DNA from: Isoetes taiwanensis
Taxonomy: Eukaryota > Streptophyta > Lycopodiopsida > Isoetales > Isoetaceae
Length of the DNA stretch: 64,000 bases
Direction of reading: 5' to 3'
NCBI GenBank assembly: GCA_021234155.1
Contig: JAJEKV010000041.1
Location: forward strand, 7,696,917-7,760,916
Position numbers and translations under genes: made by a program
Part shown: positions 1 through 64,000 of the stretch, piece by piece
Layout of the letters: each line of letters starts with the position of its first letter
Position numbering within the stretch: the first letter of the stretch is position 1
The notes under the pieces: model-generated
What the model saw: only the letters and a program-made list of their open reading frames with translations
Database searches by the model: none
Told to the model about the DNA's origin: nothing

Positions 1-93
1 ATTTTTTACAACATGGGATCATCTCTCCAAGCCTCACTCCAAGTCAGAAAAGAAGACTCAAGGACAAGTGCGCATAATTCAAGCCGATAGACA

Positions 94-1261
94 ATGTCTT
101 GTGCAAAGTTACTTAGGGATGGAATCTTGTTGAGGTATGTAAGTGAAGAAGAATCTGCCTTGATTATTAGGGAGATGCATAAAGGTATTCTGGTGGAGGA
201 CATTTTTGGGGATACCATCGCAAAAAGATTCTCGTGTCCTGGATATTATTGGCCTACTGTTTTTAGAGATTGCTATGAGATCATAAAAACTTGCCATCAA
301 TGTCAAATTTTTAGTAAAAGAATTTTATTACTAGCTGCCTTGAATCCTATCATATCTCCAGGACCTTTTCAAATTTGGGGGCTAGATTATATTGGTCCCA
401 TTAATCCTTCTTCTACAGGTCAACATCAGCATATCATTGTGGCTACAGATTACTTTACTAAGTGGGCAGAAGCTATACCCTTGAGGCAAGCCAATGCCCT
501 CACCATTGCAAGGTTTTTACATGAATTTGTTTGTTCCAGATTTGGTATTCCTTTCCAGATACATTCTGATAGAGGTACTCCCTTTGTTAATGAAGTCATT
601 GCTAATTTGTTGAGCATTTTGAAGGTCAAGCACACCAAAAGTTCTTCATATTATCCCCAGGGTAATGGACAAGCTGAAGCTACTAACAAAGTGCTGAAAA
701 ATATCTTGCAGAAAACAGTTGAGATTAACAAAAAGGATTGGCATATCAAAATAGTGGATGCACTTTGGGCTTATAGAGTCACTATCAAAACAGCTACAAA
801 TCATACACCTTTCAATTTGGTCTATGGCATAGAAGCAGTTCTACCAGTAGAACTTGAGTTACCTTCCTTGAGATTAGCTCATAAGTTGTGCTTACCTTTT
901 GAACATGCCTTACAGGAAAGATTGGACGCCCTATTACACTTAGATGAGTACAGAATGGAAGCTGAGAACACTAATTTGCTGAAAAAGGCTAAAGATCCGG
1001 GCTGCATTCAAGGTCACACACAAAATACAAGGCACTCTTAAGAAAGGAGAGCTTGTTCTCAAATGGAACAAGTCAAAGGAAGACTCAGCTGGCAAATTTG
1101 ACAATATTTGGGAAGGACCCTTTGTAGTGCTGGGACCTGCAGGTACTAATTCTTATTGGTTACAAGAGGTTGCTTCAGGAATGCCATTGCCAAATCCAAT
1201 CAATATCCCTTTGAAAAGGTATTGGGACCAGCATGCTTGCTTGTCCCTCTTCTTACATTAA
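94..1261 (+). pseudogene. Ty3/gypsy integrase, 3' end of a family A polyprotein (frameshifted)
   Basis: Integrase inserts retroelement cDNA into the nuclear genome. The reading frame from 94 to about 1000 shows a partial zinc finger (His29, then TCHQC with Cys67 and Cys70; the second His of HHCC is missing because GGHF is replaced by VEDIF). The catalytic core has Asp98 in WGLDYIGP, Asp159 in HSDRGTPF and Glu195 in GNGQAEATNK, an exact DD(35)E spacing. Near 994 an extra base (GATCCGGGCTGC where the related copies read GATCTGGCTGC) shifts the frame. The C-terminal part, including FDNIWEGPFVVL and INIPLKRYWDQH, continues in another frame to TAA at 1259-1261. The polyprotein start lies outside the window. 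The 3' untranslated region and LTR follow directly. The Ty3/gypsy assignment is firm. Whether the frameshift is real is uncertain. Confidence 0.9.
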
Positions 1262-2091
1262 AAGTTTAGAGATTTATGGTAGGTTTAAAGTAGTTAAATC
1301 AGTTTGACTTTTAAGCACACTATTTTAGTAGCTAGAACAGTTTGACTTTGAGCACATTACTCTAATAAGATTGGTTTCATATTTATAGGTTGATTTGACC
1401 ATATAGCCTCAAGAACAGGGTTGATACTAATGATTACCAAGTGTCATATGCAGGAGCATCCTTCTTCCATTTTTGTTCACCTGTCTTAAAGCATTCCTAC
1501 CATCCATCCAGCCTTCTATTCTTGTTTTTCCATATCTTAACAGCACTCTGCAAAGTCACCGAGTTGCAAGGATTTGAGACTAATTGGTTTGTGTGTTTCC
1601 ATGACAGGTGCACCCTTCCTCCATATTTTTCATCTGTCATAAATAGTCCTACCTTCCATTCAAACTTCTTATTCTTGTTCTCATTCCCTAAAGAAGAAGA
1701 GCACTCTGTAATTCATCTTTACCATCATAGCAGAGTTGCACTTGTTGAGGACCAAGAAGAAGACACACATTTTCTTGTTTTGGCGAAATCTCAAACACTT
1801 GCACACTCACTTCATCTCCATTTCATCACCACCACTTTCACCTTTTCTCACTCACTATATTCCATTCACCATCTTGTCATGCTCACATTCACTTCTGCCT
1901 TTTCTCACTTACCATACTCCATTCACATTATTCCATCACCACATTCACACTCATCAACACTTGCACCCACACTCTCATTCTATCATATTTTCACTTGGAC
2001 ACTTTGGCACAAAGTTGAAGACCCCTCTAGTTATTCAATTTTTCACATCACATGGCTGAGGGGACCAGCCTTTTTTTTTGTTTTGGCGAGA
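1262..2091 (+). other. 3' untranslated region of the family A element
   Basis: This stretch lies between the integrase stop and the LTR. The same sequence, reversed, occurs between integrase and LTR in each of the four downstream tandem copies. It is rich in CAC/TTC words, which gives spurious His- and Ser-rich open frames on the plus strand. No protein is recognised. It ends in GTTTTGGCGAGA just before the LTR; GGCGAGA may be the polypurine primer, but it is short. Confidence 0.7.
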
Positions 2092-3468
2092 TGTTGCCCC
2101 CAAAGGGCAACATGCTAATTGCGGTCTATGCATTCAAACTAGGTCAATTTATCTTAAAAGACTAGGTCGAAGTTTGGAAGATTCTTACATTGATGTGGAG
2201 GTCAAAGGGTGTTCATTCTTCAAGTCAACAAGTGCTCAAGGTTCAAAATTCACATGAGGTACTTTATTTGAGGTCAAAATGCTTAGTCAAGGATATGCTC
2301 TAGAAGATTCTGGGTTATGAAGATTGGAAGACATTGCCTGAAGTTTGGAAGTTGAAGATTGGAAGATTCCCTTATATGGTTCCATCCTTGTCACCATGCT
2401 TTTTGCTTAGCCTTTTTTCCCTTCTTATATCCCTAACCCATCTTTTTACCATTATTTGCTAATTTTCCCATGACATCTCCCTTATTCATTCTTCATGTCC
2501 ACTTTTACACCATTTGCCTGCTTTTTCTTTGCCAAAAACACTTACTCCACACTTTGTTTAGTCATGGATTTTGTTTTTCTACATCCATATCTTATTATTT
2601 TCCATCCCCATCATCCATATGAACCTTTGTTACCCCAGTGGAAGCATAAAAAATCAAAGTGGCGGGCAGGTACTACCCCGACGTCGCTACGGCCGCTAGA
2701 AAATGCCTGATACCCCCTGCCCGCCACTTAGGGTTTTGACCGGTCAAAATGGGTCAAAGTCAACGGTAGCCGAAATTTAAGGACCCATGAACCCTAAATG
2801 TCAGGAATTGCTGAAATCACGCCGGAATCAATTCTATTGCCTTCCTAACCATGCTATTATTGGATTCCCGCTGCTCCTAAACTTAATGAACCACAAATCA
2901 AGCCCTGAAATGCTGGAACCGTTAAAACCTAAATCTATAAACCTGGGAAACAATGACAGAAGAATTTCGAAGGCCCAGAAGCACTCAAACCTTACAGTGA
3001 TCATTGCTGAGTAGGACTAGAAGGATTTGTGAAGACTCTGAGTACTCCCCGATCAAGTCCAAAGAGATTTGGTTGAAATTATCTATTGAAATTATTTACT
3101 GACCTGAAGTTGATACCCTCCTACATTTGAAGTACTGAAGTATTATTACCCAACATTGTTATGATTGATTTACCTCCATGTCAATGAAAATTTGATCCCA
3201 AGTTGAAGAAATTATCTCTGATATGATTCTTTTACAATTTTTGTCATTTCAAAGTACTACAGAAAATCCCCATATACTTTTGATTGCCTTTGGTCCATTT
3301 GCCATCAACCCTTGAAACATCTGGAGCCCATATGTTTTGAAAAATCCAAAAATCCAACACTGCATAGACTGATCACCTTAAGTGATCTGGAGGTTCTAAC
3401 CCCAATTTGAGTGAAAAACTCAGATTGGTTCCTTGTGGTTGACCTTTAAGCCAGGTTTAGGGTCAACA
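2092..3468 (+). repeat. 3' LTR of the family A retrotransposon
   Basis: The LTR begins TGTTGCCCCC and ends GGGTCAACA. The limits come from a solo copy of the same LTR at 47699-49583, which has perfect 5-bp target duplications. This copy is 1377 bp against 1885-1957 bp for the others, so part is deleted. Both ends can fold: TGTTGCCC pairs with GGGCAACA at the start, and GTTGACC pairs with GGTCAAC at the end. A short palindrome, GATCACCTTAAGTGATC, lies at 3371-3387. The matching 5' LTR is outside the window. Confidence 0.85.
2657..2729. repeat. GC-rich inverted repeat inside the LTR
   Basis: AAGTGGCGGGCAGG at 2657-2670 is matched in inverted orientation by CCTGCCCGCCACTT at 2716-2729. The 45-bp spacer is also GC-rich and contains GACGTCGCTACGGCCGCTAG. 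It stands out in an AT-rich LTR. I did not find it in the four other LTR copies, so it may be a small hairpin insertion. Confidence 0.65.
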
Positions 3469-3889
3469 AAACTTTTGACCTAAGTAAAGTCATTTTGATA
3501 CCCTAGGTGACATGTCATCATTCCATGGTGCCACATCATCTCCAAGTACTTCCACATCATTATACACATGTCATCCACATCGTTTCCACTTCATAAAAAA
3601 GTTTTGACTAGAAAAAAGTTATTTTGCCACCTTGCTTGACACATCATCACCCCATAATACAACGTCATCACTCATTTGCCAAGTCACCCCACCAACTTGC
3701 CACCTCATCAAATTTGACCTCCATTTTGAGCCAAAAAGTCAAATGCTCTTTTTTTTGCAAAAAGATTCTCCCATCTTGTACAACATCAAAAAAGATTCCT
3801 TGAGAAAAAAAATTAATTTTTTAAAAAGACCCCATATTGACCTTCATTTTTAAGTTCTTGGGATTCGTGCCAAATTTGAAAAAAAAAAA
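3469..3889. other. Non-coding flank of the LTR with degenerate CATC/CCAC words
   Basis: There is no gene. The stretch is full of imperfect GCCAC, CATCATC and GTCATC words and contains CCTAGGTGACATGT at 3502-3515. That differs at one base from the core of the minisatellite at 56811-59920. It probably derives from another repeat family. Confidence 0.5.
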
Positions 3890-4325
3890 TGTTTCCTATC
3901 CCCCCAAGGGGGGGCCTAGTAACTCCCCCATCCAATCTCCCCCTACCACGTGGTACACCCAGGCGTGTGGGGTGGCAACGGGCCGAATCCCACGTGGGCA
4001 TAGCATGCTCAATTCAATAATGAATGTTTTGGCCTTATCTACTCGAGCCACGTTTTCTAAAAATGCCTGTGGTATATTGTTTCCAAAAACTTCAAGAACC
4101 CTCAAGAACCCGCAAAATCTGGATTTGGGCCGAATTTGCCAAGAACAGGCCAGAAACATGGGATAAAGAAGGGAAAATTATGTTCAGAGAATTTTCGAGG
4201 GTTTTGGGCGCAAGAAGTAATCAAGACATCTCTGATAAAGACCAGTTTGACTGACAAAAGGTAAAAGTGTGGGCTTTTTCTTATGTTCTTGCACAAATTT
4301 TAAGGCTTTATCCTGTTCTTCTCTC
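3890..4325 (+). repeat. Family C LTR-like repeat, copy 1 (left part)
   Basis: This starts TGTTTCCTATCCCCCC followed by AAGGGGGGGCC, a short hairpin at a TG start as in family A LTRs. It aligns with 52459-52900. Both copies share CCAATCTCCCC, CACGTGG, GGCGTGTGGGG, a GATATTGTTT-like word, AATTTGCCAAGAA or AATTGGCCAAGAA, and TTCGAGGG followed by a G-rich word. The alignment is interrupted near 4325 and resumes near 5465. The LTR identity is inferred and no target duplication was found. Confidence 0.55.
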
Positions 4326-5465
4326 AGCAACAATGATTGACAACAAGCGCAGAGCCGACGCGGTCCACCCCCGTCATGCGGTCTTTGTTGTTGTTAAGCC
4401 GGGCACGCCGCTTGTGCGGACATCGTCCATGAGACGTCGATGAACGACGACCCGCAGAGCCGACGCGGTCCACCCCGCGCGCGGCACGGTCTTTGTTGCC
4501 AAGGCAGCCGGGCACGCCGCAGAAACGGACACGCCCCGGCGACGCCTGACCCAGCCGGCATGTCTGGACACGTGGAGTGTCTAGCATAATATCGTCTAGG
4601 CTGAACTTTTGTGGCACGCATGGCTCAGTATCAAACGTGAATCCAAGCTCTCTGAAAAGATGACGCGCATCATTTTCTATACTCCTTGCCAACCCCCATC
4701 AGGAAAACTACGAATATCTTCGTCACACTGGAGATTATTTGCAGGGTCAGAACTTGATAAGAATGCATTCGCCGCAGCTGCAAGATAAGACTCATTTGTG
4801 CACAGTCCCATATTAGCCATTTCTTGTGAGTCAAATGGTATAGCTTGATCTTGGGAATTCACATTGAATGGCTCAAAGTTATTAGTGCCTCCACCACCAT
4901 CTGCAAGTGCCTTTTGTTCAGCAGAGAATGCATTAGTTTGTTTCAGTGCAAGGTCCGCTTGGTTCGCTTAATCGATCACATCCGGCTTCCGATAATGGCG
5001 GTGACATAACAGAAACTTGTGCTTGTTTAACATAACAGAAACAACATACAATACAAATAACACAAAAAAAAAAAAAAAAACTGATTGTTCCCATTCATAA
5101 AATAAGCTTATACAACGACAACACAAATAGATAAAAAAACTTATTGTTTCCATTCATAAAAAAAGCTTATACATTACTTATGTCCATCCTGAGGACGTGA
5201 CAGTTTGATGCAACCATTTGCACCATTATCTGCACCATTAACGTCGTTTTCTCTTTGTTTGGCTCAGTGAGCCATTCTACCAGTCGTTCCTCGCAGGGAA
5301 CGCCAGATGTTAGTGCAATCAGAAGCTCCTTTTCACTCATCTTTGCCACGATGGTGAAGGGAGGGTTCTCAGCGGGAGAAGCAGGGGGGTTGCTGGAGGT
5401 GTCTTCCCTTGGAGGAGGAGGAGGGGGAGGATTACTGCTAGAAGGAATATATATGGATTACTTGA
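4324..5465 (-). pseudogene. Captured minus-strand gene fragment, family unknown, with GC-rich tail
   Basis: The second family C copy (52459-53100) lacks this stretch, so it looks like an insertion of about 1.1 kb. On the minus strand a first open piece (about 5450-5167) has seven consecutive prolines and then a helical segment with MSEKELLIALTSGVP and ERLVEWLTEPNKEKTTLM. It ends in a stop at 5167. A second piece (about 4960-4680) reads GGGGTNNFEPFNVNSQDQ and MANMGLCTNESYLAAAANAF. A third (about 4690-4560) reads ENDARHLFRELGFTFDTEP. A GC-rich stretch with two direct repeats (4348-4411 and 4453-4520) follows. The composition and amino-acid patterns look like former exons, but I do not recognise the protein. 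No complete gene is present. Confidence 0.45.
4348..4520. repeat. GC-rich direct repeat, two copies of about 65 bp
   Basis: CGCAGAGCCGACGCGGTCCA begins both copies (4348-4411 and 4453-4520). Both also contain GTCTTTGTTG and GCCGGGCACGCCGC. The spacing is 105 bp. The GC content is far above the neighbourhood. Confidence 0.8.
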
Positions 5466-5620
5466 AGCAAATTGCCTAAATTCTATTGTGTGACTATTTT
5501 GATCATGTGCCCAAGACATCTGATCTTGGGAATGACTCAATTGACTGTATGCTATTCATATGAATGAAAATCCGACCCTTGGCACTGAAACTATATTCAA
5601 CTTGCATCCAACATTGCAAA
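5466..5620 (+). repeat. Family C LTR-like repeat, copy 1 (right part)
   Basis: The alignment to copy 2 resumes here: GTGCCCAAGAC followed by a CTTGGGA word, then GAATGAAAATCCGA-CC, matches 52987-53063. An inverted match to the same GTGCCCAAGAC segment occurs at about 6505-6560, so a third fragment of the family lies nearby on the minus strand. Confidence 0.5.
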
Positions 5621-8066
5621 ATGAGGTAAAGTGAAAAGGTAAAAGTGATATTTGGAAAAACAAAAACCAAGCCTAGCACATCTCAGGAAGATTGCATTTC
5701 ACTCTGTAAACTGAACAAGTCTCAAAAAGAAAAAGAAGGAAAAATTAGTTTAAACTGTTTAAGGTTAGAGTTGTCTGTAAAATTGATTATTTTTAAGCAA
5801 GTTTTAGCATCATATTTTGAGTTATACATTGCATAGAGAGACATTAGAGCAAGTAGAAAGTATTACACTCATAAGGATGTCAAAAATCATTTTACAAAAG
5901 CCTGTTTGCTATTTTTGCAAAATTGTAGCATTCTAGTCAAAAAATCATCCATTTTGTTCATTTATGCACTAATTCTTGTCAGACAAGTTGATTTTCCCTG
6001 CTTGCAGACATGTCAGAGATGTCAAGAGTTGTCAAAAGACAAAGAAGATCTCTAAAATTTGACCTGCAAAAATTTGCTTGCTGTTTTGTCTTTGTAACAG
6101 TCTTTGTGCAAAAAAATTGAATTTCAAGGCATTATAGCATAATTCATTGCCAAAAACTTGCTGATCCTTGTGTGCAGACCTGTCAAAGATAGGATCAAGT
6201 GTCAGAAATTGAAAATGACTCATACTTTGAGAGGATGCAAGTTACCTTATGAAAATGCAATTGAGGACTAATATGAGCAGAATTTTAGCCTAAGTTGTGC
6301 AAACAGAGATCTCTATTAAGGGATAAGCATTTTAATCATCATTCACCTATTTTGTGTATGCTTATATGCAACTATTTCTGTAATACCTCTCGTGCCTAAA
6401 TGCAAAGAGCCACTGTCAGATTTTTATGATGCAAAACACAATGTCAAAATCATTCACAAATGTATTCCAAGGCGGATTTTCATTCACTTGAGAGTCACAC
6501 AGCAAGCAAAGATAATCCCAAGCTCGATGTCTTGGGCACAGAATCAAATCAAGTATTCAGTCAGGTAAATAAAATATTAATAATTTGTGCATAATCCAGC
6601 ATGTGGAAGGCCGTGTTTTTATGGAAAAGGGTATGGAAGTCTTAAGATGAGGATCATGGGAGATAGTTATGCCAAGAACTCAAATGGAAACATCACATAC
6701 CAAGAACACTTCAAGGGGTCTTCAAATCTTCAAAGTTGCCTTGCTTGAATCAACTTCCCTAGCATACTTGAGTGATCTTTCATGAATATCTTTAGGCGAT
6801 TCTTTGACTTTTGTAGCTTCCCTTAGGAATTTTGCACTTTCTCTCACCATTTGACTTCTAGAGAGAGAATTTGACCCTAGAACATGGGTATGGCCAAATC
6901 AAGTGAAGAATTTTTGCTTTTACGAGATGATGATGGTGTGAAGGATGTGTGAGGTATGCATGTCATATGAAAGAGAAGTTTTGACTAGAAAAAATCTCCT
7001 AAGCTAACTTGCTTTAGGATATGAAAGCTAGGCATGGCATTTGAGGTTATATGGGTGTGTTTTTATGGAAAAGGGTATGGAAGTCTTAAGTTGAGGATCA
7101 TGGGAGATAGTTATGCCAAGAACTCAAATGGAAACATCACATACCAAGAACACTTCAAGGGGTCTTCAAATCTTCAAAGTTGTCTTGCTTGAATCACCAT
7201 CCCTAGCATACTTGAGTGATCTTTCATGAATATCTTCACTTTGGTCTTCAAGTCTCCACTTCATAATGTGCAAAGATGTATTCTCTTCAAATGAACTATG
7301 CTTGTGTATCTGTGTTCAAATTCCAAGTGTAAGCACGAGTAAATCACAATGTGTCTTGCTCTTCTATGCTGCATAATATGGCAGCATCATGCCAAACAAA
7401 AAGAACAGGCTGGTCCCCCAGCCTATTATTTTTTGCCAATGATCAAAGTAGAATTCCAGCTAGCTGACAATATAGAGGTGTGTTTGGCAGCTTAATGGAC
7501 CTGCAATGGATTAAAAGAAGAGGTGATGGCAGATGTTCAGGATGATAAGAATATGATTATGAATGTGAACTGCAAGTGAACCTGCATGACAAGTATGATC
7601 ATTAATGGAGAAAATGAGCTGCTAGATGGAAATATGACAGCAGCCTAGTGAATTTAATGGGAAGAAATAGTGAACTGAAGTGTCTCATGTGAATCAAGGG
7701 CAACTCTTGTACAGATTACTATGGAATGAATGCCTTAGAGTGCACCTGCATGTGACAACAGATTGATTAGCATAATGAGCTGCTGTTATGGTGGGGATGG
7801 TAGCAGCTATAGAGATGAAGATATATGGAGAGAAATGTGTGAATATGAGATGTATGAGTGTAAATTCAGATGCACCTGCATGGAATTCAGGACTTAAGCA
7901 AAAGGCAGATTTGTTTTGAACTTCGAATAAGTTGACACCTGTATAACTCTCATTGTTCTTGCATTAGTCTCAGTTGTGGAAGCCTTGAACTTAAAAGCTC
8001 TGTCTAAGCAACTCCTTGAATTTGAAAACACGTACTATTTACCAAATACTTCTGCATTATTTTTTG

Positions 8067-8068
<2 letters not shown>
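5621..8068. other. Non-coding repeat remnants
   Basis: I see no credible gene here. Open frames are short and lack domain signals. The stretch contains a minus-strand fragment of family C (about 6505-6560) and a 180-bp direct repeat listed separately. The rest is AT-rich and featureless to me. Confidence 0.5.
6613..7236. repeat. 180-bp direct repeat, copies at 6613-6792 and 7057-7236
   Basis: Both copies begin GTGTTTTTATGGAAAAGGGT and end GATCTTTCATGAATATCTT, with only a few substitutions between them (for example AAGATGAGG against AAGTTGAGG). The offset is 444 bp. The spacer between them is unique. This fits a local tandem duplication followed by divergence or deletion. Confidence 0.85.

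Positions 8069-8098
<30 letters not shown>
8069..8098. repeat. Poly(T) tract of 30 bases
   Basis: An uninterrupted T run directly downstream (in minus-strand sense) of the element B integrase end. It may be a retroposed poly(A) tail or simple slippage; nothing decides between them. Confidence 0.7.
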
Positions 8099-8100
<2 letters not shown>

Positions 8101-8159
8101 AATCTAAGTCAATCCAAAAGCAAATTAAACTAGCCTACCTATAGATCCTAAATGAACTT

Positions 8160-8438
8160 TTAGCTAAACAAACTTAAGGCAACATGTCGTTGCCAGTACC
8201 TCTTTAAGTGTAAGATGTTGATAGGATTTAACAATTCTCTGCCATCAAGTACATCTCTCAGCCAATAGGAGTCTTTCCCTGCCTTACCAATTACTTCAAA
8301 AGGCCCCTCCCAAAGATTTTCAAACTTTGCTGCTATGTCTTCCCTTGCCTTGTTCCATTTAAAAACCAGTTCACCTGATTTGAGAGTGCCTTGGAGCTTC
8401 TCAGCAGCTTTAAATGCTGCTATATCTTTGGCCTTTTT
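8160..8438 (-). pseudogene. Integrase C-terminal end, probably the distal part of element B
   Basis: The minus-strand frame reads KKAKDIAAFKAAEKLQGTL at its start, then GELVFKWNKAREDIAAKF, LWEGPFEVIGKAGKDSYWL and LLNPINILHLKRYW, and stops at TAA (8160-8162). This is the C-terminal DNA-binding region of Ty3/gypsy integrases. It starts exactly where the element B integrase at 15183 breaks off (after ENAVIINK). In the family A protein those two parts are adjacent (NTNLLKKAKD). I infer that the 6.7 kb between them is an insertion. Confidence 0.8.
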
Positions 8439-8561
8439 GGGTTGCCCCTAGGGGGCAAACCCTTGTTTATGTGGGTTTGTGGAATATCCAGGTATATGCT
8501 GGTATATGCTTAAAATATTCTGGTGACTGCTCCAAACTGGTTGTTGCCAGTAAACTCTCGA

Positions 8562-8951
8562 TCAGCCTTGTTGCCGGATGGTGATGTTCGAAACCCCTAA
8601 CCGGAATGAAATTTCATTTTGTGGAGTGCAAGATAAGCTTCTAGGGTAAATCATTTGCTGCAGGAAAATGACTTTATGAACTTCTGGCATGGTACGGTGA
8701 ACGGCTGCAACAATCTTCTTGCGGCCTATGCAGCAGCAGAATTTTCGAGACTCATAAGATGTAGGGGATGGCGTAAATTCTGTAGCATTTGGATCAAGGC
8801 TCACCTGCTGAGGTAAAGACAAAGGCAGGTTTGATGTCTCTGAGTTTGGTTGATCCAATTCAGAAATATTTGCAATGGGTTCTTCTAAGTTTTTTGCATA
8901 TGCAGACATCAAAGATTGGATTCTCATGTTCGTTGGGACCCTGGGAGCCAT
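8562..8951 (-). CDS. Hypothetical ORF, 129 residues, no recognised domain
   Basis: The minus-strand frame starts MAPRVPTNMRIQSLMSAYAK, has a Ser/Pro-rich middle (LPLSLPQQVSLDPN) and a Cys-rich patch (KFCCCIGRKK). It is 129 codons long and ends in a stop at 8562. It could be an N-terminal exon of a captured gene. I do not recognise it, see no membrane segment, and cannot exclude chance. Confidence 0.25.
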   Translation of the reverse strand: MAPRVPTNMRIQSLMSAYAKNLEEPIANISELDQPNSETSNLPLSLPQQVSLDPNATEFTPSPTSYESRKFCCCIGRKKIVAAVHRTMPEVHKVIFLQQMIYPRSLSCTPQNEISFRLGVSNITIRQQG

Positions 8952-9278
8952 AGCGCATGGATTGATAATGCCCGCTTTTTTTCGTCTTTGGAAGTTTGAT
9001 TAACGGCTTAGGTAGCTTGATGAACGATTCCCATGAAATGTATAGCCAAGTATCCCGGTACCACCAAATGCATGGATAAATTTAAGTTAATCGCTTTTCA
9101 ATTGAATACAACTCATCTTGCTTCGCAGAAAAGCTATTTTTCTCGTCTATCCGGGCCTTGCCTTGGTGGCATCGTGAGCAGGTGCAGAACTAAGTTGATT
9201 TTGTAATGCTAAGGACCTGGATCAGTGTATTTGGCAACCATTTCATTCATTAATGTTTTTATTGTGGGATTTGAGCAG

Positions 9279-12063
9279 AGGTATCCCGTTGGATGCAAAG
9301 TGGTGAAAGGCAAACAACGAGACTAAGAATTAGATACACGGAGGCAATGCTCAACCAAGATGTTGGATTTTTCGATCTGAGGAGGCAAGGGACAGTGATG
9401 TGGTTGGAAGAATATCTAGCGACATGTTAATTATACAAGAGGCTATTAGCTAGAAGGTTCTTGTCCGCCGCCCCATTGCTCGATCTCAAGGCATGATTTT
9501 TCGATGCTTAAGCAAAATATGTTCATGATCAGCTGACTTTAGGGGTTGTGACAGATGGGTATATTCTTACATTTCATGTCGACATTTGTTGGAGGGTTCA
9601 TACTTGGGTTCATAACGTTATGGCGATTAGGTGTTGTAACACTTGGCATCCTTTCTGTAATTGCAAATTTCGGTGGTCTCAGATGCCTATGCACTCATCG
9701 GTGTTACTTCCAAGAGCAGCAAAGATATGCAACTGCAGGAAGCATAGCGAAAATGTGTACATGCCCATCAAATTTTTACCTCCTTTTACGAAGTTGGTTT
9801 TTGAAAAATAAATCAATAGCTCAGGTTTTAAGTCTAAGAAATTTAATTGCAAGACTTAGGTTTGCTTTTATCATGTACGATTTCAATAACACTTTGGCAG
9901 ACATGCTATTTCACAAGCACGGATTGTCTATTCTTTTGTGGGGGAGACAAAAACAATTAGCAGCTATGCGCAAGCATTGAAGTCCACACTTCAATTGGGT
10001 TATAAAGCTGGGATTGCCAAAGGTTTGGGTATAGGATTTACATATGGAATTTTCTTCTATTGCTGGGCACTTTTGATGTGGTATGGAGGCGTTCTCATCA
10101 GACAAGGGCATGCCAATGGTGGCAAAGTTCTTACGTCAATGTTCGCCGTCATAGTTGCTGGCATGTATGTTAAGCTCTCTAACCAAAAAAGTAATAAGAT
10201 CATCAAGAATGATATGGTCAAGAATGATATGGAAGTTTGCATGTTTAATTATTAGTGGTAATTGTTGTGAAGATCTTTGGGTCAAGCTACTCCAAGCATT
10301 GCGGCATTTTCAAAAGCAAGGGTAGCTACTTATCAACTCATGCAGCTGATTAACCATAAGCCTACAATAAACGTTGATAGATTGAAGGGCAAGGTGTTAA
10401 CTGTTGTACAAGGAAACATTGAATTCTGCAATGTCTCTTTCAGTTATCCTTCACGACTTGATGTGGCCATATTTGAGAACCTTTGTCTTCAAATACCAGC
10501 AGAAAAAAAAAATGGCGATGGTAGGAGGTAGTGCTTCTGGAAAGAGCACAATTATCTCACTCATTGAGAGGTTCTATGATCCGACTTCAGGTGCAAATGA
10601 AATCCTTTATGCTGGTGTCTATATCGCAGCAAAGGGTCTTATACATTGATGTTTTGATATAGGGAAGGTGCTACTTGACAACCATGATATTAGGACCTTG
10701 CGCTTAGATTGGCTCGTAACACGCATGGGTCCGGGTTAATCGGGAACCAGCTTTGTTCGCAACAACATTTGAACGTAACATACTTTACGGCAAGCAGGAT
10801 GCAACTATTGAGGACATTGAAAAGGCTGCAATATTTGCAAATGCACATAGCTTTATTAGCCAGCTTCCATATGGGTACAAAACTCAGGTTTCATTATTTA
10901 GGTTCTATTTTATGCTCAATATCTTTCTATATTGCTTTAGACACATAGTATCAATATGTTTCAAAGTCCTGTTATCATCGGTTCTTCTCTCCAGCTTATG
11001 GTAAAATGCTCATAGTCCCCGCTTGGGATATAGGTTGGTGAGCGCATGCAACTTTACGGGGACAAAAGCAGAGGGTTGCAATAGCAAGTGCCATGTTGAA
11101 AGATCCTTCTATTCTTCTTCTTGATGAAGCCACAAGTGTTTTGGATGCGAATCAGAACATGTCGTCCAACCTTTGGATCACCTCATGATAGGGCGGACAA
11201 CAGTCATTGTTGCTAACCGTCTATCTACCATCTGAATGTAGATCTTATTCTTTGTTGTACACAAGGGAATATTGTTTAGTTAGGTACACATGAGGACCTC
11301 ATTGCCAAAGCCAACATGGGACTTATCTTTCGCTCTTGTTAGGCTACAAGCAATGGCAAAAGACCAAGAAGCATATGGAACACAAGAACCCGTGTTTCTT
11401 TCATCTCATTTGTGATGGACGGTTTTGCTTTTCTCCCGCTCAATTCCGTATGTTTTGGTTATGTTTAACTATGTGCGTGGTGTTAAAAAAGACTCCTTTG
11501 ATAAATGCCCAAGTGTAGATACTATGGTTGAGAGTGCAAGGTTCAAGATGGGATCAAGTGTTTCTTGAGCCGGCCAATCCAAGACGGCCGGATCTTATAG
11601 AAGTTGGAGATGTTCTTGAAATACAAGAAGATAAAAAGGTGTCAAATGCATAGTTCTCGAGATTATTAAGGCTAAATGCACCCGAGTGGCCCTTCTTCAC
11701 CGTGGGGAACAATCGAGCCATGTTCTTCGGGGCGTTGTCAATCCGAGTTTTGCATATTTCCTTGCCTCAAATATCAAGGTGTTTTATGACACGGACTTCA
11801 ATCATATGAAAAAAGAACTTGCCAAAAACTCCATTATATTCATCTGTATAGGAGCTGGAACTCTCATGGCCTATTTTGTGGATCACTACTTTTTTGCCAT
11901 TGCTGGCGAAAATCCATGCATATGCGCGAAAAAATGCTTGCAGGTAATGGAACGAATCTGATAAAATTTTGAATATAATAGATAGATATAAGGCATGCAT
12001 GCTTAAACATGTCTCTGTTGCAGCTATATTAAGAAATGAGGTTAGTTGGTTTGATCAACAGGT
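9279..12063 (+). pseudogene. ABCB-type (P-glycoprotein-like) transporter pseudogene fragment with introns
   Basis: Plant ABCB proteins are full-size plasma-membrane transporters (two membrane and two nucleotide-binding domains). Recognisable exons, in order: 9279-9463 (RYTEAMLNQDVGFFD, SSDMLIIQEAIS); 9560-9760 (TFVGGFILGFITLW membrane helices, then QRYATAGSIAK); 9927-10165 (YSFVGETKTISSYAQALKS, ending in MFAVIVAGM); 10278-10594 (GQATPSIAAFSKAR, FSYPSR, Walker [19 protein letters not shown]); 10665-10890 ([18 protein letters not shown]); 11036-11330 (signature reduced to LRGQKQR, Walker [19 protein letters not shown]); 11340-11520 (linker); 11660-11945 (LLRLNAPEWPF and membrane segment of the second half); 12021-12063 (AAILRNEVSWFDQ). 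The A run at 10501-10510 and many other sites break the frame. The first helices and the second nucleotide-binding domain are missing. Introns are kept, so it was copied as DNA, not from mRNA. Confidence 0.88.
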
Positions 12064-12308
12064 TTGCATCTCTGGCAGAAATTAATTTGCCATTACGGGC
12101 CAAAGGCAATCTGATTAATTCTTTATTGATAAAGCACGCAGGAAATAATTTCAAGCTAAAGTCTTTCAACCAAATAAATACTGTGTGTGAGGCAGGGTTC
12201 CAAAAATATTTGAGGTATAATCAAAAAATTTGCCAGTGTATGTTAGTGTATGCCGGATTTCCTATATGCTAAAGTTCAAATATACCGGATTTTATATATA
12301 AACTCTGC

Positions 12309-12378
12309 TTTTGCTACTATTTTTTTCCTGGCATGTAAAAGCGTTTTGCTACTATTTTTTTCCCCGCATGTAAAAACG
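12309..12378. repeat. 35-bp tandem duplication
   Basis: Two adjacent copies, 12309-12343 and 12344-12378, each TTTTGCTACTATTTTTTTCC followed by a GCATGTAAAA word. They differ at three positions (CTGG/CCCG and one G/A). Confidence 0.85.
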
Positions 12379-12715
12379 TCAACCAGAAAATAAGAACTCC
12401 AACCGATAATCCTCGAGCCTAATCCCCACTTTTTTAATCCCTGGTCAGGGTTCGAAAAATATTTTAGATGTAACTAGAAAATTTGCCATCTTATATTCAT
12501 ATGTACTGGATTTTACAAAATAAAACTAGAAACTGCAGTTCCAAATGCTGGAAATTTGCCTGGATTCATCAACCTTAAAGGCTTGAATAAAAATACACAC
12601 AGTAACTAAAAAATAAGATCAAAGTATACTAAACTAGATGTTGACTACTCTCACCAAATGTGCGTGCTTTAATAGAATTTCTTAGAAAGTTTAATGGCGA
12701 AAGAGCACTAAAATA
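12379..12715. other. Non-coding AT-rich spacer
   Basis: Nothing coding is seen. A GGGTTC-AAAATATTT word at about 12449 resembles one at about 12195, suggesting an old short duplication. Confidence 0.4.
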
Positions 12716-12982
12716 TTACAAAATAGATGTATCTTCAAATTTGGTCTCCAAACAGTCACAAATTGCTTTAACAAACTTTTTTTGACGTGCAATCACCATT
12801 TCTAAATTTACTCCATCTATATCTCTTGATGTTTTGCATCCTCTATACTTATTTTCATGTAAAGAAGACCTCAAAGCCACTAAAAATCCTTCGGGAGGTC
12901 CAAAATCCAGAATTATGCGGCATCCTCTTATATCTTGCTGAAATGCATTCAAGTCTGCTTCTAGTTCAGTCACATAGTACAA
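12716..12982 (-). pseudogene. Possible hAT-type transposase remnant
   Basis: The minus-strand frame of 88 codons includes ELEADLNAFQQDIRGCRII and a C-terminal RQKKFVKAICDCLETKFED. The last part resembles the R..F..A.C..L..RF region that precedes the dimerisation domain in hAT-like/zinc-finger-862-like proteins. The match is from memory of the family pattern and is weak. No catalytic residues or DNA-binding finger are visible. Confidence 0.3.
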
Positions 12983-13018
12983 TTGAATGCCCCATATAGT
13001 ACTTTTTACATATTACAA

Positions 13019-13213
13019 GAAATTTATTGCGGCAGCCAAGGCCGCCGCGAACATTTCTCTTCTCCGACTTATTCGCAAATGCATCATCAAAAAAGGAAGG
13101 AGTTCAGAAGGAAACAATATCAGGAAGAACTTGAATTCGTAAAGGCGCTTAAAGATGAGGAAGCAAGGTTGTTTGAGGACTATAAAAAAAGATTGGAGAT
13201 GCAAGCAAACTGA
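13019..13213 (+). CDS. Possible internal exon of an unknown gene, coiled-coil-like
   Basis: After an AG at 13018 the frame runs to a TGA at 13211-13213 and encodes a highly charged helix (HHQKRKEFRRKQYQEELEFV, then KALKDEEARLFEDYKKRLEM), typical of a coiled coil. The donor-like GTAAGA at 13229 lies after the stop, so the exon model is not clean. Whether it belongs with the exons at 13336-13623 is unknown. Confidence 0.35.
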   Translation, partial: EIYCGSQGRREHFSSPTYSQMHHQKRKEFRRKQYQEELEFVKALKDEEARLFEDYKKRLEMQAN

Positions 13214-13335
13214 AGTTACCATATCATGTAAGAAAGATCTCTTAGCATCTGCATGATAAATTTGGCTATTTTTTTCCTAGTTTGGTTTCTGACATCCTTG
13301 TCAATTAATAAGCTGTCATTTGGACATGATTGCAG

Positions 13336-13623
13336 TAGAGCAACGCCATTTTGCAATAATCATGGCAAAATCCTTTCATTTTTTGATGGAGCTTCTGTTG
13401 GTAACACTTCCTTAGAATCTTGTGGGACTTGTGGTCTCTTTGGACCAAGTCGGTCATTAGCTCTTCTCCGATGTGGCAGGCAACCAAAGGTAAAGTCTGC
13501 AGTGTTTTTCTCTTTCTTTTTTTTTAACAATTGAGCTTCATTTTGTCTAAGAAGCTGTTCGGTTTGGCTTTCATGTTGCAGCTACATTGGAAATCAATGA
13601 GATATTTTGGTAGGCACAATTAG
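13336..13623 (+). pseudogene. Last two exons of an unknown gene; tandem duplication starts inside
   Basis: The exon at 13336-13489 follows a TTGCAG acceptor and encodes HGKILSFFDGASVGNTSLES and CGTCGLFGPSRSLALLRCGR, ending in QPK before GTAAAG. An intron with a pyrimidine tract ends at TGTTGCAG (13581). The terminal exon 13582-13623 continues in phase as LHWKSMRYFGRHN and stops. Clean splice sites and phase support a genuine exon pair. I do not recognise the protein; the CGTCG pair of cysteines is the only motif. The repeat array begins at 13463, within the first exon, so copies 2-4 carry only QPK-end plus terminal exon. Confidence 0.45.
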
Positions 13624-15172
13624 CTCGTCCAACTATCACGCACTTGCAGCTAAGTGCATCTACATTGTCATAAAGATCCCATGAATGACGGCTTTCAATT
13701 CGAAATAGTATTATCAATTTTTCAACATTGAACTAATACGATCATATAAAGCGTGATGCATGCATGAAGCACCAAGCCATAAATTTTACTAATCAGCAAG
13801 GGTTTGTTATTCCGTTGTTAGGACATTGTATAGATGTGGTGTCTCCTTGATAATAGCCATGCACATTTCAGTATCATGCATTCGAGATTTTAAGGATTTT
13901 AAGAAACTAAGCCCTGGTCACTTAGCGACTTCTTATTGCCTTTCTTCACTATTTTAACATATTTATATCAGAATTAAAAACCGGTTTTGCATTACAAGCT
14001 TCTATTATTAGTATTGGGCAAAACATTTAGGTCCCATCAAGATTTTTTTTACGGGTGCTAGTCGGATATCTTATGTTTAGAGCGAGAACTTTAATAGAAA
14101 GGCATAAGAAAACAATGGCCCGAAGATTTGCTAAGAATTGCACGCCTAGATTTTTTATATCTAATGAAACATGAGAAAATATAGTCCTCATGAGTTGAAC
14201 TTGAGCAAGAAACTAGAAAAGTAGCAAGAAAGTAAAACGTTTTGCTTTGCATCCAAGTGGAATTCATTAAATCTGCACAAAGAAAAAGCAAAGAACAACA
14301 TTGTTCAAAAAGAAAGATTTGAAGCATGTAATCTGTCTAGAACAAAAACAACTCAACACAACATAGATGTTGGCTTATCATCGCACCCAACACTCTAAAA
14401 ACATAACACTACATGACAATAAGGGATAACACTACACGACAATAAGGGTGTTGGTGTCATCATCTCACCAGCATCCTAAAGCATACCAGCTTCAAACACA
14501 AGTAAAAAAATTAAGTTTGCTTAGCTGAAACGAAACAGTTTATGTAACGACCCAAATTGGCAAACTAAAAATAACATAAAATACTAATTTACTTGGCCCG
14601 CGGAATGTTACACGAGTATTAAATTTATGCATGTTGTGTCTTATTGTAATATCCATGACAGAAGCCGCTGATATATTCATTATAGGAAGCAAACCTTATT
14701 TCTTAAATGCATACAAGACTCAATAAAAATGGTATAGTTAGAGAAGCTAAAACTTGATGCGACATGTCACTAATAACTTGGTGAAAGTAAAATGTTGGCT
14801 ACAATGTCAAATCAATATAGTCCTAATAGCAAACCAAAGGAACAAATATGAAACCAAGTGATATCCATAATGGCATGTCTCAATTTACATGGTAGCAAGC
14901 CTAACGCTATGTTAAATGAACCGACAAGAAATCTTCAAGGAGTTCTCTCATGTCTATGCTGACAAAACATGTATTTCCATTATCTGCTCTATTAGACTTG
15001 TCCTTATGCTTTTGCAATACTTGTTCCATGCCGAGCACCAAAGATTTCTTCAAGCCAATTTTCGTAAAGTCATGGTATCAAATATTCTATTGTCTAGAAG
15101 TAGCAATTTGAATTGATTGTCAAAACATGACTTTGAACTATGATTTAAGCCACTTCACCCTCCGGCCATGGA
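13624..15172. other. 3' flank of the unknown gene, copy 1
   Basis: Non-coding AT-rich DNA. A 66-codon frame at 14916-15116 (MNRQEIFKEFSHVYADKTCI) recurs in all four copies but shows no domain and is probably chance. Near 14540-14620 this copy reads differently from the other three (AACGACCCAAATTGGCAAAC against ACCTGACCCAGCTGGCAGC). Confidence 0.6.
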
Positions 15173-15182
15173 GGGCAACCCC

Positions 15183-16838
15183 TGCGGCGCTAAAGCACCT
15201 TGTTTATTATAACTGCATTTTCAGCTTCGTATCTGTTCTTCCAACTGCATCAATCTCACACATCTTTCTTTTAGTGCATCATCCATTTCTAAATTTATTT
15301 GGTATGCCAATCTAAGTGATGGAAGCTCAAGCTCAATTGGCACCACAGATTCTATGCCATAAACCAGACTGAAAGGTGTGTGTTTGGTGGAAGCTTTAAT
15401 GGTGGTCCTATATGCCCATAATGCATCAGGAAGCTTCAAATGCCAATCTCTTTTGGAAATGCTGATTGTTTTTTTAAGAATTGACTTCAAGACCTTATTG
15501 GTTGACTCAGCTTGACCATTACCTTGAGGGTAGTATGCTGAGCTTTTGGTGTGTTTGACTTTTAGAGTGGCTAGCAACAAGGAAATAGTTTGGCTCTTGA
15601 ACTGACTTCCCCTATCAGAAATAATTTTAAAAGGGATTCCAAATCGAGCACAGATGTGCTCATGAAGAAATCTTGAAGTGGTGTAGGCATTTGCTTCTCT
15701 AAGAGGAACTGCTTCAGCCCATTTGGTAAAATAATCTGTGGCCACAAGTATAAATTGATGCTGAGCTGAGGAGGGTGGATCTATTGGACCTACGAAATCA
15801 AGTCCCCATGTTTGGAATGGCCCTGGAGAAGTTATAGCAGTGAGAGGGGCTGGTTGCAATGTCCTTTTGCTAAAGATTTGGCATTTATGACACCATTTTA
15901 TAACATTGAAGCAATCTTTAAAAAGGGTAGGCCAAAAGTATCCAGACCTTAAATTTTTTTGGCAGTTGTATCAGCAGCAAAGTGTCCACCACAAATGCCT
16001 TCATGACAAGCCTCAATGATCATTTTGGCTTCTTCAGGATCCACACATCTCAGCAACACTCCCTCCTTGTCAACTTTGCACAATACTTCTCCAATCAATC
16101 TGAACTTTTTGCATTTCTCTTTGAACCTTCTTTCCTGGCTGCTACTCAAGTCTTTTGGCAACTCATTGTTCTCCAAATAATTCCTGATATCAAATTGCCA
16201 GTCCAAGTCTTTTGCATGAAAGGCAACCAAGTTAGTAACACAATCAACATCATTTAATCCTTCTTGGTCCTCATGCTCAAACAAAGCATAAAGCAAATAG
16301 GAACTAGGATTCTCGACTAAGTTCACCACCTTGACAGTAATATTGTAAGCTTGAATTTTACAAGCCCATCTATATAACTTGGCCTTAGGCTGTTTTTTTT
16401 GCAAACAAGAGAGATAAAGGATTTTGCCTCATGTAGACTTGAGTATGGTTGTTTCGCAAAAGATGATCTTGTTTATCTATTAGAAACATTAATGCAACTG
16501 CACTCTCCTCGAGCCTAGGGTATCTTAATTCAGTGTCAGACCACATCTTGCTGGCAAAAGAAATAACATGGTCTTCTTGAAGAAAAGCCACACCAATTGC
16601 CTTTTTGGTGACAGTAATGTAGGCTTTAAAAGGTTTTTCTAGGTCTGGAGGTTTTCAACAGAATAGAATGACAGATAGCATTGATAATTTTATCAAAGGA
16701 TTCTTGGCATACTTCATTCCAATCAATCAAAATGTGCTTGCTCTCATTCTTAGAGAATTTTTCAACCTTTATGAGGTTAGAAATTGGATTTATGGTGTGT
16801 GAGAAATGAGGAACATACATTCTCAAAAAGCTAGTCAT
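15183..16838 (-). pseudogene. Element B polyprotein fragment, copy 1: end of RT, degenerate RNase H, integrase
   Basis: Read on the minus strand from 16838: MTSFLRMYVPHFSH (end of RT), a connection region, an RNase H-like region with RYPRLEESAVALMFLIDK but without the canonical Asp residues, then YRWACKIQAYNITVKVVN. After this comes integrase. The zinc finger is complete (HEGICGGH and CHKC) and the core has Asp21 (WGLDFVGP), Asp82 (IISDRGSQF) and Glu118 (GNGQAEST) counted from 15859, a DD(35)E. Frames change near 16400, at the A/T run about 15950 and near 15220. The C-terminus is missing; its likely continuation is at 8160-8438. No archaeal-type RNase H lies between RNase H and integrase. Confidence 0.88.
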
Positions 16839-18784
16839 TGTTGACCCTAAACCTGGCTTAAAGGTCAACCACAAGGAACCAACTTGGGTTTACACCCAAA
16901 TTGGGGTTAGAACCTCCAGATCACTTAAGGTGATCAATCTATGCAATGTAGATCCAAAGAGAAGTCCAAAAACTCAAATTTCATACCCTTTCCCATTTCT
17001 AGGAAATGGGACCTTGACTCAAATGGTTGTGGTGACAAGAAGTGGGTTGATTTCTCGGGTCAACCACTTCGGACTTGCTCAAAAAGTTGTAGGAGTTCAG
17101 TGATGAAGTTTACGACCAAGTCGACTATGGATTTGAGAGATATTCAATCTCAAAGTGGGGTCAAAATTTGGTCAATAGAGGTCAACTATGGAAAACAAAG
17201 GATCGAAAAAATAAGATTTGGAGTTGCAGAGCATATTTTTGGGAATTTCAAAAGCATATGTGCTCTGATAGTGATGAGGGAGAGGGGCATGAAGTCAAAT
17301 TTCCATTTGAAACTGCAGAAGCATTTTTTGTGGCTGGATTTGGCAAAATACAGTAAAAAAATGATCAGACCCGAATGCTAATTTTTCTAACTTGAACTAG
17401 AAGTGGTATTTTTTGATGTTTTCAAAGCCCTTAGCTCACAGTGGCTCTAAGGATAGATGGCAAGTATGCCAATAGTGCTTTGGAACACTCAGGGATTTTC
17501 TGTAAAATATTTTGAGTCAAAAATTGCTAAGCAATGTATCAGAGAAGGGTTTGACAACTTGGCAGTCGATTTATATTGATATGAAGGTACATACATCATA
17601 ATAACAATGGATAATGATAATTCAAAGTTTCAGATACTGGAAAATAATCATCATAAGTCATAAGATAATTTTTGAAAGTAATATCAACTAGATCTTTGCA
17701 AATCCAGTCGAGGAGTGCTCAGGGACTTCAAGAATCTTTCAGGTCATGCTCAGCATTGATCAATGTCGGATTTGAGTACGTCTGGGCCTTCAAAAATGTT
17801 GTGATTGTATTTCCCCTGTATATAGTTTCAAATTTCGATCCCAGTGATTTTAGGTAATAAATTTAGGCTTAATCTGTTGCTTAGGTTCCGGAATCCAAAA
17901 ATAGAGTGGTTTCAGAGAGAATGGAGCGCGGGAAGGCATGATTCGAGCCAGCTTTCTAATTTTAGGGTTCTTCAGCAGTATTTTTGAGAATTTCGCGCGA
18001 TACGGTTCCGTATTTTCGGAAGAATATGCCTCGAATATGCTGTATTTTATCATTTAAGAATCTTGTCCAATGGTTTAGAGGTATTTGCCCAAGGAATATT
18101 TAGAGATAATCCAATTTTTTCAACCATAAGAAGGATTCTCCACACGTACAAAGGATAGGGAATCTTTTGGGCATCTTTTGGCAAGGCTCAGAATATACCA
18201 CTAAGAATATGATGGAATAGGAATGAAGGCAAAAGAAATTATGAGGGACCATTAGGGGGGCAAAGGAAATAATAAAGAAAAGGGGATGATATTTTTGAAA
18301 CAAAGGCTTAAGTAGTTTTTTGAATAGACAAGATGATGGCACATTGAAGGAAATGGTAAGGAATTTGAGCAAGATGGCAATTATGGCAAAGTAAGCATGG
18401 CAAAGGAATGAACAATGGGTATGAAAACAATGTTGAGCCAAAAGTGCAAAAATGAGGGTAGTGGGGTGAAGCAAAGAAAAAAATTAGAAACTATACACCA
18501 TGGGGTCTTCCAAACTCTTAGCTTCCAATCTTCAAAATATGTCTTCCAAACTTCATAACCCAGATTCTTCTAGAGCATATTCTCAACTAAGCATTTGATC
18601 TCAAATAAAATACCTCTTGTGGACTTTTGGCTTGAGCACTTGTTGACCTAGAAGGTAAGCACCTTTTGACCTTCACACCAATGTTGACTACCAAGCTCTT
18701 CCAATCTTTGACCTAGTCTTTTAAATGACTTAACCTAACTTGAATGCATAGAACACAATTAGCATGTTGCCCTTTGGGGCAACA
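16839..18784 (-). repeat. Family A LTR, copy 1 (3' LTR of the family A' element)
   Basis: On the plus strand it runs from TGTTGACCCTAAACC to GGGGCAACA (1946 bp). In minus-strand sense it follows the family A' 3' untranslated region and abuts element B at ATGAC. It is therefore the 3' LTR of an element whose upstream part lies to the right. Terminal hairpins are as in the LTR at 2092. Confidence 0.88.
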
Positions 18785-20238
18785 TCTCATAAAAAAAAAA
18801 AGAATGGCTGGTCCCCCCTCACCATAGAGGGTCTTCAACTTTGTACCAAGGTGCCTGAGTGAGAATCATGGTAGAGAGAGGGTGTAATGTACAAGTGTTG
18901 ACGGAATAAGAGTGAATATGGTGGTGGGAGGATGTGAGTGGAATATGATGAGTGAAAAAAGAATGAGAATGAGTATGAATATGATAGGATGATGATGGGG
19001 ATGGGGTGTATGAGGGTGAGGTAAATGTGCAAGTGTTGAGGTCTCGCCAAAACAAAAGAATGTGTGCCTCCTTGAACCTTTAAAGAGCAACTCTGCTATG
19101 ATGGTGAAGCTGAATTGTAGAGTGCTTTCTTTTGGGAATGAAAAACAAGAATAAGGAGTTTAAATGGATGGCAAGACTACTTATGGCAGATGAATGAAAA
19201 TGGAAAAAGGATGCACCTGTCATGGAATAGAATAGAAACACACAAACTAGTTAGTCTCAAAACCTTGCAACTCTGCTATGGTGGTGAAGCTGATTTGCAG
19301 AGTGCTTTTATGGGAATGAAAACATGAGTAAGAAGTCTAAATGAGTAGCGGGACCACTTATGGCAGGTGAATAAAGATGGAAAAAGGATGCTCCCAAGAT
19401 ATGGCACTTGGTAAAGCATTAGTAATCACTCTTTTTCTTGAGTCAGGTCAGCCCAACCTATAATCATAAAATTAACTTATCAAAGTAATATGCTCAAAAA
19501 TTAAATAGATCTAACTATTCTAAACCTACCATAGATCTTTAAACTCTCTAATGCAAAAAGAAGGACAAGCAAGCATGCTGGTCCCAATACCTTTTCAAAT
19601 GCAGGATATTGATAGGATTTGGTAACAACATTCCTGAGGCAACCTCTTGTAGCCAATATGAATTAGTACCTGCAGATTCCAGCACCACAAAGGGTCCTTC
19701 CCAAATATTATCAAACTTGCCAGCTGAGTCTTCTTTTGACTTATTCCACTTAAGGACAAGCTCCCCCTTCCTAAAAGTGCCCTGTATTCTATGTGCAGCT
19801 TTGAATGCAGCCAGATCTTTGGCCTTTTTCAGCAAATTAGTATTCTCAGCTTCCATTCTATATTCATCTAGGTGCAGCAAGGCATCCAATCTTTCTTGCA
19901 AGGCATGTTCAAAAGGTAAGCATAGTTTATGAGCCAATCTCAGGGAAGGCAACTCGAGTTCCACTGGTAAAACTGCCTCTATGCCATAAACCAAATTGAA
20001 AGGTGTATGATTTGTAGCTGTTTTGATGGTAACTCTATAAGCCCAAAGTGCATCCACTATTTTAACATGCCAATCCCTCTTGTTGACCTCAACTGTCTTC
20101 TGCAAAATATTTTTCAACACTTTGTTAGTGGCTTCAGCTTGTCCATTACCACAGGGATAGTATGAGGAGCTTTTTGGTATGCTTGACCTTCAAAATGTCC
20201 AACAGGTTAGTAATAACTTCATTAACAAAAGGTGTACC
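18785..20238 (-). pseudogene. Family A' integrase end and 3' untranslated region, copy 1
   Basis: On the minus strand the integrase runs from GTPFVNEV at 20238, through GQAEATNK (catalytic Glu), WAYRVTIKTATNHTPFNL and FDNIWEGPFVVLESAGTNSY, to a stop at 19548. The 3' untranslated region follows. The frame is broken near 20147 (ACCACAGGGA where copies 3 and 4 read ACCCTGGGGA) and near 20170. The part upstream of GTPF is cut off by an inserted LTR. The second core Asp is on the far side of it, preserved only at 49589-49668. Confidence 0.88.
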
Positions 20239-21154
20239 TGTTGACCCTAAACCTGGCTTAAAGGTCAACCACAAGGAACCAATTCAAGTTTTCACTCAAA
20301 TTGGGGTTAGAACCTCCAGATCACTTGAGGTGATCAGTCTATGCAAGGAAATCCCAAAAACAAGTTCAAAAAGTTCGAGTTCTATACCTTTCCCATTTCC
20401 AAAAAATAGTACCTTTGCCAAAACAAATGTGGTGTCGAGATGCAGATCGATTTTCTAAGTCAGATGCAATAGACTTGGTCAAAAAAATGGTAACTAACCA
20501 ACAGTAAAACCTCTGACCAAGTCAGAGACTTAATCTGTGAGTTATTCGAGCTCAAAGTGGGGTCAAATTTTGGTCAATAGAGGTCAAATGTAGAAAACAA
20601 AGGATCGAAATTGAGATTTGGAGTTGCCAATCATCTTTTGAGAAATTCCAAAGTAGATAGGTTGCAATGATGCTAGGGAAGAGGGGCAATCAATCAAATC
20701 TTCATTTGGATGTGTAAAAAAAGTATTTTTGTGGCTAGATTTGGCAAAATACTGATCAAAACCTGCCCAAACCCGAGAGCAACTTTTTGAATTTGAGCTA
20801 TACTTGGTATTTTTGAATGATTCCAACTCCTTTGGACTGCAATGGGCTCTAAGGAGAGATGGCAAGTGGTCCAAAGGAATAGAAATACACACTAGAATTT
20901 TCGTAGAATATTTTGTAGCAAAAATTGTAGAATAATATATCGAGATGGATTTGACAACTTGGCAATCGATTTGAATTGATATGGAGCTAAATATATCATG
21001 ATAATGTAATATAAGGATGCTTCATAGCTTTAAATCACAGGAAAATAATCTTCTCAAGTCAATAAATAATTTTTGAAGGTAATGTCAACCAAATCTTGTG
21101 GATCCAGTTGAGGAGAGCTCAAGAACTTCAAGGATCGTCCAGATCTTGCTCAGC
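20239..21154 (-). repeat. Solo LTR of family A, truncated by the copy 1/2 junction
   Basis: It starts TGTTGACCC directly after GTACC (20234-20238), one half of the 5-bp target duplication. After 916 bp it ends at the tandem junction. The whole LTR survives only after copy 4. Confidence 0.88.
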
Positions 21155-22856
21155 CTTCTCCGATGTGGCAGGCAACCAAAGGTAAAGTCTGCAGTGTTTT
21201 TCTCTTTCTTTTTTTTTTAACAATTGAGCTTCATTTTGTCTAAGAAGCTGTTCGGTTTGGCTTTCATGTTGCAGCTACATTGGAAATCAATGAGATATTT
21301 TGGTAGGCACAATTAGCTCGTCCAACTATCACGCACTTGCAGCTAAGTGCATCTACATTGTCATAAAGATCCCATGAATGACGGCTTTCAATTCGAAATA
21401 GTATTATCAATTTTTCAACATTGAACTAATACGATCATATAAAGCGTGATGCATGCATGAAGCACCAAGCCATAAATTTTACTAATCAGCAAGGGTTTGT
21501 TATTCCGTTGTTAGGACATTGTATAGATGTGGTGTCTCCTTGATAATAGCCATGCACATTTCGTATCATGCAGATTCGAGATTTTAAGGGATTTTAAGAA
21601 ACTAAGCCTGGTCACTTAGCGACTTCTTATTGCCTTTCTTCACTATTTTAACATATTTATATCAGAATTAAAAACCGGTTTTGCATTACAAGCTTCTATT
21701 ATTAGTATTGGGCAAAACATTTAGGTCCCATCAAGATTTTTTTTACGGGTGCTAGTCGGATATCTTATGTTTAGAGCGAGAACTTTAATAGAAAGGCATA
21801 AGAAAACAATGGCCCGAAGATTTGCTAAGAATTGCACGTCTAGATTTTTATATCTAATGAAACATGAGAAAATATAGTCCTCATGAGTTGAACTTGAGCA
21901 AGAAACTAGAAAAGTAGCAAGAAAGTAAAAACGTTTTGCTTTGCATCCAAGTGGAATTCATTAAATCTGCACAAAGAAAAGCAAAGAACAACATTGTTCA
22001 AAAGAAAGATTTGAAGCATGTAATCTGTCTAGAACAAAAACAACTCAACACAACATAGATGTTGGCGCTATCATCGCACCCAACACTCTAAAAACATAAC
22101 ACTACATGACAATAAGGGATAACACTACACGACAATAAGGGTGTTGGTGTCATCATCTCACCAGCATCCTAAAGCATACCAGCTTCAAACACAAGTAAAA
22201 AAATTAAGTTTGCTTAGCTGAAACGAAACAGTTTATGTACCTGACCCAGCTGGCAGCTAAAATACGCAAAATACTAATTTACGGTCTGTGAATGTTACAC
22301 GAGTATTAAATTTATGCATGTTGTGTCTTATTGTAATATCCATGACAGGAAGCCGCGATATATTCATTATAGGAAGCAAACCTTATTTCTTAAATGCATA
22401 CAAGACTCAATAAAAATGGTATAGTTAGAGAAGCTAAAACTTGATGCGACATGTCACTAATAACTTGGTGAAAGTAAAATGTTGGCTACAATGTCAAATC
22501 AATATAGTCCTAATAGCAAACCAAAGGAACAAATATGAAACCAAGTGATATCCATAATGGCATGTCTCAATTTACATGGTAGCAAGCCTAACGCTATGTT
22601 AAATGAACCGACAAGAAATCTTCAAGGAGTTCTCTCATGTCTATGCTGACAAAACATGTATTTCCATTATCTGCTCTATTAGACTTGTCCTTATGCTTTT
22701 GCAATACTTGTTCCATGCCGAGCACCAAAGATTTCTTCAAGCCAATTTTCGTAAAGTCATGGTATCAAATATTCTATTGTCTAGAAGTAGCAATTTGAAT
22801 TGATTGTCAAAACATGACTTTGAACTATGATTTAAGCCACTTCACCCTCCGCCATG
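21155..22856. pseudogene. Terminal exon and 3' flank of the unknown gene, copy 2
   Basis: It carries the last bases of the penultimate exon (to 21181), the intron, the terminal exon LHWKSMRYFG and the non-coding flank. There is no promoter or upstream exon, so it cannot be an independent gene. Confidence 0.7.
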
Positions 22857-22869
22857 GAGGGCAACCCTC

Positions 22870-24525
22870 TCGGCGCTAAAGACCTTGTTTATTATAACTG
22901 CATTTTCAGCTTCGTATCTGTTCTTCCAACTGCATCAATCTCACACATCTTTCTTTTAGTGCATCATCCATTTCTAAATTTATTTGGTATGCCAATCTAA
23001 GTGATGGAAGCTCAAGCTCAATTGGCACCACAGATTCTATGCCATAAACCAGACTGAAAGGTGTGTGTTTGGTGGAAGCTTTAATGGTGGTCCTATATGC
23101 CCATAATGCATCGGGAAGCTTCAAATGCCAATCTCTTTTGGAAATGCTGATTGTTTTTAAGAATTGACTTCAAGACCTTATTGGTTGACTCAGCTTGACC
23201 ATTACCTTGAGGGTAGTATGCTGAGCTTTTGGTGTGTTTGACTTTTAGAGTGGCTAGCAACAAGGAAATTGTTTGGCTCTTGAACTGACTTCCCCTATCA
23301 GAAATAATTTTAAAAGGGATTCCAAATCGAGCACAGATGTGCTCATGAAGAAATCTTGAAGTGGTGTAGGCATTTGCTTCTCTAAGAGGAACTGCTTCAG
23401 CCCATTTGGTAAAATAATCTGTGGTCACAAGTATAAATTGATGCCGAAATGAGGAGGATGGATCTATTGGACCTATGAAATCAAGTCCCCATGTTTGGAA
23501 TGGCCGTGGAGAAGTTATGGCGTTGAGAGGAACTGGTTGTAATGTCCTTTTGCCAAAGATTTGGCATTTATGACAACACTTTATAACATTATAGCAATCT
23601 TTAAAAAGGGTAGGCCAAAGTATCCAGACCTTAAAAAATTTTTGGCAGTTGTATCAGCAGCAAAGTGTCCACCACAAATGCCTTCACGACAAGCCTCAAT
23701 GATCATTTTGGCTTCTTCAGATCCACACATCTCAAAGAACACTCCTTCCTTGTCAACTTTGCACAATACTTCTCCAATCAATCTAAACTTTTGCATTTCT
23801 CTTTGAACCTTCTTTCCCGGGTTGCTACTCAAGTCTTTTGGCAACTCATTGTTCTCCAAATAATTCCCCGATATCAAATTGCCACCCAAGTCTTTTTGCA
23901 TGAAAGGCAACCAAGTTAGTAACACAATCAACATCATTTAATCCTTCTTGGTCCTCATGCTCAAACAAAGCATAAAGCAAATAGGAACTAGGATTCTCGA
24001 CTAAGTTCACCACCTTGACAGTAATATTGTAAGCTTGAATTTTACAAGCCCATCTATATAACTTGGCCTTAGGCTGTTTTTTTTTGCAAACAAGAGAGAT
24101 AAAGGATTTTGCCTCATGTAGACTTGAGTATGGTTGTTTCGCAAAAGATGATCTTGTTTATCTATTAGAAACATTAATGCAACCGCACTCTCCTCGAGCC
24201 TAGGGTATCTTAATTGGTGTCGGACCACATCTTTGGTCGGGCAAAAAGAAATAACATGGTCTTCTTGAAGAAAAGCCACACCAATTGCCTTTTGGTGACA
24301 AAGAATGTAGGCTTTAAAAGGTTTTTCTAGGTCCGGAGGTTTTCAACGTAATAGAATGACAGATAGCATTGATAATTTTATCAAAGGATTCTTGGCATAC
24401 TTCATTCCAATCAATCAAAATGTGCTTGCTCTCATTCTTAGAGAATTTTTCAACCTTTATGAGGTTAGAAATTGGATTTATGGTGTGTGAGAAATGAGGA
24501 ACATACATTCTCAAAAGCTAGTCAT
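22870..24525 (-). pseudogene. Element B polyprotein fragment, copy 2
   Basis: Same content as copy 1, with more frame breaks. The T run near 23152 is shorter by two bases than in the others and shifts the frame after VLKSIL. The HVISFCPTKDVVRHQLRYPR segment near 24230 replaces HVISFASKMWSDTELRYPR, through clustered small changes. Confidence 0.85.
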
Positions 24526-26473
24526 TGTTGACCCTAAACCTGGCTTAAAGGTCAACCACAAGGAACCAACTTGGGTTTACACCCAAATTGGGGTTAGAAC
24601 CTCCAGATCACTTAAGGTGATCAATCTATGCAATGTAGATCCAAAGAGAAGTCCAAAAACTCAAATTTCATACCTTTCCCATTTCTAGGAAATGGGACCT
24701 TGACTCAAATGGTTGTGGTGACAAGAAGTGGGTTGATTTCTCGGGTCAACCACTTCAGACTTGCTCAAAAAAAGTTGTAGGAGTTCAGTGATGAAGTTTT
24801 CGACCAAGTCGGACTATGGATTTGAGAGATATTCAATCTCAAAGTGGGGTCAAAATTTGGTCAATAGAGGTCAACTATGGAAAACAAAGGATCAGAAAAT
24901 AAGATTTGGAGTTGCAGAGCATATTTTTGGGAATTTCAAAAGCATATGTGCTCGATAGTGATGAGGGAGAGGGGCATGAAGTCAAATTTCCATTTGAAAC
25001 TGCAGAAGCATTTTTGTGGCTGGATTTGGCAAAATACAAGAAAAAAAATGATCGTAACCAATGCTAATTTTTCTAACTTGAACTAGAAGTGGTATTTTTG
25101 ATGTTTTCAAAGCCCTTAGCTCACAAAGTGGCTCTAAGGATAGATGGCAAGTATGCCAATAGTGCTTTGGAACACTCAGGATTTTTTCAGAAAATATTTT
25201 GAGTCAAAAATTGCTAAGCAATGTATCGAGAAGGGTTTGACAACTTGGCAGCCGATTTATATTGATATGAAGGTACATACATCATAATAACAATGGATAA
25301 TGATAATTCAAAGTTTCAGATACTGGAAAATAATCATCATAAGTCATAAGATAATTTTTGAAAGTAATATCAACTAGATCTTTGCAAATCCAGTCGAGGA
25401 GTGCTCAGGGACTTCAAGAATCTTTCAGGTCATGCTCAGCATTGATCAATGTCGGATTTGAGTACGTCTGGGCCTTCAAAAATGTTGTGATTGTATTTCC
25501 CCTGTATATAGTTTCAAATTTCGATCCCAGTGATTTTAGGTAATAAATTTAGGCTTAATCTGTTGCTTAGGTTCCGGAATCCAAAAATAGAGTGGTTTCA
25601 GAGAGAATGGAGCGCGGGAAGGCATGATTCGAGCCAGCTTTCTAATTTTAGGGTTCTTCAGCAGTATTTTTGAGAATTTCGCGCGATATGGTTCCGTATT
25701 TTCGGAAGAATATGCCTCGAATATGCTGTATTTTACCATTTAAGAATCTTGTCCAATGGTTTAGAGGTATTTGCCCAAGGAATATTTAGAGATAATCCAA
25801 TTTTTTCAACCATAAGAAGGATTCTCCACACGTACAAAGGATAGGGAATCTTTTGGGCATCTTTTGGCAAGGCTCAGAATATACCACTAAGAATATGATG
25901 GAATAGGAATGAAGGCAAAAGAAATTATGAGGGACCATTAGGGGGGCAAAGGAAATAATAAAGAAAAGGGGATGATATTTTTGAAACAAAGGCTTAAGTA
26001 GTTTTTTGAATAGACAAGATGATGGCACATTGAAGGAAATGGTAAGGAATTTGAGCAAGATGGCAATTATGGCAAAGTAAGCATGGCAAAGGAATGAACA
26101 ATGGGTATGAAAACAATGTTGAGCCAAAAGTGCAAAAATGAGGGTAGTGGGGTGAAGCAAAAGAAAAAAATTAGAAACTATACACCATGGGGTCTTCCAA
26201 ACTCTTAGCTTCCAATCTTCAAAATATGTCTTCCAAACTTCATAACCCAGATTCTTCTAGAGCATATTCTCAACTAAGCATTTGATCTCAAATAAAATAC
26301 CTCTTGTGGACTTTTGGCTTGAGCACTTGTTGACCTAGAAGGTAAGCACCTTTTGACCTTCACACCAATGTTGACTACCAAGCTCTTCCAATCTTTGACC
26401 TAGTCTTCAGAAATGACTTAACCTAACTTGAATGCATAGAACACAATTAGCATGTTGCCCTTTGGGGGCAACA
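24526..26473 (-). repeat. Family A LTR, copy 2
   Basis: Runs TGTTGACCC to GGGGGCAACA, 1948 bp. Same position and neighbours as in copy 1. Confidence 0.87.
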
Positions 26474-27928
26474 TCTCGCCAAAACAAAAGAATGGCTGGT
26501 CCCCTCAGCCATAGAGGGTCTTCAACTTTGTACCAAGGTGCCTGAGTGAGAATCATGGTAGAGAGAGGGTGTAATGTACAAGTGTTGACGGAATAAGAGT
26601 GAATATGGTGGTGGGAGGATGTGAGTGGAATATGATGAGTGAAAAAAGAATGAGAATGAGTATGAATATGATAGGATGATGATGGGGATGGGGTGTATGA
26701 GGGTGAGGTAAATGTGCAAGTGTTGAGGTCTCGCCAAAACAAAAGAATGTGTGCCTCCTTGAACCTTTAAAGAGCAACTCTGCTATGATGGTGAAGCTGA
26801 ATTGTAGAGTGCTTTCTTTTGGGAATGAAAAACAAGAATAAGGAGTTTAAATGGATGGCAAGACTACTTATGGCAGATGAATGAAAATGGAAAAAGGATG
26901 CACTGTCATGGAATAGAATAGAAACACACAAACTAGTTAGTCTCAAAACCTTGCAACTCTGCTATGGTGGTGAAGCTGATTTGCAGAGTGCTTTTATGGG
27001 AATGAAAACATGAGTAAGAAGTCTAAATGAGTAGCAGGACCACTTATGGCAGGTGAATAAAGATGGAAAAAAGGATGCTCCTGCATATGGCACTTGGTAA
27101 AGCATTAGTAATCACTCTTTTTTTTTCTTGAGTCAGTCAGCCCAACCTATAATCATAAAATTAACTTATCAAAGTAATATGCTCAAAAATTAAATAGATC
27201 TAACTATTCTAAACCTACCATAGATCTTTAAACTCTCTAATGCAAAAAGAAGGACAAGCAAGCATGCTGGTCCCAATACCTTTTCAAATGCAGGATATTG
27301 ATAGGATTTGGTAACAACATTCCTGAGGCAACCTCTTGTAGCCAATATGAATTAGTACCTGCAGATTCCAGCACCACAAAGGGTCCTTCCCAAATATTAT
27401 CAAACTTGCTAACCGAGTCTTCTTTTGATTTATTCCACTTAAGGACAAGCTCCCCCTTCCTAAAAGTGCCCAGTAGATTATATGTGCCTTTGAATGCAGC
27501 CAGATCTTTGGCCTTTTTCAGCAAATTAGTATTCTCAGCTTCCATTCTATATTCATCTAGGTGCAGCAAGGCATCCAATCTTTCTTGCAAGGCATGTTCA
27601 AAAGGTAAGCATAGTTTATGAGCCAATCTCAGGGAAGGCAACTCGAGTTCCACTGGTAAAACTGCCTCTATGCCATAAACCAAATTGAAAGGTGTATGAT
27701 TTGTAGCTGTTTTGATGGTAACTCTATAAGCCCAAAGTGCATCCACTATTTTAACATGCCAATCCCTCTTGTTGACCTCAACCGCCTTCTCTCGCAAAAT
27801 ATTTTTCAACACTTTGTTAGTGGCTTCACTTGTCCATTACCCCTGGGGATAGTATGAGGAGCTTTTGGTATGCTTGACCTTCAAAATGTCCAACAGGTTA
27901 GTAATAACTTCATTAACAAAAGGTGTAC
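26474..27928 (-). pseudogene. Family A' integrase end and 3' untranslated region, copy 2
   Basis: Integrase from about 27928 to the stop at 27237. Compared with the other copies it has an inserted residue (ILREKAVEV for ILQKTVEV), a small deletion near 27829 (GGCTTCACTTG for GGCTTCAGCTTG) and altered residues around KGTYNLLGTF. The target-duplication copy is altered to GTACT. Confidence 0.85.
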
Positions 27929-28842
27929 TGCTTGACCCTAAACCTGGCTTAAAGGTCAACCACAAGGAACCAATTCAAGTTTTCACTCAAATTGGGGTTA
28001 GAACCTCCAGATCACTTGAGGTGATCAGTCTATGCAAGGAAATCCCAAAACAAGTTCAAAAAGTTCGAGTTCTATACCTTTCCCATTTCCAAAAAATAGT
28101 ACCTTTGCCAAAACAAATGTGGTGTCGAGATGCAGATCGATTTTCTAAGTCGATGCAATAGACTTGGTCAAAAAAAATGGTAATTAACCAACAAGAAAAA
28201 CCTCCGACCAAGTCGGAGACTTAATCTGTGAGTTATTCGAGCTCAAAGTGGGGTCAAATTTTGGTCAATAGAGGTCAAATGTAGAAAACAAAGGATCAGA
28301 AATTGAGATTTGAGTTGCCAATCATCTTTTGAGAAATTCCAAAGTAGATAGGTTGCAATGATGCTAGGGAAGAGGGGCAATCAATCAAATCTTCATTTGA
28401 TGTGTAAAAGTATTTTTGTGGCTAGATTTGGCAAAATACATCAAAAACTGGCCCAAACCCGAGAGCAACTTTTTTGAATTTGAGCTATACTTTGGTATTT
28501 TTGAATGATTCCAACTCCTTTGGACTGCATGTGCTCTAAGGAGAGATGGCAAGTGGTCCAAAGGAATAGAAATACACACTAGAATTTTCTCAGAGAATAT
28601 TTTGTAGCAAAAATTGTAGAATAATATATCGAGATGGATTTGACAACTTGGCAATCGATTTGAATTGATATGGAGGTAAATATATCATGATAACAGAATA
28701 TAAGGATGCTTCATAGCTTTAAATCACGGAAAATAATCTTCTCAAGTCAATAAATAATTTTTGAAGGTAATGTCAACCAAATCTTGTGGATCCAGTTGAG
28801 GAGAGCTCAAGAACTTCAAGGATCGTCCAGATCTTGCTCAGC
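27929..28842 (-). repeat. Solo LTR of family A, truncated by the copy 2/3 junction
   Basis: It begins GCTTGACCCTAAACC (altered from TGTTGACCC) and ends at the junction GCTCAGC/CTTCTCC. Confidence 0.85.
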
Positions 28843-29752
28843 CTTCTCCGATGTGGCAGGCAACCAAAGGTAAAGTCTCCGCAGTTTTTTTTTTTTTTTT
28901 TTTTTTTTTAACAATTGAGCTTCATTTTGTCTAAGAAGTCGTTCGGTTTGGCTTTCATGTTGCAGCTACATTGGAAATCAATGAGATATTTTGGTAGGCA
29001 CAATTAGCTCGTCCAACTATCACGCGACTTGCAGCCTAAGTGCATCTACATTGTCATAAAGATCCCATGAATGACGGCTTTCAATTCGAAATAGTATTAT
29101 CAATTTTTCAACATTGAACTAATACGATCATATAAAGCGTGATGCATGCATGAAGCACCAAGCCATAAATTTTACTAATCAGCAAGGGTTTGTTATTCCG
29201 TTGTTAGGACATTGTATAGATGTGGTGTCTCCTTGATAATAGCCATGCACATTTCAGATCATGCAGATTCGAGATTTTAAGGGATTTTAAGAAACTAAGC
29301 CCGGTCACTTAGCGACTTCTTATTGCCTTTCTTCACTATTTTAACATATTTATATCAGAATTAAAACCGGTTTTGCATTACAAGCTTCTATTATTAGTAT
29401 TGGGCAAAACATTTAGGTCCCATCAAGATTTTTTTTTTACGGGTGCTAGTCGGATATCTTATGTTTAGAGCGAGAACTTTAATAGAAAGGCATAAGAAAA
29501 CAATGGCCCCAAGATTTGCTAAGAATTGCACGCCTAGATTTTTATATCTAATGAAACATGAGAAAATATAGTCCTCATGAGTTGAACTTGAGCAAGAAAC
29601 TAGAAAAGTAGCAAGAAAGTAAAAACGTTTTGCTTTGCATCCAAGTGGAATTCATTAAATCTGCACAAAGAAAAGCAAAGAACAACATTGTTCAAAAGAA
29701 AGATTTGAAGCATGTAATCTGTCTAGAACAAAAACAACTCAACACAACATAG
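28843..29752. pseudogene. Terminal exon and 3' flank of the unknown gene, copy 3 (left part)
   Basis: Same content as in copy 2, interrupted at CAACATAG (29745-29752) by the 2.17-kb element. The flank resumes at 31927. Confidence 0.7.
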
Positions 29753-31926
29753 AGGAACAAAATATTTTTACCCCGGTTATTGTGATTCCATCGCAAAAAA
29801 TTCCATCCCGCGGAATCACCAGCCGAAGACCCCGTTATCCGTACTTCGAGCCCCGTTATCCAGACCGATTGTGGTCGCTTGTGTCATTTATACCTTCCGG
29901 CGGAATCACAACTTTGGTATTCCGCCAGATGGAATTACCAATTTACGATTCTTCGAGATGGAATCACCGCTCATGTATTCCACCAAACAGAATCACAACC
30001 GTATTATTTATTCCGCGAGACGGAATCACAATCATGTTATTCCGCCAGACGGAATCACAACCATGCTATTCTGCCAGATGGAATCACGAACGTCTGATTC
30101 CGTGAGATGGAATCACCACTTACGTATCCCGCCAGACAGAATCACAACATTGCTATTCCGCCAGATGGAATCACAACCATGCGATTCTGCCCGGTGGAAT
30201 CACAACCATGCGATTCTGCCCGGTGGAATCACTCCTCCGTGATTCATGGAATCACTCCTCCGTTAAGCGAAGCCTATGTTTACTTGAAGATCATGAATGG
30301 AATTAACACTGAACCATTGGAAATACACAAGCTCGGCCACTCCATTTTGTCTGTGTTGTGTATGTCCAGTGTTATGCTCTAAACACTGGTTGGGGATTTG
30401 AATCCTTTGTGTTCTGTTTGTCCAGTGTTATGCTCTAAACTGCCTGGAATTTTTCTGCTTGGGGATTTGAACCCCTTGCCAATATCGGCAATGCCCTTTC
30501 TATGTGAGGCCTGCCCTTTGAGTCCAACATGAGAAAAAACAAAAAAAATCCAGGTCTGGAACATCTGCTTCTCGGTTGGGGTTGTTTCTGTGTTGTTTGA
30601 TTGGCTTTAAACGGAAAAAAAAACAGGGTCGAATGGGCATATTGTTCTGGAGGTGGGCTATGGCGCAGGGATGTTGCAGAGGTGTTTCGGCAGGGAGGTA
30701 ATCTGGCTTAGGGCTTCTGCTTTAAGAAAACATGGTCTACTATCGGATCATTGAAGCTTAAGGCCTCTGTTGCTTAAGGATCCGCCGGATTTGAAGCTGA
30801 AGGCCGGATCTTTGAAGCTTAAGGCCGCATTTGAAGCTGAAGGACGAATTTAAAGAGGATATCACATGGCATCATCAGATTAAACCTCAAATAAGAATGG
30901 ATACTCATCTTTTGTTTTCTTGATCGCCAAAGCCATACTATATGGCTGTCCCCGCTTTTGCACAAGATATCAATGCCTAGTCGCCCATATCCTGCTCTGG
31001 TCATTGTTCTGGCACAGATGTCGTCCGGAAATCACAGATCAGACAAGCAGAAGACCTCTGCAAGCTTCCCCAGCATTGAATCCGGCTCCATCAAATCGGC
31101 CCTTGGCTGAAACCTTCTAGATCCGGCCTGTAGGAACTCGAAGAAGACTGTCTAAGCAGATTAAAGCTTTTATGCTGATTGCAAACCGGAAGATCATGTG
31201 CTGCTTCAACATCCTTTTCCTGCTTCTGTTTGAAAAAAAGAAGGCCGGCTATGGCCTGTGAAGATGGCCGGCTATGGCTTGTGAAGATGCGCAAAAACCC
31301 AACCTAACTCTTCCGATCCAAGGTTTTTGGATTTGATCTTCTTCCCTTTTCCCCGCTCTTGTGGGCTGCAGATCCATGTTAGGGCTTTGCCGCTTGTGGT
31401 CGTCGGTTCCTCCGTTCAATCTGCCCTGCACAGAATTTCCAAGAAACTATTCAAGAAATATCTCCTTAAGCCGTTAAAAAAAACCCAGCAGAGTATTCTT
31501 CCTTTGAGGCTCCAGCCCAGTTAGAACAATGCGAACTTCAGATCTTCTCGTGGATCCGGCCCCAGAAGGCAGCCATCGCCGGAGCAAGCGGCCATAGCCG
31601 CAAGACTACGAAACATAACCGTAACGTCAAAAAATTTGAATTTTCTTTGGAATATTTCGGATGGTGATTCCGTCGCATGGAATAACAGAGGGGTGATTCC
31701 GTCCGGTGGTATTTGGCAGATGTGATTCCGCCGGAAGGTATAAAACGGACGGCCAGGATGGATCCTACAGACGGATGGCTGGGATCCATCAGAAGGTACA
31801 CCTGACGTTGTCAGGTACGAATAACGGGGCCTTCGGAACGGACCCCGTTTCGCCGGCCTCGTGATTCTGCGGGAAAGAATATCTTGCGATGGAATCACAA
31901 TAACCGGGGTAAAAATATTTTCACGC
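29753..31926. mobile_element. 2.17-kb non-autonomous inverted-repeat DNA transposon, copy in array unit 3
   Basis: It is flanked by CAACATAG on both sides (29745-29752 and 31927-31934). Copies 1 and 2 hold a single CAACATAG, so the insertion is proven by its empty sites. Terminal inverted repeats match over 38 bp, containing AATATTTTTACCCCGG and TTATTGTGATTCCATCGC, and continue imperfectly further inward. The left subterminal part (29885-30250) has about a dozen near-palindromic units of about 29-33 bp built on ATTCCGCCAGA-GGAATCAC. The right end has three more. The middle holds short tandem repeats (CCAGTGTTATGCTCTAAAC twice; GAAGCTTAAGGCC-like words near 30750-30850). No transposase is visible. 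The 8-bp duplication would fit hAT-type elements, but the ends do not look like typical hAT ends. Confidence 0.9.
29885..30250. repeat. Near-palindromic subterminal repeats, left end of the 2.17-kb element
   Basis: About twelve units of 29-33 bp, consensus TATTCCGCCAGAYGG followed by AATCACAACCATGC. Each unit contains inverted halves ATTCCG/CGGAAT. Such repeats usually bind transposase; here this is inferred. Confidence 0.85.
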
Positions 31927-32744
31927 CAACATAGATGTTGGCGCTATCATCGCACCCAACACTCTAAAAACATAACACTACATGACAATAAGGGATAACA
32001 CTACACGACAATAAGGGTGTTGGTGTCATCATCTCACCAGCATCCTAAAGCATACCAGCTTCAAACACAAGTAAAAAAATTAAGTTTGCTTAGCTGAAAC
32101 GAAACAGTTTATGTACCTGACCCAGCTGGCAGCTAAAATACGCAAAATACTAATTTACGGTCTGTGAATGTTACACGAGTATTAAATTTATGCATGTTGT
32201 GTCTTATTGTAATATCCATGACAGGAAGCCGCGATATATTCATTATAGGAAGCAAACCTTATTTCTTAAATGCATACAAGACTCAATAAAAATGGTATAG
32301 TTAGAGAAGCTAAAACTTGATGCGACATGTCACTAATAACTTGGTGAAAGTAAAATGTTGGCTACAATGTCAAATCAATATAGTCCTAATAGCAAACCAA
32401 AGGAACAAATATGAAACCAAGTGATATCCATAATGGCATGTCTCAATTTACATGGTAGCAAGCCTAACGCTATGTTAAATGAACCGACAAGAAATCTTCA
32501 AGGAGTTCTCTCATGTCTATGCTGACAAAACATGTATTTCCATTATCTGCTCTATTAGACTTGTCCTTATGCTTTTGCAATACTTGTTCCATGTCGAGCA
32601 CCAAAGATTTCTTCAAGCCAATTTTCGTAAAGTCATGGTATCAAATATTCTATTGTCTAGAAGTAGCAATTTGAATTGATTGTCAAAACATGACTTTGAA
32701 CTATGATTTAAGCCACTTCACCCTCCGGCCATGGAGGGCAACCC
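31927..32744. other. 3' flank of the unknown gene, copy 3 (right part)
   Basis: It resumes with the second CAACATAG and continues as in the other copies to GGAGGGCAACCC at about 32744. No gene seen. Confidence 0.7.
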
Positions 32745-34402
32745 TCTGTGCGCAGCACCTTGTTTATTATAACTGCATTTTCAGCTTCGTATCTGTTCTT
32801 CCAACTGCATCAATCTCACACATCTTTCTTTTAGTGCATCATCCATTTCTAAATTTATTTGGTATGCCAATCTAAGTGATGGAAGCTCAAGCTCAATTGG
32901 CACCACAGATTCTATGCCATAAACCAGACTGAAAGGTGTGTGTTTGGTGGAAGCTTTAATGGTGGTCCTATATGCCCATAATGCACCAGGAAGCTTCAAA
33001 TGCCAATCTCTTTTGGAAATGCTGATTGTTTTTTTAAGAATTGACTTCAAGACCTTATTGGTTGACTCAGCTTGACCATTACCTTGAGGGTAGTATGCTG
33101 AGCTTTTGGTGTGTTTGACTTTTAGAGTGGCTAGCAACAAGGAAATAGTTTGGCTCTTGAACTGACTTCCCCTATCAGAAATAATTTTAAAAGGGATTCC
33201 AAATCGAGCACAGATGTGCTCATGAAGAAATCTTGAAGTGGTGTAGGCATTTGCTTCTCTAAGAGGAACTGCTTCAGCCCATTTGGTAAAATAATCTGTG
33301 GTCACAAGTATAAATTGATGCTGAGCTGAGGAGGATGGATCTATTGGACCTATGAAATCAAGTCCCCATGTTTGGAATGGCCGTGGAGAAGTTATGGCAG
33401 TGAGAGGAACTGGTTGCAATGTCCTTTTGCCAAAGATTTGGCATTTATGACAACACTTTATAACGTTATAGCAATCTTTAAAAAGGGTAGGCCAAAGTAT
33501 CCAGACCTTAAAAAATTTTTGGCAGTTGTATCAGCAGCAAAGTGTCCACCACAAATGCCTTCACGACAAGCCTCAATGATCATTTTGGCTTCTTGGGATC
33601 CCACATCTCAAAGAACACTCCTTCCTTGTCAACTTTGCACAATACTTCTCCAATCAATCTAAACTTTTTGCATTTCTCTTTGAACCTTCTTTTTCTCGGT
33701 TGCTACTCAAGTCTTTTGGCAACTCATTGTTCTCCAAATAATTCACGATATCAAATTGCCACCCAAGTCTTTTTGCATGAAAGGCAACCAAGTTAGTAAC
33801 ACAATCAACGCATCATTTAATCCTTCTTGGTCCTCATGCTCAAACAAAGCATAAAGCAAATAGGAACTAGGATTCTCGACTAAGTTCACCACCTTGACAG
33901 TAATATTGTAAGCTTGAATTTTACAAGCCCATCTATATAACTTGGCCTTAGGCTGTTTTTTTTGCAAACAAGAGAGATAAAGGATTTTTGCCTCATGTAG
34001 ACTTGAGTATGGTTGTTTCGCAAAAGATGATCTTGTTTATCTATTAGAAACATTAATGCAACTGCACTCTCCTCGAGCCTAGGGTATCTTAATTCAGTGT
34101 CAGACCACATCTTGCTGGCAAAAGAAATAACATGGTCTTCTTGAAGAAAAGCCACACCAATTGCCTTTTTGGTGACAGTAATGTAGGCTTTAAAAGGTTT
34201 TTCTAGGTCTGGAGGTTTTCAACAGAATAGAATGACAGATAGCATTGATAATTTTATCAAAGGATTCTTGGCATACTTCATTCCAATCAATCAAAATGTG
34301 CTTGCTCTCATTCTTAGAGAATTTTTCAACCTTTATGAGGTTAGAAATTGGATTTATGGTGTGTGAGAAATGAGGAACATACATTCTCAAAAAGCTAGTC
34401 AT
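32745..34402 (-). pseudogene. Element B polyprotein fragment, copy 3
   Basis: The integrase frame 32781-33419 is open, with DD(35)E intact (IISDRGSQF, GNGQAEST). The zinc-finger and RNase H parts are broken by small clustered changes near 33590, 33690 and 33760. The RT end MTSFLRMYVPHFSH abuts the LTR at 34402. Confidence 0.87.
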
Positions 34403-36351
34403 TGTTGACCCTAAACCTGGCTTAAAGGTCAACCACAAGGAACCAACTTGGGTTTACACCCAAATTGGGGTTAGAACCTCCAGATCACTTAAGGTGATCA
34501 ATCTATGCAATGTAGATCCAAAGAGAAGTCCAAAAAACTCAAATTTCATACCTTTCCCATTTCTAGGAAATGGGACCTTGACTCAAATGGTTGTGGTGAC
34601 AAGAAGTGGGTTGATTTCTCGGGTCAACCACTTCAGACTTGCTCAAAAAAGTTGTAGGAGTTCAGTGATGAAGTTTCTGACCAAGTCAGACTATGGATTT
34701 GAGAGATATTCAATCTCAAAGTGGGGTCAAAATTTGGTCAATAGAGGTCAACTATGGAAAACAGTGATCAGAAAATAAGATTTGGAGTTGCAGAGCATAT
34801 TTTTGGGAATTTCAAAAGCATATGTGCTCTGATAGTGATGAGGGAGAGGGGCATGAAGTCAAATTTCCATTTGAAACTGCAGAAGCATTTTTTGTGGCTG
34901 GATTTGGCAAAATACAGTAAAAAAATGATCAGACCCGAATGCTAATTTTTCTAACTTGAACTAGAAGTGGTATTTTTTGATGTTTTCAAAGCCCTTAGCT
35001 CATAGTGGCTCTAAGGATAGATGGCAAGTATGCCAATAGTGCTTTGGAACACTCAGGGATTTTCTGTAAAATATTTTGAGTCAAAAATTGCTAAGCAATG
35101 TATCAGAGAAGGGTTTGACAACTTGGCAGTCGATTTATATTGATATGAAGGTACATACATCATAATAACAATGGATAATGATAATTCAAAGTTTCAGATA
35201 CTGGAAAATAATCATCATAAGTCATAAGATAATTTTTGAAAGTAATATCAACTAGATCTTTGCAAATCCAGTCGAGGAGTGCTCAGGGACTTCAAGAATC
35301 TTTCAGGTCATGCTCAGCATTGATCAATGTCGGATTTGAGTACGTCTGGGCCTTCAAAAATGTTGTGATTGTATTTCCCCTGTATATAGTTTCAAATTTC
35401 GATCCCAGTGATTTTAGGTAATAAATTTAGGCTTAATCTGTTGCTTAGGTTCCGAAATCCAAAAATAGAGTGGTTTCAGAGAGAATGGAGCGCGGGAAGG
35501 CATGATTCGAGCCAGCTTTCTAATTTTAGGGTTCTTCAGCAGTATTTTTGAGAATTTTCGCGATACTGGTTCCGTATTTTTAGGAAGAATATGCCTCGAA
35601 TATGCTGTATTTTATCATTTAAGAATCTTGTCCAATGGTTTAGAGGTATTTGCCCAAGGAATATTTAGAGATAATCCAATTTTTTCAACCATAAGAAGGA
35701 TTCTCCACACGTACAAAGGATAGGGAATCTTTTGGGCATCTTTTGGCAAGGCTCAGAATATACCACTAAGAATATGATGGAATAGGAATGAAGGCAAAAG
35801 AAATTATGAGGGACCATTAGGGGGGCAAAGGAAATAATAAAGAAAAGGGGATGATATTTTTGAAACAAAGGCTTAAGTAGTTTTTTGAATAGACAAGATG
35901 ATGGCACATTGAAGGAAATGGTAAGGAATTTGAGCAAGATGGCAATTATGGCAAAGTAAGCATGGCAAAGGAATGAACAATGGGTATGAAAACAATGTTG
36001 AGCCAAAAGTGCAAAAATGAGGGTAGTGGGGTGAAGCAAAGAAAAAAATTAGAAACTATACACCATGGGGTCTTCCAAACTCTTAGCTTCCAATCTTCAA
36101 AATATGTCTTCCAAACTTCATAACCCAGATTCTTCTAGAGCATATTCTCAACTAAGCATTTGATCTCAAATAAAATACCTCTTGTGGACTTTTGGCTTGA
36201 GCACTTGTTGACCTAGAAGGTAAGCACCTTTTGACCTTCACACCAATGTTGACTACCAAGCTCTTCCCATCTTTGACCTAGTCTTCAGAAATGACTTAAC
36301 CTAACTTGAATGCATAGAACACAATTAGCATGTTGCCCTTTGGGGGCAACA
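34403..36351 (-). repeat. Family A LTR, copy 3
   Basis: Runs TGTTGACCC to GGGGGCAACA, 1949 bp. Confidence 0.87.
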
Positions 36352-37808
36352 TCTCGCCAAAACAAAAGAATGGCTGGTCCCCTCAGCCATAGAGGGTCTT
36401 CAACTTTGTACCAAGGTGCCTGAGTGAGAATCATGGTAGAGAGAGGGTGTAATGTACAAGTGTTGACGGAATAAGAGTGAATATGGTGGTGGGAGGATGT
36501 GAGTGGAATATGATGAGTGAAAAAAGAATGAGAATGAGTATGAATATGAATATGATAGGATGATGATGGGGATGGGGTGTATGAGGGTGAGGTAAATGTG
36601 CAAGTGTTGAGGTCTCGCCAAAACAAAAGAATGTGTGCCTTCTTGAACCTTTAAAGAGCAACTCTGCTATGATGGTGAAGCTGAATTGTAGAGTGCTTTC
36701 TTTTGGGAATGAAAAACAAGAATAAGGAGTTTAAATGGATGGCAAGACTACTTATGGCAGATGAATGAAAATGGAAAAAGGATGCACCTGTCATGGAATA
36801 GAATAGAAACACACAAACTAGTTAGTCTCAAAACCTTGCAACTCTGCTATGGTGGTGAAGCTGATTTGCAGAGTGCTTTTATGGGAATGAAAACATGAGT
36901 AAGAAGTCTAAATGAGTAGCAGGACCACTTATGGCAGGTGAATAAAGATGGAAAAAAGGATGCTCCTGCATATGGCACTTGGTAAAGCATTAGTAATCAC
37001 TCTTTTTCTTGAGTCAGGTCAGCCCAACCTATAATCATAAAATTAACTTATCAAAGTAATATGCTCAAAAATTAAATAGATCTAACTATTCTAAACCTAC
37101 CATAGATCTTTAAACTCTCTAATGCAAAAAGAAGGACAAGCAAGCATGCTGGTCCCAATACCTTTTCAAATGCAGGATATTGATAGGATTTGGTAACAAC
37201 ATTCCTGAGGCAACCTCTTGTAGCCAATATGAATTAGTACCTGCAGATTCCAGCACCACAAAGGGTCCTTCCCAAATATTATCAAACTTGCCAACTGAGT
37301 CTTCTTTTGATTTATTCCACTTAAGGACAAGCTCCCCCTTCCTAAAAGTGCCCTGTATTCTATGTGCAGCTTTGAATGCAGCCAGATCTTTGGCCTTTTT
37401 CAGCAAATTAGTATTCTCAGCTTCCATTCTATATTCATCTAGGTGCAGCAAGGCATCCAATCTTTCTTGCAAGGCATGTTCAAAAGGTAAGCATAGTTTA
37501 TGAGCCAATCTCAGGGAAGGCAACTCGAGTTCCACTGGTAAAACTGCCTCTATGCCATAAACCAAATTGAAAGGTGTATGATTTGTAGCTGTTTTGATGG
37601 TAACTCTATAAGCCCAAAGTGCATCCACTATTTTAACATGCCAATCCCTCTTGTTGACCTCAACTGTCTTCTGCAAAATATTTTTCAACACTTTGTTAGT
37701 GGCTTCAGCTTGTCCATTACCCTGGGGATAGTATGAGGAGCTTTTGGTATGCTTGACCTTCAAAATGTCCAACAGGTTAGTAATAACTTCATTAACAAAA
37801 GGTGTACC
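36352..37808 (-). pseudogene. Family A' integrase end and 3' untranslated region, copy 3
   Basis: The frame is open from inside the upstream LTR (MWLTFKPGLGST, LTR-derived) through GTPFVNEVITNLLDILKVKH to the stop at 37119, with no break. The fused N-terminus shows that the LTR insertion keeps the frame here. Catalytic Glu is present, but both Asp residues of the core are upstream of the insertion. Confidence 0.87.
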
Positions 37809-38727
37809 TGTTGACCCTAAACCTGGCTTAAAGGTCAACCACAAGGAACCAATTCAAGTTTTCACTCAAATTGGGGTTAGAACCTCCAGATCACTTGAGG
37901 TGATCAGTCTATGCAAGGAAATCCCAAAAACAAGTTCAAAAAGTTCGAGTTCTATACCTTTCCCATTTCCAAAAAATAGTACCTTTGCCAAAACAAATGT
38001 GGTGTCGAGATGCAGATCGATTTTCTAAGTCAGATGCAATAGACTTGGTCAAAAAAAAATGGTAATTAACCAACGAAAAAAAACCTCGACCAAGTCGGAG
38101 ACTTAATCTAATGAGTTATTCGAGCTCAAAGTGGGGTCAAATTTTGGTCAATAGAGGTCAAATGTAGAAAACAGTGATCAGAAATTGAGATTTGGAGTTG
38201 CCAATCATCTTTTTGAGAAATTCCAAAGTAGATAGGTTGCAATGATGCTAGGGAAGAGGGGCAATCAATCAAATCTTCATTTGGATGTGTAAAAGTATTT
38301 TTTGTGGCTAGATTTGGCAAAATACAGTCAAAACTGTCCAAACCCGAGAGCAACTTTTTTGAATTTGAGCTATACTTGGTATTTTTGAATGATTCCAACT
38401 CCTTTGGACTGCACAGGCTCTAAGGAGAGATGGCAAGTGGTCCAAAGGAATAGAAATACACACTAGAATTTTCTGTAGAATATTTTGTAGCAAAAATTGT
38501 AGAATAATATATCAGAGATGGATTTGACAACTTGGCAATCGATTTGAATTGATATGGAGGTAAATATATCATGATAACAGAATATAAGGATGCTTCATAG
38601 CTTTAAATCACAGGAAAATAATCTTCTCAAGTCAATAAATAATTTTTGAAGGTAATGTCAACCAAATCTTGTGGATCCAGTTGAGGAGAGCTCAAGAACT
38701 TCAAGGATCGTCCAGATCTTGCTCAGC
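37809..38727 (-). repeat. Solo LTR of family A, truncated by the copy 3/4 junction
   Basis: Begins TGTTGACCC after GTACC (37804-37808) and ends at the tandem junction. Confidence 0.88.
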
Positions 38728-39632
38728 CTTCTCCGATGTGGCAGGCAACCAAAGGTAAAGTCTGCAGTGTTTTTCTCTTTCTTTTTTTTTTTAACAATTG
38801 AGCTTCATTTTGTCTAAGAAGCTGTTCGGTTTGGCTTTCATGTTGCAGCTACATTGGAAATCAATGAGATATTTTGGTAGGCACAATTAGCTCGTCCAAC
38901 TATCACGCACTTGCAGCTAAGTGCATCTACATTGTCATAAAGATCCCATGAATGACGGCTTTCAATTCGAAATAGTATTATCAATTTTTCAACATTGAAC
39001 TAATACGATCATATAAAGCGTGATGCATGCATGAAGCACCAAGCCATAAATTTTACTAATCAGCAAGGGTTTGTTATTCCGTTGTTAGGACATTGTATAG
39101 ATGTGGTGTCTCCTTGATAATAGCCATGCACATTTCGTATCATGCAGATTCGAGATTTTAAGGGATTTTAAGAAACTAAGCCTGGTCACTTAGCGACTTC
39201 TTATTGCCTTTCTTCACTATTTTAACATATTTATATCAGAATTAAAAACCGGTTTTGCATTACAAGCTTCTATTATTAGTATTGGGCAAAACATTTAGGT
39301 CCCATCAAGATTTTTTTTACGGGTGCTAGTCGGATATCTTATGTTTAGAGCGAGAACTTTAATAGAAAGGCATAAGAAAACAATGGCCCGAAGATTTGCT
39401 AAGAATTGCACGTCTAGATTTTTATATCTAATGAAACATGAGAAAATATAGTCCTCATGAGTTGAACTTGAGCAAGAAACTAGAAAAGTAGCAAGAAAGT
39501 AAAAACGTTTTGCTTTGCATCCAAGTGGAATTCATTAAATCTGCACAAAGAAAAGCAAAGAACAACATTGTTCAAAAGAAAGATTTGAAGCATGTAATCT
39601 GTCTAGAACAAAAACAACTCAACACAACATAG
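38728..39632. pseudogene. Terminal exon and 3' flank of the unknown gene, copy 4 (left part)
   Basis: As in copies 2 and 3, up to the CAACATAG target copy at 39625-39632. Confidence 0.7.
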
Positions 39633-41801
39633 AGGAACAAAATATTTTTACCCCGGTTATTGTGATTCCATCGCAAAAAATTCCATCCCGCGGAATCACC
39701 AGGCCGAAGACCCCGTTATCTGTACCAGAGCCCCCGTTATCCGTACCTGACAGGGTCGCTTTCAGGTCATTTATACCTTCCGGCGGAATCACAACTTTGG
39801 TATTCCGCCAGATGGAATTACCAATTTACGATTCTTCGAGATGGAATCACCGCTCATGTATTCCACCAAACAGAATCACAACCGTATTATTTATTCCGCG
39901 AGACGGAATCACAATCATGTTATTCCGCCGGGCGGAATCACAACCATGCTATTACGCGGATGGAATCCGCGAAGCGTCGATTCCGTGAGATGGAATCACC
40001 ACTTACGTATCCCGCCGGGACGTAATCACAACATTGCTATTCCGCCGGATGGAATCACAACCATGCGATTACGCGGTGGAATCACAACCATGCGATTACG
40101 CGGTGGAATCACTCCTCCGTGATTCATGGAATCACTCCTCCGTTAAGCGAAGCCTATGTTTACTTGAAGATCATGAATGGAATTAACATCGAACCATTGG
40201 AAATACACAAGCTTCGGCCACTCCATTTTTATGTGTATTTGTGTATGTCGGTGTTATGCTCTAAACACCGGGTTGGGGATTTGAATCCTTTGTGTTCTGT
40301 TTGTCCAGTGTTATGCTCTAAACTGCCTGGAATTTTTCTGCTTGGGGATTTGAACCCCTTGCCAATATCGGCAATGCCCTTTCTATGTGAGGCCTGCCCT
40401 TTGAGTCCAACATGAGAAAAAACAAAAAAAATCCAGGTCTGGAACATCTGCTTCTCGGTTGGGGTTGTTTCTGTGTTGTTTGATTGGCTTTAAACGGAAA
40501 AAAAAACAGGGTCGAATGGGCATATTGTTCTGGAGGTGGGCTATGGCGCAGGGATGTTGCAGAGGTGTTTCGGCAGGGAGGTAATCTGGCTTAGGGCTTC
40601 TGCTTTAAGAAAACATGGTCTACTATCGGATCATTGAAGCTTAAGGCCTCTGTTGCTTAAGGATCCGCCGGATTTGAAGCTGAAGGCCGGATCTTTGAAG
40701 CTTAAGGCCGCATTTGAAGCTGAAGGACGAATTTAAAGAGGATATCACATGGCATCATCAGATTAAACCTCAAATAAGAATGGATACTCATCTTTTGTTT
40801 TCTTGATCGCCAAAGCCATACTATATGGCTGTCCCCGCTTTTGCACAAGATATCAATGCCTAGTCGCCCATATCCTGCTCTGGTCATTGTTCTGGCACAG
40901 ATGTCGTCCGGAAATCACAGATCAGACAAGCAGAAGACCTCTGCAAGCTTCCCTGTTACTGAATCCGGCTCCATCAAATCGGCCCTTGGCTGAAACCTTC
41001 TAGATCCGGCCTGTAGGAACTCGAAGAAGACTGTCTAAGCAGATTAAAGCTTTTATGCTGATTGCAAACCGGAAGATCATGTGCTGCTTCAACATCCTTT
41101 TCCTGCTTCTGTTTGAAAAAAAGAAGGCCGGCTATGGCTTTGTGAAGATGGCGGCTATGGCTTGTGAAGATGCGCAAAACCCAACCTAACTCTTAGATCA
41201 AGGTTTTTGGATTTGATCTTCTTCCTTTTTCCTCTTGCAGGGCTGCAGATCCATGTTAGGGCTTCTTGCCGCCGCTGTGGCTGTCGGTTCCTCCGTTCAA
41301 TCTGCCCTGCACAGAATTTCCAAGAAACTATTCAAGAAATATCTCCTTAAGCCGTTAAAAAAAACCCAGCAGAGTATTCTTCCTTTGAGGCTCCAGCCCA
41401 GTTAGAACAATGCGAACTTGGATCTTCTGGATCCGGCCCCAGAAGGCAGCCATCGCCGGAGCAAGCGGCCATAGCCGGCACTACCTGAAACATAACCAGA
41501 ACGTCAAAAAAATTTGAATTTTTACTGGAATATTCTGGATGGTGATTCCGTCGCATGGAATAACAGAGGGGTGATTCCGTCCGGTGGTATTTGGCAGATG
41601 TGATTCCGCCGGAAGGTATAAAACGGACGGCCAGGATGGATCCTACAGACGGATGGCTGGGATCCATCAGAAGGTACACCTGACGTTGTCAGGTACGAAT
41701 AACGAGGGCCGGAGCGGACCCGTTTCGCCGGCCTCGTGATTCTGCGGGAAAGAATATCTTGCGATGGAATCACAATAACCGGGGTAAAAATATTTTCACG
41801 C
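39633..41801. mobile_element. 2.17-kb non-autonomous inverted-repeat DNA transposon, copy in array unit 4
   Basis: Same element, same insertion point and same CAACATAG duplications (39625-39632 and 41802-41809) as in copy 3, so it was duplicated with the block and did not insert twice. It differs from the copy-3 element in small clusters, for example TATTACGCGGATGG for TATTCTGCCAGATGG and CCGTACCTGACAGGG for CCAGACCGATTGTGG. Confidence 0.9.
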
Positions 41802-42623
41802 CAACATAGATGTTGGCGCTATCATCGCACCCAACACTCTAAAAACATAACACTACATGACAATAAGGGATAACACTACACGACAATAAGGGTGTTGGTG
41901 TCATCATCTCACCAGCATCCTAAAGCATACCAGCTTCAAACACAAGTAAAAAAATTAAGTTTGCTTAGCTGAAACGAAACAGTTTATGTACCTGACCCAG
42001 CTGGCAGCTAAAATACGCAAAATACTAATTTACGGTCTGTGAATGTTACACGAGTATTAAATTTATGCATGTTGTGTCTTATTGTAATATCCATGACAGG
42101 AAGCCGCGATATATTCATTATAGGAAGCAAACCTTATTTCTTAAATGCATACAAGACTCAATAAAAATGGTATAGTTAGAGAAGCTAAAACTTGATGCGA
42201 CATGTCACTAATAACTTGGTGAAAGTAAAATGTTGGCTACAATGTCAAATCAATATAGTCCTAATAGCAAACCAAAGGAACAAATATGAAACCAAGTGAT
42301 ATCCATAATGGCATGTCTCAATTTACATGGTAGCAAGCCTAACGCTATGTTAAATGAACCGACAAGAAATCTTCAAGGAGTTCTCTCATGTCTATGCTGA
42401 CAAAACATGTATTTCCATTATCCGCTCTATTAGACTTGTCCTTATGCTTTTGCAATACTTGTTCCATGTCGAAAGCACCAAAGATTTCTTCAAGCCAATT
42501 TTTCGTAAAGTCATGGTATCAAATATTCTATTGTCTAGAAGTAGCAATTTGAATTGATTGTCAAAACATGACTTTGAACTATGATTTAAGCCACTTCACC
42601 CTCAGGCCATGGAGGGCAACCCC
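41802..42623. other. 3' flank of the unknown gene, copy 4 (right part)
   Basis: Non-coding flank as in the other copies, ending at GGAGGGCAACCCC. No gene seen. Confidence 0.7.
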
Positions 42624-44283
42624 TGTCTTGCGCAAAGACACCTTGTTTATTATCTTTGCATTTTCAGCTTCGTATCTGTTCTTCCAACTGCATCAATCTC
42701 ACACATCTTTCTTTTAGTGCATCATCCATTTCTAAATTTATTTGGTATGCCAATCTAAGTGATGGAAGCTCAAGCTCAATTGGCACCACAGATTCTATGC
42801 CATAAACCAGACTGAAAGGTGTGTGTTTGGTGGAAGCTTTAATGGTGGTCCTATATGCCCATAATGCATCAGGAAGCTTCAAATGCCAATCTCTTTTGGA
42901 AATGCTGATTGTTTTTTTAAGAATTGACTTCAAGACCTTATTGGTTGACTCAGCTTGACCATTACCTTGAGGGTAGTATGCTGAGCTTTTGGTGTGTTTG
43001 ACTTTTAGAGTGGCTAGCAACAAGGAAATTGTTTGGCTCTTGAACTGACTTCCCCTATCAGAAATAATTTTAAAAGGGATTCCAAATCGAGCACAGATGT
43101 GCTCATGAAGAAATCTTGAAGTGGTGTAGGCATTTGCTTCTCTAAGAGGAACTGCTTCAGCCCATTTGGTAAAATAATCTGTGGTCACAAGTATAAATTG
43201 ATGCTGAGCTGAGGAGGATGGATCTATTGGACCTATGAAATCAAGTCCCCATGTTTGGAATGGCCGTGGAGAAGTTATGGCAGTGAGAGGAACTGGTTGC
43301 AATGTCCTTTTGCCAAAGATTTGGCATTTATGACAACACTTTATAACATTATAGCAATCTTTAAAAAGGGTAGGCCAAAGTATCCAGACCTTAAAAAATT
43401 TTTGGCAGTTGTATCAGCAGCAAAGTGTCCACCACAAATGCCTTCACGACAAGCCTCAATGATCATTTTGGCTTCTTCAGGATCCACACATCTCAGCAAC
43501 ACTCCTTCCTTGTCAACTTTGCACAATACTTCTCCAATCAATCTAAACTTTTTGCATTTCTCTTTGAACCTTCTTTCCTGGCTGCTACTCAAGTCTTTTG
43601 GCAACTCATTGTTCTCCAAATAATTCCTGATATCAAATTGCCAGTCCAAGTCTTTTGCATGAAAGGCAACCAAGTTAGTAACACAATCAACGTCATTTAA
43701 TCCTTCTTGGTCCTCATGCTCAAACAAAGCATAAAGCAAATAGGAACTAGGATTCTCGACTAAGTTCACCACCTTGACAGTAATATTGTAAGCTTGAATT
43801 TTACAAGCCCATCTATATAACTTGGCCTTAGGCTGTTTTTTTTGCAAACAAGAGAGATAAAGGATTTTGCCTCATGTAGACTTGAGTATGGTTGTTTCGC
43901 AAAAGATGATCTTGTTTATCTATTAGAAACATTAATGCAACTGCACTCTCCTCGAGCCTAGGGTATCTTAATTCAGTGTCAGACCACATCTTGCTGGCAA
44001 AAGAAATAACATGGTCTTCTTGAAGAAAAGCCACACCAATTGCCTTTTTGGTGACAAGAATGTAGGCTTTAAAAGGTTTTTCTAGGTCCGGAGGTTTTCA
44101 ACGAGAATAGAATGATGAGATAGCATTGATAATTTTATCAAAGGATTCTTGGCATACTTCATTCCAATCAATCAAAATGTGCTTGCTCTCATTCTTAGAG
44201 AATTTTTCAACCTTTATGAGGTTAGAAATTGGATTTATGGTGTGTGAGAAATGAGGAACATACATTCTCAAAAAGCTAGTCAT
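42624..44283 (-). pseudogene. Element B polyprotein fragment, copy 4
   Basis: The best preserved RNase H-to-zinc-finger part: one frame (43847-43341) covers YRWACKIQAYNITVKVVN, DIRNYLENNELPKDLSSSQ and HFAADTTAKNF. The integrase frame 42664-43302 keeps DD(35)E. A frame change remains near 43390 and another near 43840. The RT end is shortened by changes near 44100. Confidence 0.88.
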
Positions 44284-46240
44284 TGTTGACCCTAAACCTG
44301 GCTTAAAGGTCAACCACAAGGAACCAACTTGGGTTTACACCCAAATTGGGGTTAGAACCTCCAGATCACTTAAGGTGATCAATCTATGCAATGTAGATCC
44401 AAAGAGAAGTCCAAAAAACTCAAATTTCATACCTTTCCCATTTCTAGGAAATGGGACCTTGACTCAAATGGTTGTGGTGACAAGAAGTGGGTTGATTTCT
44501 CGGGTCAACCACTTCAGACTTGCTCAAAAAAGTTGTAGGAGTTCAGTGATGAAGTTTCTGACCAAGTCAGACTATGGATTTGAGAGATATTCAATCTCAA
44601 AGTGGGGTCAAAATTTGGTCAATAGAGGTCAACTATGGAAAACAAAGGATGAGAAAAAATAAGATTTGGAGTTGCAGAGCATATTTTTGGGAATTTCAAA
44701 AGCATATGTGCTCTCGATAGTGATGAGGGGAGGGGCATGAAGTCAAATTTCCATTTGAAACTGCAGAAGCATTTTTTGTGGCTGGATTTGGCAAAATACA
44801 GTAAAAAAATGATCAGACCCGAATGCTAATTTTTCTAACTTGAACTAGAAGTGGTATTTTTTGATGTTTTCAAAGCCCTTAGCTCATAGTGGCTCTAAGG
44901 ATAGATGGCAAGTATGCCAATAGTGCTTTGGAACACTCAGGGATTTTCTGTAAAATATTTTGAGTCAAAAATTGCTAAGCAATGTATCAGAGAAGGGTTT
45001 GACAACTTGGCAGTCGATTTATATTGATATGAAGGTACATACATCATAATAACAATGGATAATGATAATTCAAAGTTTCAGATACTGGAAAATAATCATC
45101 ATAAGTCATAAGATAATTTTTGAAAGTAATATCAACTAGATCTTTGCAAATCCAGTCGAGGAGTGCTCAGGGACTTCAAGAATCTTTCAGGTCATGCTCA
45201 GCATTGATCAATGTCGGATTTGAGTACGTCTGGGCCTTCAAAAATGTTGTGATTGTATTTCCCCTGTATATAGTTTCAAATTTCGATCCCAGTGATTTTA
45301 GGTAATAAATTTAGGCTTTAACATTTGCTTAGGTTCGAAATCAAAAAAATAGAGTGGTTTCAGAGAGAATGAATGGGCGGGGAAGGCATGATTCGAGCCA
45401 GCTTTCTAATTTTAGGGTTCTTCAAATAAAGTATTTTTGAGAATTTCACAGCGATCTGGTTCAGTATTTTAGGAAGAATATGCCTCGAATATCTTTGTAT
45501 TTTATCATTTAAGAATCTTGTCCAATGGTTTAGAGGTATTTGCCCAAGGAATATTTAGAGATAATCCAATTTTTTCAACCATAAGAAGGATTCTCCACAC
45601 GTACAAAGGATAGGGAATCTTTTGGGCATCTTTTGGCAAGGCTCAGAATATACCACTAAGAATATGATGGAATAGGAATGAAGGCAAAAAGAAATTATGA
45701 GGGACCATTAGGGGCAAAGGAAATAATAAAGAAAAGGGGATGATATTTTTGAAACAAAGGCTTAAGTAGTTTTTTGAATAGACAAGATGATGGCACATTG
45801 AAGGAAATGGTAAGGAATTTGAGCAAGATGGCAATTATGGCAAAGTAAGCATGGCAAAGGAATGAACAATGGGTATGAAAACAATGTTGAGCCAAAAGTG
45901 CAAAAATGAGGGTAGTGGGGTGAAGCAAAGAAAAAAATTAGAAACTATACACCATGGGGTCTTCCAAACTCTTAGCTTCCAATCTTCAAAATATGTCTTC
46001 CAAACTTCATAACCCAGATTCTTCTAGAGCATATTCTCAACTAAGCATTTGATCTCAAATAAAATACCTCTTGTGGACTTTTGGCTTGAGCACTTGTTGA
46101 CCTAGAAGGTAAGCACCTTTTGACCTTCACACCAATGTTGACTACCAAGCTCTTCCCATCTTTGACCTAGTCTTCAGAAATGACTTAACCTAACTTGAAT
46201 GCATAGAACACAATTAGCATGTTGCCCTTTGGGGGCAACA
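44284..46240 (-). repeat. Family A LTR, copy 4
   Basis: Runs TGTTGACCC to GGGGGCAACA, 1957 bp. It differs from the other three by clustered changes near 45320-45500. Confidence 0.87.
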
Positions 46241-47698
46241 TCTCGCCAAAACAAAAGAATGGCTGGTCCCCTCAGCCATAGAGGGTCTTCAACTTTGTAC
46301 CAAGGTGCCATGAGTGAGAATCATGGTAGAGAGAGGGTGTAATGTACAAGTGTTGACGGAATAAGAGTGAATATGGTGGTGGGAGGATGTGAGTGGAATA
46401 TGATGAGTGAAAAAAGAATGAGAATGAGTATGAATATGAATATGATAGGATGATGATGGGGATGGGGTGTATGAGGGTGAGGTAAATGTGCAAGTGTTGA
46501 GGTCTCGCCAAAACAAAAGAATGTGTGCCTTCTTGAACCTTTAAAGAGCAACTCTGCTATGATGGTGAAGCTGAATTGTAGAGTGCTTTCTTTTGGGAAT
46601 GAAAAACAAGAATAAGGAGTTTAAATGGATGGCAAGACTACTTATGGCAGATGAATGAAAATGGAAAAAGGATGCACCTGTCATGGAATAGAATAGAAAC
46701 ACACAAACTAGTTAGTCTCAAAACCTTGCAACTCTGCTATGGTGGTGAAGCTGATTTGCAGAGTGCTTTTATGGGAATGAAAACATGAGTAAGAAGTCTA
46801 AATGAGTAGCAGGACCACTTATGGCAGGTGAATAAAGATGGAAAAAAGGATGCTCCTGCATATGGCACTTGGTAAAGCATTAGTAATCACTCTTTTTCTT
46901 GAGTCAGGTCAGCCCAACCTATAATCATAAAATTAACTTATCAAAGTAATATGCTCAAAAATTAAATAGATCTAACTATTCTAAACCTACCATAGATCTT
47001 TAAACTCTCTAATGCAAAAAGAAGGACAAGCAAGCATGCTGGTCCCAATACCTTTTCAAATGCAGGATATTGATAGGATTTGGTAACAACATTCCTGAGG
47101 CAACCTCTTGTAGCCAATATGAATTAGTACCTGCAGATTCCAGCACCACAAAGGGTCCTTCCCAAATATTATCAAACTTGCCAACTGACTCTTCTTTTGA
47201 CTTTTTCCACTTAAGGACAAGCTCCCCCTTCCTAAAAGTGCCCTGTATTCTATGTGCAGCTTTGAATGCAGCCAGATCTTTGGCCTTTTTCAGCAAATTA
47301 GTATTCTCAGCTTCCATTCTATATTCATCTAGGTGCAGCAAGGCATCCAATCTTTCTTGCAAGGCATGTTCAAAAGGTAAGCATAGTTTATGAGCCAATC
47401 TCAGGGAAGGCAACTCGAGTTCCACTGGTAAAACTGCCTCTATGCCATAAACCAAATTGAAAGGTGTATGATTTGTAGCTGTTTTGATGGTAACTCTATA
47501 AGCCCAAAGTGCATCCACTATTTTAACATGCCAATCCCTCTTGTTGACCTCAACTGTCTTCTGCAAAATATTTTTCAACACTTTGTTAGTGGCTTCAGCT
47601 TGTCCATTACCCTGGGGATAGTATGAGGAGCTTTTGGTATGCTTGACCTTCAAAATGTCCAACAGGTTAGTAATAACTTCATTAACAAAAGGTGTACC
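46241..47698 (-). pseudogene. Family A' integrase end and 3' untranslated region, copy 4
   Basis: Open from the LTR-derived MWLTFKPGLGST through GTPFVNEV to the stop at 47009. Private changes WKKSKEESV replace WNKSKEDSV. GTACC at 47694-47698 is one half of the target duplication of the neighbouring solo LTR. Confidence 0.88.
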
Positions 47699-49583
47699 TG
47701 TTGACCCTAAACCTGGCTTAAAGGTCAACCACAAGGAACCAATTCAAGTTTTCACTCAAATTGGGGTTAGAACCTCCAGATCACTTGAGGTGATCAGTCT
47801 ATGCAAGGAAATCCCAAAAACAAGTTCAAAAAGTTCGAGTTCTATACCTTTCCCATTTCCAAAAAATAGTACCTTTGCCAAAACAAATGTGGTGTCGAGA
47901 TGCAGATCGATTTTCTAAGTCAGATGCAATAGACTTGGTCAAAAAAATGGTAATTAACCAACAGTAAAACCTCTGACCAAGTCAGAGACTTAATCTGTGA
48001 GTTATTCGAGCTCAAAGTGGGGTCAAATTTTGGTCAATAGAGGTCAAATGTAGAAAACAGTGATCAGAAATTGAGATTTGGAGTTGCCAATCATCTTTTT
48101 GAGAAATTCCAAAGTAGATAGGTTGCAATGATGCTAGGGAAGAGTGGCAATCAATCAAATCTTCATTTGGATGTGTAAAAGTATTTTTTGTGGCTAGATT
48201 TGGCAAAATACAGTCAAAACTGTCCAAACCCGAGAGCAACTTTTTTGAATTTGAGCTATACTTGGTATTTTTGAATGATTCCAACTCCTTTGGACTGCAC
48301 AGGCTCTAAGGAGAGATGGCAAGTGGTCCAAAGGAATAGAAATACACACTAGAATTTTCTGTAGAATATTTTGTAGCAAAAATTGTAGAATAATATATCA
48401 AAGATGGATTTGACAACTTGGCAATCGATTTGAATTGATATGGAGGTAAATATATCATGATAACAGAATATAAGGATGCTTCATAGCTTTAAATCACAGG
48501 AAAATAATCTTCTCAAGTCAATAAATAATTTTTGAAGGTAATGTCAACCAAATCTTGTGGATCCAGTTGAGGAGAGCTCAAGAACTTCAAGGATCGTCCA
48601 GATCTTGCTCAGCAATGATCAATGTAGGATCTGAATACTTCTGGGCCTTCGAAAATGCTCTGATTGCATTTCCCCTGTATATAGTTTTTTGGATTTCGGT
48701 TTCAGTGATTTCGGGTGACAAATTTAGGCTTAAATTATTGCTTAAGTTCCGGGATCCAAGAATAGATTGGTTGCAGGGAGAATGGAACCAAATCGGCATG
48801 ATTCGAGCCAGAAACTCGGATTTAGGGTTCATGGCCGTATATTTCGGGGAATTTCCGCGATACGGTTCGCGTATTTCCCTTAAATATGCTGGGAATATTC
48901 CTGTATTTGGGATTTTAGGAAAGTTCTACCATGGTTCAAGCTTAAAGCTTATATTATCTTGGAGTTTTATGCATGCTTTAGACCATGGTATCAAATACCC
49001 ATAACCTAATTTGAAGTTATTAGGACCATGAGACCAATTTGAAGGAGTGGAGGGCCAACAAGGGTTTAACCATAAAATAGGGGGTGAGAAATAGAGATTG
49101 GCAATGGGGGCAATAAAGGCTCATGTGGATAGTGGAGATAGATGACAATAAGATATGGATGTAAAGAAAACAAGGTATGGAGTAAGTGTGTATGGCAAGG
49201 AAAAAGCAAATGTGGGGGGCAATGATGCAAAAGTGGCTAGGGAATATAAGAAGGGAAAAATGGCTAAACAAGGTGACAAGGGTGAAACCATAAAGGGGAA
49301 TCTTCCAGACTCTAACTTCCAAACTTCGAGCAATATCTTCCAAACTTCATAACCCAGAATCTTCTAGAGCATATTCCTGACTAAGCATTTGACTTTGAAT
49401 AAAATACCTTTTGTGAAGTTTGAACCTTGAGCATTGTTTGACTTGAAGCATGAACATTTTTTGACCTCCATAACAATGTTGAGTGACAATAATCTTCCAA
49501 GCTTTGCCCTAGTCTTCTAAAATGAGTTGACCTAGTTTGAACATATGGATCCTTCATTAGCATGTTGCCCTTTGGGGGCAACA
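47699..49583 (-). repeat. Complete solo LTR of family A with GTACC target duplications
   Basis: It runs TGTTGACCC to GGGGGCAACA (1885 bp) and is flanked by GTACC at 47694-47698 and 49584-49588. It interrupts an integrase frame between HSDRG and GTPFVNEV, which lie next to each other in the family A protein. This defines the LTR ends for all copies. Solo LTRs arise by recombination between the two LTRs of one element. The right edge of the tandem array (48613) falls inside it. Confidence 0.93.
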
Positions 49584-49588
49584 GTACC

Positions 49589-49668
49589 CCTATCAGAATG
49601 CAACTGAAAAGGAATACCAAACCCGGAACAAACATATTCATGTAAAAACCTTGCAGTTGTTAAGGAGC
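49589..49668 (-). pseudogene. Integrase core fragment upstream of the solo LTR
   Basis: The minus strand reads LTTARFLHEYVCSGFGIPFQ and LHSDRG, with the second catalytic Asp. It joins in sense to GTPFVNEV at 47693 across the LTR. Upstream of it the homology ends. Confidence 0.8.
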
Positions 49669-50176
49669 AAATTGCAAAAAGTTCAACTGCCCCTGAAATT
49701 TTGACAGTTTTGGAACTCCCAAGTTTGCATATCCATGTCTTGGGATCCATGCAGTAAAACCTTTTGACACTTGGAATGGTGAGAGGAGAAGAGTAGCAAG
49801 AAATGCTTGGGATTTAATTTTGAGATTCTTGGATGCTCTCTTTGCTTATTATGGATTTTTGAACAAGCAGACTTGAAACAGACAATTTCAATGTGTGGGT
49901 ATAAAGCAACTTCTGTACAAGAAGCCCACAAAGCTTCCCCTTCAATACGATTTTTATAAAGGCATTAGAATGATAGGCTTATCTCTAGTTTTTGGTGATT
50001 TTTAAATTACAAGGGGCTATTTGGGAAAATACTTAAGAATTAAGGGCATTTTGGGAATTTCAGAAATACGAAGGGCTTTTTGGGAATTAAGTCAACAATT
50101 AAGGTTATTTTGGTAAATTTCCCAAATTTTAATAATTTTGAGATAGCCAAATTTGAAAAACCGTAACTTGAGATGG
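49669..50176. other. Non-coding spacer
   Basis: No gene seen. From about 50010 to 50125 several imperfect AAGGGC(A/T)TTTTGGGAATT words recur, a simple degenerate repeat. Confidence 0.4.
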
Positions 50177-50857
50177 TGACCTGCAGAAGAAGTCAATGGC
50201 AAGAAAAAGGTAACATTATACAACAAGGTAGGTGAATTTGAGGCCTTAAATTTCATTGAAGAAGAAATGCTGTTGTCAAACCCATGTGGAGAATTTGAAT
50301 TAAATGCAAACAATCAAGTATCCAACTTGGAACTCCCCATTCAGCTAGCACTCCCTAAACAAGACAATTTTGCGTACTTATGGTTTGATGGTGGTGTCTC
50401 CAAAAGGCTAAGTGTGGCCTCATCTGCTGCTATTCTCAAAGACACTTCCAATAGGTTGCTTGCAAAAGTAGGCAGAATTTATCCTAATACCACCTCAAAT
50501 ATGACAGAATACAAAGCTTTGATAGCAGGTCTCCAAGAGGCAAAGAATTTGAGTATTAATGAAATTGTTATCTTTGGAGATTCTCAACTTGTTTGCAGGC
50601 AAATATTGGGTGAGTATCAAGCCAAGAATAAAGTCATGATCTTGCTTAGAGATCAAGCTATACATGAATTAAAGAATTTCAAAACTTGGAGGCTCTATCA
50701 TGTGCCAAGGGAGCAGAATGGTGAGGCTTATGCACTCTGCAAAAGTGTCCTTCTCGAGCACTTAGCTGAAGGAGCAATTCAGGAGGAAGAACTAGAGAAA
50801 AAAGACCTGCAACAACTCTGTCATATTCTGGTAATCAATGCTAGTGAAGAAAAATAG
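50177..50857 (+). pseudogene. Element C polyprotein part 1: archaeal-type RNase H upstream of RT
   Basis: The frame opens after a TGA at about 50174 and runs VTLYNKVGEFEALNFIEEEM before the Met at 50267. Counting from that Met, an RNase H fold of the archaeal/plant Tat type is seen: Asp41 in YLWFDGG, Glu81 in TEYKALIAGLQEAK, Asp105 in GDSQLVCRQILGEYQAKN and YHVPREQNGEAYAL at 145-157. The fourth acidic site, normally Asp in ADALA, is Tyr155 (codon TAT). The frame meets TAG at 50855 but continues in phase into RT. In Tat elements as I know them this domain follows the first RNase H and precedes integrase; here it precedes RT. It would degrade RNA in RNA-DNA hybrids during reverse transcription. 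Confidence 0.85.
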
Positions 50858-51640
50858 GTAAAGAAAATCAAACTGAACAAGAAAGCTTTAGATAGAGTTC
50901 TGTATGTTGGAGATTTGTTCAAAGAAGAAGATAACACCTTTGTCACGAATTTCTTTGATGATTGAAAGGATATTTTTGCTTGGAACTATGATGAACTGGT
51001 TGGTGTTGACATATGCATTTGTGAGTTTGAGATAAAGATTAAAGAAGGTATGAAACATGTGGTACAAAAACTCAGAAGAATTAATGCATCCTTGTTAGGA
51101 CTAATTAAAGAAGAGTTATATCAAATGAAGGATGCAGGTGTGATTGCAGAAATTGTGAACCCTGAATGGCTATCTTGCATTGTCCCTGTAGAAAAGAAAA
51201 ATAAAACCATCAGGATCTGCATTGACTATAGAGACCTAAATAAAGCTACCATTAAAGATTGCTACCCCTTACCATTTTTAGAGGAAGTCTTGCATGCTGT
51301 TGCAGGTAAAGACATATATTCTTTCTTAGATGGTTTCTCAGGTTTCAACCAAATAAGCATAAAGGAGGAGGATCAGCCAAAGACCTCATTCATCACACCA
51401 TGGGGAACATTTGCCATGAGGAGGATGCCCTTTGGACTAATGAATGCATCTACAACATTCCAAAGAGCTATGGACACAATTTTCAAAGACATGCCTGCTA
51501 ATGCTTTTCGTGTCTTCTTGGATGATCTTTGCTTAGGAACCTCCCTCAAGAGTCATTTTGATGTTCTAGCTAAGTTGTTTGCCTTGTGCAGGAAAGGGGG
51601 AGTCAGCTTAAATCCAAAAAAATGTGTTTTCTTGTGTTGA
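50858..51640 (+). pseudogene. Element C polyprotein part 2: reverse transcriptase
   Basis: In phase with the RNase H frame: VKKIKLNKKALDRVLYVGDL, a TGA at about 50963, then KDIFAWNYDELVGVD, the typical lead-in to Ty3/gypsy RT. From the Met at 51050, RT motifs are IRICIDYRDLN (55-64), SFLDGFSGFNQI with catalytic Asp94, TPWGTFAMRRMPFGLMNAS and FLDDL with Asp158-Asp159. A TGA at 51638-51640 ends the open part. RT makes cDNA from the element RNA. Three in-frame stops make it non-functional as read. Confidence 0.92.
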
Positions 51641-52458
51641 AAAGGAGAACTGCTTGGACATGTGTCTACAAAAGGCATTCAAGTGGCTGAGGCTAAGGTT
51701 GAGGCTTTGAAAAAGTTGGCACCTCCCAAGATACTCAAACAGGTAAAAAGCTTCATGGGAATGACCAGTTTCTTGACAATGTATGTCCCCCACTTCTCAC
51801 ACACTATGAATCCAATTTCTACCCTCACAAAGGTTGGAAAATTTTCCAAAAGTGAAAGCAAGCATATTCTGGTTGATTGGAATGAAGAGTGCCAGGAATC
51901 TTTTGACAAAATCATTAATGCCATCTGTAATTCCATCCTGTTAAACCCTCCTGATTTAGAAAAGCCCTTCAAAGCGTATATCAGTGTCACTAAAAAGGCA
52001 ATTGGTGTTGCTTTACTACAAGAGGATCATGTAATTGCTTTTGCTAGCAAAATGTGGTCTGACACTGAGCTAAGATATCCTAGACTGGAAAAGAGTGCAG
52101 CAGCTCTCATGTTTTTGATAGAGAGGCAGGGACATTTGCTACAAAATAGCCAAGTTCAAGTCTTTATGAGGCAAAATCCTTTGTCACTCCTTTTTGCTAA
52201 GAAGCAACCCAAAACAAAGTTGTGCAGGTGGGCCTATAAAGTCCAGACCTATAATATTAATGTCAAAGTGGTTAATTTAGTGGAAAATCCCAGTGCATAT
52301 CTGCCTTATGTTCTATTTGAACACGAGGATCAAGATGGCTTGTATAATGATGATCTTGTTACTAACTTGGTTGTTTTTCATGCAAGAGACTTAGACTAGC
52401 AGTGTGAGATCAGAAATTACCTTGAAAACAATGAAGTGCCAAAGAATTTGAGCAGCAG
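51641..52458 (+). pseudogene. Element C polyprotein part 3: RT thumb/connection and degenerate RNase H
   Basis: It continues in the same phase: HVSTKGIQVAEAKVEALK, SFMGMTSFLTMYVPHFSH, then an RNase H-like region FKAYISVTKKAIGVALLQ (about 103-120 from 51662). The canonical first Asp is absent. RYPRLEKSAAAL keeps the Glu, and VFMRQNPL stands where a TD-containing word is usual. Then CRWAYKVQTYNINVKVVN. A TAG at 52397-52399 replaces the Trp codon of DLDWQ in element B. The frame goes on to NNEVPKNLSSSQ and is cut at 52458 by the family C repeat. The loss of catalytic Asp fits a Tat-type connection domain. No integrase is present. Confidence 0.9.
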
Positions 52459-53110
52459 TCAAACCAGCCAATCTCCCCGTGCCACGTGGAACATCCGGGC
52501 GTGTGGGGCGGTGGAGGTACCAAGGCCCACGTGGATATTACACGTAAATCTTATTAATAATAGATTTATTTTTTCTTATATACCTGGAGCCTCCCGATCG
52601 ATTTTGGCCTGTGGGATATTGTTTATGAACTGCTAAGAACTCTAATGCTCTACTAACGCCAAGATCCGGCTAATTGGCCCCCAACAAGAACTCAATCATG
52701 ACCTTGAGAGGCCGAATTGTCTTGCATTACATCAAGAAAGCATCTCAGAAGCTAAAGGATAGAGGATCGATCCGAATTGGCCAAGAATCAGACAGAACAG
52801 GGGAATCTTAAAAAGGGACTTTTGTGCTCAGAGAAAATTCGAGGGCTTTGAGGTGAAAAAGAGATTGATTACCTTGAAGAAGGACCGGCTTGCATCTTTG
52901 GAGCTTGATTTTGCCTTCCACACTTGATATTTAGCTTGAATTATTGACAAATTCATGCAAATTCCTTGATTGTATACCTATTTGATCCTGTGCCCAAGAC
53001 TTAGAGCTTGGGATTGTTATTGTTTGCCTGTGTGTACCTGATTCAAATGAAAATCCGAGCCTTGTTATTAAAATTATGAGTGTTCCTTATCAATCTGATG
53101 ACAGAATTAT
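52459..53110 (+). repeat. Family C LTR-like repeat, copy 2
   Basis: It starts abruptly after the SSSQ codons with CCAGCCAATCTCCCC and aligns to 3920-4325 and 5465-5620 without the 1.1-kb insertion. CACGTGG appears twice. The right end is not defined. Confidence 0.55.
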
Positions 53111-53801
53111 TGCGCTGCATTATTATCCCTTTGCATTTCATTCCGAAGGATAGAGCAGTTCTAGCATTGCATTTGGACATCTAGAATACAAGTGTCTCTT
53201 AGCCAAAATATTTGCTTGATCTATCACTACGGATCTGAGCTTATATTTAGGGTCATTGAAGCATAAATCCACCTTTAGTTCAACAGTGATCAGGGAAAAA
53301 ATTCTTAGAGTTATTAGTTGGTCATGGCATGCATGAATAGTGCATAAAAAAGCAAGAAGTGCATTCATTCTTTCTAGCAAAAGCATATTTTCGCTTCTGT
53401 TCACAGTCAGCTATTCTAAAATTCAAAAAAAAAAAAAAAAATAGATCTCTTCCTGCAAAGACCACCAAGGAACATTGTGTGCAGACATCTTTGGGAGAGG
53501 CAAAAGCATTAAATCCCAAAAAGAAAGAACCAGCATCGAGTTTAGAAATTTAGCTCTCTGCCAGGGACATTGACCAAAAATTGACTTGGCCAGGAGTGTT
53601 TCTCTGACATATCTGCCCTTATCAGAATCTCTCTGACTTTTGTCCCAAGATACTCATAGGTCTTGTGCAGCCATGGGAGCAAGAATCATGTTCAAAATCT
53701 ATTTGGTTTGCATTTGGCAAACTTTCTTGTGAGACACTCTTTTTATCCTTCAGGGAAAGATAAGTTAGATAATTGTTTGAGCATTTTTCTTGGATCTTTC
53801 C
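53111..53801. other. Non-coding, mixed remnants
   Basis: No gene seen. An A17 run at 53425-53441 is the only notable item. Confidence 0.4.
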
Positions 53802-54160
53802 TTTTTTTTTTTTTTTTTTTTTTTGAGGGAACGGAGGTGTTTTTTATATTATATAGAATAGAATAGAAAATACAATGCCTCATTACAGCAAGAGAACTAC
53901 TACAGGAGTAGACTCAACATCTTCATTCCCTTAACTGCAGAAGCTTATTAGAAGCTCTAATAGCAGATCTACGTTAAGGCACAGAAATATCTCTCCACAT
54001 CAGAACCAGAAGCTGCAAGACGATCAAGAAGAGCCAATGGCTCTCGAAATAACTCCTCTTGTTCTGAGAAACACACAAATAACTTGAATTGCTGAAATAA
54101 TATGAAGATGTGCGATCTGAGATTATAAGGCAGCAGCCAAATATAACACAAACATGCATA
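53802..54160 (-). mobile_element. Possible retroposon 3' end with poly(A) tail (minus strand)
   Basis: A run of 23 T (53802-53824) followed by GAGGGAACGGAGGTG looks like the poly(A) tail of a minus-strand retroposon. Upstream in minus sense is a short frame with LFREPLALLDRLAASGSDVE ending in a stop at about 53969. A similar junction, T-rich run then GAGGG, lies at 62842. The class (LINE, SINE or processed transcript) cannot be told. Confidence 0.35.
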
Positions 54161-54184
54161 TTAGTACCTGAGGAAGCACATGCA

Positions 54185-54385
54185 CAGACTTGGTAGTATC
54201 TAGCATGCAAATTCCATATGGAACACCAAGGTACTTTGGCATCGGTACCAAAGTTACACCCAAACTTCAGTATTTGAGTGCACAAGCTCAGACTTGGCAG
54301 TATCTGGCATGGCATGCTAATTCCATATGGAAAGCCAAGGTACTTCGGCATCAGTACCAAAGTTTCACTCAAACTTCAGAATTTG
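54185..54385. repeat. Tandem duplication of about 95 bp
   Basis: Copies at 54185-54276 and 54289-54385 share CAGACTTGG-AGTATCT, AATTCCATATGGAA and CCAAGGTACTT-GGCATC. About 85-90 percent identity by eye. Confidence 0.85.
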
Positions 54386-55038
54386 TGTGGCTTATCAAGC
54401 TTTGCAGTGCTTAAAAAGCAACCTGAGTGCTTCTGTGCTCAATCTGGGTACTGCTATATATCTGTTATCCCTCCCTCTTCAATATAAGCCAACTATTCTG
54501 ATTAATTGCACAATTTCCCAAAGCAAACTGAATCTTTCTTATCTTCTATAACAGAACCTGGATCTTCCTGCTAGCAAGGAAGAGTGAAGGGAAAACGGCA
54601 TAACTAAAATTCTTTTCAAGAAATATCTATCAGACCATTTTCACTGCAAGAATTACATATTCTAATGCATCTTTCCATTACCTGGATCTGACTGAGAAAC
54701 TTCTTCTCCTCTTCGCCTTATAGGCCAGTGTCCCATTCGGGCAAACCCTTTCAGCGTGACCATAACCAAGAAAGGAAAATGGACATAATGCAAGCATCAA
54801 AGAGAAGAACCACGTTTGTGGTTACCTGTTACAACAGACCAAAACTCAGATTGTGCCGCCAGAAAGAAGAAAGAATGTGCATCCAAAGCAGATCTTGAAT
54901 CCCTGATTTCTCGAAACTAAGAATTCTGTCATGCATGCTAGCCTTATGCAGAAGAATCTTCATCACTGGAGCAGTGGCAGTGCCGGATTGTGGGAGAGAA
55001 GGGCGGTCTTTCTCCCACGGCCGCCCTAGCCGCTAACG
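54386..55038. other. Non-coding spacer
   Basis: No gene recognised. The last 60 bases become GC-rich (CCCACGGCCGCCCTAGCCGC) before the small frame at 55039. Confidence 0.4.
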
Positions 55039-55137
55039 ATGGCGCAGGCGCCAAGAACCATTTTTCTTTTGTTCTTTCTTGGATCTTTCTCACTCAGAGT
55101 GGTTGCCTTAAGCAACCTGGAGGTTCTAAACCACTGA
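55039..55137 (+). CDS. Possible first exon encoding a signal peptide (32 codons)
   Basis: ATG in a good plant context (AACGATGGCG) opens MAQAPRTIFLLFFLGSFSLR, then VVALSNLEVLNH and a stop. The N-terminus has a short polar start, a hydrophobic core and a possible Ala cleavage region, as in secretory signal peptides. A GC-rich leader precedes it. The coding part may have been spliced onward at GAGGT (55136-55140), but downstream is an inverted-repeat element, so the rest of the gene is lost or far away. This could be a chance frame. Confidence 0.3.
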   Translation: MAQAPRTIFLLFFLGSFSLRVVALSNLEVLNH

Positions 55138-55173
55138 GGTTGAAGGTTTTACCAGGAACACCTTCAACAGCAA

Positions 55174-55818
55174 GGTTATTGAAAGTTTTACATTATGAAG
55201 GTCGAGCTTTAGTCGGTTGCACTTGGGACATGGTCCAGAAGCTGCAGTTGAAAACACGAAGCAATAGGAACTGACGGAATGGGGTTTGGATTTATCCTCC
55301 GAGTGTGGCAATTAGAAGTCAAGAGCGCCTTTTGCAGCAGCAAAATTGTTTGGGACCATTCGGGATGGCCAATAGATCCAAAGTCTGTTATTTCAGTTGC
55401 CATGGCTCTGCATGCATGTTTAGAAAAGATGCACCTAGTTATCCAAGAAAACGACCACGTTTTTTCCTCCGAAACGTAAACCATGTGTGTTGCTAGGTTA
55501 TTGTACGGTTTATGTTTCGGATATCAAAACATGATCATTTTCTTGGATAACTAGGTGCAGTTTTTCTAAACATGCATGTGGAGCCTTGACAACTGAAATA
55601 ACAGAGTTTGGATCTATTGGCCATCCCGAATGATCCCAAACAATTTTGCTACCGCAAAAGGCGCTCTTGACTTCTTATTACCACACTGGGAGGAGGATAA
55701 ATTCAAACCCCATTATGTCAGTTCTTATTGCTTCGCATTTTCAACTGCAGCTTCTCGACCATGTCCCATGTGCAACCGACTAAAACTCAACCTTCATAAC
55801 GTAAACCCTTCAATAACC
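55174..55818. repeat. Long inverted repeat, arms of about 310 bp, 24-bp loop
   Basis: The left arm 55174-55482 and right arm 55507-55818 are reverse complements with about 90 percent identity by eye. Matching landmarks are TTTAGTCGGTTGCAC, GCTGCAGTTGAAAA, GTCAAGAGCGCCTTTTGC, CATTCGGGATGGCCAATAGA and ACCTAGTTATCCAAGAAAA. The loop GTGTGTTGCTAGGTTATTG is repeated in inverted form in the right flank (55819-55847). A transcript would fold into a long hairpin. It may be a foldback transposon or a small-RNA hairpin locus. Confidence 0.85.
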
Positions 55819-55858
55819 TAGCAACACACAAGGTTTACGTTTCGGAGGCATATCCTAG

Positions 55859-56631
55859 TCAGATTCGACCAGGATCTTGCACAATATCATCAGGTAGAGG
55901 GAGGGTGTTGACACCAGAAGACAGACCCTTAAAACCTTTCGAAAGCAGTTCGCCCCAAAGGTCCTCTCTCGAAGGCCCCTGACCATGGACGGACAACTCT
56001 CCCACTCCGGAACGGTGAACTGACTCTGACAATGGACTCAAAACATCGACATTACCCTGGAGACCAAGTTTCATGGGCAGAATACCATCCCTTCTCCAAG
56101 AAGCACCAAAGTAGCTCATGTCCAACACGTTCGTAGTCAATTGGCCTAAGAGGTGGCAGCAGAACATTGCCATGTAGAGGGTTTGTGTTCCTTTCGTTGC
56201 AAAAAATAAACTTGGTCTCTAGGGTAATGTCATCATTCCAGACGACATGGCGAAGTCGAATCTCCATTCCAGAGCCTTTGTACCGCCCGAACGATAAAAC
56301 AATTGGGTTTCTACACAGTGGACTGCAGGATGCTTCGCAGTTTGATAAGTTCTCGCGGACTGATCTTGGATTTTTTTGAACCTGCTCGAAGCAAGTTACT
56401 TGAACGGCGGATTCAATGGTCGAATAGGGAAACCGAGCTCCGGGGGGGGGGCATTGGCATTTGCCCTCCCAGAGGAGCGCTGGCAGGAAAGGCTGCCTCA
56501 GCAACCTTTCTGAGGTCCGTCTCCTGGGGTCTGGCCTCTCCCCTCTGGTGAGAAAGCCGCGCAAAGTCCTGGCCTGGTTCGATTTGGGGAAGGGTGTCAG
56601 CACAAGATCCCTTTATTCTATCCCTTGCCAA
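55859..56631 (-). pseudogene. Frameshifted minus-strand coding remnant, family unknown
   Basis: Coding-like stretches on the minus strand change frame several times: AEAAFPASAPLGGQMPMPPP, RYKGSGMEIRLRHVVWNDDI with LETKFIFCNERNTNPLHGNV, and DMSYFGASWRRDGILPMKLG with VHGQGPSREDLWGELLSKGF. The balanced base composition differs from the AT-rich surroundings. It may be a retroelement (for example LINE ORF1) or a captured gene; I cannot assign it. Confidence 0.3.
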
Positions 56632-56810
56632 ACTCCTCTACCAAAACTTCCAAAGGTTATCATATTTCTTGCATAAAGTCTTAGTCATCATGTCCATGTC
56701 ACCACCATCTAGCCATGTCACCCAAAATTTGCCACCACCACCCAATGAAAAGACCAAAGATGGACATCTTTTCATTTTTGGCCCAGTCAAAACTTGGCCT
56801 TGCTTACTTG
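56632..56810. other. Lead-in to the minisatellite
   Basis: Irregular CCACCACC, CCATGTC and CTTGGC words grade into the regular array. No gene. Confidence 0.4.
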
Positions 56811-57754
56811 GCATGCCATTTCACCACTTGGAGTGCCTAGGCCACCTTGGCATGTTGGACCCTAGGTGGCATGTTGGAGCTCGCGTGGCATGTTGGAGCC
56901 ACCTTGGCATGTTTGAGCCTAGGTGGCATGTTAGAGCCACCTTGGCATGTTGGAGCCCACGTGGCATGTTTGAGACACCTTGGTATGTTTGAGCCACCTT
57001 GTCATATTGGAGCCTAGGTGGCATGTTTGAGCCACCTTGGCATGCCTGAGCCACCTTGGCATGTTGGAACCTAGGTGGCATATTGGATCCCACATGGGAT
57101 GTTTGAGCCACCTTGGCATGTTTGAGCCACCTCGGCATGTTGGAACCTAGGTGGCATGTTGGTGCCTAGGTGGCATGCTTGAGGCACCTTGGCATGTTGG
57201 AGCCTAGGTGGCACGTTGGAGCCCACATGGCATGTTTGAGCCACCTTGGCATGTTAGGCCTAGGTGGTATGTTTGAGCCACCTTGGCATGTTGGAGCCTA
57301 GGTGGCATATTGGAGCCCGCGTGGCATGTTTGAACCACCTTGGCATGTTGGAGCCTAGGTGGCATGTTGGGAGCCCACGTGGCATGTTTGAGCCACCTTG
57401 GCATGTTGGAGCCTAGGTGGCATGTTAGAGCCCGCGTGGCACGTTTGTGCCACCTTGACATGTTTGAGCCACCTTGGCATGTTTGAGCCTAGGTGGCATG
57501 TTGGAGCCCGCATGGCATGTTTGAGCCACCTTGGCATGTTTGAGCCTAGTGGCATATTTGAGCCACCTTGGCATGTTGGAGCCCGCATGGCATGTTTGAG
57601 CCACCTTGGCATGTTTGAGCCTAATGGCATATTTGAGCCACCTTGGCATGTTGGAGCCTAGGTGGCATGTTGGAGCCTACATGCCATGTTTGAGCCACCT
57701 TGGCATATTTGAGCCTAGGTGGCATGTTGGAGCCCACGTGGCATGCATGGGCGC
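56811..57754. repeat. 19-bp minisatellite, block 1
   Basis: The unit is GGCATGTT(G/T)GAGCC followed by either TAGGT or ACCTT. The two variants of the last five bases are nearly reverse complements, so CCTAGGTGG and CCACCTTGG cores alternate along the array. About 50 units with frequent variants. Both strands lack stop codons over long stretches only because the unit has none. Confidence 0.95.
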
Positions 57755-58202
57755 GGGATATCCTTACCCTGGTTTCGGGGATCCCAGAGGGGGTGATCTG
57801 GGAGGGCCGGGATCCCAAGAGGTGTGATCGGGAGGGGCCGGGATCCCCGGTTCTTTCAGCGATTCTGGCGCAAAAAATCTTGGCCCTTATAGGGATTTTT
57901 GGGGCAAATTTGTTGTGGGATTTTCTCCCTCGATCCGGCTCCGAATCGCATGGGATCAGTTCGTAGCTGGTCGGAATCGGGAGGGCAAGGGGATCAGGTA
58001 GATGCGGAGGAGGAAGCAGGGCGAGCGCTGCTGCACTGGCCTCGCTCCAATCCGGCAAAAAAAACAGCAAAAGCTACTTGTGAAAGAAGGCGTTAGCTGC
58101 TTGATTAAGCGTGGGATCAGGAGGAGGGATCTCGCGTGGGGATCCCGGAGGAGGGGATCCCATTTCCCTCCGGGATCCCCCAAACCAGGGTAAGACTATC
58201 CC
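57755..58202. mobile_element. 448-bp inverted-repeat element inserted in the minisatellite
   Basis: The left end reads GGGATATCCTTACCCTGG and the right end, reversed, reads GGGATAGTCTTACCCTGG. Similarity continues inward over GGGGATCCC and GAGGG, giving about 35 bp. The inside is GC-rich and has no transposase. Target duplication cannot be told because GCATG occurs on both sides as part of the array. Confidence 0.8.
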
Positions 58203-59920
58203 AAACCGCATGTTTGAGCCACCTTGGCATGTTTGAGCATGTTGGAGCCTAGGTGGCATGTCTGAACCACCTTGGCATGTTGGAGCCTAGGTGGCATGTT
58301 TGAGCGACCTTGCTAAGTTTGAGCCACCTTGGCACGTTGGAGCCGCCTTGCGCGTTGGAGCCACCTTGGCATATTGGAGCATAGGTGGCATGTTGGAGCC
58401 CAGGTGGCATGTTTGAGCCACCTTGGCATGTTTGAGCCTAGGTGGCATGTTGGAGCCTAGGTGGCATGCCTGAGCCACCTTGGCACGTTGGAGCCACCTT
58501 GGCATATTGGAGCATAGGTGGCATGTTGGAGCCCAGGTGGCATGTTTGAGCCACCTTGGCATGTTTGAGGCTAGGTGGCATGTTTGAGCCACCTTGGCAT
58601 GTTTGAGCCTAGGTCGCATGTTGGAGCCTGCGTGGCATGTTTGAGCCACCTTGGCATGTTTGGGCATGTTGGAGCCTAGGTGGCATGTGTGAACCACCTT
58701 GGCATGTTGGAGCCTTGGTGGCATGTTGGAGCCTTGGTGACATATTGGAGCCTAGATGGCATGTTTGAGCCACCTTGGCACGTTGGAGCCACCTTGGCAT
58801 GTTGGAGCCTAGGTGGCATGTTGGAGTCCATGTGGCATGTTTGAGCCTAGGTGGCATGTTGGTGCCTAGGTGGCATGCTTGAGCCACCTTGGCATGTTGG
58901 AGCCTAGATGGCATGTTGGAGCCCACATGTCATGTTTGAGCCACCTTGACATGTTTGAACCTAGGTGGCATGTTGGAGCCAAGGTGGCATGTTGGAGCAC
59001 ACATAGCATGTTTGAGCCTAGGTGGCATGTTGGAGCCTAGGTGGCATGTTTGAGCCACCTTGGCATGTTGGAGCCTAAGTGGCATGTTTGAGCCACCTTG
59101 TCATGTTATTAGAGCCTAGGTGGCATGTTGGAGCCTACGTGGCATGTTTGAGCCACCTTGGCATGTTTGAGCATGTTGGAGCCTAGGTGGCATGTCTGAA
59201 CCACCTTGGCATGTTGGAGCCTTGGTGGCATGTTGGAGCCTAAGTGGCATGTTCGAGCCACCTTGGCATGTTTGAGCCATCTTGGCATGTTGGAGCCACC
59301 TTGGCATGTTGGAGCCTAGGTGGCATGTTGGAGCCCACGTGGCATGTTTGAGCCACCTTGTCATGTTGGAGCCTAGGTGGCATGTTGAAGGTACCTTGGC
59401 ATGTTTGAGCCTAGGTGGCATGTTAGAGCCTAGGTGGCATGTTTGAGCCACCTTGGCATGTTGGAGCCCATGTGGCATGTTTGAGCCACCTCGGCATGTT
59501 GGAGCCTAGGTGGCATATTGGAGCCCACATGGCATGTTTGAGCCACCTTGTCATGTTGGAGCCTAGGTGGCATGTTTGAGCCACCTTGGCATATTGGAGC
59601 CTAGGTGGCATGTTAGAGCCACCTTGGCATGTTTGAGCCTAGGTGGCATGTTAGAGCCACGTTGGCATGTTGGAGCCTAAGTGGCATGTTTGAGCCACCC
59701 TGGCATGTTTGAGCCTAGGTGAGCCTAGGTGGCATGTTGTGAGCCACCTTGGCATGTTGGAGTCTAGGTGGCATGGTGGAGCCCACGTGGCATTTTGCGT
59801 CACCTTGGCATGTTGGAGCTCGCATGGCATGTTAGAGCCCCGTCGCATATTGGAGCCACCTTGGCATGTTTGACCACCTTGGTGGCATGTTTGAACCTAG
59901 GTGGCATGTTTGAGCAAGGT
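58203..59920. repeat. 19-bp minisatellite, block 2
   Basis: Same unit and alternation as block 1, about 90 units. Some deletions (for example GTTTGAGCATGTTGGAGCC near 58218) recur at 58650 and 59165, showing higher-order copying of multi-unit blocks. Confidence 0.95.
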
Positions 59921-60226
59921 ATGTATGCTCAAATGATGATACCTTGAGTGTTTTTTAACATTTCTGGCTGATATTTGAAATGACTATCAGGGAATACTTG
60001 TAGGAACATGTAGAAAGAAATTTGGCTTGATTTGGAACTAAGGTGATGGAGAGAAATTAGATATATTTTTCTTTCAATAAACTATAAGAAAAAACCAGCA
60101 AACAATTTTTTGAATCCTGATTTCTTTAAGTTTTTTGTTTTGTGCTTTCAACTCCTGCAAGTCTGAATGGACCTATATGCTCAAAAAATGGATTTGAGGC
60201 AAAAAGGAGCAAAACTCTCCCTCCCT
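59921..60226. other. Non-coding spacer
   Basis: Nothing recognisable. Confidence 0.4.
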
Positions 60227-60266
60227 CTCACACACACATGCGCGCACGCACACACACGCATGCACT
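60227..60266. repeat. (CA)n-rich microsatellite
   Basis: CTCACACACACATGCGCGCA followed by CGCACACACACGCATGCAC: an alternating purine-pyrimidine tract. Confidence 0.85.
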
Positions 60267-60519
60267 CTGGATCTAATAGACTTGTTGGTCCCCATGGATG
60301 TTAAAGTTAAATTCAATTCAACTCAAATTTGGGATCTTCATATGTCTTTGCATTCTAGCTTTCTATAAGCATGAGGGGTACAGGGACAATAGATGAGATA
60401 TTGCATTTTTACACATGGCATGTAATGACAACATGAATACTTTATGGGGTGTCATATAGATGGGAGTAGTGCAATGATTGTATAATGGTGCTTACAAAAT
60501 TGGCTATAAAGAACCTTAA

Positions 60520-60745
60520 AATACCACACCCCTTTAAAGAAACAGACATTCTTTAAAAAAAAACTTCTTAAAAACTACACTTACTTATAAACCACACCTC
60601 AAAAAACTACACTTCCTTAAAAATACCACCACCTCAAACGAAAAAACCACAGTTCCTTTAACAAAAAACACACCTCCTTAAAAAACCACACGTCCTAAAA
60701 AAACAAAAACCACAGCTCCTTAAAAAAATAACAGTGGACGTTCCT
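60520..60745. repeat. Degenerate A-rich minisatellite
   Basis: Words of the type CCTTAAAAAACCACAC recur about every 20-30 bp with variable A runs. No coding potential. Confidence 0.6.
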
Positions 60746-62485
60746 TGTCCACTTAAAAAACAACATCGTTAGTTAGTAAAACCACACCTCCACATATCTA
60801 CATGTAGGTTTTTTTTGAAATCTCTAAATAAAGAACATGTGGACCCAAGAAAACTATAGTTTTCAACAGTGGACCAAAATTTGGGGTCAGTGTGTTGACC
60901 TCCAACTAATGATACATTAGAGAGGCAATTAATGTACCCACACGACAAGTGGGAGACAAGAGGTGCTTGAAAGTTGTTGTAAACAATGTTTTAAATACAG
61001 AGAATTTGGAGGGACACTTTGAATAGACCCAAGTCTGGAGTAGGAACAAGGTAGGTGTCCAATGAACATCTCAACAAGGAGAATGTGCTCTGGACTTGGT
61101 ATCGTGTGTGTATCCCGAGGAGTAGCTCCACGTTGGTATATGCGTACTATGACCATTTAATGGTAAAACATAAGAAGAAAAAGAAAGGGTGTATAATAGG
61201 ACTTTTAGTTCACATTCCATATGAATAGGAAGTAATGAAAATAAGAGTTCTATACTAGACATTAAACATGTCCACTAGGAACTTAGGGTGGCATCTGCCC
61301 CTGTGGAATTTGTGACTGGAGCTTGAGGATCAAGGCAAACGAAAGAGAGTCTAGAAAGTGTGGTGTCGAAACCACAACATGTCTATGGTACCAGATAACC
61401 GAGTTGAGGAAATCAATTGGCAGCAAGTATGAACATAGCTAGGTGGCTATATCAACGAGTTACATATGAGTCTAGAATTAGGGTTGGCGCACACATGTTA
61501 CTATATCACATAATAACAACGTAGCGGTTTTGGATGTGGGGAGGATTTAGTAGTATCAAATACTACACACTAGTGAGGATATCGAGGATGTCGATTGTGA
61601 TATTCAGATGTATGTCATATTGGAAGATAGTAGAATATTCGGACAAGGCGAGTGAAATATTACTTAGGAAGGTTTAAAGAATAAGCATAATGATATGCAT
61701 ATATGCAAAGATATTGGATTAAGTATGATCCAGCAGAGATAAGCATTCAAGTTATCCCAATGGTTGGAGTTGACTATCTTAGGTTCATCGTACTAAGGAA
61801 TATGGAAAGAGTTTAAATCAGTGAAAATAGCTAGAGTAAGTCTAGCATATACGATGATGTTACATTCAAAAACATCTCGAGGATGATTGGAATGGTGTTG
61901 GAATAACCGATAACGAGAGCTTAACTACTCAAAGGTTCTAGATACCAATGAATTACTTCAGCGTTATAAGCTGAGAAAAGAAAGTACGACGACTTTGACG
62001 ATTATACCTTTAGGAATAACTGAGACGAGGGCAACACATAGCAATTCCAAGTCCCAATAAAGATCAAGACGAGGTGTATAGATCAGAAGGGGTGAGATTA
62101 TATAGACCAGTAGTCCATATATCCTAAGAGTTCCCTACTCGCGGGGAACAATTCTAGATACTGAAGTAGAAGCTGGAGGATTCGTTGCCTTGAGGCATAG
62201 ACCCCTTAGAGATTACGACTTTGAAACTCTTAAGAGGGTAAGGAATCGGATAACCATATGGCGGTTACTAACGAAGATTGAAACATTGGGTTTTCCTATT
62301 AAGAGACCAAGAGGTTTTAATGCCATTATGAAGGAGCCAAAGACGACAACATTTGAAAGTGATCAAAAGTTGAGGTTGACATGATAACTTAAGAAAATAG
62401 GTTAGTTGTGACAAAGCATGGCAGAAGGAACCTTTAGAAAAGGCCTTCGACTGTGGTAGAAACCTTTGGAATTATAGTATAATCC
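60746..62485. other. Non-coding DNA without recognisable features
   Basis: Only short frames. The longest plus frame (62190-62384, MRHRPLRDYDFETLKRVRNR) shows no domain. It is probably degraded repeat DNA. Confidence 0.4.
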
Positions 62486-62698
62486 GGTGTGGGGCATGGA
62501 TCGAAAATAGGGGGGTTTCTCCCCGAAAAATCTGCCCGTCCTTAAAATTTTCTGATTAAATAAAATAAATTCCGGCAACGTTTCGGTCATTTTTGCAAAA
62601 AAATCCGGAAAATTAAGCTTGAAAAAATCCGGAAATCTGGTAATATCAAATGTGGGCGCATTTTTCCAGTTCGGTAAATTCGGGCCCTTGGTGTGGGG
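62486..62698. repeat. Segment between 9-bp direct repeats GGTGTGGGG
   Basis: GGTGTGGGG is at 62486-62494 and 62690-62698. The 195-bp interior contains AAAAATCCGGAAA twice. Nine bases would suit a Mutator-type duplication, but I see no terminal inverted repeats. Confidence 0.35.
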
Positions 62699-63512
62699 AT
62701 CATAGGTACTAAAGGAATGGTTGAAATAGCTAAAGACCCTATCAAATGTAGACAACATATACCCTTCCAACATAGAGTTGGCTACTGTCCATTTGGGAAG
62801 TCTGTGGCTCAGCCACATCATAAAGGTATATAGGCAATGGGTTTTGTTTTTTTTTTTGTTTTTTTTTTTGAGGGTAAGATTTTTTTATTAATATAAAAAC
62901 AAGGTACACGACCTTTTTGTGGGCTCCACAATAGGCCAGATAGGAAGTATACAATGCTCTTGGTCACCAGCTGAAAATCGGCCATAGTCGTAGAAAACAT
63001 ATCGAAGAAGAGAAGAAATGAAGGACCCTTATTAATGATATTTAGCGATTCTATTACCTCAGATGAAGGGTGGTCTTTGCTAACATGCAAAGATAGATTT
63101 CCGGCTTAATGCAATAAGAGCTAAAAAGCTTATGTAAAGATTCGGTGCATGGCTTAGGGAAGAAGACTTCCATGTCCTAGGACAACATGGTGAATTGAAT
63201 TTACCAAGAACCTTTTTAATAGAAGAGGCCTATCTTGAGAGGTCTTTGGGTGGGTACTGTCCTTTGGGATATTCACATAATCCCTTGGAATATGTAAGTT
63301 CATTTGCGGAACTTAAGGACGTTTAGGCACTAAAATAATGGTTGGAAATACTTTGCCCCAACCATATCTAAATACCTTAGAAGGAGGTGATTAGTCAACA
63401 ATGGTTGGATGCAATTGAACCATTACGGTAGAACAACTCCAAAAGAGGGTAGGCCATCGTCAATTTGATAGGCGCGTGGCACAGATAATTAATCACAGCC
63501 ATATAGGCGGTG
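62699..63512. repeat. Diverged direct duplication, 62700-62840 and about 63326-63512
   Basis: Shared words in order: TAGG-ACTAAA-AATGGTTG, ACC(C/A)TATC-AA, GGCTACTGTC or GGCCATCGTC-ATTTG, then GTGGC-CAG, CCATATAGGC or TATATAGGC. Similarity is low but collinear. A poly(T) retroposon tail (62842-62869) lies between. Confidence 0.4.
62842..62940 (-). mobile_element. Possible retroposon 3' end with poly(A) tail (minus strand)
   Basis: T-rich runs (62842-62869) then GAGGGTAAGATTTTTTTATT, ATAAAAACAAGG and unique DNA. It resembles the junction at 53802. Probably the 3' end of a minus-strand retroposon; class unknown. Confidence 0.35.
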
Positions 63513-64000
63513 AAGTTTGGCACAAAATAATAATAAAGTTTGTATCTGAGATTAATTAGAATAAAGTGTTGACATTGTTTAGGGTTCTAATACAAGCACT
63601 CCCTACGTGTTACAGAGTATGTATCATGATCTGAGGGAAGTGATCCATAAAAGGAACACAACCAATGAGAAGAAATGTTGAAGGGTAGTAGGATCAAAGA
63701 AATCCAAACCCATGGTCTAGAGGGGTGCTGCATGGCAGTCCCTAGTCGGTTGGGCGAAGAGAGATCCCTTTTCCTAGAAATGAGACGAGTTAAAACTTGG
63801 ACACTGAAGAAAAATAACGTGAGCTATGGTGATCTCTATGAATTTCCTTTTTTTCTTTATTTTTTTTTCTATAACCCGAGTATATATAAAGTCAAGCAAG
63901 ATATAAGATAAAGGACATGAGTGTAACGTAGATTAAGTCATGGCAGAGTCGGAAGAAATTTTATTATCAAGGCATCTACCAAAGGAAAAAAAATTATTTA
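63513..64000. other. Non-coding end of window
   Basis: No gene or repeat recognised. A frame at 63675-63911 has no domain signal. Confidence 0.4.

Follow-up and report, generated by a model that had tools for sequence, protein, structure and literature searches.

Does the archaeal-type RNase H (aRH) that precedes the reverse transcriptase (RT) in a retroelement of the quillwort Isoetes taiwanensis represent a relocated or newly acquired domain, or an arrangement already established in its lineage? The element lies at positions 50195–52462 of the forward strand of the window, the 64,000-nucleotide stretch of DNA analyzed here. An earlier note, made from the letters alone, judged the order unusual for Tat elements as a whole because it took the order of the angiosperm Ogre/Retand elements as the rule. 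That judgment did not survive comparison with the literature: placement of the aRH ahead of RT defines the TatI and TatII lineages (Neumann et al. 2019, PMC6317226) and corresponds to "structure #2" of Biryukov & Ustyantsev 2023 (PMC10508981). The segment, which sits in a lycophyte genome, is almost certainly a truncated and decayed copy of a Ty3/gypsy LTR retrotransposon from the Tat lineage, with the TatI/"structure #2" organization.

Domain order and decay of the window copy

Using blastn against relatives elsewhere in the genome (loci L004–L036), we found the pol fragment to be collinear with them, running from the C-terminal tail of the protease through the aRH and RT to a degenerate RNase H. 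Pfam placed the aRH (RVT_3, PF13456, E = 1e-21) at 50384–50746, with a residue table showing its final catalytic Asp replaced by Tyr, and the RT core (RVT_1, PF00078, E = 6e-25) at 51188–51634, where a motif check found FLDD and FLDGFSGFNQ intact. The native Ty3-type RNase H follows at 51878–52252 (PF17919/PF17917); by alignment it has lost its catalytic Asp residues and is connection- or tether-like. When the pieces were searched separately, RT_RNaseH_2 and RT_RNaseH matched at about 51878–52252 with E-values of about 1e-18 to 1e-19, and the scores of all three domains are far above chance. The FDGG, TEYKAL, GDSQLV, and FLDD motifs were all recovered. Pfam order and alignment thus bear out the claim that an RNase H is followed by RT and then by a second RNase H lacking catalytic Asp. 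No Rfam match indicated an RNA element in the region.

The earlier note also described these domains as lying in one continuous phase. Translation of the window, together with Pfam searches of the pieces, confirmed that the aRH, RT, and degenerate RNase H share a single plus-strand reading phase, but that phase is not continuous, being interrupted by in-phase stops at 50855–50857 and 50963–50965 (both between the aRH and RT) and at 51638–51640 (at the RT end). Because these three stops break the phase, and with the private Asp-to-Tyr change and broken ends, the window copy is a pseudogene.

Both ends of the copy are abrupt. In blastn comparisons with L004–L036, homology begins at 50193–50195, within the last protease residues, and extends no further than 52462 in relatives long enough to get there. 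Immediately beyond, at 52464–53065 (plus strand), the pol fragment adjoins a piece of a diverged Tat element, comprising the 3′ portion of its LTR together with about 80 bp of leader sequence; this piece matches positions 788–1380 of L034, whose LTR pair lies at 1–1298 and 8501–9794, as well as L035 and L036, at 68–71%. No integrase is present at this junction. The homology edges and the foreign LTR past 52464 show that the copy has lost both its ends and is fused to a second fragment downstream of the native RNase H, and 50195 and 52462 are breakpoints of the window copy itself.

Active sites of the two RNases H

A profile built from 15 aRH sequences matched six distinct Protein DataBank chains at E ≤ 0.01: 4e19, 3hst (Rv2228c), 3u3g, 4h8k, 3aly (ST0753), and 2ehg. 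We take all six to be archaeal or archaeal-type RNases H, from Halobacterium, Mycobacterium, a metagenome, and Sulfolobus; as no other kind of structure was matched, the archaeal type of the aRH is supported. Domains, relatives, and these profile matches together substantiate the proposal that the element is of Tat type and that an archaeal-type RNase H precedes its RT.

The D-E-D-R-D set of the aRH is well conserved, each site being kept in 48–49 of 51 aligned copies, including the active-site Arg (VPREQN/IPREEN) in 49. The earlier note had reported Tyr at the fourth acidic position and suggested that the copy is inactive or that the family tolerates the change. The Tyr is present (codon TAT, 50729–50731), although it is residue 184, not 155, in the numbering of the piece that starts at 50180. 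Tolerance by the family found no support, since 48 of the 51 copies carry Asp at this last catalytic site and the window copy alone carries Tyr, which makes the substitution a lesion of this copy and no family trait. A functional Tyr variant was ruled out on the same 51-copy alignment. The native RNase H, by contrast with the aRH, lacks its catalytic Asp residues in all elements and subfamilies inspected by alignment: SVT or TVT replaces the first Asp, MRQN or a similar sequence the Asp of TDH, and NPSxY the last Asp.

Relatives in the Isoetes taiwanensis genome

A search with the aRH piece as query yielded 151 matches in the host genome out of 4228 first-look candidates, with protein identity down to 66%, and the genome holds at least 150 aRH relatives. 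We mapped domain order in 50 sampled loci with detectable RT (L004–L056 minus L017, L019, and L030, in which RT was not detected; L021–L024 form a single tandem array). The aRH lies upstream of RT in 50/50. An aRH downstream of the native RNase H, the placement that the earlier note had named as contrary to its reading, was found in none of the 50 mapped loci. The sample is skewed toward high-scoring matches, so rarer arrangements may escape it, and elements whose aRH follows the native RNase H may occur elsewhere in the genome.

Among L004–L032, the loci around the best aRH matches, each one with a detected RT shows the aRH first, then the linker, RT, and finally the native RNase H. Twelve elements with long open frames (L033–L044) extend the picture, with the aRH, RT, degenerate RNase H, and integrase in this order in 12/12 and no second aRH in the gap between RNase H and integrase. 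Pfam identified the gag zinc knuckle and integrase domains in L033 and L039, and a gag domain in L039. Between the zinc knuckle and the aRH, L033, L038, and L039 carry a stretch resembling retropepsin (LDGGSPLNVMP ... DLLLGRRWL or near variants of it). Intact relatives encode all these parts in a single frame, from the gag zinc knuckle and protease through the aRH, RT, and degenerate RNase H to integrase. The aRH also precedes RT in 12 further elements taken from the RVT_3 match list (L045–L056).

Trees of RT and of the aRH, each built from 24 elements, gave matching main groups and subfamilies, although support is poor for some inner branches and the aRH tree brings long branches together. 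The groups present in both are the window copy with L033–L036; L039/L041/L048/L049; L045–L047; L038/L044; and L037/L040/L043/L050/L055. This agreement indicates that the aRH travelled with RT through the diversification of the family. RT of deeply diverged subfamilies is about 52–63% identical to that of the window copy, and the order is common to all. For the close pair L033/L036, dN/dS was 0.16 for the aRH and 0.06 for RT, showing that the aRH is under purifying selection in this pair; dS is saturated in most wider comparisons. In several elements the two LTRs are about 98–99% identical to each other, so some insertions are recent.

L021–L024 (G000:C1045:5354859–5369488) comprise four tandem aRH-containing Tat fragments at a spacing of about 3.66 kb, and are a repeat array of retrotransposon origin.

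Relation to catalogued Tat lineages

The order seen here is already known and catalogued for clubmoss and gymnosperm Tat elements, an outcome that the earlier note had itself envisaged. In REXdb, TatI of clubmosses and TatII of gymnosperms are defined by an aRH between the protease and RT, with subclade criteria that include primer-binding-site (PBS) type, target-site-duplication (TSD) length, and an extra ORF (PMC6317226). Structure #2, an aRH upstream of RT in pol, comprises Tat clusters E, F, G, and J and was described from three clubmosses and all gymnosperms studied; the main text does not say whether Isoetes is among the three (PMC10508981).

The Isoetes elements resemble TatI/TatII in having the aRH between protease and RT, a degenerate native RNase H, and integrase directly after it, and resemble TatI in their lycophyte host. 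By architecture and host we found no difference, the window copy itself being a broken fragment. With structure #2 they share the upstream aRH and a native RNase H whose active site has been lost, leaving it tether-like. As in that kind of element, the aRH is archaeal in type, with the active-site Arg and its nearest likeness to archaeal RNase HI. The protease–aRH–RT order is found in the relatives, with only the protease tail retained in the window copy; a degenerate native RNase H accompanies a catalytic aRH, of which the window copy has privately lost one Asp; and in L033–L044 the native RNase H is succeeded directly by integrase, a second aRH being absent, as Pfam shows for L033 and L039. 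The angiosperm Ogre/Retand elements (structure #1) likewise possess a second, archaeal-type RNase H and a degenerate native one, but their aRH sits between the native RNase H and integrase, a placement absent from L033–L044. As a lycophyte, Isoetes fits TatI and the published distribution of the order. The assignment to TatI/structure #2 is based on domain architecture, the degenerate native RNase H, and the host rather than on a tree built jointly with reference sequences.

Since the arrangement is catalogued (PMC6317226, PMC10508981), it matters little as a discovery. What the quillwort elements add is a well-sampled lycophyte example: numerous copies in which the aRH active site is conserved and the native RNase H is dead. 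They also agree with the published view that the native active site is lost regardless of where the extra RNase H is positioned (PMC10508981).

Origin and proposed roles of the upstream RNase H

Two other origins for the order were weighed. A local chimera, in which an aRH fragment of one element or of a host gene came by chance to lie before the RT of another, draws on the breaks at 50195 and 52462 and on the 3′ neighbor, an LTR fragment belonging to a more diverged element. Yet the whole 2.27 kb segment aligns collinearly with intact relatives at 78% DNA identity (closer copies reach 92%), and every mapped element has the identical order. With the foreign LTR junction confined to the 3′ side of the segment, we rejected a two-element chimera for aRH–RT–RNase H, and we regard any version of this scenario as exceedingly improbable. 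That the family gained or relocated an RNase H independently or recently, in a way distinct from the catalogued TatI/TatII order, is slightly less remote and still very unlikely. The aRH phylogeny across land-plant Tat elements is unresolved in the literature (PMC10508981), and multiple gains were formerly proposed (PMC6317226), which leaves room for such an event. Against it stand the order shared by deeply diverged subfamilies, the agreement of the RT and aRH trees on main groups, and the prior description of the same order in clubmosses; the relocation or gain put forward in the earlier note is therefore unsupported.

For the TatI/structure #2 element that we favor, the N-terminal aRH would be the sole source of RNase H catalysis in reverse transcription, leaving the native RNase H as a non-catalytic connection or tether domain, both in line with PMC10508981. 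From established retroelement biology, the protease may either free the aRH or leave it fused to RT. It is an evenly balanced proposition that protease–aRH–RT–RNase H–integrase is the dominant or only Tat organization in quillworts, kept across deeply diverged subfamilies with recent insertions, and that an RNase H before RT can thus stably do the job placed after RT in flowering-plant Tat elements and retroviruses.

Element B and other features of the window

The earlier note had pointed to a second element, Element B, as passing from a degenerate RNase H straight to integrase. By tblastn this is correct (minus strand, 42667–44283; RNase H at 43644–44283, integrase at 42667–43413), but Element B only starts at residue 41 of the RNase H, and the truncation accounts for the absence of an aRH and RT of its own. 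The same type of integrase occurs at 15224–15970, where PF00665 and PF17921 match.

A large tandem duplication spans 13463–48613; its unit measures about 9.88 kb (about 7.69 kb in one copy) and is repeated at 97–98% identity. It is made of truncated Tat pieces on the minus strand, both RNase H–integrase and integrase fragments. Sharp edges at 44283/44284, 47699, 16838/16839, and equivalent positions mark where differing truncated pol pieces, some beginning at residue 41 of the RNase H and others within integrase, adjoin one repeat of ~1 kb, whose copies are about 74–76% alike. Further along, 56841–57745 and 58208–59915 hold a minisatellite of period 57 and sub-period 19, which is open in several frames and reads as repeats such as GSNMPPRLQHAKVAQTCH.
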